From: Priapulus caudatus
Lineage: Eukaryota; Priapulida; Priapulimorpha; Priapulimorphida; Priapulidae
Reading direction: 5' to 3'
DNA length: 64,000 nt
Assembly (NCBI RefSeq): GCF_000485595.1
Contig: NW_014578226.1
Span: forward strand, 10,792-74,791
Shown: piece by piece, positions 1 through 64,000 of the stretch
How the letters are laid out: the number at the start of each line of letters is the position of its first letter
How positions within the stretch are numbered: position 1 is the first letter of the stretch
The notes under the pieces: model-generated
Told to the model about the DNA's origin: nothing
The model's input: only the letters and a program-made list of their open reading frames with translations
The model's database searches: none
Made by a program: the position numbers and the translations under genes

Positions 1-3000
1 GACACCAACAACAGCGCCAACGTCGCACGACAGATCAAGCGCCGGATCGTCCTTCCCAAGGCAACGGCGACAACATTGCGCGCGACCAACTCAAAGTTAT
101 GCGAGTCGGACCCGCATCAGACGGACCAAACCAGACCGGATGTTAAACGGCTGTCAGCGCAGAGACGGGCACACGGAAAAATTCGCAAGCAACGTGGCAG
201 CGCTGTTTCCCTAAATTGCGTGCTTCAGCTGCCACCACTGCCAGAAGTACCTCAGCGTCGTAAAAAAATATCTCCTCATCGCCGCTTAAAGCTAGAAGGT
301 AGGTCTATAGCTGAAAGACGGATTGTAGCTCCAGTGACTGGCGAACCTAATCGGCAAACAGTCTCACCGATGTACCCTCAGATTAACCAAAGACACGTAG
401 GTAGAAGACAATCACCAGTTGCCGATCAGCTACCATCATTAGGTGAATTATTGCCGCACGAAACCAAGATGACAATATCCGATATAAAATGTAAACCTAG
501 TGTCACGTCTCGATCAGCGAATGATGCAGGCAGACATATCTCTAAGATTACAAGACCAACGACGCTGGAAATCGAAAAGAGCAAAGCCGATAGCGTAGAC
601 ATACATAGACAGGTGTATCCTGTCACTGCTATGTATTTGCCTACGCCCGCCAGAGAGACGAGAAATTTGAACTATGGACCGGTATCTTCATACACTAATA
701 GTAAAAAAAACGAGGGTGTCACAAATATGAAAAAATTATACTGTGGACATGGCACGTCACCTACTATTGTTCACATAGACAACGATACCGCAGTGACAAA
801 ACAAGGTAGAACTGAAACATCCATCGCCACTGTTCAGACAGTCAGTGATACCACAGTGACTAAACAACTAAACTGTGGCCGTGAAGCATTATTCACCAGT
901 GTTCAGACAATCGACGAAGGCGCGGGGAGGAAACAATTAATCCGTAAAACTGGAACATCATCTAGCAGCCTTCAAACAATCAGTGATGCAACAAAGGTAA
1001 AACAATGTGGAAGTGATACATTGCCCACGATGGTTGATACATTTACCGATAACAGTGAGATCAAACGATTGAACTCGATGGCTAGTGTTACACATGTAGA
1101 CGCAATACCTGAGTCTGAAAAGTCGTTGCCAAGCGAAAATGTTTCGATAAATAATACGCAATACAATTGCAAGAACTATGGTCATGTACGCAGGCAAGAT
1201 CAACAGACCAACACAATCATTTCTGGTTTACCCTCCAATAGTTCGTCTTATGAGGAGGTATCAGAGTTTAATGCCAGAAGAATCAGTGGCGATATTAATA
1301 AATTAGGACCTCCTATGTTTACTGACGTTATAGTCACAGGCAATAAGCTTGGCATTTATGTCCCTTATGCTACTAATAGGATAAAAGCAGTGTCTACAAC
1401 ACCTGTTGCTGCACCAACCAGCATGAAAGAAACTGGTATAAATTTGTTGCGTGATAAAGCTCACAAAGATTGTGAAACAGCATATGCGCACAAATTCACT
1501 GTTGGTGCCGCGACTACTAGCGGCTATAATACATACAATCATGCGATTGAAACAGGGGCCAGAGAGAATTATGTAGCCTGCCATCTTATGCCAGAAATTG
1601 TCAAAACAGGAATTAGTAATGCATTATATGACAAATTGGTAGACGAAACAACTATCGGTAAACTAGTTCCGTCAGCTAGTATCCTACCAAAGTCTCAAAT
1701 TTTGCTTGAACCATCAATACCCCCTCCCCACCACAACACTTTACAAGACGAAGAATGCATATCGCTTGCCGATGGCACAGATGCAGAAGAATATATATCT
1801 GACCAGCTCACCAAAGCATGTAGCTCTAGTTGTGATGACACAGAAACTATGAAAAATCTGGTTTCAGAACGTGAACCTAACGCATGCGACAGAAACAAGA
1901 GCAATTCGAAAAACAGTCACGGTGAAAGTGAATCACTCAGCAAGTTCAGTCAACGTGGTCACATCGGGAGTCAACTTGACAGTTACATACAAACAGAACC
2001 GCCTTCAACAATGACGTCCTCTACCTCTAATGGAACGGCTAAGGATATGGCGTACAGAAAGGGTTTGGTCCACATGGAATTCTCAATGATGCCAGACAAG
2101 GGAGTTTCAAAATGGACCCATAGTAGCTTGTCGTGTGGAGCACTGTGTACGAAACACACGAAGAAAACATACAGAGTGCACGAGTCATTTGTCAGCGTCG
2201 GCAACGCTCACGAAACATACGACATGGCTACTACGGTTGTAGCAACCGTTGATGACCTAGCAACGAATCATACTAGCAGTGAGATTACCCCACCTGGATG
2301 TTCTACTGAGGAGGGAATGACCGATGACGTTACTCTAAATTACCCACCAACTATTGAATTGATGGCTGCAACTGTTGGTAAATACCCCGTATATTCTGAC
2401 GTAGTCGGCCAATCAGACAACACTGCCACGCAGTCAAAACAAAGCACAACAAATGCGATGCTGGAGGATAACAACTATTTTACCAAAGCTGATTACAGCA
2501 TGCAGACCCTAAATTCCGCTGTGGTAGCAAGACCAAATGAACAATGTCCACAGGCAAATTTCATTCCATCCCTCACTTGTTGCGAAAATACAGCGACCGT
2601 ATACGTAGTCAACAACGTGACTATGGCAACAACCGAGTGTCAATTTGATAAAAATAGCACCACCAATACCACTAATAAGATCACCAGTGTTTCCAGTGGT
2701 AGCACTTCCGAAGATATGGCTTTGAACCTAAGTGTTCAGCAAGACAAGCCTCGCCTGATGAAATATCATGGGGATTGCCGCAGAAACAGTGTTCCGGTAA
2801 CAGCTCTCGAACGGAATGGCAGGCAGAACAAGTGTGACAAGGATACCAGATCGATGCGCAGTTCTAGCTGCCTGACTGGGACAGAGTTGCACACCACGAC
2901 ATCACATCAGATCTTCGCACCATCCTGGCGGGGCAACAAGTTCGTAATGAAACCACACACATCATCCACAGAAGAAATATCGCAGCAATTATTATCTTCG

Positions 3001-4656
3001 ACGGTGACGCTGGTCATTGAGCCGCCGCAGCGCCAATGCGAATCCGTGCACAAGCAACGAGAGGCGCTCTTGATGTCAGAAAAACATCGTTATCGATCAT
3101 CCATGTCCATAGCTAAAACAAACCCGCTAAAAAAGACGCATAAACCAGGTTTCGAGGATAAATATTTGAGAAGAAACAGTTTGCCAGCGACGAAAGTGTG
3201 TGCAAAGACGCAGTTGATATCCAGGCTCAGAGGACTGCACCGCAGGAGCCTCATAGTACCCACAAGATCATTCACACGATCGACAAGATCGCTCACACTG
3301 CCCACTAACATAGTCACCATACGCATGAGTGACATAACGCTGTCGGCTGTGCCCCGCGTGCCACGTGCGAGAGGTGACAAAGACGGCCGCCAACAGCAAA
3401 CCCAGAAGAAGAAAATGACGTTCACTGCGCCGATGATTGTGCTGCATGACGCCAGTACGGCAACGTTGTCGAATGCCAGCCTGTCGCTGTCGAGCCTCAA
3501 CCTATATAGCCACGATGAACCGCCCGTACCTGAACGAAGGGCCTCACTGTCCTGTTCAGAGCACTCATTTACTATGCTATCAAAAATCGTGCGCCACAGG
3601 CTCGTGACAGAGAATGATCAAAGTAGCATGGATGTGCGAACACCGTTCTCTGCTCGCCACAGCAACAGCCCGCTGACAGCAATCACTCCTGATTTCGGAC
3701 TGCCAGACATCATACTGCAGAAGCCGATTGCGTCGACGTCGCGGCGCGAGTCGATCTCGTCTTCACGCCATGGATCCATCAGCCCATCAAATCGAAGTAG
3801 TTCACATAGTAGCCTCGACAACATCAAGAAGGTCATCACGCGGAGTTGTCGGCGAGATAGCATGGCTTCCGGAAAGAGCTACTCATTGCCTGGCTACGAG
3901 CCTGCGCATACAAGTAGTAGCAGTAGGAAACGCGAGTCCGTCACTCTTCGCACGCCACCCTCAAATTCCATATCAACTCCGTCGACGCCCTCGATGTTGT
4001 GCCGCACATACATCAGGAAGGAAGACAGCCTGGCGCCGAGCATTACATACGGGCCGCTACTAACGCCAGGTTCGACCAGCGGCGCTGCCATGCCGACTTT
4101 TGCGAAGCAACTCAGCGAGAACTCGAACACTGCCACAAACAATGCAATACTCTTTCCGGCAACCGTTAGTCTGACAACCGAGGGCACGGCGATAGAACCT
4201 GTCAGCATTGAGGAGGAGAGGCAATCGGTGCAGTCGCACAGAACGGGTAGAGGAAGTTCTCAGGCGTTGAGAAGTCAAGTAGTGCATGAACGACCCTCAT
4301 CAAACAGCTCCCAGGGGTACACAAACGCATACTTATATGGGTTATCAGTAAGGTCGGTGCACTCGATGAAAGCTTCCACCGTACCTAAAAACTTGATTAT
4401 GGACACGAGCAGTAGCATCATAACAGCTGGAACAATGACCCACATGCTGTCGTGCGAAAACCTATCAGCTCCCTCGCCGCTAAGAATCAGTTATTATCAG
4501 AGCCCGCCTGACACACCAGTAGCAGTGAATATGATGATTTCTGCAGCAGCAACACCAGATCTGCGACAGAATACACGTGTTGAGAGCTCTCTGCATGACT
4601 CTGCACCACGGCAGGAAGAAAGGAAAAAAATTCAAAGGTCAGTTTGTAGTGGTTAA
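1..4656 (+). CDS. Ser/Thr-rich hypothetical protein, copy 1 (5' end outside window)
   Basis: One reading frame is open from base 1 to the TAA at 4654-4656, 1,551 codons without interruption. The true start lies before the window; in the downstream copy the equivalent frame begins with ATG at 7044. I do not recognise the family. The protein is polar, rich in Ser, Thr and Asn, with no visible membrane span or signal peptide, and is probably largely disordered. The C-terminal half carries a run of Arg-Arg-x-Ser motifs (RRNSVP near residue 927, RRNSLP near 1058, RRASLS near 1180, RRESIS near 1248, RRDSMA near 1284), the consensus of basophilic kinases such as PKA. A donor-like AAAG/GTCAGT at 4634-4643 could splice the frame onward before the stop, in phase with the exon at 12483. 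That this is an expressed gene is inferred from frame length; a decayed near-copy follows downstream. Confidence 0.6.
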   Translation, partial: DTNNSANVARQIKRRIVLPKATATTLRATNSKLCESDPHQTDQTRPDVKRLSAQRRAHGKIRKQRGSAVSLNCVLQLPPLPEVPQRRKKISPHRRLKLEGRSIAERRIVAPVTGEPNRQTVSPMYPQINQRHVGRRQSPVADQLPSLGELLPHETKMTISDIKCKPSVTSRSANDAGRHISKITRPTTLEIEKSKADSVDIHRQVYPVTAMYLPTPARETRNLNYGPVSSYTNSKKNEGVTNMKKLYCGHGTSPTIVHIDNDTAVTKQGRTETSIATVQTVSDTTVTKQLNCGREALFTSVQTIDEGAGRKQLIRKTGTSSSSLQTISDATKVKQCGSDTLPTMVDTFTDNSEIKRLNSMASVTHVDAIPESEKSLPSENVSINNTQYNCKNYGHVRRQDQQTNTIISGLPSNSSSYEEVSEFNARRISGDINKLGPPMFTDVIVTGNKLGIYVPYATNRIKAVSTTPVAAPTSMKETGINLLRDKAHKDCETAYAHKFTVGAATTSGYNTYNHAIETGARENYVACHLMPEIVKTGISNALYDKLVDETTIGKLVPSASILPKSQILLEPSIPPPHHNTLQDEECISLADGTDAEEYISDQLTKACSSSCDDTETMKNLVSEREPNACDRNKSNSKNSHGESESLSKFSQRGHIGSQLDSYIQTEPPSTMTSSTSNGTAKDMAYRKGLVHMEFSMMPDKGVSKWTHSSLSCGALCTKHTKKTYRVHESFVSVGNAHETYDMATTVVATVDDLATNHTSSEITPPGCSTEEGMTDDVTLNYPPTIELMAATVGKYPVYSDVVGQSDNTATQSKQSTTNAMLEDNNYFTKADYSMQTLNSAVVARPNEQCPQANFIPSLTCCENTATVYVVNNVTMATTECQFDKNSTTNTTNKITSVSSGSTSEDMALNLSVQQDKPRLMKYHGDCRRNSVPVTALERNGRQNKCDKDTRSMRSSSCLTGTELHTTTSHQIFAPSWRGNKFVMKPHTSSTEEISQQLLSSTVTLVIEPPQRQCESVHKQREALLMSEKHRYRSSMSIAKTNPLKKTHKPGFEDKYLRRNSLPATKVCAKTQLISRLRGLHRRSLIVPTRSFTRSTRSLTLPTNIVTIRMSDITLSAVPRVPRARGDKDGRQQQTQKKKMTFTAPMIVLHDASTATLSNASLSLSSLNLYSHDEPPVPERRASLSCSEHSFTMLSKIVRHRLVTENDQSSMDVRTPFSARHSNSPLTAITPDFGLPDIILQKPIASTSRRESISSSRHGSISPSNRSSSHSSLDNIKKVITRSCRRDSMASGKSYSLPGYEPAHTSSSSRKRESVTLRTPPSNSISTPSTPSMLCRTYIRKEDSLAPSITYGPLLTPGSTSGAAMPTFAKQLSENSNTATNNAILFPATVSLTTEGTAIEPVSIEEERQSVQSHRTGRGSSQALRSQVVHERPSSNSSQGYTNAYLYGLSVRSVHSMKASTVPKNLIMDTSSSIITAGTMTHMLSCENLSAPSPLRISYYQSPPDTPVAVNMMISAAATPDLRQNTRVESSLHDSAPRQEERKKIQRSVCSG

Positions 4657-4739
4657 GTTTTACAATACATTATCTGTGACGTTAACAGTCAGTGGAGAGA
4701 TACTGGTGATCGCAGTGGCACCACTGGTGTTACAGGTAG

Positions 4740-5786
4740 TAGCACCAAGATTGGTCAGTGCTTAGGGCATCAGTGAGCCTTAATCCGCCCCTGCTACCAA
4801 CCCTTACGATTTCGGCGAAATTTGTACGATTTTAGCCAAGAATTCCACCATTACAATTCACTCACATTTTACTACGATTTTGGACCATTATGAGTAAAAA
4901 ATAATTCAATCTCGATGTAAAAACTGCCTGGAGAATTGTTGCCACTCCTGCCATGGGAGTGGTTATTTTACAGGAAGTTGATATATGTACTTCCAAAGAA
5001 CGTCACATGCGCTCTCTTGGTAGAGACTCGACCAATTTATTGGATTATGTGTTCTCATAGCCTGTATCATAGCTTAGAAATATTGTTATGCATGTATCTT
5101 TGTGTTTGTTGTTAAACTACAACGAGTATGCATATGATTGTAATTTATTTGTAAAAAAATTCGATGTAGAACTGCTATTAAGTTATATAGTGTTATACTT
5201 AAATGACTCGTTACCCAAGATTCCTTCTTGGCGAAGAAAATTCCTACCCGTAAAGATTGAAATTCCTATTAGACAAAGGTCAATATTAGCAGCTCTGAAA
5301 CGATAGAAAGGAACACGTAATACATAAAGCTGGGATAGATGGGAAGAGAGGAAGCATCACATTTCCTTGCAATTAGTTGTCTCCATGTTAATATATAGAG
5401 ATATGGTAACAGAGAAAGTGTCCTGTATTAGTGTAGAGATAGATGGAAGTTTCTAACACTTACCGATCGCATATGTTACGATGGGAAGGCCTGTAATGCC
5501 CCTATACGAAGCATGAATCATTGGAAGCAAATGACAGAAAAAATCAAATTGGAATGTCGTATGTCTCACATGCAAGAATAAATCAGGAACGTTCATTTTA
5601 ATGACTTATTGGATGGGTTTGTGACCGAGCCTGACGCTGCGTAGTCCGCAGACCACACCTGAGCTATTTCACCGAAGATCGTTACTGGATACTCAGAAAA
5701 TTCACGAAATGGTTGAAGTAATTCGGAGAGATCTTTACGATGTCGTTACTCAAGAAATTGAAAGTGCAACAAAATACGCGCCTATA
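4740..5786. other. Spacer without recognised gene
   Basis: AT-rich sequence between the duplicated units. The longest frame (5088-5306) begins in simple sequence and has no recognisable domain; I do not call it a gene. No RNA gene or inverted-repeat element was seen. Confidence 0.5.
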
Positions 5787-6276
5787 CCAGTGGCGGATCC
5801 AGGGGGTGGATTGGGTGGCTAACCACCCCCTCCTGTTGGACTAACGTGATTTTTACACATATACCAATTAATTATTGCCCAGTATAATAGTCGCGCGGCT
5901 GTATCGAGTACATTACAATTATATGTGGCATTATGAGTACACAATGAGTTGACAATATTATGAGTGTACAATTATGAGTGGTAAAGCAGGTTACAACCGT
6001 TTTGCATATTTTTTTTACAATTCCAAGAAAGAATTTTGCTGTCGCCCTCATTCCAGATGTGGTCAACCTGTACAGCAATCAATGCCGCGCTGCAAGCGCA
6101 AGAATTGTTCTACTAAAAAGAGAATTGTCGTAGTCAGAAGGAAGGCTGTACATGTACTCAAAAGTGCCTCAAATACCATCTCCTGCAATCTACATTTTCA
6201 AAATGTTCTGGGGGAGGACCCCCATACCCCCCGCTTGTTTTCCACCCCCTCCTTTAAAGCCCGGATCCGCCAATGG
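5787..6276. mobile_element. Non-autonomous DNA transposon with GGCGGATCC-type inverted ends
   Basis: The left end 'ccagtggcggatcc' followed by 'agggggtgg' is mirrored at the right end by 'ccaccccct' and then 'ggatccgccaatgg'. Both sides are flanked by 'tata'. The ends resemble hAT-type termini, but an 8-bp target duplication is not evident, so the superfamily is uncertain. The interior (about 490 bp in all) has no convincing coding sequence. Confidence 0.7.
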
Positions 6277-6289
6277 TATACATAGGGCA

Positions 6290-7040
6290 ACTAATTAGCT
6301 AATAGAAAACAGCAACATTTGGCGAGCTTGCTAATAACTATAACTACACATAATGCAAACAAGCGAACCGTTCAGAGATCGATGAAGAGCTCGAAGGAAT
6401 ACTGTCCGTAAAGAATAAAATACGTATGATGTCATGACCCAAATGTGCTCGATATCTCTCCGGGGAAGACCATTTGGTCAAGCAACCATGGCACGGGGGT
6501 TTGGATGCCATCAGCATACGCAATTCTGGCTCCAAGATCATTTTTGTTTTAGAGATAACGCATTTAGTTAAACTCAGCGATGTGAGAAATAGGCGAATAA
6601 CTGCGAGCAACCAATTATAACTAGCAGAGTGCGCCAGGAGTAAAGCGTGCCGTTTCACTCAAAGGATTCCTCTGTCCGCGAATAATAGTTACTACAGTCA
6701 TTGATCGACATAATATCTCGAATCGCAGGTATCTACCACGTAATTCCATAAGCGTACAGACGTCATTGACATACACACTTGCACGTGAGATACACGTTTT
6801 CCAACAGTATTCGTCTAAAAGGCATATATTCACACAAGATGTATAAGAGCACACAACGAAGCACCTTTATAGTAACTAAGTCGTTCGAAGGCGATATAAT
6901 TCACCGAGGTTTTTAACCACGCGTCCTCGGCACTCGTTCTAGCGCACACGACGTATGTTGTCACGCCTCGCCTTTCTGGATTCCATCATTAATCCCTGAA
7001 CGACTCTTCTTTGTACGAGGAACCGTGCGCGCGGGCGTGA
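6290..7040. other. Spacer upstream of copy 2
   Basis: No recognisable gene. The last part (about 6900-7040) turns GC-richer and leads into the first ATG of copy 2, so a promoter or 5' untranslated region is plausible here, but I see no decisive motif. Confidence 0.35.
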
Positions 7041-7043
7041 GTC

Positions 7044-10000
7044 ATGGCGTGGTCGTGTGTACCACTGTGCAGCAACATACCGTACACGTCGAGCGATAAT
7101 TCAAGCAGACGCGCAGGGGCTCCGATACCGGTGATGCCCGCCGACGACACCAACAACAGCGCCAACGTCGCACGACAGATCAAGCGCCGGATCGTCCTTC
7201 CCAAGGCAACGGCGACAACGGCGACAACATTGCGCGCGACCAACTCAAAGTTATGCGAGTCGGACCCGCATCAGACGGACCAAACCAGACCGGATGTTAA
7301 ACGGCTGTCAGCGCAGAGACGGGCACACGGAAAAATTCGCAAGCAACGTGGCAGCGCTTTTACCATAAATTGCGTGCTTCAGCTGCCACCACTGCCAGTC
7401 TAAGCACCTCAGCGTCGAAAACAAATATTTCCTCATCCCCGCTTAAAGCTAAAAGGTAGGTCTATAGCTGAAAGACGGATTGTAGCTGCAGGGACTGGCG
7501 AACCTAATCGGCAAACAGTCTCACCGATGTACCCTCAGATTAACCAAAGACACGTAGGTAGAAGACAATCTCCAGTTGCCGATCAGCTACCATCATTAGG
7601 TGAATTATTGCCGCACGAAACCAAGATGACAATATCCGATATAAAATGTAAACCTAGTGTCACATCTCGATCAGCGAATAATGCAAGCAGAAATATCTCT
7701 AAGATTACAAGACCAACGACGTTGGAAATCGAAAAGAGCAAAGCCGATAGCGTAGACATACATAGACAGGTGCTATGTATATACATTCGTACATAGATAT
7801 AGGTACATACATATCCTGTCACTGCTATGTATTTGCCTACGCCCGCCAGAAAGACGAGAAATTTGAACTATGGATCGGTATCTTCATACCGCTCACTATT
7901 GTTCACATAGACAACGATACCGCAGTGACAAAACAAGGTAGAACTGAAACATCCATCGCCAATGTTCAGACAGTTAGTGATACCACAGTGACAAAACAAC
8001 TAAACTGTGGCCGTGAAGCATTATTCACCAGTGTTCAGACAATCGACGAAGGCGCGGGGAGGAAACAATTAATCCGTAAAACTGAAACATCATCTAGCAG
8101 CCTTCAAACAATCAGTGATGCAACAAAGGTAAAACAATGTGGAAGTGATACATTGCCCACGATGGTTGATACATTTACCGATAACAGTGAGATCAAACGA
8201 TTGAACTCAATGGCTAGTGTTACACATGTAGACGCAGTACCTGAGTCTGAAAAGTCCTTGCCAAGCAAAAATGTTTCGATAAATAATACGCAATACAATT
8301 GCAAGAACTATGGTCATGTACGCAGGCAAGATCAACAGACCGACACAATCATTTCTGGTTTACTCTCCAATAGTTCGTCCTATGAGGAAGTCTCAGAGTT
8401 TAATTCCACAAGAATCAGTGGCGATATTAATAAATTAGCACCTCCTATGTTTACTGACGTTATAGTCACAGGCAATAAGCTTGCCATTGATGTCCCTTAT
8501 GCTACTAATGTGATAAAAGCAGTGTCTACAACACCTGTTGCTGCACCAACCAGCATGAAGGAAACTGGAATAAACTTGTTGCGTGATAAAGCTCACAAAG
8601 ATTGTGAAACAGCATATGCGCACAAATTCACTGTTGGTGCCGCGACTACTAGCGGCTATAATACATACAATCATGCGATTGAAACAGGGGCCAAAGATAA
8701 TTATGTAGCCTGCCATCTTATGCCAGAAATTGTCAAAACAGGAATTACTAATGCATTATATGACAAATTGGTAGACGAAACAACTATCGGTAAACTAGTT
8801 CCGTCAGCTAGTATCCTTCCAAAGTCTCAAATTTTGCTTGAACCATCAATACGCCCTTCCCACCACAACACTTTACAAGTCGAAGAATGGATATCGCTTG
8901 CCGATGGCACAGATGCAGAAGAATATATATCTGACCAGCTCACCAAAGCATGTAGCTCTAATTGTGATGACACAGAAACTATGAAAAATCTGGTTTCAGA
9001 ACGTAAACCTAACGCATGCGACAGAAACAATAGCAATTCGAAAAACAGTCACGGTAAAAGTGAATCACTCAGCAAGTTCAGCCAACGTGGTCACATTGGG
9101 AGCCAACTTGACAGTTACATACAAAAAGAACCGCCTTCAACAATCACGTCCTCTACCTCTAATGGAACGGCTAAGGATATGGCGTACAGAAAGGGTTTGG
9201 TCCACATGGAATCTCAATGATGCCAGGCAAGGGAGTTTCAAAATGGACCAATAGTAGCTCGTCGTGTGGAGCACTGTGTACGAAGCACACGAAGAAAACA
9301 TACAGAGTGCACGAGTCATGTGTCAGCGTCGGCAACGCTCACGAAACATACGACATGGCTACTACGGTTGTAGCAACCGTTGATGACCTAGCAACGAATC
9401 ATACTAGCAGCGAGATTACCCCACCTGGATGTTCTACTGAGGAGGGAATGACCGATGACGTTACCCTAAATTACCCACCAACTATTGAATTGATGGCTGC
9501 AACTGTTGGTAAATACCCCGTATATTCTGACGTAGTCGGCCAATCAGACAACACTGCCACGCAGTCAAAACAAAGCACAACAAATGCGATGCTAGACGAT
9601 AACAACTATTTTAGCGAAGCTGATTACAGCATGCAGACCCTAAATTCCGCTGTGGTAGCAATACCAAATGAACAATGTCCACAGGCAAATTTCATTCCAT
9701 CCCTCACTTGTTGCGAAAATACAGCGACTGTATACGTAGTCAACAACGTGACTATGGCAACAACCGAGTGTCAATTTGATAAAAATAGCACCACCAATAC
9801 CACTAATAAGATCACCAGTGTTTCCAGTGGTAACACTTCCAAAGATATGGCTTTGAACCTAAGTGTTCAGCTAGACAAGCCTCGCGTGATGAAATATCAT
9901 GGGGATTGCCGCAGAAACAGTGTTCCGGTAACAGCTCTCGAATTGAATGGCAGGCAGAACAAGTGTGACAAGGATACCAGATCGATGCGCAGTTCTAGCT

Positions 10001-11751
10001 GCCTGACTGGGACAGAGTTGCACACCACGACATCACATCAGATCTTCGCACCATCCTGGCGCGGCAACAAGTTCGTAATGAAACCACACACATCATCCAC
10101 AGAGAGAATATCGCAGCAATTATTATCTTCGACGGTGACGCTGGTCATTGAGCCGCCGCAGCGCCAATGCGAATCCGTGCACAAGCAACGAGAGGCGCTC
10201 TTGATGTCAGAAAAACATTGTTGTCGATCATCCATGTCCATAGCTAAACCAAACCCGCTAAAAAAGACGCATAAACCAGGTTTCGAGGATAAATATTTGA
10301 GAAGAAACAGTTTGCCAGCGACGAAAGTGTGTGCAAAGACGCAGTTGCTGTCCAGGCCCAGAGGACTGCACCGCACGAGCCTCATAGTACCCACAAGATC
10401 ATTCACACGATCGACAAGATCGCTCACACTGCCCACTAACATAGTCACCATACGCATGAGTGACATAACGCTGTCGGCTGCACCCCGCGTGCCACGTGCG
10501 AGAGGTGACAGAGGAGGCCGCCAACAGCAAACCCACAAGAAGAGAATGACGTTCACGGCGCCGATGATTGTGCTGCATGACGCCAGTACGGCAACGTTGT
10601 CGAATCGCAGCCTGTCGCTGTCGAGCCTCAACCTATATGGCCACGATGATCCGCCCGTAGCTGAACGAAGGGCCTCACTGTCCTGTTCAGAGCACTCACT
10701 TACTATGCTATTAAAAATCGTGCGCCACAGGCTCGTGACAGAGAATGATCAAAGTAGCATGGATATGCGAACACCGTTCTCTGCTCGCCACAGCCACAAC
10801 CCGCTGACAGCAATCACTCCTGATTTCGGACTGCCAGACATCATACTGCAGAAGCCGATTGCGTCGACGTCGCGGCGCGAGTCGATCTCGTCTTTACGCC
10901 ATGGATCCATCAGCCCATCAAATCGAAGTAGTTCACTTAGTAGCCTCGACAACATCAAGAAGGTCATCACGCAGAGTTGTCGACGAGATAGCATGGCTTC
11001 CGGAAAGAGCTACTCATTGCCTAGCTACGAGCCTGCGCATACAAGTAGTAGCAGTAGGAAACGCGAGTCCGTCACTCTTCGCACGCCTCCCTCAAATTCC
11101 ATATCAACTCCGTCGACGCCCTCGATGTTGTGCCGCACATACATCAGGAAGGACAGCCTGGCGCCGAGCATTACATACGGGCCGCTGCTAACGCCAGGTT
11201 CGACCAGCGTCGTTGCCATGCCGACTTCCGCGAAGCAACTCAGCGAGAACTCGAACACTGCCACATACAATGCAGTACTCTTTCCGGCAACCGTCAGTCT
11301 GACAACCGAGGGCACGGCGATAGAACCTATCAGCATTGAGGAGGAGAGGCAATCGGTGCAGTCGCACCCAACGGGTAGAAGAAGTTCTCAGACGTTGTGA
11401 AGTCTAGTGCATAAACCACCCTCATCAAACAGCTCCCAGTGGTACACAAACGCATACTTGTATGGGTTATCAGTAAGGTCGGTGCACTCGATGAAAGCTT
11501 CCACCGTACCTAAAAACTCGATTGTGGACACGAGCATTAGCATCATAACAGCTGGGACGGTGACCCACATGCTGTCGTGCGAAAACCTATCAGCTCCCTC
11601 GCCGCTAAGAATAAGTTATTATCAGAGCCCGCATGACACACCAGTAGCAGTGAATATGATGATTTCTGCAGCAGCAACACCAGATCTGCGACAGAATACA
11701 TGTGTTGAGAGCTCTTTGCATGACTCTACACCACGGCAGGAAGAAAAATAA
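7044..11751 (+). pseudogene. Decayed second copy of the Ser/Thr-rich protein gene
   Basis: Near-identical to the frame at 1-4656 and extending it 5' to an ATG at 7044 (protein begins MAWSCVPLCS). It is disabled in several independent ways. A TAA (7401-7403) comes from a 3-bp longer variant. There is an insertion of roughly 40 bp with 'tacata' character near 7770 and a deletion of roughly 100 bp near 7890, relative to copy 1. A one-base loss near 9211 leads to TGA at 9218-9220. A TGA lies at 11398-11400 and a TAA at 11749-11751. Long segments between the lesions stay open (for example 7775-9220 and 9217-11400), so decay is recent. The RRxS motifs of copy 1 are kept. Which copy is the functional one rests on copy 1 being intact within the window. 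Confidence 0.8.
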
Positions 11752-11862
11752 AATCCTAAGGTCAGTTTGTAGTGGTTAAGTTTTACAATACATTATCTGT
11801 GACGTTAACAGTCAGTGGTGAGATACTGGTGATCGCAGTGGCACCACTGGTGTTACAGGTAG

Positions 11863-12145
11863 TTGTGATTGTGGGCCTATGGTGGTGTCACTAGCTGTAA
11901 CTGTTTGTGGTGGTGGTAGCGGCGTGGTGGCAGTGGCGCCGGTGGCGGCAGCGGGATTGATGGTGGTATTGGTGGTGGTCATCGTCGTGGTTGTGATGTT
12001 GGTGGCAGGGGTGTAGTGGTGGTGGTGGTGGTAGTGGTGGCGGTGGTCGTTGTCGTGGCGGTGGTGGTGGTGGTGCTGGTGGCAGTGGTGGTGTTAAGGG
12101 ATTAGTGGTGGTGGCACTGGAGATGGCAGCGGTAACAGTATAGTA
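11863..12145 (+). repeat. GGT-rich degenerate trinucleotide tract
   Basis: About 280 bp of imperfect ggt/ggc/gat triplets begins immediately where copy 2 stops matching copy 1. It is strongly purine/pyrimidine asymmetric and G-rich on the + strand. It may mark the breakpoint of the duplication. Confidence 0.85.
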
Positions 12146-12482
12146 CCGGTAGTGTTAATGGTGAAAATAAGAAATTGGACTCCATATAACGATTTGTCAG
12201 TTTCTCCTTCCCCGTGTGAATAGATGGCTTTCCTATTGACAAATATTCTGTCCTCTGTCTTTCATTTGTTCTGTACCTTCGATATAAAATTATTCTACCA
12301 GAAGTATACTCTAGAATTGCTTAAAATTCGCGTTTGTGTCTGACTCCAATGAAATTATCTAGATTAACAATCAAGACTCGGTGCCATGGATAAGCAAAAC
12401 CTTTACAAGGTATATATAAAAAGCATGGCACAAAATTACATCACGGCCAACGTGTGCACATTGAACCTACCCAATTTTGCAG

Positions 12483-12912
12483 GTACAAAATGGTCGAAGA
12501 CAAAGAAATAAAGCGCGTTGTGAAAGCCCAGAAGAAAGTGGATAAAGGAGTTGCCCTAAGAGCTTTAGTCACTCGTGGCCTGCCTGCACCAGCAGCAACT
12601 AATGCGAGGCGCTCATCGATCGACAAAGCTATCGCGTCTTTCCAGCGTGACATTGGCGCTCCATTGTCCATCGAAGGTGAGGCTCCCGTTTTTGAGAAGA
12701 TGCACCAACAGGCAACGGCATACAGAAGAACGTTTGACCCATCACGAATGGAACGCAAAGTGAAAAAGGACCACGAGATGTCGATCGTGCTGATGAAGTT
12801 GGAGATGATCTCGTCAGGTCACTTCACAAAGGCAGCGCGCATAAAACACATCAGTGACTGGGTGGAGTGTGTAAATCAAGCTATAGCCTACTGGGCGGTA
12901 TACGATTATTAA
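12483..12912 (+). CDS. Probable terminal exon, small basic hypothetical protein
   Basis: A pyrimidine-rich acceptor (ccaattttgcag) ends at 12482. The frame runs to TAA at 12910-12912, where ATTAAA overlaps the stop and could serve as a poly(A) signal. Read alone, an ATG at 12490 gives 140 residues. The first base is the third position of a codon, which is the phase needed to receive the donor-like site after 4637 in copy 1 and the matching site after 11760 in copy 2. It may therefore be the last exon of that gene, lying outside the duplicated unit. The product is rich in Lys, Ala and Arg with helical character (KRVVKAQKKVDKG, then a C-terminal Trp-Ala-Val-Tyr-Asp-Tyr). No family is recognised. 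Confidence 0.5.
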
Positions 12913-13378
12913 AGACTAAATCTAGAAGGTAAAATCGTTCTGTCACACTTGTGCCCATAATAATACAAAATATGCATAATATGACACCGTCTTCATACAC
13001 TGTTTTACATCACATAAACATTACATTACACCCCCACTTTGGCCGCATTGTTGCAACGGTGCTTCACGTGTAGTGCTCGCTCACCCAGCTCGCTAATTAT
13101 GCATCAAGCTTTACTGTATGAAGCCATAGAACTCGTATAAACAGCGTGTACATCATGAGATAATCATTCTCTTCACGAATTATTGATAATTACACAAGCA
13201 TATAATTTGTTCATGTGCTCTGGATAATACTTACAATAATTAGTCATATTGGCATTGTCGTATAGTAATTAGTCATATTGGCATTGTCGTATTGTCGCAT
13301 TGGTATAGTCATATTGGCATTATCATGAACATATATATAATATATATATATATTATATATATTTATTATAATACATGA

Positions 13379-13417
<39 letters not shown>

Positions 13418-13958
13418 TATTTTTACTAGTGAATAAACTATCTTGGCAATATCAGGTATATTTATGAACATAAAGAATTGTGTATTATATTAAATACTGT
13501 GCCTTTCAAACTCTTGTGTGAGATGTGGGGAGCCCTGTCTTTACATCTATTTAGTTAGATGTTTCATTCCGCATAGCCATAGGCAGATTATAGATCTTCA
13601 TTAATCACTAGCATGGCTGCAGGCAATCTGTATATATACAGGATGAATGACACCCAGGAATCATTACTTTATCCAGAATCGGAAATGTCGGGGTCGCAGC
13701 ACACAATGGGCATTGGTCAAACATTCTTACTGGATGAGGCAAATGATTGGTCCGAGAACGATAATTCATTGCCATCTCACTTTCTCTTTAAACAATTTTG
13801 ATTAATATATAGCACACACTAACAAATTAACTATCACAATTGAGCTTTACCCCAAAACACTCATGCTTGTAGTAGCCCCTTAGCCTGTTGACATGGACTA
13901 AGAAAAAGCATTAGCTTACTGGCCAAGGCTATAATAACAAGATTGTATTGATAAGAAC
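12913..13958. repeat. AT-rich spacer with TA microsatellite and short tandem repeat
   Basis: A short tandem repeat of 'tagtcatattggcattgtcg' type lies at about 13238-13325, followed by (TA)n tracts at 13328-13415. A small frame at 13613-13801 (62 codons) has no supporting splice or domain evidence and is not called. Confidence 0.6.
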
Positions 13959-14482
13959 TACATCTGATATTTTAGCCAACATTGTTACGTTCGATTTCAT
14001 TTATTATTATGGTTTTCATTTAAATTGACTACGTCACGAATTTTCTATGGTGTATATTTGTAAAATATTTGTAGCCATTTTTACATAAACGTAAGTAGTA
14101 ACGTGACTAAATGTATCGTCAAATTCATACCTGATGAGATTGTTTCTCAACTAGTTAAAAATCCAAAAAACCTGATCCTGATTATATCTTGACATTAATT
14201 GCTTGCTATGGGCTATGTATGAGTCACGAGTCTATGTTTACATCGAACAATATAGTAAAATCGGAAGTATAATGTAGCAATCTAACACACAAAAAGTGAA
14301 CAGAATTACTTACAATTGTGGAAAAAGTGAAAATATTTTTTTAAATTTTTACTATTTACGGTGACGTAATATCACTTTAATATCAGGCGCAAAATATTTA
14401 GAATCAATCTCAAGAGCAGTGTCAACTGAAATGCTCTTTATATGAACACAGACGTTAATTTAAGTATTCAGATGACATATAA

Positions 14483-14569
14483 TCAGGAGTGAATAATATA
14501 GATCTATTATTAGATCTTATATTTATATTTTATCTACACATAATAATCTATTATTATTCACTCCTGATA
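14483..14569. repeat. Small hairpin element within copy A
   Basis: The arms 'tcaggagtgaataata' and 'tattattcactcctga' flank an AT-rich centre. The hairpin is repeated in copies B and C (the C version has lost part of one arm), so it belongs to the repeat rather than being a late insertion. Confidence 0.75.
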
Positions 14570-15073
14570 TAATGAAATTGTGAGATTGGAAAATTAGAAT
14601 AATTGAGTATTAGCTTATAGTACCAATATGTAGTAAAATCAAATATTAAACAAACGCAATCGAACCAATATTACTGGCATATGTTACAACCGGATCTTAG
14701 TGCTCAGCCTTTGCGCCTTGCCGAGCACCTGAAGAAGAAAGCGAAGGAGACACAAATTAACTGCTGGACAGTTTATTGACAAATGCAAATGGTTACATAG
14801 TATTTAAATACCCGGTAATTTACCGTGTAAATCCCCTGTAAATTCCCCTATAGAATGCCATGTAAACGACCTTTTAACAGACCTGGCTCGTTTTGACTAG
14901 GCTATACTCTTGACAGTGCAAACGTACACATTCAGTTAGTCCAGATGCCAAGTAATAAACTTGCTTACAATGTACCACAGTATAGGATTCCGGACACACA
15001 AGTGTAATATTAGTATACCTCAGCAGATGGCTTTAAATTGTAGGAAAAATTATGTAATACAAAACAAGACATT

Positions 15074-15806
15074 AGCCTCGTTCACACGAAGACCTCGTAT
15101 TTCTGAATAACCGGATTGCGAAATATCGTATCTGAGACAAATACGCGGCCGAGCGTTCACACGCTGATTCGCGGCTCCAGAAATACGGTATTGCGAGCTG
15201 CGAGCTGCGAGCTGCTTTAAACAATCAAGCGAACGGTATTAGTCGCGTTCACACGTAGCAAGAAATTCGGTATTTAGCGTTTACACGAGCAAAAATGCGC
15301 GGTCCGTGAAATACGGTATCTAAACAGATCCGGTATTTGATGTAAATACGCGGCTTCCCAGACCCCGAATAATTTGCCGTGCTTGAGAAATACCGGATCT
15401 GTTGGACGGCGCATTTCTCGTGTGAACGCTAAATACCGGATTTCTGAAGCCGCGTATTTTATAGACTGGTCCGCGCTCGACAGTTCCAGTGTAACGCGAG
15501 TGGAACTGTCAAGCGGCGACCGAGTCTACGTATTTTATCGGCAGTTGGTGCGCATTGCATTGTTTATATCGCATTGTTCGCTTGATTGTTTAATGCAGCT
15601 CGCAGCTCGCAAATACCGTATTTCTGGAGCCGCGAATCAGCGTGTGAACGCTCGGCCGCGTATTTGTCTCAGATTCGGTATTTCGCAAATACCGTATTTC
15701 TGGAGCCGCGAATCAGCGTGTGAACGCTCGGCCGCGTATTTGTCACAAATTCGGTATTTCGCAATTACCATATTTCATAAATACGAGGTCTCGTGTGAAC
15801 GAGGCT
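15074..15806. mobile_element. Fold-back MITE with AGCCTCGTTCACACGAG-type ends
   Basis: The ends 'agcctcgttcacacga' and 'tcgtgtgaacgaggct' are inverted and flanked by ATT on both sides. The inside is a nest of further inverted blocks (cgttcacacg, aaatacggtatt, gccgcgtattt and their complements), including an 'acagttcca...tggaactgt' stem at the centre. No transposase gene is present. The 3-bp duplication is compatible with PIF/Harbinger-type mobilisation but does not prove it. Confidence 0.75.
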
Positions 15807-16230
15807 ATTATTTGATTAACACATGTGAAATGTATGTGATGGCAATGAGTAGGGCCTACAATTGAGTATGTAGGTGTGTGTGTGTTGGTGTGTGTGTGGT
15901 GTTATGTATGTGTATGTGTATGCAGGGATGCAGGTGTATGTACGCAAGTGTGTATTTGTATGCATGTATGTATGTAGAGGGGTGTGTGAGGTAATGTGTG
16001 TAATTGTTGACCAGTGCAAGTATAGAGGGTTCCGCGACTTGCTCTAAAAAAGCAATATTACCTACAATCCCGTGCCGCCGGCCATACTGGTAGTCGGAAT
16101 TGCGAACACGTGTTACCGATATGCGCAATCTAGCGATTTTACATCGATAGATTGTACATACGATAGTGTTATTATAGTAATCTATATTAGCAGTAAGTGG
16201 ATCCCGGTTTTGCAGACAGGTTTACCAGTA

Positions 16231-16466
16231 TATTTAAAGAAGAGTGAAGAATTACTGAGAGAAGAGTGAAGAATTATTTAAAGAAGAGTGAAGAATTACT
16301 GAGAGAAGAGTAAAGAATTATTTAAAGAAGAGTGAAAAATTATTGAGAGAAGAGTGAAGAATTATTGAAAGAAGAATGAAGAATTATTTAAAAAAGAGTG
16401 AAGAATTATTTAAAGAAGAGTGAAGAATTATTGAGAGAAGAGTGAAGAATTATTGAAGGAAGAGTG
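16231..16466 (+). repeat. Minisatellite, unit about 21 bp (gaagagtgaagaattattga)
   Basis: About ten imperfect copies of a purine-rich unit, alternating 'tttaaagaagagtg' and 'gagagaagagtg' variants, start exactly at the right edge of repeat copy A. Confidence 0.85.
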
Positions 16467-16506
16467 TGGATTTCTTTGCGGCGGAGGTGCGATGAGTGAT
16501 ACAGAG

Positions 16507-16795
16507 AGGGTTACTGGCAAACTGCATGCAGCGCCCCCTTCCGACACTCAGGATATACGTAGAATTGAGCCAGAACGAGAGCGCCATCTGTCGTGGAGTT
16601 TGGGTTACTGGCAAACTGCATGCAGCGCCCCCTTCCCACACTCAGGATCAAACTCCACGACAGATGGTGCTCTCGCTCTGGCTCAATTCTACGTGTGTCC
16701 TGAGTGTGGGAAGGGGGCGCTGCATGCAGTTTGACTCAGGATGTAGATTGAGCCTATGAGCGAGAGCGCCATCTGTCGTGGAGTTTGGGTCACTG
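16507..16795. repeat. Complex fold-back of two interleaved inverted blocks
   Basis: Block 1 (tggcaaactgcatgcagcgc) occurs twice direct (about 16512 and 16605) and once inverted (about 16712). Block 2 (gagagcgccatctgtcgtgg) occurs direct at about 16580 and 16762 and inverted near 16650. Together they can form a large stem. No coding signal was seen. Confidence 0.75.
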
Positions 16796-17183
16796 GCGGG
16801 TGCTTGTCTGCAAGGTCAGGTATAGACGCTTGTGGATTGAATGTAAGAGTGTGGATTTATTGCGGGGATGAGTGTGCATTGTGGGTGATGTGTGCGCGTA
16901 GCTGCTTTGCATTCAACTCAATAAAAGTTCACGTGATACACACGTAGCCGAGATTTAAAACGCGTAAACACGCAATGTTTTCCAAACCTATTATACAAAG
17001 CAGCAGCAACTGTCAACAGCTTTATAAGGATTATTGCTGCGAAACTGTTGAACGGGCATGCACTACAGAACGTGTCGTTTACCTGGTAATATAATCGAGT
17101 ATTTCCCGTTTAGGTCCGATTTAATGTAGTCGTATGTTCCGTCCGGACGCAGCGCGTGCGCTCTGCACGAGTATCCGAACAAA

Positions 17184-18358
17184 AAGTGAAAATATTTTTT
17201 TTAATTTTTACTATTTACGGTGACGTAATCACTTTAATTATCAGGCAAAATATTTAGAATCAATCTCAAGAGCAGTGTCAACTGGAAATGCTCTTTATAT
17301 GAACACAGACGTTAATTTAGTATGTTATCAGATGACATATAATCAGGAGTGAATAATAATAGATCTATTATTAGATCTATATTATAATATTTTATCTACA
17401 TAATAATCTATTATTATTCACTCCTGATATAATGAATTGTGAGATTGGAAAATTAGAATAATTGAGTATTAGCTTATAGTACCAAATGTAGTAAAATCAA
17501 ATATTAAACAAACGCAATCGAACCAATATTACTGCATATGTTACAACCGGATCTTAGTGCTCAGCCTTTGCGCCTTGCCGAGCACCTGAAGAAGAAAGCG
17601 AGGAGACACAAATTAACTGCTGGACAGTTTATTGACAAATGCAAAATGGTTACATAGTATTTAAATACCCGGTAATTTACCGTGTAAATTCCCCTGTAAA
17701 TTCCCCTATAGAATGCCATGTAAACGACCTTGTAACAGACCTGGCTCGTTTTGACTAGGCTATACTCTTGACAGTGCAAACGTTACACATTCAGTTAGTC
17801 CAGATGCCAAGTTAATAAACTTGCTTACAATGTACCACAGTATAGGAGTTCCGGACACACAAGTGTAATATTAGTATACCTCAGCAGATGGCTTTTAAAT
17901 TGTAGGAAAAATTATGTAATACAAAACAAGACATTAGCCTCGTTCACACGAGACCTCGTATTTCTGAAATACCGGATTTGCGAAATATCGTATCTGAGAC
18001 AAATACGCGGCCGAGCGTTCACACGCTGATTCGCGGCTCCAGAAATACGGTATTTGCGAAATACCGAATCTGAGACAAATACGCGGCCGAGCGTTCACAC
18101 GCTGATTCGCGGCTCCAGAAATACGGTATTTGCGAGCTGCGAGCTGCGAGCTGCTTTAAACAATCAAGCGAACGGCTATTAGTCGCGTTCACACGTAGCA
18201 AGAAATTCGGTATTTAGCGTTTACACGAGGCAAAATGCGCGGTCCGTGAAATACGGTATCTAAACAGATCCGGTATTTGATGTAAATACGCGGCTTCCCA
18301 GACCCCGAATAATTTGCCGTGCTTGAGAAATACCGGATCTGTTGGACGGCGCATTTAT
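17184..18358 (+). repeat. Dispersed repeat, copy B (truncated)
   Basis: Matches copy A from the AT-rich block at about 14320 through the first part of its fold-back MITE (starting 17936). It breaks off at 'ggcgcattta' (18358), in the middle of that MITE. The 180 bp to 18538 are unique. Confidence 0.85.
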
Positions 18359-19012
18359 GTTGAGTCAGGAGGTTTATCTTGTGGGCGTTAATTAGACACA
18401 AATAATGAGTAGGACAAAAGCCTTGCGTTAACAGAAACCAGCCATGTTTATTTCGTTCCCTCCACCTCCATAGGTCGCAGCACATGCCAGTGCTGATAAC
18501 TTGTTGACACAAGAACAGATAATTATGATAATACAACAATAAGAACTACATCTGATATTTTAGCCAACATTGTTACGTTCGATTTCATTTATTATTACAG
18601 GCTTTCCAGCAGTCCTTGAAAACATTTTAGGGCTAATTTTAGGGAGAAATTCAGTTTTTTTTAGGGCTATTTTAGGAATTTTTAGGGATAAAATAAGTCA
18701 CTTACCTTTCATAAACATCAACGTGTTAACTTACAGATACAGTTCTATCTGGTATGTGTCCAGTCTACCAGCTATTCCTATCCTCCAAGTCCTTGATACA
18801 ACTGTACATCATCAAGTTTCATGCAAATTAGGTATGTCTTGTACATCCAGCCAGGACCAGGGTCGTATAATCAGACACTGAAGCTTAGGAATCACTGGTA
18901 GACTGAGTCACAATACTCACTCTGTATAAAGATAACTAGAAAACATCCATTAGCAGGGTATCCAACCCTGTGAACTCCAAATGCGGTATGTTCCCGCGGT
19001 GATCACTAACTA

Positions 19013-19255
19013 GTGGCGTATTCAGAAATTGATGGACAGGGGAGGGGGGAATGTATACCTTGGCTGTCGCAGGCAGGCCCACGTGCCGTAGGCATGCCAG
19101 TGCTAGGGGTGTCTGGGGGCATGCCCCCCCAGAATTTTTTTTAATATTTATGCCATTTTCCTGCAATCTGAGGCATACTGTGGGCCATATTCTCATGTCT
19201 GATAACACTATCTCAACCCTAGACTCAACCCTACAACCCTTGTCTGATTAGCAGA
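19013..19255 (+). mobile_element. Fragment of the same MITE family as 53727-54417
   Basis: The block from 'ccttggctgtcgcaggcagg' through 'tctcaaccctagactcaacc' matches 53826-53990 closely, with the same C-run (catgccccccc). It lacks the intact ends seen in the later copy. Confidence 0.75.
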
Positions 19256-19316
19256 CAAACTACGCGACACCTTGCAAACAGCGCCTGTCTGACTAGGCTG
19301 TTCCATTTATGCTAGC

Positions 19317-19485
19317 CGCACACTATCCAACCCGAGCACGATTGGGAGGCTTACGTCTGGATCGGGAGGCTTAAGTTTTGCTCGGGAGGTCATTTTGGCC
19401 CAATTCGAATTTTGAATCAGGAGCGGAGCGGGTCGTATAGTGTTCGAGGGCTTACGACGCGACTCGGATAGTGTGCGTGGCCATC
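19317..19485. mobile_element. Short fold-back with CGCACACTATCC ends
   Basis: The inverted blocks 'ccgcacactatcc' and 'ggatagtgtgcgtgg' enclose about 170 bp with 'gggaggctta' direct repeats. It is nested within the 18598-19993 element. Confidence 0.55.
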
Positions 19486-21063
19486 CGACCCGCCGCCGAG
19501 CGCTGAAGAAAATTAACCAATCACAGAGCAGCGCCATGGGAACCGCATTCGGTAAAAATGGCGGGAAAACACTCGCGACCCTTAGTACACGCTAAATCCG
19601 CTTGGAATGCCACGAGAGTGCCATGGTTTGCGCAAAACAATATGTCCAAGCGAACAATGCAAACAATCAGTGCAAATTTTGTACAGTACAACTGAAATGA
19701 GGAATATAACCTTGCTGCTGCAGAATGCGGAAGTTAAGCCTAGAAATCGTAATGATTCCGCAGAATGACATAATTATTAGACATAATATTCATTAGACAT
19801 AATTACAAACCAAAAGTTCATCATCTCATCACCAAAATCTCCAAACATATCTGTGGAATTTTTTTTTTAGGAATTTGAATAAAATTTTAGCCCTTTTTTA
19901 GGAATTTCATACATTTTTAGTTTTTTTAGGAATTTTAGGACGAGCTAAAAATTTTATGAATTTTTAGGAATTTTAGGGCCGCTGGAAAGCCTGTTATTAT
20001 GGGTTTCATTTAAATTGACTACTTCACGAATTTTCTATGGTGTATATTTGTAAAATATTTGTTGCCATTTTTTTACATTAAACGTAAGTAGTAACGTGAC
20101 GTGACTAAATTCATACCTGATGAGATTGTTTCTCAACTAGTTAAAAATCCAAAAAACCTGGACGACTTGATATTATTATCCTGACATTAATTGCTTGCTA
20201 TGGGCTATGTATGAGTCACGAGTGTATGTTTACATCAAACAATATAGTAAAATCGGAAGTATAATGTAGCAATTTAACCATAAAAAGTGAACAGAATTAC
20301 TTACAATTTGTGAAAAAGTGGATTTAGATATTAGACTTTTATTTTTACTATTTACGGTGACGTAATCACTTTAATTATCAGGCAAAATATTTAGAATCAA
20401 TCTCAAGAGCAGTGTAAACTGGAAATGCTCTTTATATGAACACAGACGTCAATTTAGTATATTATCAGATGACATATAATCAGGAGATCTATTATTAGAT
20501 CTATTATTAGATCTATATTATAATATTTTATCTAGATAATAATCTATTATTATTCACTCCTGATATAATGAATTGTAAGATTAGAAAATTAGAATAATTG
20601 AGTATTAGCTTATAGTACGTACCAAATGTAGTAAAATCAAATATTAAACAAACGCAATCGAACGAATATTACTGCATATGTTACAACCGGATCTTGGTGC
20701 TCAGCCTTTGCGCCTTGCCGAGCACCTGAAGAAGAAAGCGAGAAGACACAAATTAACTGCTGGGTAGTTTATTGACAAATGCAAAATGGTTACATGGTAT
20801 TTAAATACCCGATAATTTACCGTGTAAATTCCCCTATAGAATACCCTGTAAACGACCTTGTAACAGACCTGGCTCGTTTAGACTAGGCTATACTCTTGAC
20901 AGTGCAAACGTTACACATTCAGATAGTCCAGATGCCAAGTTAATAAACTTGCTGACAATGTACCACAGTACAGGAGTTCCTGACACACAAGTGTAATAAT
21001 AGTATACCACAGCAGATGGCTTTTACATTGTAGGAAAAATTATGTAATACAAAACAAGACATT

Positions 21064-21527
21064 AGCCGCGTTCACACGAGGCAAAATGCGCGGTCCATGA
21101 AATACGGTATCTAAACAGATCCGGTATTTGATGTAAATACGCGGCTTCCCAGACCCCGAATAATTTGCCGTGCTTGAGAAATACCGGATCTCTTGGACCG
21201 CGCATTTCCTCGTGTGAACGCTAAATACCGGATTTCTGAAGCCGCGTATTTTATAGACTGGTCGGCGCTCGACAGTTCCAGTGAAACGCGAATGGAACTG
21301 TCGAGCGCGGACGTGGAGTTCTAACGATTTTATCGGCAGTTGGTGCGCATTGCATTGTTTATTTCGCATTGTTCGCTTGATTGTTTAAAGCAGCTCGCAG
21401 CTCGCAAATACCATATTTTTGGAGCCGCGAATCAGCGTGTGAACGCTCGGCCGCGTATTTGTCTCAGATTCGGTATTTCGCAATTACCATATTTCATAAA
21501 TACGAGGGCTCGTGTGAACGCGAGGCT
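21064..21527. mobile_element. Fold-back MITE, shorter relative in copy C
   Basis: The ends 'agccgcgttcacacgag' and 'ctcgtgtgaacgcgaggct' are flanked by ATT on both sides, as in copy A. The outer left part of the copy A element is missing, which suggests the copy A version carries an extra nested palindrome. Confidence 0.7.
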
Positions 21528-22439
21528 ATTATTTGATCAACACATGTGAAATGTATGTGATGGAAATGAGTACAATTGAGTATGTAGGTGTGTGTGTGTG
21601 TCGGGTGTGTGTGTGTGTGGGTGTGTGTGTGGTGTTATCATATGTATGTGTATGTGTATGCAGGGATGCAGGTGTATGTACGCATGTTAGGCTATGAGCA
21701 AGGGTGTTGTCGGTACCATACAGATGGAGTAAGGCTCATTGTGATTTTTAGCAAGATATATGTCCCTAGATATTAAAAAAATGTGATAGCAGGTGTAAAA
21801 CTCGCCATCTCTGTGTTATCACCCGAAATAGTATTATACCCCCTCTTGGCTTCGCCAAAATATGTGTTATTGTGGTAAAATTGGAATAAATATTTTTTTA
21901 AGGACCACAGAGTGCCAATCATGTGCATACTGGATGCCAACTAATATAGTAATATAAATATAGAACATTTGTGGGGGTTATTTGTCAAAGTTTTGATATA
22001 ATGACTAAAAATATGTTAAATTTAGTGAAAAAGTGGCCGAAATCGCTTTGACTTCAAAATTCACATTGCACGTTTCTGTCAATATTTCAAAATGAAAACT
22101 CCCAGAGTAACATATTACCCATCAAAAACTTCACAAGGACCCACTGCATTGGAATATATCATTACTTTGTAATATGGTAGTTGTTTGTGGCACATATCTT
22201 GGCAAAGTTCAACCATACCCCCTAATTTTGATATTTGGGAACAAAACATAGATTTTGAACATTTTAGGTTTTAGGTTTAATTTTTTGGTATTAGCTAGTA
22301 TCCCATGGTAGGTATGTAATATCAGGTACATTATATTTCACAATACATGCTTTTGATATAATGTCTAAAAATATGTTAAATTTAGTGAAAAAGTGGCCGA
22401 AATCGCTTTGACTTCAAAATTCACATTGCACGTTTCTGT

Positions 22440-25400
22440 CAATATTTCACAAGAATGGCTCACTTGCCAGTGTGTTTTCTGGGAAGATGTAACACCGAGC
22501 AGTGTATGTGCACAAGTTTGTGTATGAAGCATTCATGAGACTAGCATGGAAGGCATTCATTCCATGGGTTGAGAAAAACAAACCAGAAGAAAAGCACAAC
22601 ATAACGTCTGTGTCAGAAGAAGTGAGTGATTTGGTCGAACATTTGTGACAACAGAAATTTGACAGTCTTCTGGCAAACCCCAAATACACGGAGTTAGTCA
22701 CCACCTGGAACGAATTCTTAGACTATCTTCGCCATGAAAACGGAGAACTCTCAGCCTTTTGGATGTCTTATGTGGACATAGTTGAAAACGTCTTGCTTGC
22801 CCTGCTGCGTGCTGCTCAAGAAGGAAATTGGGTCTTGCATCTCTTTGCTATCCACAACATGATCCCCTGCATGGTGTTTTGCATACGACAGATTTAACTA
22901 TGCACGATACCTACCAGCGTATTATGCTGAGATGACCAATCTGGCAGCCAATCATCCAGCTGTGTACCAGGCTTTCTTGAGTGGTTTGTTCTCTGTTCAA
23001 CTATCCTGTCACAATACATTTGGACGCATTCCCGTTAACCAAACGACTGAAGTCACTGTGAACAAGGACACACAGACTCCAGGAGGCACAACAAGGTTTA
23101 GTCTGAAATCAGGAGCAGTCAAGTGCTATTACATTACTGCAGAACACAGGAGGGCCTTTCTTGGTCAGATGAGGGAAATGGTACATGAAGATGGATCAAA
23201 TGTTCCACATGCTGACCTGCACAAGACGCGTGTGAGGAAAGATGAGCAGGCCCGTAGCCAGCTTTGTATTGGGGGGGGTTCGTTTTTAATGTTGGCAATT
23301 TGCTCGGCAGGGGCGTGTACAGGATTTGTACCAGGGGGGGTCTAACCGTAACCCGAAGTTGCGAGCACGCGAAGGGGGGGTCTGGGGGGCCGTCCCCAGA
23401 AAATTTTTAAAATTACACCCCCTCAGATGCGTTTTCTGCGCGAGCAAGGTGGGGTCGCGACTCCCTGGACCCCCCCTGTACACGCCCTGCTCGGGCGCGA
23501 AGCGACAGGCGAGGGAGCCAGCGACCGAGCGGGGGAGGGTGCGGGAGGGAGTGTTCACTGTTCACGCTCCCCGCACGATGGAGATTTTGCAATTATTACA
23601 CTAAAATAGAGCGACCTGAGGTGAAATTCTTGCAAATTAAAATTTTTTTTTTTTGGCTTGGGGCCGGGGGGGGGGTTCGTTCGAACCCCCCGAACCCCCT
23701 GGCTACGGGCCTGGATGAGGATGCTGTTTCGACAATCGTACATCTGGTGAAGAGCTGGGTAAATCCATTTGAAGAAGCCCACGAACTTATCAGTATCTCG
23801 ACAGCAAAAAAAAGCCCCCAAAGATATCTGCTCGGATTTGAAGAATGCCAGAGACATTGGAGTTCAATGCTACACCGACTTCAAAGCTGAGAGACTCGAG
23901 ACGGACCCACCAACCAAACGCTTTCATGATCCCATGAAAATGAACAAACTGAAGACCTTCAGCAATTTATGCAAGAAGAAAAAAGTCCAGATGAGTGGCA
24001 GATCCGTGATTCTTCAAGGTGACAGAGCATTGTTTGGTCGCATCATTGTGATGGCACAGGGACGAAATCTGCAAATGGCTGATGTACTATCCCATCCTCT
24101 TGGTCTATTACCATGGGCACTGGCAACCCCAGAAGGTCTTCACTGTAAAACCAACAAGGCTGCTCTTGCTAGTTATCTACAAAAGAATGCCCCAGCTGAC
24201 AAACTTCCTGATCATTCTGCAACCATAATAGATGGAATGAGCATAATCCAGAAGGTGAAAGGTCTGAAGGAAACCAAGTCAACTTTGAGGAAATTCCCCA
24301 GTTTGTTTTGTGCATGGCACTGAATGATGGCAGCACTAGTGACAGGATCGACATCGTCTTCGACACCTACAAAGATACATCCATCAAGAACTGTAAGGCT
24401 CGCCAGAGGAGAGGAACTTGGCCTGAAGCTTCAGAACATCACAGCATCGCAAATTGTAAGGCAATGGAGAAGCTATTGGCCCATGTTGGGAATAAGTCTA
24501 GCCTCATTTCATTTCTGGTGAGCGAATGGAGGAAACCAGATTACACCAAGCGTCTGAATGGAAAGGTCTTATTTGTAACAACTGAAAACAAGTGTTACAA
24601 AATCACCACGGAAGGACACCAGGAGGTGCTTGAGCTTCAAAGTACACACGAGGAAGCAGATGGTCGACTCTTACTTCACGCTGCTCATGCTGCACAGACT
24701 GGATATCCAGCAGTTGTAATCAGCTCCGATGACACCGACGTATTCATCATGGCGTTGGCGTTTCATACTCAAATTCAATCACCATTGTTCCAGAAATGTG
24801 GCACCAAAGATCGGAAACGAATCATTGACATTACCAAAATTGCAGCTTCAGTGGGCGCAGATGTTTGTCATGGACTTATAGGGATGCATGCTTACACAGG
24901 TTGGCAACACTGTCAGCACATTTGCAGGCAAAGGCAAACTAGGAGCGCTTAAAATGCTTAGGTCTAGCAAAGAGGTCCAAGAAACGTTCGCCGAGTTGGG
25001 ACAAGAATGGAATGTGGCCGATGAGCTTATGGATAAGCTGGAGAATATCACATGCCTCCTATATGCATCCAGGTCTGGTACAAAGGAACTTAATAGCCTT
25101 CGATACCATCTATTCTGTGCGAAGAAGGGGGAGATTGAGAGCCACCAATTGCCTCCATGCAATGACTGCTTCCGAAAACACGTACAGCGAGCCAATTACC
25201 AGGCAGCAATTTGGAAACGAAGCCTTCAGAGGCACACAATGACGCCCAGCCCAGTTGGAAAGGGATGGAAATGGGATGATCAGGATGAAACAACTCTGGC
25301 TGTGGACTGGATGAGTGGACAGCCAGCACCTCAGGCTCTTCTGGATTTGTTGGCCTGTAATTGTTCCAGGAGCTGCAAGCTACCAAATTGTGTCTGCATT

Positions 25401-25532
25401 GCCAGTGGACTGAAATGTACAGACATGTGTAAACTTGCTGTCTGCGACAATCAGCCATTGTCTGACGGGTCAGACAACGACAGCCTCGACGAAGATGATT
25501 CATCTGACGAGGAGCAAGAATACGGATTCTGA
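22440..25532 (+). pseudogene. Decayed transposon gene: PIN/FEN-like nuclease core plus CXC cysteine cluster
   Basis: Translated segments in shifting frames join into one protein of a multi-copy invertebrate family I recognise but cannot name. In order: an N-terminal region (SAFWMSYVDIVENVL; FAYDRFNYARYL), the signature VNKDTQTPGGTTRF at about 23060, a middle region (SGRSVILQGDRALFGR), an acidic core (EADGRLLLHAAHAA at about 24655, SSDDTDVFIM at about 24725, GLIGMHAYTG at about 24880) and a C-terminal Cys cluster (about 25350-25440; CNCSRSCKLPNCVC then KCTDMC). The E/D spacing followed by a TGCD-like turn recalls FEN/PIN nucleases; the Cys cluster recalls tesmin/TSO1 CXC domains. Lesions: an in-frame stop near 22646, a 4-bp insertion near 22873, the hAT-like insertion at 23247, frameshifts near 23815 and 24320, and a frameshift inside the TGCD motif near 24900. 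It is therefore not functional here. Confidence 0.75.
23247..23713. mobile_element. 467-bp hAT-like MITE inside the long-TIR transposon gene
   Basis: Perfect 15-bp ends: caggcccgtagccag and ctggctacgggcctg. GATGAG is duplicated on both sides (23241-23246 and 23714-23719). The interior is G/C-run rich (gggggg, cccccc) and non-coding. It interrupts the gene between VRKDE and the continuation DEDAVSTIV. Confidence 0.9.
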
Positions 25533-25796
25533 GCAAAATATGCTGCGCATCTAAAAGGACACTTTCGTGATGTTTTTTCAGACGTAAGCATTAGTTAGTA
25601 TGTGTTTAATTTCAATGCCTGTAATCTGTGTCAATTGTGTTAAAAATTAACTGGTAATAACAATGTATAATATAACAAGGCGTGTTAAAAATTGACTGGG
25701 TAATAACAATGTATAATATAACAAGGCGTATTTAATCGGGAGATCATTTAATGATAACATAATTATGATAAACCTAGTGTGGAGCAATTTTGCATG
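25533..25796. other. 3' untranslated stretch between gene end and right arm
   Basis: AT-rich; contains a direct repeat of about 45 bp ('gtgttaaaaattgactgg', then 'taataacaatgtataatata') at 25637-25730. No gene. Confidence 0.5.
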
Positions 25797-26573
25797 TATT
25801 GTGAAATATAATGTACCTGATGTTACATACCTACCATGGGATACTAGCTAATACCAAAAATTAAACTAAAACCTAAAATGTCAAAATCTAAGTTTTGTTC
25901 CCAAATATCAAAATTAGGGTATGGTTGGACTTTGCCAAGATATGTGCCACAAACAACCACCATATTACAAAGTAATGATATATTCCAATGCAGTGGGTCC
26001 TTGTGAAGTTTGGATGGGTAATATGTTACTCTGGGAGTTTTCATTTGTGAATTATTGACAGAAACGTGCAATGTGAAATTTTGAAGTCAAAGCGATTTCT
26101 GCCACTTTTTCACTAAAGTTAACATATTTTTGGTCATATATACAAAATTTTGACAAATAACCCACAAATGTTTATATTGCTAATACTATATTAGTTGGCA
26201 TCCAGTAGGCAAATTATTGGCACTATGTAGTCCTTAACAAAATATTTATTTCAATTTTACCAAATATCACATATTTTGGCAAAGCGAAGAAGGGGTATAA
26301 TACTATTTCGAGTGATAACACAGAGATGGCCGAGAGTTATACACTGCTATCACATTTTTTTCATATCTAGGATATATATCTTGCTAAAAATCACAATGAG
26401 CCTTACTCCATCTGTATGGTACCGACCGGTCAATTTGGGGGGTCTGGCTCATAGCCTATGTGTGTATGTGTATTCATGTATGTATGTAGAGGGATGTGTG
26501 AGGTAATGTGTGTAATGGGAAACCGGCAAAAACAATAGGCATATAGAGGGCGCTGATAGGCAAGTGAGTCCTG

Positions 26574-27024
26574 AGGCGTGTTCAGGAGACCGAACGCTCG
26601 CGGAGCGGTCGCGAGCGCTCGCCTTCTGAACGACACTGCGCTCGCGAGCGCTCGCGAGCGTTTGCGCGCAAGTTTGAAAAGCTGTTCGCTCAGCGCGCGA
26701 GTTGTTTAAGATGGCGACGAAAATATGGCGAATGCGAATCTAACATTTCTGACGTCAATTTGCAATCTATTTCAACTTTATTTCACTTTTCATTCATTCA
26801 TTTACTTCTAAATTCAATTCTTATCAATTTCGTCTGCTAATTCGTTTAACAGTACTTGTTCTCTCGCGATTAAAATCTGCTGAGTAACCCTCCATGGGGG
26901 CCGCCATCTTTGATCAAGCAAGCGCACAGCCGACGCGCACAGCGAGCGCTCGTGTGTCGTTCAGGAGGCGCTGCGTTCGTTCATCGAGCGTTCGCATCGA
27001 GCGCTCGCTCTCCTGAACACGCCT
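26574..27024. mobile_element. 451-bp GC-rich MITE near left end of ISL2EU element
   Basis: The ends 'aggcgtgttcaggaga' and 'tctcctgaacacgcct' are inverted, with CTG duplicated on each side (26571-26573 and 27025-27027). The interior near both ends is built of 'gcgagcgctcg' repeats that are themselves palindromic. The 3-bp duplication suggests PIF/Harbinger-type mobilisation. Confidence 0.85.
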
Positions 27025-27045
27025 CTGAGCGTGCCAAGCAACAAT

Positions 27046-27089
27046 GTCAGCTGCTGCGAGTTGTTTCTAAACAACTCGCAGCAGCTGAC
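27046..27089. repeat. Perfect 21-bp hairpin
   Basis: Arms 27046-27066 and 27069-27089 are exact complements (gtcagctgctgcgagttgttt) around a 2-base loop. It lies between the MITE and the transposase gene and so could be in its promoter or 5' UTR. No coding role. Confidence 0.9.
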
Positions 27090-27222
27090 ACTGTTGTAAA
27101 AGTTAGAACGGTTAGTGGAAACTGTTACTGAAACTGAACTGTTAGTGGAAACTGTACTGTAGTTACCGAGTTGTGTTCTTCAAAACGATATTGTTATTAA
27201 TATTATCTGTTAGTCTGTGACA

Positions 27223-27858
27223 ATGCCAACCGAATGTTGTGTACCACATTGTGGGAAGAGGGGAGGACATGTTTTCCCTGTATGTAACAAGCGGCGACGT
27301 GCGTGGATTAGAGCTGTGAGACGAGGCGAAAATAACTGGAGGCCTTCCAAGTACGCGCGTGTATGTCGAGATCATTTTGATGAATCGGAATACGTTGAGA
27401 CGACCTCGTATGGCACGTTTTTTTGTTATTAGCAAATTCAGTAATCAGTTGCCCTATTTTATATTCGTTCTTCTACTTCTACGCTATATTGGCCACCATC
27501 AACATACTGATGATTATGCCAACGGACGTCGTTGTACTTGTAGACTAGAAGTATAGGCCTACATGTTTCAAATCAACAGCTAATGGTAATGCGAAACAAG
27601 CTTTACCAGGCTGCGAGATTAATATCAATACTAATACTAATAGTGACGATACACATTTTCAATATATTATTATAGTTATTACCATTTCTTGGAGAAATCT
27701 GAAACAAATAGTAGAAATACTTGTTCTTTGCATTGTAGGTTTTTCTTGGCTCATGGGTTCAAGATGGTGATAGGATAGGATAATGTTTATTACTGGACAT
27801 GCTCGATCTCTATCCTTGAGCCTTTACATGATGTATATGATGGATCATTGATGATATC

Positions 27859-27908
<50 letters not shown>

Positions 27909-29433
27909 CGTATATATATATGAACTTTGTTATGTATAGCTATAATGTCGAATATGCTGTTAATTGGTATTAGTTATGGCTATATGGTTTATTTTTTCAG
28001 GAACTGTGTCACTTTTGAAGAAGTTGAAGTGCACAGCTGTCCCTCACGTCTTTCCATGGAACAGTCGGTGCTCATCCAGTTCTCGGGAGCAGATGGAAAG
28101 AGTGAGCGGACGGCAAAGGGCAACTCAAATGCATCTCGAGCTCAAAGACACGCAGCGGTTTAATGCCTTATCGGTACTTGGTGCCGAGGATGATGTTGTA
28201 GAAAGTAACATGGATAATTTAGCAGGTAATAAACGAATTAGTGAAAAAGACGTCATTTGTAAATTGTTTTTATTACCAATTAAACATATAATTATTAATT
28301 ATTAATTCACACTTCAGTGCCTCCAATTTGCATATAAATATTGTTTTTGTCTATTTTACCAGTTTATGGAATACTGAAGAGCCCATGCATATAATAAGTA
28401 ACAAATTAAATGATTCTATTAATTATTCTAACATCTGATTTTCTTATATTATTAAGATTCAGGTGACAGAAGTTCTACTGATGAAGGAGTCTCTGCGCAT
28501 GCTGTTGATGTCGCCACGCAGTCTACAGAGTCATGCAGCTACTCGGCCAGAAAATTTTTATTCGATGACAAGGGCATGCAATTTTACACCGGTTTAGATT
28601 CTTATAAAAAAATTGAGCTCGTTTTAAACACACTGGGACCAGCAGCATATAGTTTATATTATTTTAACGACACTCTACCGAGTTTGTCGGTACCAGATCA
28701 TTTTTTTTTAACACTGGTCAAACTGAGAAGGCACACAACCGACTTTGAGCTCAGTCGGCTGTTTGAAATATCTGAAAAGTCGGTAGCTAATATATGCGTA
28801 ACATGGATCAATTTCATGGCGGTAGAATGGGATGAGATTGACTGGTGGCCGGTAAAAGAACTCGTGAAATATTACATGCCGTCAGATTTTAAAATGAAAT
28901 TTCCAGCTACACGTGTCATACTGGATGGTACAGAGTGTCCCATCATGAAGCCAGCAGATGCTTTGGCTCAACAGGCTACTTTCTCCTCCTACAAAAATAG
29001 GAATACAGTAAAGGTTGTCGTTGGGGCGAGTCCTGGGGGATTAGTGTCATATGTGTCACCAGCTTATGGTGGGTCCACCAGTGACAGGCAAGTAGTCGAA
29101 AGAAGTAACTTAATGAAAATCTATGATTCCGGAGACAGTGTTATGGTAGATAAAGGTTTCAGTGTGCAGGATCTGTTCGTGTCATCCAATGTCACCATTA
29201 ATATACCAACATTTTTCAAAAAGAGAAATCGATTATCTTGTGCGACAGTTATAAATGATCGTAAAATTGCAAGCAAACGTGTCTACATAGAGAGAATTAT
29301 AGGACTTGCAAAAACGTATAAAATTTTAAGAGAACCTATGAACAACACAGAATTTGCCTTGTCCTCCAAAATACTTAAAGTCTGCTTCTATCTATGCAAT
29401 TTTCGAGCAAATATTGTTCCAAAAGATGCATGA
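27223..29433 (+). CDS. ISL2EU transposase (THAP zinc finger + DDE_4-type catalytic domain), three exons
   Basis: Exon 1 (27223-27412) encodes a THAP domain (MPTECCVPHC, then CRDHFDESEY). Exon 2 (28001-28225) gives its end (CTAVPHVFPW). Exon 3 (28463-29433) encodes the catalytic part. ATG 27223 is chosen because it starts the THAP domain directly. The exon 2/3 junction (GCAG/GTAATA, attcag/GTGAC) is in phase. Exon 1 fits only if a GC donor (TATG/GCACGT) is used; another intron of this element also has a GC donor. Counting from the Met at 28576, the acidic triad candidates are D117 (ILDGTECP), D192 (MVDKGF) and E239 (VYIERI), typical of PIF/ISL2EU DDE enzymes. The frame is intact across 324 codons of exon 3, so it may still be active. 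It binds transposon ends through THAP and cuts and rejoins DNA in the nucleus (family knowledge). Confidence 0.85.
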
Positions 29434-29529
29434 ATCGCAACATTAACTGTCTCCTGAATCACAGATTTTCATTAAGTTACTTCTTTCGACTACATGCCTG
29501 TCACTGGTAGACATGGAACCCCAGCATGG

Positions 29530-29760
29530 TACAGTAAAACTCGCATAAGTTGTTGTCGTCTAATTCGCCAATTCGCACAAGTCGTGATGGAAGCCAAAGT
29601 CCCGATTTTCCCTCATAGTAAATCCATTGGAATAGCCCCACCTAATTAGTCGTCATTTATAAGTCGTTATTATGTACAAGTCATCGCCCTCAGACATGTC
29701 CCATGTAATACAAACAACAGTAATTTCCCATCTGTACGTCGTCATCAGAAAAGCCTATAG
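29530..29760. mobile_element. pogo/Tigger-like terminal fragment
   Basis: It starts 'cagtaaaactcgcataagtt' and continues with alternating 'attcgccaattcgcac', 'aagtcgt' motifs, the look of pogo/Tigger ends. No transposase remains. It sits between the two convergent ISL2EU genes. Confidence 0.45.
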
Positions 29761-30504
29761 CGTGCACGCCGCGCAGTGTACGGTCTAGGGGATGTGCTAC
29801 TACAGTTCGTTCCAGAGCACGGCCTCACAGAATTACAGGGCGTCAAGTGACAAGTGACGCTCAAAAAATAGAAAAATAGGAATTTCAGATGTGAAAAAAT
29901 AGGAGGAAAATAGGAATTTTGGTGAGAAAATATATGTTAAATAGGAATATTTGTTGCATTAGATGGCCTCGATCCCAACACCCCTACAGCCATCCCGATC
30001 CACCACAAATGGTTTTATTAACATACATATTTGGAGTTACATCACTTATGGGAGTTTTACTGTATATCTGTTTAGAATTAACGCTCAGTGAACAAGCGGT
30101 TATAATTTACTGTTTTTCTTGGAAAGAATCTGTTCTGTTATTTACCATTGTCTAGGGCGAGTTGTATAGAATTACCAGCTGCTCTGGTTATTATGATATT
30201 TATCGCGATTGCAGCAAGATAACAGATGCTGCAAGATAGCCAGCTAATTATAGATTTATCAAACAAAGGATCTTCATTGGTCACCGCGGGTTTCAGACTG
30301 ATATTGAGGTTACTGTAGCCATTGATTATACAGTCCGTGATGAGTTAACTAACGCAAACAGTCATGCGTGTTGATCGTATAGTAAGGCATGTAATTCGCC
30401 AGAATCTCTGTTAGGCTTGTCCGCGACAATGGGGTTAGTTTATATGCTGATTTATACTGACGTTTTTTTATCTGCGTTTTTATGTTGACTTTATCCAAGT
30501 CATT
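29761..30504. other. Non-coding spacer between the convergent ISL2EU genes
   Basis: Contains 'aaaaataggaatttt' repeats at about 29868-29950. No gene recognised. Confidence 0.5.
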
Positions 30505-33311
30505 TTAGAATACTTCAAAGTAATCTGAGTACATAAGCCTGTTCACTATGGCATCTCTAAAATAATTCTTGTAGAAGTTGATAAGCTGGTTCACCATAAC
30601 ACGGATGAAAGCATCATCTCGCTCTATTTCTATACATCTAAGTTCTTTAAAGGTGTAAATGACAAAGTGACATTGTTTCATATTGGTGCAAAGTAACTGC
30701 CCCTGGACTTGATAGTAGTAGTCATTATTATGGTTAAGGGTAACTAAACCCATCGTCGAATTTTTCAAGGTAGGGCACTGTAATATGGTCAATGACTTTA
30801 TCTCTGCTTGCGTAAGGGCATTTGATTTCGAGTAATGTATCACTATTGATGATCCGATCTGGTGATGCTGCAAGAACTGGGTGCTCTTCGTAAGCAAAGA
30901 GTCCACACTCATGACTCTTGACAGTAAACAGTTTTTCAAACTGTTCTGCTGCCACTGACTCGAACCTTCTCCCATGCATAATGGCAGGACATAGAATGTC
31001 CTTGCTGTGGCTTAAAGACCTAGCAAGTCTGTCCATATCGGTTCTGCTAGTAGCCTTACAAATTCTACCAAAATTTGAAGCTGTAAGCCTCTTTTGCCTT
31101 TCTGCCCGCCATAATTTGTTTCTGCCCTGTCCTCTGGTGTCATTTTCTAATTTAATAATCTCTGCTTATCTTCAGTGATGGACGATATCTGTAAAATCGA
31201 TACATTTCTAAAAACCAATTGTTTAAACTGATATTATACCAATAAAAATTTCTCGCAGTTCTGGGCGATGTAGTACATAAATTAACAATTTTTTCTTCAT
31301 GTAAACAGTATTTAGACTACCTAGTAAAATCACAGTCAAATAAACTATGAAATATTCAAACTAAAAGATTTGTGTGGTAATTGATTACTCTATAGTCAAG
31401 TGATGTTGTATATTTTCAACTAATATTTACCATTGATTTTTTTAAGAACTCGTCTACATCACTCAGCTCGAGGTAGTCATGGTCTAGTGTAATGGCAAGC
31501 GGGTTTGCTGGACAAAACAGCTGCATTACGGGCATGTTTTTATCTATCTGGAAGAAGTTTATGGCACACATTGTAATATTGATTTACTATATTTACTCCA
31601 AAAAACAGCACCTTCATAACGATTTCTAGTGAGATAGATGAATTTATATTAGGTCTGTGAATGTGCCAAGCCTTTGGTAACCTATGTCACAACAACATTT
31701 AAAAAACACAAATATAAACGGGCACCTGATAGTTTACACAGAGGTTACGAATGTAATCTATCTTTCCTTCCTGATTTCTGTGCTCCTGTGGCCTTGGATC
31801 AAAATCGAAATGTCCCTTTCCTCTGAGTTTTTGTATATCAGAAGATTTAATAGGACTTCCGTTATAGGCCTTTGCTCTATGGAAACTCTGTAGTACCTAG
31901 AGAATAATGTACTGTACGTGACTGTACCAGTTCAGTTTAGTTTGTTTAACCACATTTTCTGTGCTTCAGTTTAATCATGTGTGTTACAGATTTTTGTAAC
32001 TTGCACTCTAAAGAGTTATTCTGACCATCCCTGGGAGTGATTGCAAGAATCAAACTTAATTACCTGCGTGCATGTCTGCTCAGTAATTATTTCGGCATCT
32101 CCAAGAAAACGGCATATCCCGTACAGCAGAACCACAACGTGTTTACAGTGGGCAGTAGGCCCTTGACCGGCACCGCACTCACACTGAGCCTCTAAAACCA
32201 CGCCACTGGTGTTAAGGCATGCATCAACTTTGTAGACAACTTGTTTTTTCATTTCGGCCCAGACAACAGATGTAAAATATATTTTATCGTTGTCTTTGCT
32301 CACTCTGACATAGCGAAGGAACCTGAAAATCAAGTAATTTATATACGCTATGTTTGCTCTATATGTTTATAAATATAATGGGAAATTTTCGGTGTTTCCC
32401 GAGAGAAAATCCTTTCCGTGTATTGGGCCAATATGTGAAAGGCATATGAGGGCCTCCATCTCTCCTTTCCCACCAGCTATAAACATTTATATCTGCTCTA
32501 CCCCTTACGCAAGTATAATTCAATTTACTGTCGCAACAAACCTACGAACTATTGCAATTTGTCACATGATAATTGTGCATAATGGTTTGATATCTGGAAA
32601 GGTTACATCACTTGCCTTTGACGATAAAGGTCTTTGCATTTATTCTCTAGGCATTTGTTAAAGAGAAGTAAATATGCTCCAATTTTCTCTTCTGACAGTG
32701 GTGGTATGTCAGCTAACATTCCAGCATGAATATCCATAAATCTGTCATAGTTTGGCAGATCCATGGAGTATTCTGCTTGTAGTGGGCTGGCGGTTTGCTG
32801 GTTTTTCTTGTAAAATTCCAACCTATTAATTATGACAGCATAAATATTATTGTGCGCGGATTACGTACATGCTTGCCTTAGACCTGAACACAATAATAGT
32901 GTACGTGTTACCAGTACTAACTAATTAAAATTGCCAGGCAGTTGCATCAGTTTTCACGTTTTAATTGTCTCCAACGGGAACAGCTTAAAAATGTTACTCG
33001 TATCTTTAAAATTGCCAATATATATGTATAGCCACACAATAACCTAACAAATATGGCTATATTTAAAATTAATGCCGAGAAGACAACATGTTACGTAACT
33101 CAAGCTTCGTAAGTTGCCTAGTCTCACTGACACTGACACTGAGACTATCTGCATGGGTACGTCAGTATCTTGCCATCTGGCATCTGGGATTGGGGTACAA
33201 ACGTGACAGTTACCTTGCAATCAAATCTGCCTTTCGGCCTGAAACCTTGGCGTCATACTTCTTAAGTTCTTCCTTTAATGCCTTAATAGTAAAATAATTG
33301 TATGCTGACAT
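30505..33311 (-). CDS. ISL2EU accessory nuclease: SAP + SWIM zinc finger + YqaJ, six exons, one frameshift
   Basis: Exons on the - strand: 33311-33214, 32822 to about 32616, 32322-32064, 31896-31726, 31547-31431 and 31159-30505. Exon 1 is a SAP motif (ALKEELKKYDAKVSGRKADL), a DNA-binding helix pair. Exon 3 has a SWIM finger (CECG, then HCKH). Exon 4 carries SFHRAKAYNGSPIK. Exon 6 is the YqaJ/lambda-exonuclease-like domain: LTASNFGRICKATS, D in AASPDRII, ExK in LLEIKCPY, and YYYQVQGQL. Every junction is phase-consistent; the exon 2 donor is a canonical GC type (CAAAG/GCAAGT). A frameshift near 30765 separates LLEIKCPY from YYYQVQGQL, so this copy is probably inactive unless the base is a sequencing error. 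The family is expected to act as a 5'-3' or Holliday-type nuclease during transposition (inference). Confidence 0.82.
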
Positions 33312-33690
33312 GTTTATAGTAGTATATCGGAATGTAAAAATGTAAATAAAGGGCGTCTGCACGTACGAACAGTACAGTGACAAAGGCATAGGTCAAAGGT
33401 CAAGACTCACTTGCCTATCAGCGCCACTCAGCGGATTAGTTCTGCCGGTTCCCCATTGTTGACCAGTGCAAGTATAGAGGGTTCCGCGACGTGCACTAAA
33501 AATAGCAATATTACCTACAATCCCGTGCCGCCGGCCATCCTGGTAGTCGGAATTGCGAACACGTGTTACCGATGTGTGCAATCTAGCGATTTTACATCGA
33601 TAGATTGTACATTCGATAGTGTTATTATAGTAATCTATATTAGCAGTAAGTGGATCCCGGTTTTGCAGACAGGTTTACCAGTAGTGGGAC

Positions 33691-34080
33691 GGTTTACCTA
33701 GGATATTCAAACCTATTGTGCATTTTTTGATAAAAGCACCAATTTTGGCCCAGAGGTAGACCAATATATTATGAACAAATTTAAATGTGGAGCCGTTGCC
33801 CAACTGCCCCCTGGCGGCCGTGGCAGCCATTTTCCAAAATGGCCTCCAGCAGACACCCGAAAGACACACAGAAGTTGGATAAAGTTTGCTGCTGAAGGTT
33901 TTAGTGAATGGTTATTGAATGATTTGAATCAAGTCATGCCAGATAGCTCTTAGTCACATTTTGGGAGATGCTGCTAATATTAATTAACGTATTTAGGCTA
34001 ATTGCAGATGAAATGGCGATAAGGAAACCCATGATCAGGCATCAAATGCTGACATTCCTTGTGAATAGGCTAGATTCATT
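33691..34080. other. Spacer between repeat copy C and the second long-TIR element
   Basis: No gene recognised. A short GC-rich palindrome (ggcagccattttccaaaatg with ccccctggcggccg beside it) lies at about 33805-33850. Confidence 0.5.
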
Positions 34081-36790
34081 TAAGTTACAGAAATGTTATC
34101 TGCCCTTCTTGCTCTGTCTGTTAATAGCTATTCATGGACACTGCCCACGCCAATTAAGATGCCAATTAACAAAATTATTAACACAATTAGGCTAATTACA
34201 TAGATAATACAACAATAATAACAGAACCAGATAGTGATCATTATGGTGGCTTGCTCTCATCAGATCAATCCTGGGCAAGTCAAATGTTATACTTCTGTGG
34301 TCAAGGGACACAACTATCATGTTAATTAACACATAATATGCTAAATGCAATATACAGATAAGTTCAGTTTTACAGTACCTGTGTACTGTCTGGAACAGTT
34401 AAGAATCTTCATCTTAAGTTTGCGCGTTCAGTTCTAAGAGCACTCTCCCGCGAAACATGGTGGAAATGCCGACGACACACCCTGAAATAGCCCAGGATTC
34501 CGAGCTGGGAACTTCACCGTCCAGAAGACGAACAGGTCGTTCTCCGCCATCCCCGTCGATCGGGCTTACGAGCAGAACAATGCTGCCATCAAAGAAGACG
34601 GAGGTGCAGTGGGCCTGACTGACAACCCCAGCGCTCTACGACGGTGGATGGTGGCAGGATCAGGTTGCCACGCTCATCGAACAGTTCCACGATGAAACTG
34701 ACCCGGGAACAGACCACAAGACACAAGGCACCATGACCAGTCAGCAAGTGTGCAGACTGCTTTCCTGAAAGATGTACAGTCGATGGTCAACGTAATGGAA
34801 GACTTGGAGAATCCATTTGTTGAGGAAGTGAGTCAAGATCTGCGGGTACTCGACACCAAGGAGATCGCACCACCTGGAGCTGTAGACGCCCTCCGTCATG
34901 CACACGAAGTGGGTCAGCTGCAGTTGGACAACATCGTCAAAGAACGCTTGGTGGAGATAACGGAACCCATAGGAGATGCCATCCAAAGAAACAAGCTAAA
35001 AATCTTCGGTCAGCCTGCTTCAAAACCTCCGGGAAAGGGCAATCAGCAAATAAAATCCCTCAAGAATAACGCGGACCTTTTGTCTCGTCTGTATATCGGG
35101 TGCCAAAACCGGGATGGAAATCTAGAGCAATTCTTCTAACATGAAAACCAAGCCTGCCCCTGCACTATCAGGCTGGGTGTCAAGAGTGATCTTCTCGCTT
35201 GTCTAGAAGACCTCAGTCAGCCCAAGTTTGAGGTTCCTCCAACCAGCTGCATTGTGCTAGATGGAGCGGTCATCATCCAAAGGCTGAAGCCAGCTACAGC
35301 AAAAAGCTTCAACGAGTATGCACAGCAGGTCTTTGTGCCCTACATACTCTCAAAACTCCATCAAGCCACGCGACTGGACCTGGTGTGGGACCGCTACAAT
35401 ACAGACTCGTTGAAGGGTACAGCAAGAGCCAAGCGCGGAAAAGGGGTGAGAAGACGGGTGGTGGGTGGTGCAACGATCCCCGGGAACTGGAACAGCTTCC
35501 TCAGAGTCGACGAGAACAAGAAAGAGCTGTTCAGCTTCCTCTCTGGCGTCCTCCACGACTCATTCCAGCTTGCAGACAAGGAGCTGGTCATCACTGAAGG
35601 AGATGATGTCTTGCCCTGGCTCCTTGCAACCACGAAGAAGCCGACAGCCGCATGATGTTGCATGCCGCCCACGCTGCTCACAATGACCACAAGAAGATCC
35701 TCATCCGCACAGTTGACACTGATGTTGTTGTCCTGGCAGTGGCTCTGGCACGCACCCTGGAGGAGGAAGCCGAAGTGTGGGTGTCCTTCGGCAAGGGCAA
35801 GGCTTTCCAGTTTTTGGCAGCCCATGAGATGGCGCGCGCTCTGGGCCCTGAGAAAGCACAGGCACTACCGATGTTTCATACTTTGACGGGCTGCGACATG
35901 GTCTCCTGCTTCGCCGGACATGGCAAGAGGACAGCATGGGCAGTGTGGACAGCTCTCCCTCAGCTGACCCAGACACTCACTGACCTCTCCACTGCACTAG
36001 ATCATATTGATGAAGATGCCATGCACACCATCGAAAGTTTCGTCATCCTGCTTTACGACAGAACAAGCACCGCAACCGATATCGACAAGGCACGCCGCAA
36101 ACTGTTTGCAAAGAAGAGCAATGTCCTGCTGATCCCACCGACAGGTGCAGCCCTGAAGCAGCACGTCCGACGAGCAATATACCAGGGCGGACATGTCTGG
36201 GGTCAGGCCCTGGTTCCTGCACCAACATTGCCATCACCAACCGACTGGGGTTGGATCAAGAACAGAAACATGTACGAACCTCTCTGGACAACGCTCCCCA
36301 AGGCATCCAAGGTCTGCCGAGAGCTTATCTCCTGCAAATGCCAGAAGGGCTGCATCAAGAGGTGCAAGTGCAAGAAGGCCAGTCTGGAATGCACACCACT
36401 GTGTGCTTGCGACGGGGAGTGCTCTCAGAACTAAACTCGCAAACTTAAGATGAAGATTCTGAACTGTTCCAGACAGTACACAGGTACTGTAAAACAGTGA
36501 ACTTATCTGCATATTGCATTTAGCAGATTATGTGTTAATTAACATGATAATTAAATGTAGTAGTGTCCCTTGACCACAGAAGTATAACATTTGTCTTGCC
36601 CAGGATTGATCTGATGAGAGCAAGCCATCATAATTATCACTATCTGGTTCTGTTATTGTTGTTGTATTATCGATGTAATTAAACTAATTGTGTTAATAAT
36701 TTTGTTAATTGGCCTCTTAATTGGCGTGGGCAGTGTCCATGAATAGCTATTGACAGACAAAGGAAGGTCAGATAACATTTTCACAACTTA
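34081..36790. mobile_element. Second long-TIR transposon, about 2.7 kb, TIRs about 350 bp
   Basis: The left arm (34081 to about 34432) and right arm (about 36436-36790) are inverted copies; recognisable blocks include 'gaatagctattcatggacac', 'gcaagccatcataat' and 'actgttccagacagtacaca', each present in both orientations. The arm sequence is unrelated to that of 21688-26458, yet the enclosed gene encodes the same protein family. No target duplication is visible, because the right flank runs straight into Gypsy sequence and the left flank does not, so a rearrangement has happened at one edge. Confidence 0.8.
34490..36434 (+). pseudogene. PIN/FEN-like + CXC transposon gene, second family member, internally deleted
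   Basis: The fragments in order are: an N-terminal block at about 34555-34650 (NNAAIKEDGGAVGLTDNPS, RRWMVAG); 34750-35139 (VDALRHAHEVGQLQLDN); 35254-35655; and 35652-36434. The last two hold the core: LDGAVIIQRLKP, LVWDRYNTDSLKG, HAAHAAHNDH, RTVDTDVVVLAVALA, LTGCDMVSCFAGHGKRTAW, and the C-terminal cysteines (CKCQKGCIKRCKCKK, then ECTPLCACDGEC). Here the TGCD motif is intact, unlike the 4.8-kb element. Compared with that copy the VNKDTQTPGG middle region is missing (internal deletion), and frames change at about 34660, 35140 and 35650. Its GC content is clearly higher than that of its flanks. Confidence 0.75.
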
Positions 36791-36840
36791 CCGATACTGC
36801 TGGAAAGGAAGCCGGTTGTAGGCTGGAATACCCACCCAAG
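36791..36840 (+). repeat. Remnant of Gypsy 5' LTR end
   Basis: The block 'ggaagccggttgtaggctgg' and its neighbours up to 'acccaccc' recur at 42518-42569 downstream of the Gypsy coding region, so they are likely the last bases of the two LTRs. The rest of the 5' LTR and most of gag are gone. Confidence 0.6.
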
Positions 36841-39800
36841 CAACAGCAAGACATCATTGATCAGCAGCAAAAACAAATTGATAGCCTGCTGAAGGCTGTG
36901 CGTTTCAAGACCGAGAAACCCAACAGCAATGTGTGCTGGCTATGCAGTTCCCCGGAGCATTTTAAACGTGACTGTCCGAATCGAATGAGTGCCAACAGAC
37001 CAGCTCAGAAGAGGTGGGAAAACTAGAGAAGCCTGCAATGGAGAGTCTCACTGCGGGTGGAATTGACAAAGGCTCACTCTTGTATAGAGCGATAGGAACT
37101 TGTCCAGAGTCCGTGGTATTGCTGAATGGTGTAGAAATCCGATGTCTAGTTGATACAGGAGCGCAGGTGTCAACGGTTACGGAATCCTTCTATAGAAAAC
37201 ATTTCGTGGGAGGGGGATTAGCCGAGGTGTTGGATTTCATACGGGTAAAAGCAGCCAATGGGAAGGATCTACCTATTTTAGGCTACGTTGAATTCGCTAT
37301 GACAGGTTTCCACCAGGATTTTACAGATCTTGGGTTCCTTGTCGTCAAAGATCCGGAGGATGACCATACGAGTATGAGGAAGAATCAGGTCCCAGGTGTT
37401 TTAGGTTCGAACGTGTTTAGGGACATGAAGTTGAACTCGGATAGTACAAGGGTTCCAACAGAATGGCGGACTGTGTTAGCTTTGTATGAACAAATATGTG
37501 TAGAAAGACAAAAAGATGAGATTGGTCGGGTGAGAGTAGCTGGTCATGCCCCAGTGCTAGTACCGGCTTGGTCTATACAGATTTTTGAAGGATCAGTGAT
37601 GCGAGCAAAAGACTCTTATACCGCACTGGTTGAAGAACTAGATGATGGTGTAGTCCCCTTGCAGAAAGGACTCGTACTTGGACCATCCTTAGTAACTGTA
37701 ACAGGGAAGGGGAGTGTCCCGATTCAGGTGGCCAACTTTACGAATAGTGATATTTACCTCAAGCCGAGAACTCCTATTGCTAATTTGAAACGAGCTTTGC
37801 TGGAACCACAAGTTGAAGTGGTGGAAGTCAGTGCCTGTGAAATACAAGTCCGGGACATTTCAGATACAGCTGTGTCTGATGAAATTACGAAGCGGTTGCT
37901 GGACAAGATGGACATCGGTAGCAATCTTGGAGACGAATATCACACTAAGCTTGCAGAGGTTATCTCAAAACACAGGTCGACATTTAGTCAGTCCGACGAA
38001 GACATAGGGTTTTGCGACGTTATTGAACACAAGATAGCCACTACGGATGATATACCAGTCAAGGCTGCGCATCGTCGAATTCCTCCACAGCAATGAGATG
38101 AAGTGAGGGAATATTTGTCGAAGTCTCTTGATACAGGAATCATCCGTGAATCATCAAGTCCGTACGCATCTCCTGTCGTATTGGTCAGCAAGAGTAATGG
38201 AAAGCTGAGACTATGCTGTGATTACAGGGCCCTCAATGCAAAGACACGCAAGGATGCATACCCACTTCCAAGAATCGAAGAAGCTCTTGATGTCCTGAAA
38301 GGAGCCAGATACATTTGTAGCTTGGATTTGGCGCATGGCTTCAACCAAATCCCAGTTGCAGAAGCAGACATTGAGAAGACCGCGTTCAGGGTTGGTACAG
38401 GGGGACTATATGACAACACCCAGATGCCATTTGGACTCACAGAAGCACCCGCAACGTTCACGAGGTTAATGGACATGATATTCGGGGACCAAAACTTTCA
38501 AACACTAATTGTCTTCATGGATGACATCTTGGTGTTTGGGGCTACAGAGGAAGAGGTTCTTGGAAGACTTGACATGGTTCTGACAAGGCTATCCACATTC
38601 AACCTGAATGTCCGTCCTGAGAAATGTCAGCTATTCAAGGAAAAGCTTCGGTATCTGGGCCACTGGATTTCGCAGGAGGGAATTCTCCCAGATCCAGAAA
38701 AGATAAGGGCTGTTATCAAATGGGAAATTCCTAGAACAGAGATGGAACTAAGAGGATTCTTGGGACTCGCAGGTTATTATCGGAGATTCGTAAAGGGATT
38801 TCCAAAAGTTGCTTCCCCATCACACGCACTCCTACAGGAAAGTGACTGTCAGAAGAAACGAAAAGAACGAGGGAAGATCTCTAGAGGTGTTGGGATGGGT
38901 GCTTGGAATGCCGCATGTGATGGTGCCTTTCAGGAACTGAAAGCCAACTTACTTCCGCTCCGATTCTTGGGTTTCCCGACTTCAACAAGCCCTACATTTT
39001 TGAAGTGGATGCTAGCTACCTAGGACTTGGAGCTGTGTTATCTCAGGAACAGGAGCAAGGAAAGGTCATCCTTAGTTATGCCAGCAGCTCGCTACGGCCA
39101 AATGAGAGGAACATGCAGAACTATAGCAGCATGAAGCTGGAGCTGCTAGCCCTCAAGTGGGCAGTAACTGAGAAGTTCAGAGACTTGTTGTTTGGGACAA
39201 AGTGCTTGGTTTACACTGATAATGATCTGCTAAGCTATGTGCAACCAACGGCAAAGCTGGGAGCTACAGAGATGAGGTGGGTGGGCGAGTTGGGACAGTT
39301 TAACCTCACCATTCGCCACAGGTCGGGCAAACAGAACAAAAATGCAGATTCTCTGAGTAGGAAAACATGGCACGGAGAAGAGGCAGCACGTCTGGAAAAA
39401 GCCAGTGTTCAGACAACAATTCCCTTCCGTGACTCTACACAGTTGCCGGGAGATTTGAGATCCACAATCCAGGAGATGTCTATCCGTGTATGGGAAGAGG
39501 AGCTGCACACAACAATCAGGAGACAAAGTCCTCTCCTTGTAACCTCCATGCCCATGCTGTCAGCTGAAAATCTGTCCAAACTTCAACTAGAGGATCGCTG
39601 CATTAGCCGGTTCATGACCTACTGGGATAGGAACGTTAAACCGTCCAAGCGGCAGGCAAATAGAGGACACCCTGGTACAAGAAGGTTATTCGCCTACTGG
39701 AAGCAGATTGTAGAAGATGATGTACTTTACCGTCGAATTGTTCAGGATGGAACTGTGGTTAAGCAGATCTTATTGCCTGAAACTTTGAAAGACAAGGTTC

Positions 39801-41398
39801 AAAAAGCAGTACACGATGATCATGGAAATCAAGGTTATGAGAGAACGTACTCTCTTTTGCACAGTCGTTGCATGTGGCCATACATGGCAAGAGATGTAAA
39901 CGAGTATTGCGCGAAGTGTCCCAGATGTGTTTTGGGAAAACATGGAGAACAAGTGAGACCGACAATTGGATCGATCATTGCAAAGAGACCGTTAGAAATA
40001 CTAGCTATAGATTTCATTCTTCTCGAGCCGCGCACCAACAACATTGAGAATGTGCTAGTGATGACCGACGTGTATACCAAATTCGCACAGGCCATACCAC
40101 CAAGAGATCAGACTGCCAAGAGAGTTGCGCAAACTATGGCGAGGGAATGGTTTGTTTACTATGGAGTACCTCTAAGAATACAAAGCGACCAAGGACGCAA
40201 TTTTGAAAGTAGGCTAATCCATGAGTTGTGTAATATCTATGGAATCTTCAAAACCAAAAACACTCCGTATCACCCACAATGGAACAGAAACTGTGAACGC
40301 TTCAACAGGACCCTTCACAATTTGTTGCGTACTCTCCCCCCGGAGAAAAAGAAAAAGTGGCCGGACATGCTACCAGAACTTGTGTGTGCTTACAACTCTA
40401 CACCTCACGCAACCCCAGGGTATTCCCCACATTACCTGTTCTTCAGACGAGAACCAAAGTTACCAATAGACATGTTGTTAGGCAACACTGATAAAGTGCC
40501 ACAGGAGGAGTGGACAGCGGAGCATGGCAGAAAACTGCAAGATGTCTACAGATTGGTTTCGGAGAGGACGGAGAGGGAGGCTCTCAAACGAAGGGATCGA
40601 TCAAATCAGAATGCCATCGACAAAGATCTTGCAGTGGGTGGACGCGTATTTATCAGGAATCACCCCTTGGGCAGAAACAAGATAGGAGACGTTTGGGGGT
40701 CCAAACCGTATAGAGTGGCGGAAAGAAAGGACTTCAACGAGTATGTTATTGAACCACTCGTCGGAGACGGGCCAAGCAGGACAGTACACAGGAAGGAATT
40801 GCTCGACGCAAAGACACTTGTGGCTGACATCCACGGAGTACTAGAACAAAGATGCAGGGTGCCAAGGAGGCGGCGGGTGAGGGAGTGTGATGGAGAGGAG
40901 AGTGATGGAGATCTGGGCGAGTACTTGTATCCACTAGAGGAGGATATCCTGGATGTGCAGGGGGAGGCGGTACAGCCTAGCTGTGACATAGCAGGCGGTG
41001 CGGGCACTGCAGGGCCCGAGGAGAGTGCCTCAGGGGTGCCGGCGTTGTGCACCAAAGATGCACGTCAGGATTCTTCCGATCGGGTCGAAGAAGTTGACAG
41101 TACTACTTCATTCGAAGCAGGGGAGCCCAGTTTGGACCATGCCAGACTGGATCAAATGGAAGAAGCAATGGACAGTGGTACTTCATCCGAAGAGGGGGAG
41201 CTGGATGACACACCACTACGTAGAACACGTAGGGTGACAGCTGGGATGCACTCAAACCCTCACAAATTACCCAGACCGGTCGTACAACAGGATATGTCAT
41301 GTGTCTCGCCGACACTAGTCAGTGCATCTGTAATAGAAAATATCAGCAAAACTCAATTATTGTTGGTAGAACTGCTGTGTAAGACTGTTAGGGAATGA
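36841..41398 (+). pseudogene. Ty3/Gypsy retrotransposon gag-pol, 5' truncated
   Basis: The tail of gag shows a CCHC zinc knuckle (CWLCSSPEHFKRDC) and stops at 37024-37026. The overlapping pol frame begins near 37014: protease (LVDTGAQVSTV, DTG at about 37152), reverse transcriptase with FMDD at 38514-38525, RNase H (DASYLGLGAV at about 39005), integrase zinc finger (HDDHGNQGYERTY, then CAKCPRC) and integrase DDE (AIDFILL, QSDQGRNF, CERFNRTL), ending at TGA 41396-41398. Two lesions: TGA at 38094-38096, where relatives have a Trp codon, and a frameshift between about 38960 and 39005. This is the Metaviridae order PR-RT-RH-IN. No envelope gene and no chromodomain were seen; the C-terminal tail is acidic. 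Confidence 0.92.
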
Positions 41399-41641
41399 TT
41401 GGACTGAAACAGGTTGATTGAAAAATGCACTTGAGGTGCCTGCTTTATAATCAAAATGTTGCGTCGATGGACTGAGACGCGGACAATCGGTATGTTCTCT
41501 GAGATGGATGTCAGTTGCGTTTGATTACTCTAAATGGTGCACAATGTGCGGTCACCGGTTTCAGTTTTTGTGTCTGACAAGCCAATAATTGCGTGTTTTA
41601 TAGCGAAGAGTTGTCAGGGACGCCAACTCCAAGCAGGGGAG

Positions 41642-42569
41642 TGTAAAGTAGTATCAGAGACGTACACTTCAATCCCAGTATTATTGTTTACATAACATTA
41701 AGGAAATAGCCGATCGGTACCGGAAGTACCAGAGTGGATACCAGTTGTGTGTTATGTTTGCTAGACCAGTATTACTTTCTAGTTTGGAGGTCAGAATATT
41801 ATTATATTATTATTTGTATTCACTGATTTTGTGAGCTGGTATATACGTTATAGACGTTTTTGATGCCTGCATATATGTTTTGGGTAAAATACTGGATCTG
41901 TCAGCGGCCTTTTTGCGACGCCATCTTGCACGTGTAGAACTTGCCATTTTGTTACGACTGGCACAGATTACACAATCTAAACGCCTCAGCCTGCGGTGAG
42001 TGTATTTTCTATAATTGTATAGCTCATAAGGTTCAATAATCACCCGGCAATACGAATTGGCAGAGATCTTTCACTGTTACGCATTGTAAATTGTTGAATT
42101 CTCCGATCGAATGACGCTTGGTAGAAACATGAGAATTCACAATCTCGTTTTGGTCATGCATGTCGTCTGCTCGTGTGGGTTGTGTTGTGGAACTATATGT
42201 GGATGTAAATAGAATATATTCTTAGGTTGGCTATTCATGACATGCACCGGTATTCCAAACAGACAAACTGACTATTTACCACGTCTTGAGTAATTGTATG
42301 TTGTACCCATGTTTTAGTTAGAATGCAATGTACTAGTGCAGTAGCAATTGGTAGCAATGATGCCAATGTTGATCCTTATGTACCGCAGATGCTTTCTGCC
42401 ACATACGAATGTTTTTGAATGGAATGTTGCGTACTTTGAGGCTACGGTTACATATTTGTAATAACCACATTAATGGAAATGGTGGACAAACCGTTGTTTC
42501 AATTTGTATTGTATAGGCACTCCTGATACCGCTGGGAAGGAAGCCGGTTGTAGGCTGGAGTACCCACCC
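41642..42569 (+). repeat. Probable Gypsy 3' LTR
   Basis: It follows a purine-rich tract (aagcagggga) and starts 'tgtaaagtagta'. It ends in the block shared with 36791-36840. Limits are approximate because the 5' LTR is almost wholly lost, so the pair cannot be aligned. Confidence 0.5.
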
Positions 42570-43573
42570 GGAGTAGTCGGGGGTGAGTGGTTACCTTAGT
42601 GGTTACCATGGTAATATTACATATTAAAGTCTGTTTAGTTAATGTAAGATTAATTGTCAATAATACACACATACACATATATACACACGCACTGTTTATG
42701 TATGCCCCACAATTGCGTTGTATTACGATATATAGCGGGTTCACACACCCTGGGTTATCGATTATTAATCATCGTGCTGTTACTGTTACCATGCAGTTAT
42801 GTATCGTATTTCATGCCTGACCTTGGCGTTTCCAGACGTAGTAATACATACCTTAAATGGACAGTAGCCTCGAGGATTTTACTGCATACAACTGTACTTA
42901 CTGTATAACAAATCGTCCATACCCACACGTATTTGTTACCAGATACCTAATTTAATTGTTATAATTAATTACACATCAACGCTACGAAATTTGAACAGTG
43001 CCATGACACCCGCGACCGTGCTGCCACCCCGAAAAAGTCGAGTATTTGACAATTTATTTTGCACGTTACAGACCGAGGACTAATCACAAACGTGCAATTA
43101 TATTTATACCTAAATGCTATTTAACCGAACGATATTCATTTTAGGGCAAATTTATCCATATTATAACTGAAACTATATGTCGTTTATAAGATATTACAAT
43201 CATTTAGCTTTTAAATGAATAAATAAGAAACATCCTCGGTCTGTAGCCCTTGGCTGGAAAGTGGTTTTGCACAACTTATCAGATCGTGCGCTTTGAGTGG
43301 CGCCACCGTCGTTGTAATCAAACTGTAGTCGTTAGTTTTAAAACATTAAAAAAAAATATTTCTAATGGTGATTGAACCATGAAACTCTTTATGTAGCGTA
43401 ATTATAACCTAAATTAGCTGAAAATAACCCTAGAACCTAGAGTACACTCTCCCTTTAAGGTGGATTACATGGTTAATAATCTCTACATAGTTATGATACT
43501 TTCTGACATGTATTGAGTATAGTCCATGTGAAATTGATATAGCGACTGGTTGTAATGCTGTCATTCGCTTGAG
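42570..43573. other. Spacer without recognised gene
   Basis: AT-rich, with a small 'acacacatacacatatatac' tract near 42664. Frames at 42499-42908 on both strands lack domains. Confidence 0.5.
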
Positions 43574-44232
43574 TCAGCACACTACAATGTGATTCCTGTT
43601 TGCTGTGTTAATAGGTTCTGCTTTTGCACCTAAATAAAGTGCTGTCCCGTCTCTCGCCTCTGGTGCAGTGTCGGGTTCTCTTCGGGTCTCATGTTGTTTG
43701 TCGCTGACACCCAGCTGCCCGTCGTCCATTGTAGTGGTGTCCTGTTGGTTTGCTGCTTCTGATGTCTCTCGGAGGTGTCTGCGATTGCGGCGATACAGCC
43801 GACCTCCGCTGCAGATGACGTAGGATCTGGGTCTCCCATAGTGCTTTACCACCGTCCCCGATTTCCAAGACTTGGAGCCTGGAAGAGGGTTCATGTGTAT
43901 GCGGTCACCTTGTTCTAGTGGTTTTGGCTCCTTCACACCTCTCCTAAGGTCATAATAAACCTTTCGTTTTGCCTTCTCTTTATTGAAGTGTTCTTTCACT
44001 ACTATAGCGAATTGTGTATTCTGGGTTTTAGGATTTCCGTAGAGGCAGGCAAAGTATTCCTGGGGCGCCTGCCCATCAGAAGTTGAGCTGGGGATAATTT
44101 AATTCCCTCCAACGGTGTAGTTCGGTAGTCTAGTAGAGTTAAGTATTTGTCCTCTGCCTTGCTCATCCGACACTTACTCTTCGCATGTCAGCGGAAAGTA
44201 CATTTCATGGTCCTTTCAATAAAGCCATAAAA
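43574..44232 (-). pseudogene. Gypsy-type integrase C-terminal fragment
   Basis: On the - strand, remnants read LDYRTTPLEGI and SPAQLLMGRRPRNTLP (about 44150-44040), then a basic region (KRKVYYDLRRG) and the domain PRSYVICSGGRLYRRNRRHL, ending at 43574. These are the C-terminal end of a retrotransposon integrase. A stop interrupts the part before 44200. It is a different family from the element at 36841-41398. Confidence 0.8.
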
Positions 44233-44284
44233 ATGCTAGGTCACCGCTGAAACAAAAATTTTTTGCAATCGCTCCGTCAGACCA

Positions 44285-44660
44285 TGTCCTCAGAAAATGT
44301 CTAAAATCTGCCATGTGCCCCATTGACCTTTGACCTATGACCTCCAATTTCGGCACAGTGATGGCTTTTCCTACCATGATGCTATACACCGACTATCGAC
44401 CGAATTTCCTCCCTATACCTTAAGTTAAGGAGTGAATGTTCCCCCTTCTTTTACACCTCTTGACGTTTGACCTTTGACCCCCCAGCTTCGACATCCCAAC
44501 TCGTTTTGACGATCCCCCCCGATGTGCCGAATATCGTGACCGTACGTCGAGTGGTTAAGATTTGTGCCCAACTGTTGACGGACGGACGGCCGGACGGACG
44601 GACGATCATGCGATTCTACAAGCTGCATCTGACTACGTCAGATGAGCTAAAAAATGGGAA
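44285..44660 (+). repeat. Dispersed repeat with tgacctttgacc motifs and GGAC tract
   Basis: Contains 'ttgacctttgacctatgacc' and 'tttgacctttgacc', then 'gattgtgcccaactgttgac'-like sequence and (ggac)n at about 44578-44604, ending 'acgatcatgcgattctacaa'. The last part recurs at 58612-58700. Confidence 0.7.
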
Positions 44661-44872
44661 AGGTATGACCAGTAAGATATGACCACCATGTTAAATTTTC
44701 CTGAATTGAAACATATAGGCATATCTTTCAATATTGTTTATAGCGTGGTGGCAACGAAGGGCTATAGCACTCGAGAGCTAATCTCAATATAACAATAATA
44801 AAACATGTAGAACTAGAGCACTCGGAGAGCACAGACCTCCGCCAAGGCAGCTGAATTCTCTCAATGTGAAAT

Positions 44873-44940
44873 TTTTTATTAATTAATTAATTAATTAAGT
44901 GGAAAAATTAATTAATTAATTAATTAAATAATTAATTGGA
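44873..44940. repeat. (AATT)n microsatellite
   Basis: Two runs of 'aattaattaatt' separated by 'tggaaa'. Confidence 0.9.
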
Positions 44941-45416
44941 TCCGGATTAGTGCGAGCGTGCAGGTGGGGGAGGACGTACTGTGGTTGCCCCTTAGCCTGT
45001 GGTTGCGTGTTTGTAAGTCTACATGCAGCCAGCGCACCTAGCGGAAGTGAACTGAAACGTGCATGTTAACAAACCCACAAACACACAAACCAACACTCAA
45101 ACACACGCCGGTGAAAACATAACCCCCGCCAAGCCCCTGGTGGAGGTAATGAATGCCGGTGATTATGGCCAAGTACCTGGTACCAGGTACTGGTACCTCG
45201 TACTAGAGACACCTGGCCTCGATTATTTACCAATTACCAGCTGAGCGTTGCCACTGGCATTGTCCTATTATAATTATACTGCTCGGTAGCGATAAATGCT
45301 GTCAATGATAACAGTTGTTTTTATATCTAGACTGCATGGAATACGCAAGAAAACTACTGCAAACCTCAAAATGAGCTATAATAACTAATGTTTATAAGCT
45401 ATTTTCGATATTACAC

Positions 45417-45620
45417 TTACTTAAAAGTGCTAGTATAGTCGTCCTCTCTGAAGTGATCGCTGCAGACTTTAGAATGCATCATCGGTTTCCACAAATTTTC
45501 CGTGGTGTCCTTAACTCTCCTCACAGCAACCCTCCATTTGTAGTTCAGATTCGGGTTCGCTGGAAACTTATGACAAGCTTTAGCCGATTTACAACCAGGA
45601 ACACAACAGTATGAAGGCAT
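45417..45620 (-). CDS. THAP zinc-finger exon
   Basis: Starts ATG at 45620 (MPSYCCVPGCKSAKACHKFP) and continues through LWKPMMHSKVCSDHFREDDY, the C2CH layout of a THAP domain. A good donor (TTTTAA/GTAAGTG) follows at about 45417. No further exon is recognised downstream on this strand, so it is either the first exon of a host or transposon gene whose remainder is lost or a free fragment. It is not the THAP of the ISL2EU element (different sequence). Confidence 0.75.
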   Translation of the reverse strand: MPSYCCVPGCKSAKACHKFPANPNLNYKWRVAVRRVKDTTENLWKPMMHSKVCSDHFREDDYTSTFK

Positions 45621-45769
45621 TTTAACTTGGTTATATCGCTATGATGATAGGATCGGCTATGCCTGATTCCTGTATCTTTCCAACTGACCGGTTCGTTGCG
45701 CAATCGTTGTAACACCTTTGCTCACGCTGCGCCACCTGCTGAAAAAGCTAGCGGCTAACCCCATTAAAC

Positions 45770-46440
45770 TGTTCCCTTAGGATTGAATCTGTTGTATTTA
45801 TTTTTCTTCCATCATAAAGTACAATCTCCTGCATTGTTTTATTGGTATAATTTCGGTTCTCAAGACTAAGAAAATAAGCTGTTGATTTTTCTCATACCAC
45901 TGTGCTCTAGATCTAACAGCTATGCCTTCAGTTTTTTTAATTCTCTCAATTTTTATAACTCATTGTTCAGTTTTTCTAATCTTTCAATGTTGTCGATATT
46001 AGCTATTAGGATTATGTTTTATAGCTTTTTCTATTTCTGATATTTCTTTCTCCGGCTGCTTTTCTTCTTTAATATTTTCCCTTTTAACCCTAGCCGAATA
46101 CGGTATAGTGAGGCCTCTTATTTCCAGCAATAAAGTTTCCCAAAATAGCTGGTCATTTATAGTCAATTGAATTTTGGAGTTTGGACATGAAGATACAAAA
46201 TCGGGGTTATAGGGCGTGTCTGCATAAAACTGTTTCATATCCTGAATTTTTTTTTTTACCATTCCTATATATGTTGTATCCTTCAATAAAGTATTATTAA
46301 GTTTCCAATATCCTCGACCTCTCGTATGATTTGATACTGATATTTCTATTCTAACACTGGCATGATCTGACTTGTATTTTGGTTGTATTTCCGAGGAAGT
46401 TATCACTGCCATAATGTCCTCAGTACATACAAAATTATCT
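45770..46440 (-). pseudogene. Non-LTR retrotransposon (LINE) fragment
   Basis: On the - strand the end of an APE-type endonuclease domain is read (YKSDHASVRIEI, RGRGYWKLNNTLL), followed by the linker before reverse transcriptase (GIAVRSRAQWYEKN; then, in another frame, NRNYTNKTMQEIV and YDGRKINTTDSILREQ). Stops and a frameshift at about 45955 and 45870 show decay. The 'GYWKLNNTLL' motif is usual in L1/Tx1-type elements. Both ends are missing. Confidence 0.8.
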
Positions 46441-46450
46441 AAACAGAATA

Positions 46451-46892
46451 TATACTGGGGTAATTACCCCTAAATACATTTCGAGATAGGTACCAGCCTA
46501 TAAATATTTGCGTCACCTAACTGCACTAACACGCGCAGTTTTGTTGGACGGTTTGAACATTCCATTGGCGCGAATCTGAAGATTGAGCACCAGCACAACA
46601 CGTAACAATGATAACGTTATGAGACGGCAGCGCCCTCGGATATAAACGGGGCTTCCAGGGATGTAGTCAACCCGGCTATGTAAGAATAATAAGCGCCAAA
46701 TATAAGTCAGTGCAATCAACAGAATCTTCACGGAATACTGATCAACACACGGCCCATGTCTCTATACTGGGGTAATTACCCTTAAATACATTTCGAGATA
46801 GGTACCAGTCTATAAATATTTCCGTCACCTAACTACGCGCACTGTTTTGTGGGACGGTTTAAACATTTCATTGGCGCGAATCTGAAGATTGC
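46451..46892 (+). repeat. Pair of about 130-bp direct repeats
   Basis: 46453-46582 and 46766-46892 both run from 'tatactggggtaattaccc' through 'cattggcgcgaatctgaaga', about 313 bp apart. They flank a stretch without a gene and could be the ends of a very short LTR-like (TRIM) element or a local duplication. Confidence 0.75.
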
Positions 46893-47194
46893 AAGTGCAC
46901 GTTTGTACATTGACCGGCGAGTCTAAATTTGTCTGAATTTATTTTTCGATTTATTTCAGAAATCACCATTTTAAGGTTAACCTCACGTTGTTTCTTTTAA
47001 TTGGTGCACTATACATTTTGACACATTCGTATTTTCACAGGTACTATTCGTACCTGCTCTCTGCTTCTCTTAATATCTGGTAAAAAATTACCACTCATCT
47101 ATTTAGCAGCTTTTTATTCATTGATCTGAATAAATTGACATACATAAAATAGACAACTGGACCTGCTCTATGGAGCACATCCTACTACTGCTCA

Positions 47195-47479
47195 TAGGGT
47201 CTATGTCCCCCAGGGTACTGCCGGAACGGACCCTGGGTACGGTCCGGTATACCGGAACGTACCCTGGTCACTATTTGATATGGTTAGGGTTAGGATTAGG
47301 GTTAGGGTTAGGATTAGGGTTCGGGTTCGGGTTAGGGAGTAGGCGTAGGCGACTCCCTAGACTCGTTATTGGAGTAGACAAGGTACGGTTCGGCATATTA
47401 GATAGTACCAGGGTACGTTCCGGTATACCGGACCGTACCCAGGGTACGTTCCGGCAGTACCCCGGGGGACATAGACCCT
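47195..47479. mobile_element. 285-bp MITE carrying an interstitial telomeric tract
   Basis: The ends 'agggtctatgtccccc' and 'gggggacatagaccct' start inverted repeats of about 70 bp built from 'ggtaccggtatacc'-like blocks (gtacggtccggtataccgga). CTCA flanks both sides. The centre (about 47280-47340) is degenerate (TTAGGG)n. Confidence 0.8.
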
Positions 47480-47552
47480 CTCAGCCCTACTACTATGTGC
47501 CTCACTATCCTATTCATATCCAGCTCGCGTATTGTTCGATGCTATATAGGCT

Positions 47553-48210
47553 TAAGCTATAGTCACACCAAGCTCCCGGACCGGGCCGGACGCTGCCGGA
47601 CTGATCCGGGGAGAGATCCTTATTGGGTCCTGGACGGTCCTGGGCGGTCCGGCCCGGTCCGAGGTGGTCCTTGATGGTCCTGCGTATTCCGGGATATCGC
47701 CCCGGAAGTTTTAAACTGTTTACAATTTCCGGGGTGATCCGGGACGGTCTGGGAAGTTTTCCCCATCCAGGGTGGTCCTGGACGGTCCGTGGCGCGTCCG
47801 TGTTAGGTCCGGGACAGTCCGTAGTGGCACCGTTTTGAACCGGGCCTATCCGTGGCCATCCATGTCGTTTTTGTCGGCCACGGATCACTACGGATCAAGT
47901 TGGACCCAACACGAATGGGAGCACGGATGGGCCAGGAGGGGGCCGGACCAGGCCGGATCAGGTCCGTGGCGTCCGAGGCAGTCCGGGGCGGTCCGTAGTG
48001 ACTCCGTGCTGGGGCCGGCTTCATCCGGGCTCAATCCAAGATGGTCCGTGGCGCTGCCGTGCTGGTCCGGCCGATGATGCTTTTTTTCGACCGTCTCGTA
48101 ATCTTTTCACCCGGATCGCCACGGATTATAAATTTTACGGTCCGGGGAGATCCTGCCCCATCCGCGGTAATCCGTGGACAGTCCGGCCCCAGTGTGACTG
48201 AGGCTTTAGT
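47553..48210. mobile_element. GGTCC-rich fold-back element
   Basis: The ends 'taagctatagtcacac' and 'gtgtgactgaggctttag' are inverted. The 650-bp interior is GC-rich and made of short 'ggtccgg', 'gtccgtgg', 'gatccg' motifs in both orientations. Long frames seen here on both strands are by-products of this composition. Confidence 0.65.
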
Positions 48211-48945
48211 GATAAATGATTTACAATTATTGATTAGTGGCAGACTAGGAGACTGGTGAGAAAGCAAGGGAGACCTACTAATTATAGATGTCTATATAAA
48301 AACAATTCAAACTTCAAAGTTCACCGTGCAGAAATACAGTAATCCCTCTGTAATCGCATGGGCTACATTCCTGGCAAATGCTGCCACTAAAGAAACCGTG
48401 ATTGGTGAATAACAATGTTTAATGGTAAATATGTGGCTAGTTGACTAAAGGAGTACTAATGTTGCTGACAATATTATGACAATTTAGAAATTGCTGATGT
48501 TCCAGCAGCAACATTTGTTTGTATAGTTGCAAAACGTTCGTGAATTGCTCTGATATTATCATCGACTCATTAATGCCACACTAGCCTTGCTACTGATACT
48601 AAACGTTCATGATTCACGTGAAAAACCGGTTATAACCACATCTAGTTCTTTTTTAAAAGATTAGAGCAGAATTTTGCTCTGCCATTTCACAGTTATTGCC
48701 TCATTACCAGCACTTAGGTGATGTTTTGGTGGTTTGGTGAAGGGCCAAGTATGGTAATAGTATGAATGCATTAAGCCTGACTGTGACAGCAACGATGCGA
48801 GATGTGCATACAGATTTTCCTAGCATGGTAATCACCCAATCATGCACCACCTATGGCCCTCATTGTCTCGTGGGCTTGTGATGTCTGTAAACACAGTTCA
48901 ACTTAATGTAAACAAAAAAGAAACAACCCAGATAGCATGCTTACG
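48211..48945. other. Spacer without recognised gene
   Basis: AT-rich non-coding sequence; nothing recognised. Confidence 0.5.
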
Positions 48946-49318
48946 TTGAGCCAACGTTGGCATTTGGTTGGCACGGTCACGGTTGCCAATATGACGTTGG
49001 GCCAACGTTGGCACGGTCATGGTTGGCATGTGGTTGGCAATATGACGTTGGGCCAACGTTAGCGTATGGTTGGCATGGTCACGGTTGGCAAGTGGTTGGC
49101 TGCATGCCGTTGGGCCAACGTTGGCGTATGGTTGGTCCAACCATACGCAACGTTGGCCCAACGTCATGCAGCCAACCATTTCCAACTAGCATCATCATGA
49201 TGCTAATTGGAAATGGTTGGCTGCATGACGTTGGGCCAACGTTGGCGTATGGTTGGCATGGTCACGGTTGGCAAATGGTTGGCTGCATGACGTTGAGCCA
49301 ACGTTGCCGTATGATTGC
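48946..49318. repeat. Palindromic minisatellite, cluster 1
   Basis: Repeats of 'gacgttgggccaacgttggc' alternate with 'tatggttggcatggtcacgg' in both orientations, with an inverted junction near 49137 and a hairpin centre at 49183-49212 (tagcatcatcatgatgcta). Confidence 0.9.
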
Positions 49319-50204
49319 ATATGATACTAGTTACAAAGAATGCTCATTTTGTGCTACACATGTGTACCCTAACCCTAACCCTAAACATACCTCATATAGA
49401 AATATAAAACTAATACTAAACAACCGAAAACTACCTGATACGACAACGATCATTCGTGCTAACGACGACGATACGACGATACGATAACGACCCTTCGTAA
49501 CGAACACATGCTTGGTGTGGAAGCGAGTATTGCAAATTAGAGTATATAGCTCGTCAAAGAACCACATACTAGTTAAAACTCGTGGTAGTATTACTAACGA
49601 TGTAGAACTCGTAAATTACCTTATCCTTAGTGTCGTAGTCGTCGGCATCTGTCTCATCGGCGGCTCTTTTAGTTCCCCCTACCCCCAACGTAGTTAATAA
49701 ATTTACCCCACATATTATAGAGATTATAAGCGGAATCATATCTGAAGTTGGAGCACGATGTTGAAACAGGTCCGTGTGTAAGAATATCTTCGCCAGAAAT
49801 GCGTTTGCTGACCACAGCCATCTCTCAGGAAACGTGTTTTCATGCTTCGTTTGTTGTCATGTGACGTCAGTCGTGACGTTTCACGTGACCCGCGTGACGT
49901 TTTTGGTGGAAACAAAAGACGTGCGCAATGACCCTGCGCACTGGCGCAACGATCATCTTTTTCCACGGCTGCCTTTTCTAATGTCACACCTGTGGACACC
50001 TTCACTCCGTAAACACTGACAGTGTAGCGTAGCCCTGAAGGTGTCGACCGGGTACCCGTCCATCGATTCGCTTGAGGGCATATTTGCACGCTTGATTAGA
50101 CCTCCTCGGTATGGTTCATCGGCGCAAATAATATTATTATACATATATTATATAAAGCTGATATGATACATGGGGAAATGCATAACAATATTTAATTTGA
50201 TTTA
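49319..50204. other. Spacer with short telomere-like stretch
   Basis: 'cctaaccctaaccctaaa' at 49367-49384. The rest is unremarkable; no gene recognised. Confidence 0.5.
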
Positions 50205-50365
50205 GCCAACGTTGGCCCAGACGTCATATATCCAACGTTGACCCAACGTCATATTGTCAAACGTTGGCCCAACGTCATATTGCCCACGTTGGCCAACGTC
50301 ATATTCAACGTTGCCCCACGTCATTTTGCCAACGTTGGCCCAACGGCTTTTTGCTCGGCGTGTCA
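50205..50365. repeat. Palindromic minisatellite, cluster 2
   Basis: Degenerate units of 'caacgttggcccaacgtcat' in the orientation opposite to the bulk of cluster 1, ending at the CT/CA microsatellite. Confidence 0.9.
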
Positions 50366-50397
50366 ACGTTAGTTTTCCCCTCAAACACTCCCTCTTT

Positions 50398-50400
50398 GGT

Positions 50401-50438
<38 letters not shown>

Positions 50439-50638
50439 GCGCGCGCGCGCACACCTCTCTCTCTCTCTCTCTCTGACACATACACACTCCCTCTCTGGTT
50501 CACTCTCTCACTCACACACACACGCGCGCACCTCTCTCTCTCTCTCTCTCTCTGACACATACACACTCCCTCTCTGGTTCTCTCACTCTCTCTCTCTGTC
50601 ACACACACACAACACAAACACCTCTCTCTCTCTCTGAC
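50398..50638. repeat. Compound (CT)n/(CA)n microsatellite with about 90-bp higher-order unit
   Basis: Blocks of 'ctctct', 'gacacatacacactccctct' and 'cacacacgcgcgcacc' recur in order before running into the assembly gap. Confidence 0.9.
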
Positions 50639-51046
50639 NNNNNNNNNNNNNNNNNNNNNNNNNNNNNNNNNNNNNNNNNNNNNNNNNNNNNNNNNNNNNN
50701 NNNNNNNNNNNNNNNNNNNNNNNNNNNNNNNNNNNNNNNNNNNNNNNNNNNNNNNNNNNNNNNNNNNNNNNNNNNNNNNNNNNNNNNNNNNNNNNNNNNN
50801 NNNNNNNNNNNNNNNNNNNNNNNNNNNNNNNNNNNNNNNNNNNNNNNNNNNNNNNNNNNNNNNNNNNNNNNNNNNNNNNNNNNNNNNNNNNNNNNNNNNN
50901 NNNNNNNNNNNNNNNNNNNNNNNNNNNNNNNNNNNNNNNNNNNNNNNNNNNNNNNNNNNNNNNNNNNNNNNNNNNNNNNNNNNNNNNNNNNNNNNNNNNN
51001 NNNNNNNNNNNNNNNNNNNNNNNNNNNNNNNNNNNNNNNNNNNNNN
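50639..51046. other. Assembly gap (408 N)
   Basis: A run of N inside simple sequence. Frames crossing it are meaningless. Confidence 1.
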
Positions 51047-51657
51047 GGAGGGTCCACGCCTCCTGCTGCCGGACTGGGGGGGGGGTGCCCAGTACGCACG
51101 TGATGTCCACGATGAGATGTGACCTAACGTATATATGTCATAGATATATGTGTATGTGTAATTATGTACTACTTATGGCCCGTCCTATCTGAGAGACTGC
51201 ATGCGAATAAACCTCCGCCAGGAGACCTGCAGGCTGGGCGCCGTACCTCTTTTAAGCACGAGCCAGGGCGATAAATATTTATTGGGCGAATCTTAGCTTG
51301 GGTAGTCCGGCCCCATTTTAAAATATATGTTTAAAATCAAAATACTGCCATGCATTCAGTCAGCTACTGCGATGCGCGAACCCTAATTTTGCGACCTATT
51401 TAGCTATAGGAAAATACTAGAATTACTGTTAATTACAGGCGGTAAATATACTGGCGTTATTACATATAGATATTCAATGCGAGGCACGTGATCTGTCTAC
51501 ATTTTCGTACAATTTGTGTAGAAATTTTCTTGCCGTATGCGTAGGGCATAACTTTTTGCAAATAATAATACATCTTAGGTGAATATAGATAACTAGACAT
51601 GGGCGGATCCAACCAGAGTAACATTGATAGTAGAATTCAGTTATGGGTGACGAGATT
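51047..51657. other. Spacer after the gap
   Basis: No gene recognised on either strand. Confidence 0.5.
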
Positions 51658-52012
51658 TTAAGCACAGTAACACTGATGGCAGCTTCCTGGTAGAGTATGC
51701 AACTGGAAAACATCTTCCGATTTGTTCCGTTCTATAAACATTTGGCAGATTCGTTCATAGTCAATATACATGTTGTGGTTTATGTTCATCACTGTGAGAC
51801 CAGACAGTCGATCTTCCCCATCCTGTTGCGTAGATAGGTTTTTACACGTCGCAGACAGGAGAAAGAGCGCTCTGTCTCGCAACTTCCAACAGGTAGAGTA
51901 CAACCAACCTTCAACAGGGTGCGGATGTTTGGGAAAATGTTGATGTCAGCATGCTCCAGACACTCAGACAAGTTTGGCAAGGGTGAATACTGTTGAATAA
52001 TTGCCTCCCGCC
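51658..52012 (-). pseudogene. hAT transposase C-terminal (dimerisation) domain
   Basis: On the - strand two frames together encode the hATC domain: LPNLSECLEHADINIFPNI, TLPVGSCETERSFSCLRRVK, TYLRNRMG, then after a one-base slip near 51815 EDRLSGLTVMNINH and IDYERICQMFIERNK. The catalytic N-terminal part is absent; the sequence upstream is replaced by a TC microsatellite at 52013. A decayed 3' end of an autonomous hAT element, possibly of the kind that moved the nearby MITEs. Confidence 0.85.
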
Positions 52013-52037
52013 TCTCTCGCTCTCTCTCTCTGTCTCG

Positions 52038-52078
<41 letters not shown>

Positions 52079-52157
52079 GCTCTCTCGCTCTCTCGCTCTG
52101 TCTCTCTCTCTCTCTCTCGCTCTGTGTCTTTAGCGCTCGCCTTCTCTCGCTCTCGCG

Positions 52158-52194
<37 letters not shown>

Positions 52195-52280
52195 GGTCCC
52201 CCCATTTTTCCTACGTTCTGTCTGTTTTCTTTAGCGTCGTTTCTTCTTCTTTCTGCCCACACACACTCTCTCTCTCTAAT
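52013..52280 (+). repeat. (TC)n-rich microsatellite tract
   Basis: Pyrimidine-only runs with 'tctcgctctc' interruptions. The Arg/Glu-rich frames on the - strand arise from this tract. Confidence 0.9.
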
Positions 52281-52617
52281 CGTGGTTCCTCTTTTCCTCA
52301 CTTCTCCAACACATTTCGCCTCCTCCAAAGTCGTTTACTCGTTTTTTACTTTTTATTCCAAAACTTTTCCTTCCTTCTCAATTTACCAATTTTTCCGTAT
52401 ATCGCATCACTTTCTCTCCCAACTCCTGTTCTCTCCGCTTTTATTTTTGAGGTTTAATTACAACCGAGTTTTACTATTAGTGAGCAAATTATCCCGCGAA
52501 GGGGATCCGAATGCTAGATTATATACAGATCGATAGAGTCGCTGAGTGTAAAAGCCACCACACCTTCACACCCACACGCGACTGGCGAAAAACAGGACAT
52601 CACCTCGCTCATAACAC
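52281..52617. other. Pyrimidine-biased spacer
   Basis: No gene recognised. Confidence 0.5.
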
Positions 52618-52620
52618 ACA

Positions 52621-52713
<93 letters not shown>

Positions 52714-52745
52714 ACACACAACACACACACACACACACACACACC
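52618..52745 (+). repeat. (CA)n microsatellite
   Basis: About 125 bp of nearly pure CA. Confidence 0.97.
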
Positions 52746-53386
52746 ACACATAAAATACTGCAGGCGAGAAAGATTGCGGCTGCTACTAGCGCGGCTATGA
52801 TAGATTATAATTAACGACGTGCCTACGCACGCGCTAGGACGGCTTGATGAATCTAGCTGTGAAACGTTACGTATAGGCATTTCGTAAGATGCCTGCCTAT
52901 GGACGGTAGCGTACGCACCAATAATAAATATAGCCCATGGGACCCTCATAAATGGCTTTGTACCGATACAGAATAATTTTCTATGAGGTCCTACCGAAAT
53001 TTTTATATAATTATCAAGGCAACCGATTTTGTTTGAAAACTGCTTCGATCTATTAAAGAAGGGCATGGCCAAGTAGGCCGTTTTTCTTTGATATTTGTTA
53101 CCCGCCAAGAAAAGCAGCTGATCCCATCACACCAAACGGAAAACCCCGTTCGAAAACCGGTCAACATAGTGAGGTGTTGGTGCGTGGCTACTATACCACG
53201 AAACAATGAGATTCCTGGCACTCGTGGTCTCTCGGCCGGTCCTTCGTTGCTAAAGCGCACAGATCTAGCACCTGCTGCTTGAACACTGCGTGCATTGGCA
53301 AGCAAACAACTAGCATTCTGGTTTAAACTGGAACTTATCTAAGCCTTTGTTGTGCTATACTCAGTTTAATACGGGGTATATCTTCT

Positions 53387-53433
<47 letters not shown>

Positions 53434-53672
53434 GTGCTGCACTGCATGTATAAACCTACTTTTAAGTAGACCTACATCCGTAAAAGCGGGAGAATAATAC
53501 ATATATCACCACACGCTCAAAACAACGATGCACAAAATATGATGCATGATATAATATTATATATATATATATATATGCAAGCGGAAAACGTTATGAAACG
53601 TGAAATCCACCGTCTACAGCAGATGATCCACAAGCCAGTTTGATTTATTAGAGTAAAACTGTTTAAACATAT
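52746..53672. repeat. Spacer with two (TA)n tracts
   Basis: (TA)n at about 53391-53430 and 53555-53576, the first followed by 'gcagtgctgcactgc', a small palindrome. No gene recognised. Confidence 0.6.
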
Positions 53673-53726
53673 ATATCAAGAGCTCATAATAGAGAGCGCA
53701 TAATCTCTATTATGAGCTCTTGATAT
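53673..53726. repeat. Perfect 23-bp hairpin at hAT target site
   Basis: Arms 53673-53695 and 53704-53726 are exact complements (start 'atatcaagagctcataat') around an 8-base loop. The last 8 bases are the target duplication of the following element. Confidence 0.92.
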
Positions 53727-54417
53727 CAGGGGCGTAAATCCGTACCGAGGAGTGGGGGGATGATCGGCAATATAGCCATCACATAATTGGAATGAAATTG
53801 ATAGACGGGGGAGAGGGGAAATTAACCTTGGCTGCCGCAGGCAGGCCCGCGTGCCGTAGGCATGCCAGGTCTAGAGGGCCTGGGGCATGCCCCCCCCCAG
53901 AAATATTTAAGCCATTTTCCTGCAATCTGAGGCATACTGTGGGCCATATTCTAATGTCTGATGACACTATCTCAACACTAGACTCAACCCTACAAGTTAG
54001 GATTCAAAACACTTTTCATGACTTTTCAGAGAGCGTAGGCCTATACACAGTTAGGTTACTATAGTAGTAATACATGTATTAAAACACAGGTAAGAATTGC
54101 AATTTCTCACAATTTCACGTGTGCAACCATACCTTTTGGCTATTTGTGAGTCTGGAAACATTTTTTTGAAGAGTTTATTTGTATGGTCTGCCGCACTCAA
54201 AGGCACATTGTGTTCAATTAAATAATCCGTAAATCTTACTTCTGCGTCAATACAGACAATTCTCTATCTGCTGCAAAGAAGCATGATATATTGGGTGTAG
54301 ATTTCACTGCACCCGCATAGAGGTGGATATATATCTCAGGGAGGAGGAATATTTGTACAGGCCATCCCCCTCCTTCAAGAGCGGGAGGATGCATCCCCAC
54401 CTAGATTTACGCCCCTG
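53727..54417. mobile_element. 691-bp hAT MITE with 8-bp target duplication
   Basis: The ends 'caggggcgtaaatc' and 'gatttacgcccctg' are inverted. CTTGATAT is duplicated exactly at 53719-53726 and 54418-54425. No transposase. The inner block is shared with 19013-19255. Confidence 0.93.
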
Positions 54418-54796
54418 CTTGATATATATCCTTCCGCGCTTAATTTGTATTGACGATTTGGAACATGCGCAGTACTATTACATTAGAACGAACGTATAGT
54501 TGGATATGGCTATAGTATTTATTACTACGCGATCGCATACTCAATATATGCCCTGTAAATCATATCCTTCTGCTTATCCCCGTCAAAGTATAATTCATAC
54601 TTTCCACCTTCCTTCTTGAACCCCACCAGCTAATTTTCCACGATTTATACTTGTTATATGTACCCCTATCACGCCTTCTCACTAGAGGGACTTGGCTTGT
54701 TGCAATAACAAAATTATGGCGATTGAACACAAATTGTACTCACTTCCAATGTAACACTTCTATATATAGCTTTGCAACACCCAATGTCACAGTAAG
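54418..54796. other. Spacer without recognised gene
   Basis: AT-rich, no gene recognised. Confidence 0.5.
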
Positions 54797-54837
54797 CTGC
54801 GAGTTTGTGCAATGCAAGACATTGCACAAACTCGCAG
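54797..54837. repeat. Perfect 18-bp hairpin
   Basis: Arms 54797-54814 (ctgcgagtttgtgcaatg) and 54820-54837 are exact complements around 'caaga'. Length and loop would suit a small-RNA precursor, but no other evidence supports that. Confidence 0.9.
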
Positions 54838-55135
54838 AAAAATTTATATATAGGATAGGATCGAGTTTATGCACAGTAGATTATTACGTAGAAATATATA
54901 TAGACGATGTTATAGTGCCGCTAAGTGCGCCAATTCCACAGACGTTGGTAGTTAATACAATTGTATTTATATTAGCTTGGCTCTACGATTGTGGGGAATG
55001 AAGGTTGTGGCGGAGCAGACATGGGCGAAGTGAAGACCTATACACTCGACCGTAGAGCTAATATATTCACTATCATTCTATTATTGCATGGGACTGTATT
55101 GATGGGTGCACCGGACTGTGCTCCCCCTCTTATAA

Positions 55136-55379
55136 AGCAATATGACGTTGGGCCAACGTTGGCAGTATGACGTTGGGCCAACGTTGGCAATATGACGTTG
55201 GGCCAACGTTGGCCCAACGATGGCTCAACGTTGGGCCAACGTCGGCTTCCAACGTTGGGCCAACGTCCACCCAACGAGCAAAAATCCGTTGGGCCAACGT
55301 TGGCAGCCAACGTTGGCCCAACGTTGGCATGGGCTGAAGACAGCCGTTGGGCCAACGTTGGCCCAACGTCAGCATGTTA
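55136..55379. repeat. Palindromic minisatellite, cluster 3
   Basis: Regular 'gacgttgggccaacgttggc' units on the left turn into inverted units on the right (centre near 55230). Same family as 48946-49318 and 50205-50365. Confidence 0.92.
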
Positions 55380-55639
55380 TCTGGGAAGTGAAGGGGCTAC
55401 GACATTCATGTTACGTACGCTTACAATCTTCAAGCATTGCAGTGATGAATCTAACCGTAATAAAACCATGAACGCTCGTAAACTACACCACAATAGGAAA
55501 AGATATGTATTAAAATATTGTAATAAAATATTTCATTGTAAATATGCTTGTTTTCTGGTTGGAAAATATGCACGATAGGAGAGGGATTACTGTACCTGAG
55601 TTGCACTGCTTTGGGATATTATGATACAGGTGTTACAAC

Positions 55640-58600
55640 CTATAAATCATCACCAAGAGTAAGTAGCCTCAACAATACAGAGACTACATAAATGTTGATG
55701 CTATTACCTAGCACTTTATAACAATCCCGACTAGTGCAGTCCTTTGGAAATGCTGAAAAGGTAAAAAGAAGAACAAATTACTTATATACTAAATGCAACT
55801 ATTAATTTACAATAAAGGAGTCAGCTTCAAATACATAATGGCAATTGTTGCATATATATATTTAAAGTAATAAAATACAACTTGTCGAATGTCCAAACAA
55901 ACAAGCAAGTGGGACATGCTATGGTAACCTATGGAAACATCTGTGGCTGGTATTTACAAACACTTGTTTTAACAAATCTTATACCATTGTTCTGTAACTA
56001 CTAACTTTAACTTGTAATGTAATGACAATTATAAGATAGTAAAATTAACATGAAAATCAAGATGGTACACCATTCCTACATAGATAATGGTGGCAGCAAG
56101 TGTGCAGTACACTGGCTATATGGCTGTACATATGGCTAAAAGACTAGAATGTTGTTTCTGCATACTCGTTTTTCCCCTTGGACTATACTTCCACTTTTCA
56201 TTTTTAACCTTTAATTTTTAAGGCCGGTTTCTGCAGCACATTACATGCACATTACCGTGACCTCTACATGAATCCATAGAGGCAAATAAATTACAATCTA
56301 TCATTAAGGATCTTAATGAAATACTCACTGTAGTCAGTAGGAAAGCACATAATATTGGCAATGTCCTTTGGAGAAAAGTAGCTCAACCGTAGTGTGCTGG
56401 GTGCAGCACAGGTGCCATGCATTGCCTTGCCCTCGACGATGTGTATACTATCGGTAAAGTCTGACAGCAGAACTGATCCAGTGCCCTCTATGTACCTGCC
56501 ATAACTGCACACAGCAGAGACATACAAGAACGTTCATGAGAGGCAGAGGAATGAACAACTGATCTCTACATTATGGCATTCATCAACATTTTAAACAAAA
56601 ATAAATGCATATAACGGCTTTCAGTTAAGAGTAAACTATAAAGTATTAGGGTTTTACTAAATTTAGTAGACAAATGGCTAATAAATCAAACTAAATTATG
56701 CACCACGCAAAAGTATGGTGTACTTCAACTACATTTCTTTCTTATTAATTTGTACACTAGTGTTAAATTACACTAGTATAGACCTTGTGCACGTGACGTC
56801 ATAGCATCATGTTCTATTGTTTCCCCGGCATGTTGGTGATCACCTCATTCTGCTCAGCTGGCTTAGACTGGTACCCGGTCGGCACCGTCACTCCGTGCAG
56901 CAGAGACAGGTCCACGTCCAGAGCCTGTCTACAGCTTGATCACCATAGAATTGCTGCGTGAAGAATGCTCAAACAAACTAGATTCTGTTGCTAAACAGCG
57001 GTATGTAGTAAAGATTTATTGTGTGGGTGCTGATCATTATGCCATATTGGCATATGTAGGTCAGAGTTTAAATCTGTCCTGGATTGTGAGAGTAAAGAGC
57101 TTCCAGATGTAGACAGTAGAGTACCGGTACCCATAATAAATACACACGGTGGATTTTCTGGCCAGTGCACGAAGTGGTACAAGAGTCGTCATTCAGTCAA
57201 AGGTAAGTTGCTTTTGGATGTTAGAATATGTGAGGACCATCTTCAATCATTGTCACTGATAATTATATTTACTTAGTTCCTCCCAGCTGTGAGTGCATTA
57301 GCACGCAAGCCTGTAAGTCGGGTTGTAACAGTACAGGAACAAGCACTTTTCTTGGGTGAGACGCAGCGTGATACTACTTAAGTCATAGTATTTAATTGTT
57401 AAGTATGACTGTGTTGTACTTAATTGTCAAACATCACTTCACAGTATTACAGTAGGCTAACTTAGCATGAAAACGTAGACTCGTGCTAAGAGACCATATT
57501 ATCTAATAACAAAGGTGTTTCCTGTAACTCTACTACTTGTAATATTTTACTTGAGTAGATATAGGCATTGCCACCAATTTTAGCTGTTCTATCCCATTAC
57601 TGAATCCTGATCTGTCGCCTAAAATGCTAGTAGTAGTAACTTGAAATTTAGGGATAATCAGGTAATACGTATAATGTATGTTTTTTCACTCAGGTGTGAA
57701 GAGCAATAATCCTGTCACAGACTATGTTGCCATCTGTATTCGCGACTTACAGATTCTCCACAAAAATCTGGTTTACTGGCTCGCAGAATCTGCCCGTGAG
57801 AGGGAGAACCAGCAGAAAAGGAGAACAAATGAGGCAAGTATGTAGGTGTTACATATGATAGTGTTGGATAATTAAACTTTGACATTAATTTCTGCTGATA
57901 GAAATTAAAACAAACTTAAACATGCAAGGGGTTGGCTGATGTTTTTAGATATATTTTGTTTATCACTCACGCAGAAAACTAATCACTAGCCACATTGGCT
58001 GTGACAGGCAATGGGTATATATATTAATAATTAGATAGTATAATGATAATATATTTGATATATAATATAATATATATTATTAAATTATTATTTAATATTA
58101 TTATTATAAATTACCATGTTAACATCTGACAATCTTACCATGACTAAAATATTTAATGATTGCCGAACTAAAATTTTCAGGACCAAGAGATCAAACAGCA
58201 GCAGCCAGCCCTATTAACCCGGCTGGAACATCATGGGAGCCCCAGCTTATCAGACCGCATGCTTCGAGCCCAGCACTTCATACACATGCACCACCACCAG
58301 CCACATCAGATACACCAAACGAGACCAGTCATCCAACAGCCAATCTGACAGCGGACAAATGTCCCTCCGATTTGTCGATTAGCACAGCCGAAGCTTAAAT
58401 TGGCATGCCTAGTGAACGTGTACAGTTCTGTTAGAGAGCTGCAAGGGTTGCGTTTGCTGACTTCTTAAAGTGTTCTGTGTTATCCAGTATTGGCCACGTA
58501 TGGCACTGTTAACACTTGTATTGGTAATATAAATGTGACCCAGTGTCATTATCAGTTATTATTATGTAAGCATGATTCTAATACCAGAACCATATAAAAA

Positions 58601-61600
58601 TGAAATAGGGCGTACATCGACGCGGTTAAAATTTGTGCCATAACTGTTGACCACACTGACGCATGGCACCACGACAATCATGCGATTTCTACAACCTCTA
58701 AAAAATAAAGTTTTCTCATTTGAATTTGGTTGGGTTATCACGGAGTTAGCACAGCAAACAATAAAAGTGCACTTGGTAAGCCGCAGTTCCGGTATCAGTA
58801 CTTGTAGATTATTATATTAAGTCACTGATGATGCAATCTTCGTAGAATGATGCCTTCTCTCCGTTCTGTTGCCCTTGCCACCTCTGGCATCTCTAATTTA
58901 CAGCTCGTGTTTTCACTCCCAACCACGCTGAAAAACATATTAGCACATGTCACCAATAGCCTTTTGATGGCATTTTCTGATTACTTCTTAAACATTATTT
59001 TTGTATAACGATGGTGTGGGTTGATACTTCCTACTTATAAATATGTACATAAGGCACACTCGGCAATCTTTCCTGATTGGAGAAGTCCATTTTCTGGAGG
59101 CTGATGATAGTACTACATTGGCATCTTGAGAAATTTGATGGCTGCCCAACCCATGTATTGGGTAGCGGAGATCAGAAGTTGTCTTTCTTCATCTGTAAAC
59201 ACCTGGGAAGATATAGAAAAATATGCTGCTACATTAACTATACCAGTAAAACAATGAATGTTGAACTTGATTAAAGTTAAAAACATAGCATAAAATTGGT
59301 TACTAAGAAGGGAAGAATTTTACTATATTTTGATGGGAATTAATTTCCAAATTTGGCTTACTATTATTGCTCACATGTTTAAATATATACTTACCAACTG
59401 GTCAATGCCAAGAGTGCCGCAGCTACATGGAAGCATTCTCCGCAAGCCCTGCCATGCAGTTAGATTGGCCGCATACAACACCTCCATCCTTCTCACAAAT
59501 CACCCACACTTAATTGCAACGGTTCCTCCGAAAGCCTTTGCAAATGCAGCATCTAGGAGAATAAAATGCATCAAAGGAATAAACTGCCGCAGAATCTTTG
59601 TAATAGCTGGTAATGATGAAAAAAGAATAGTTAAAATGAAAATGATTACTTACTATGTGGCATGCCTATATGCTACTACAGTAAATTATTACAAGTAGTA
59701 GAATTACAGGAGAACCACATTTGTTATTAGATCAACATAGTCTCATTGCCACAGTCTACGTTTATGTGAAAGTTAGCCTACTGTAATACTGGTGAGTGAT
59801 GTTTGACAATTAAGTACAACATAGTTATACTGTACTACTACTACTACTACTACTACTAGTATCACGCTGCTCTCACCCCAACGAAAAGTGCTCTGTTCTG
59901 TACTGTTACACCGACTTACATGGCTTGCTGCCTAATGCACTCAACAGTCTGAGAGGAACTAAGTAAAATAAGTTATCAGTGACAGTGATTTAAATGGTCC
60001 TACATATTTACATCTAAACCAACTCACATTTGACTGAATGACGACTCTTGTACCACTTCGTGCACTGGCCAGAAAATCCACCGTGTGTATTTATCATGGG
60101 TACCGGTACTCTACTGTCTACATCTGGAAGCTCTTTACTCTCACAATCCAGGACAGATTTAAACTCTGACCTACATATGGCATAATGATCAGCACTCACA
60201 CAATAAATCTTTACTACATACCGCTGTTTAGCAACAGAATCTAGTTTGTTTGAGCATTCTTCACGCAGAAATTCTATGGTGATCAAGCTGTAGACAGGCT
60301 CTGGACGTGGACCTGTCTCTGCACGGAGTGACGGTGCCGACCGGGTACCAGTCTAAGCCAGCTGAGCAGAATGAGGTGATCACCAACATGCCGGGGAAAC
60401 AATAGAACATCATATAATATGACGTCACTGTACAAGGTCTATAGACTGAGCCAACATCACCAGTTAGATTTAAAAAGTTCCTGATGAGTTGGCATTTCAA
60501 CACCGTGTAACCCAATGTTTAATTTAATATGTCTAGGGGGGCACTGGTACAAGCAATAAAATAAAACGGGGAAAAAATAAAACGACATTGGGTCACTATA
60601 CAAAGCACTGTGAAACTAGATACAAGCCGAACATATCGAAATCACAAGACATGCAGACTGCGAATGTGATACTCACGCCTTGGTGAAACAGCACGACCGT
60701 GTGGATTGTGGGCTCACCACGTCCATCACCTTGAGAAAGCGTGTGACAAGTTGCTGCGGCAGCTGGTGTCGGCTCTCCATGTCATGTGGCGACAGGTAGC
60801 TGCCCAATGTGCGCATGGCACTGTCCTGACAGTTATGCAGCAGCTTGCGGTCATCCAACTGACCACCGCAGACGCTGCTCCAACACTGCAGCACAGCAGA
60901 GGCGTCTGAGCTAATCCCACCTGTGTGTGATGTACTCTGCACATTCTTTACCTCCAGACATTGTGCTGCTCGTTCTAGTGATGCACTAGCTTCTCCTGTG
61001 TGTTCAGCACTAACGTCCATGTGACAGGTTATTGTCGAGGCTTCCTGAAGACTTCCACCAATCTTATGAGGTGGGACAATGCATGCGTTTTCATTTACAG
61101 TGACCTTATGACCAAGTGCGGGTAAACATTTCTCAGTGGCATTGCTGTTGACAGATGTTCTTTTCTTGGAGTTATTGGCTTTGACAGTTCTACATGGCTG
61201 ATCCGATTCAGAGAAGTTCCACACATCTGCACAGAACCTGCTCCCTCCAGTTTGTTTACAGACAGAATAGCTATTCATGATATGGCACAGGGTGCAAGAG
61301 ACAAGTTCTGCTTCCTTTGGAGGATGAAATGACAGTGGCGACTTCTTTGCAATTAGGTAGAATCTAAGTCGAGAATTTGGAATTCCCAGCTGCACTGGAG
61401 ACAATAGCATTTCCTACAAGGACCCAAAGACAGTTATTTTGTTGAACAATTCTTTAATAATTACTATCAAGCCTAAATGCATGCAACTGTAGGAGTCAAA
61501 AGATTTAGTGCAAAATTTAATAACAACTGTGTTTCAGTATTATTCATTTTGCAAGTCAGCAGTAAATTCTCGATTTAAACCAAAAATGTTTTGTCCCTTT

Positions 61601-61870
61601 CATGCAGTTCATCACCCTCAATTCTCATCTCTTACTGTCAAACAATCCCCTATCTCGAACTCTCCAGAATACTGGATAATCATTACCTTATATATGTATC
61701 CACATCTATCCAGCATCTCCCTGAACGCTGCTCTAGCATTTGAGGTCTCAAAGCCTTTTACATTTTCTAATAAAATGTACTTTGGTTGATTCTCCAACTT
61801 TGGTAATGTGTTGAGTAGATATAAGAATGACTTTGCTCTTGGGTCACTAACATCTTTCTGACATCCTAGC
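55640..61870 (-). CDS. TRDMT1: tRNA (cytosine-5)-methyltransferase TRDMT1/DNMT2, 3' four exons
   Basis: Coding exons on -: 61870-61687, 61413-60677, 56504-56329 and 55752-55640. All junctions are phase-consistent with good sites (AAG/GTAATG, GC/GTGAGT, A/GTGAGT; acceptors acaattag, ccttgtag, gtgtgcag, ttttcag). Exon 1 here begins within the region after the PCQ motif (SDPRAKSFLYLLNTLPKL) and has motif VI, LLENVKGFETS. Exon 2 opens with EMLLSPVQLGIPNSRLRFYL and ends with the DNMT2-specific CFT (SCCFTKA). Exon 3 has YGRYIEGTGSVL and LSYFSPKDIANIMCFPTDY. Exon 4 has CYKVLGNSINIYVVSVLL and the TAG at 55640-55642. The enzyme methylates C38 of tRNA-Asp and some other tRNAs (established for the family). 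The linker in exon 2 is longer than in human and Cys/Ser-rich. The N-terminal exons with the catalytic PCQ loop were not found up to 64000 and are probably beyond the window. Confidence 0.93.
56953..58398 (+). CDS. Unidentified spliced gene in the fold-back (left arm plus centre)
   Basis: The exon in the left arm ends at 57202 (KWYKSRHSVK plus one base). It joins in phase to 57694-57837 (VKSNNPVTDYVAICIRDLQI, ending NQQKRRTNEA) and then to 58181-58398, a Pro/Thr-rich tail (PRDQTAAASPINPAGTSWE, ending STAEA and TAA). All three junctions use good GT-AG sites, and phases agree. The left arm exon has a frameshift near 57045 relative to the right arm version, which stays open (EECSNKLDSVAKQRY, then VDSRVPVPMINTHGGFSG). 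I do not recognise the protein. It lies antisense to TRDMT1 within its intron. Upstream exons, if any, were not identified. Confidence 0.45.
58612..58700 (+). repeat. Second copy of the repeat at 44285-44660 (partial)
   Basis: Shares 'gtgccataactgttgac'-type sequence and 'acaatcatgcgatttctaca' with the end of the earlier copy, without the GGAC tract. Confidence 0.6.
59400..60290 (-). pseudogene. Right-arm counterpart: shared exon joined to a different downstream frame
   Basis: On the - strand the arm exon (about 60285-60028, open, ending KWYKSRHSVK) has a donor at GTGAGT. An acceptor (cattaccag) at about 59609 is in phase and continues ITKILRQFIPLMHFILLDAA and FAKAFGGTVAIKCG before a stop at about 59510; coding-like traces continue to about 59400. 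The frame looks like a decayed transposase, but the family is uncertain. Confidence 0.35.
59832..59858 (+). repeat. (ACT)n microsatellite
   Basis: Nine near-perfect triplets, present only in the right arm of the fold-back. Confidence 0.95.
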
Positions 61871-62534
61871 CTAATTGTAAGACAAAATATACTTAAAAGT
61901 ATTTATTTCGAACATAATTTCCAATGAGTCTTGTTTTCCCCACTTTTACGACACATGCCGTTATTGCTTGAGTAACAGCAACTGTCTAGAGTAATGATAG
62001 AATGTCTTAGAACCTTCTTACTTACTCCAAAATATGCATAATTTTAATTTTGATTACTTGTTTTGATTATTGCCACCATTTCTTGTGAATCTTGAACTAT
62101 CTCGCGCTAGGTGCACTATACGTGCACTTTTAACCTGCTGGTGCACTAAGGCGCCATTTGCAAATTAATTGCCTCTATAATCAAATATATGCCATGGTGT
62201 TGCGATGTATTCTAATTCAATTTTCTTAGTATTATAAAACATTGTAAAACTACATAACACTTGGCTTTAGTCTTTTAATATTCTGCCTAGCTTTTTGACA
62301 CAGGGGCTCTTAAACATCTCCCTAACCCCTGCAAGCAGCCCCAAAACTAAAAGAAGAAAAAGAAGCTGGGAAGGAGAAGGAAGAGGAAAAAGATGAGGAT
62401 GTAGGAGGAAGAGGAGGAGGAGAATAGGAAGGAGGGAAAAGAAGCAAAAGCAGAAAACAAATAAGAACAAAAAGCAATCCTGCACTATATACAAAAAAAT
62501 ATCAGGGGGAGATCCAGTAAACGTGTGAATTATA
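61871..62534. other. TRDMT1 intron or upstream sequence with purine tract
   Basis: No PCQ-type exon could be recognised on -. A purine-rich (gga/aga)n tract lies at 62340-62465. No other gene. Confidence 0.45.
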
Positions 62535-62740
62535 CAGTCAACCTCGCTTAATTTGTCATCACTTTATTCGTAAATGACCTAATTCATACAAAAAAATGTG
62601 GTCCCAATATTTCTCTTCTTTATTCCCTTTAATTTCCATTGTATAATTCGTATTCTGTAATTCGTAATTCGTACAAAATTCTCTGGTCCAATTAACATTA
62701 TTCAATTTAAAATGACACGCATAATTCGTAGGGGATGTTT
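62535..62740. mobile_element. pogo/Tigger-like terminal fragment
   Basis: Starts 'cagtcaacctcgcttaattt' followed by repeated 'aattcgta' motifs, the style of pogo/Tigger ends. Similar in type, not in detail, to 29530-29760. A frame at 62743-62994 (-) next to it has no recognised domain. Confidence 0.45.
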
Positions 62741-63133
62741 GGTTATGCAAGCAACATTTTATCTGTAGATCCCGCAACTGAGTTTACACTAGCTGTTGCT
62801 GTGTGCACTGATTGTTTCATTCGCATTGTTCTCTTGGATGCATTGTTTTTTTGAGGTTGCAAAAGTAGTTCATCTATACTATAAAAGGGAACAGCCCATT
62901 TTTTGTTAGCTATGTTCTCTGAATCTGCTCGCATGATTTGAAATTGCTTGACTGTAAACGATGCATTACCACTCATAGAGTAATATTGGCGCACTTTTGC
63001 AATGATGAAAACAGGATAAAGTTGAATTTGAAGCCGTTTTATTTAACACTGGTGTACCGATACCATACCGCTGTATCGATCGACGTCACTACTCATTACC
63101 ATTAACCAATCTGGTACGCGTCGTTACCAGCTT

Positions 63134-63203
63134 GCGCTGTGGTGCAGTGGTAGCACGCTTGCCTTATAAGTTAGTGGTCGGGAGTTCGAAACTCAACAGC
63201 CGC
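63134..63203 (+). ncRNA. tRNA-like Pol III unit (tRNA-derived SINE or tRNA pseudogene)
   Basis: An A-box-like 'tggtgcagtgg' and a B-box-like 'gagttcgaaactc' are correctly spaced. A cloverleaf can be drawn with loop 'cttataa' (anticodon TAT), but the anticodon stem, T stem and acceptor stem each contain mismatches or a bulge. A-rich sequence (gaaaattaaaaaatata) follows. This favours a SINE head or pseudogene over a working tRNA-Ile. Confidence 0.6.
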
Positions 63204-63820
63204 GAAAATTAAAAAATATATATTTCTCGCCAGGTGCGCAACTTCTTTCTTTCATCCTAAATATATGCATATTTAAAATAGATTTAATGTAAAATGTATA
63301 CTAAAAAAGGGAAACAGCCAATATTTATTAGCCAAGTTATTTTTAAGTTAAGGAATTTCCCTCATTGGACTCCCCTGGGATATCCCAAAATCCATAATGA
63401 GGCTCTTCACGCCGATGTGCTTACCACATCTTCACGTTCGGTTGAGTCTGACGCCGAAAACTTTGTAGCTGAGTTAATACAAGTTAATATACCTTTATCT
63501 CCTGCACTTAAGCTAGGTTTTCCGAAATATCAATATGCCTGTTTCTTGAATAACAATCATAGTTCGTAGGCCTACACAAACACAGTGACCATGTTTCCAT
63601 AGTCAATAAATGGCATTATTCCTGCCGATTGTCACCAATTCCTGCATGAATTATGTATTGTTGGCAAAACATGTTAAACCCCCAGACAGCCCCACAGACA
63701 GTGATTATCAACTGCTGACCAGAAAGCTTCTGAAATTATTAACTGCTGACCAAACAAACTGCTGATATTGGGGATTTCAATTATAATATCAATTCTTACA
63801 AACTAGTGCTGTGCGTCGGA
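63204..63820. other. Spacer without recognised gene
   Basis: A 91-codon frame at 63294-63569 has no recognised domain or splice context and is not called. Confidence 0.4.
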
Positions 63821-63824
63821 TCCG

Positions 63825-64000
63825 ACATGAACCAAAAATCCGATCCGACAGCATTTTTGAAAATCCGAATCCGAATCCGAATCCGATGGCTATTTTGAAT
63901 CCCATCCGCATCCGAATCCGATGGTAATTTTTGAATCCGAATCCCAATCCGAATCCGATGTGTATCGCTAAATCCGATCCGAAATCCGCTCCGAAATCCG
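63825..64000 (+). repeat. Degenerate GAATCC hexamer satellite, running off the window
   Basis: 'aatccgaatccgaatccgat' units alternate with short A/T-rich gaps (ggctattttgaat), giving a higher-order period of about 50 bp. It is cut by the window end. Confidence 0.85.

Follow-up and report, generated by a model that had tools for sequence, protein, structure and literature searches.

The window, a 64,000-nucleotide stretch of Priapulus caudatus DNA (contig NW_014578226.1), contains a transposon of 4,771 bp at 21688 to 26458, with its left tip (TAGGCTATGAGC) at 21688 and its right tip (GCTCATAGCCTA) at 26458 (Table 1). An earlier sequence-only reading had placed an element with arms of about 660 bp here, and alignment bore this out to the base: the arms measure 663 and 667 bp and are identical at 609 of 651 ungapped columns (93.5%). 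Blastn alone paired 21709-22350 with 26426-25792 at 92.7% identity (E 0.0), and chance is therefore excluded. TGT lies on both sides, as expected from the proposed 3-bp target duplication. The flank is GT-rich, and a TGT/TGT match would arise by chance with a probability of about 0.10, which is weak evidence taken alone; the duplication is backed by other copies of the element, which also show identical 3-bp flanks (see below).

A repeat copy elsewhere in the window, copy A, had been taken to preserve the empty site with TGT as the target. Alignments to the left flank (91% over 15874-15949) and to the right flank (95% over 15948-16004) show that the flanks are indeed continuous there without the element; the target triplet of copy A, however, is AGT, not TGT. 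A 229-bp sequence found at 16003-16230 and 33455-33683 (97% identity) starts right at the end of the copy A flank match and is perhaps another mobile element. The window also holds two directly repeated segments of about 4 kb (763-4740 and 7895-11863; 96.6% identity).

Table 1. Features of the element and related sequences in the window (D1 and D2, first and second acidic motifs of the transposase half)
Feature	Position	Strand	Basis
Copy A, empty site with the same flanks; AGT at 15947-15949	15874..16004	+	blastn and direct reading
Left target-site duplication, TGT	21685..21687	.	direct reading; copy A empty site is AGT
Left terminal inverted repeat, 663 bp	21688..22350	+	609/651 ungapped columns identical to right arm; 50 genome matches
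102-bp repeat of an inner left-arm piece (98% to 21991-22092), extending into the gene	22351..22452	+	blastn; adjoins left arm in several other copies
Transposase-half remnant: helical part after D1/D2, candidate Glu at about 23049-23051; TGA at 22646-22648	22453..23240	+	tblastn of P0049 residues 701-968; frames; common stop
Later insertion (23247-23713) between GATGAG copies; further nested piece 23308-23489	23241..23719	.	
Broken FEN/XPG-type nuclease part	23720..25352	+	reading frames; predicted fold of relative P0092
Nuclease motifs: IIDGM 24225-24239, EEAD 24650-24661, DDTDV 24728-24742; frame break at TGCD site near 24902			
CXC-like cysteine cluster; reading frame stops at 25532	25353..25454	+	PF03638 E 0.025, under the Pfam cut-off
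Right terminal inverted repeat, 667 bp	25792..26458	-	alignment with left arm
Right target-site duplication, TGT	26459..26461	.	direct reading
Second, divergent member of the protein family; own arms 34090-36782, between ACA copies; begins after D1/D2	34087..36785	+	

A broken gene inside the element

The plus-strand gene between the arms, which had been read as a single gene, is not intact. It is interrupted by the in-frame TGA, several frameshifts, and the nested insertion. The latter has inverted ends (CAGGCCCGTAGCCAG...) with GATGAG on either side, and its inner piece also has inverted ends. The 102-bp repeat leading into the gene was considered as private filler DNA of the window copy, but this was rejected; several further copies also have it next to the left arm, and it was therefore part of the amplified ancestor.

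The gene product had been described as joining a PIN/FEN-like core to a CXC-like cysteine cluster. Structure prediction sustained the first part: the model of relative P0092 has a FEN1/EXO1/XPG-type fold with the conserved acidic residues of the FEN/XPG nucleases, and the EEAD, DTDV, and GCD columns are at least 90% conserved in an alignment of 75 relatives (A2, below). Identity to EXO1 is 14 to 16%, and the sequence match by itself is not significant (E 1.1). The second part fell short of formal membership, as PF03638 (Tesmin/TSO1 CXC) scored 15.3 bits on the window against a Pfam cut-off of 23.5; 3 of 27 relatives match it at E ≤ 0.1 (best, 0.00054). A Pfam search of the window ORFs found nothing above the cut-off, and when a 214-aa piece was compared with PDB sequences by phmmer, the matches were at chance level only.

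Full-length relatives carry a transposase-like half

Relatives were gathered with the read-through protein of the window gene (259 proteins, 120 of them listed, from 7,995 candidates scored); for a second protein collection, 7,996 candidates were scored and 120 of 295 proteins listed. Alignments A1, A2, and A3 comprise 63, 75, and 27 of the 120 listed proteins, A3 being picked for the presence of both D1 and D2 patterns. Among the 120, the closest over the common part is P0049, which is 89.6% identical over query residues 1-384 and starts 714 residues earlier. By tblastn of P0049 on the window, the element contains only residues 701 onward. P0049 ends before the nuclease core, and the co-occurrence of both halves therefore comes from other relatives. 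The complete protein of the relatives is about 1,400 to 1,600 aa, and the N terminus reaches past the window gene start by at least 350 residues in 35 of the 120 listed proteins and by 100 to 349 residues in 26.

W-D-N-x-D and D-Q-A-x-Y align well in the 27 proteins selected for having both acidic motifs. Among collected proteins of at least 1,400 aa, which were not chosen by motif, the first acidic motif, EEAD, and TGCD were each present in 70 of 70, and the second acidic motif, as written in our pattern, in 60 of 70. The predicted model of the N-terminal half shows RNase H strand order, and its best structural match, of moderate Z, was the P-element transposase; Foldseek with this model returned nothing at E ≤ 0.001. 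In Pfam, 5 of 27 members touch DUF6589, a domain of unknown function, in this half (best E, 1.1e-7). The motifs, the order of strands, and the closest structure all point to a DDE transposase of the RNase H type that contains a large helical insertion, a prediction less firm than that of the nuclease fold. The proposal of a transposon working without a standard DDE enzyme was therefore not supported: the window protein is a deleted remnant of proteins with an RNase H-like half, and the DDE/RNase H fold that had been named as evidence against the proposal is found, or nearly so, in the model.

No confirmed relative was recovered from the viral contigs searched. The sole match in the genome-contig search, a contig of a Planctomycetota MAG record (L001), encodes a relative with 32% identity to P0049 residues 169-1093; it has no long arms and is probably a stray eukaryotic contig in a Planctomycetota bin.

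Copies of the window family share a deletion and a stop codon

In the 385-Mb assembly (2,952 contigs), the left arm matches at 50 places, some of which form inverted pairs 3.7 to 4.7 kb apart. Nineteen stretches around left-arm matches were examined, several of which contain the arm without a gene match. P0049 matches inside such arms start no earlier than residue 683; a match beginning at residue 641, in copy L010, lies outside the arms. The junction between the 102-bp repeat and the gene aligned in one piece in 8 of 11 copies (L010, L011, L013, L014, L015, L017, L018, and L022; no one-piece alignment was obtained for L012, L016, and L021). The TGA is present in 6 of 8 aligned copies and gapped in 2. 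In each of the 8 copies (of the 11 compared) used for codon-position counts, from which L017, L018, and L021 were omitted as more diverged, the difference from the window copy was similar at positions 1, 2, and 3, with no marked third-position excess. Thus, a 5'-deleted ancestor that already carried the stop multiplied without need of its protein. The frames were broken in every window-family copy in which they were read. Strong protein divergence among copies with similar arms, as tblastn identities of 21 to 40% might imply, was rejected, since the DNA is mostly 74 to 97% identical (67 to 80% for L021) and the low values are largely due to frameshifts.

Identical 3-bp flanks were found in 6 of the 7 copies with both ends readable (window, TGT; L011, TAT; L016, TGT; L027, TTG; L021, ATA; L015, ATA), the duplication starts of L010, L015, and L021 being placed by eye at decayed tips; the flanks of L010 differ (AGA/TAT). 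L021 and L027 are more distant members, with arm likeness limited to the outer ∼100 bp.

Genomic loci that contain both halves

P0049 matched the genome at 49 places (42 of 526 candidates were scored), including open stretches covering its residues 27-1093 at 47% (contig C701) and 43-1093 at 44% (C1755). The C701 locus, L029, is a nearly full-length relative: both transposase motifs lie in an open stretch of 1,256 aa, and a frameshifted nuclease end comes after it. Its 253-bp arms, at 1234-1486 and 6750-7002, are 100% identical, which suggests recent movement or conversion, and its outer ends are poly-T, masking any duplication. L031 (C1003) has arms of 408 to 416 bp at 91%, with tips 69 to 74% like those of the window copy; both transposase motifs and the nuclease motifs are present in broken frames, and the flanks are CAT/TAT. 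L032 (C591) also has both halves, enclosed by arms of 654 bp or more (93% identity), with no clear duplication at the ends. Arms were not found at L030, whose sequence includes 574 N. None of the 42 scored matches exceeded 63% in the missing half, and hence no helper of the window family was identified among them; the assembly may lack the helper.

A second element in the window

The second element matches the relative P0006 at 26 to 30% by tblastn, starting at P0006 residue 792. Its arms are 91 to 94% identical in the main blocks, with 28 genome matches to the arm, and the reading phase of its two flanks fits a 3-bp duplication. It sits in an apparent gag ORF of an LTR retrotransposon; downstream are long ORFs that by eye resemble protease, RT, and integrase.

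Discussion

We consider it highly probable that the window copy is a non-autonomous, 5'-deleted derivative of a cut-and-paste DDE-plus-nuclease transposon of AcademX-type architecture. The long arms, the 3-bp flanks, the 5' deletion, the common junction and stop, and the lack of codon-position bias are all directly observed. In intact relatives, cleavage and joining at the long inverted ends, with the resulting 3-bp duplications, would be the work of the DDE domain, and the fused nuclease would be an accessory that trims ends or flaps. Because the window copy is without the D1/D2 part and has stops and frameshifts, it would have to have been mobilized in trans. A candidate transposon with a novel cutting enzyme is thereby removed, and the finding is ordinary in kind; abundant anonymous invertebrate proteins with DTDV, TGCD, and CXC-like motifs are linked to a transposon of the DDE type whose protein includes a fused FEN/EXO1-type nuclease.

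The AcademX nuclease was reportedly described as XPG-like by Kojima in 2020; our search of the accessible literature found no text joining Academ with XPG. In the accessible text of PMC10045372, AcademX has 3- or 4-bp duplications, a length tied to a nuclease, and AcademH has 9- or 10-bp duplications, tied to a helicase; in the available part of PMC9587614, Academ is one of the superfamilies credited with a DDD/E transposase. The 3-bp flanks here (6 of 7 copies, and ACA/ACA in the second element) agree with AcademX and not AcademH. The element encodes a nuclease, with a FEN/EXO1-type fold by model, and a DDD/E transposase is seen only in the full-length relatives, by motifs and model. By published description and duplication length, the architecture (DDE, FEN1/EXO1/XPG-type nuclease, and CXC-like cluster) would thus belong to the AcademX lineage of Academ, so that the existing superfamily assignment named in the sequence-only reading as evidence against novelty is at hand, or nearly so.

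That the element instead represents a DDE-plus-nuclease superfamily distinct from Academ seems unlikely. It would suit the facts that Academ is represented here by its published description, that the P element gave the best structural match, and that Pfam gave a domain match in the transposase half for only 5 of 27 members. Nevertheless, a nuclease, a DDD/E transposase, and 3-bp duplications together fit AcademX as described in the accessible portions of PMC10045372 and PMC9587614, and the mean length of bivalve Academ consensus sequences, 5,565 bp in the available text of PMC10294476, suits a protein of such size plus arms.

Two distant members in one 64-kb window have both lost the transposase end and kept the nuclease end, as if selection, and not random deletion, accounted for nuclease-only derivatives, which might serve, e.g., as a trans-acting factor or repressor. 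This is very improbable: no window-family copy that was read has an intact frame, divergence is similar across the three codon positions, and both families are multicopy, so two internal deletions can be coincidence. Least probable of all, and largely refuted, is an autonomous transposon cut by its FEN/PIN-like nuclease with no DDE enzyme, for despite the sound FEN/EXO1-type model, the conserved acidic motifs, and the presence of only the nuclease half in the elements examined with these arms, the transposase-like half is present in relatives and deleted here, copies in the lineage have a stop in common and no sign of coding constraint, and relatives with both halves lie between long arms in the same genome.

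The preferred reading, a deleted derivative of an AcademX-type transposon, can be set beside known systems. P elements and hAT elements make 8-bp duplications; the P-element transposase (6p5a) and the hAT transposase Hermes (8sjd) differ from the family here, which has 3-bp duplications and a fused FEN/XPG-type nuclease. Academ/AcademX, so far as its accessible description goes, is like this family in 3-bp duplications, a nuclease in the protein, a DDE-like half (in full-length relatives), and long inverted ends, but the transposase half is missing from the window copy, a dead, non-autonomous element. Unlike the EXO1, FEN1, XPG, and XRN nucleases, the nuclease here is transposon borne and followed by a CXC-like tail.

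The point of remaining interest is the role of the fused nuclease during transposition. In Tn7, the work is split between TnsB and TnsA. A eukaryotic counterpart would exist if excision were divided in the intact relatives, the DDE domain nicking and transferring one strand per end and the FEN/EXO1-type nuclease cutting or trimming the other, an idea we regard as speculative and doubtful. If true, it could explain the 3- to 4-bp versus 9- to 10-bp duplications of the nuclease- and helicase-bearing Academ lineages, as given in the available text of PMC10045372.
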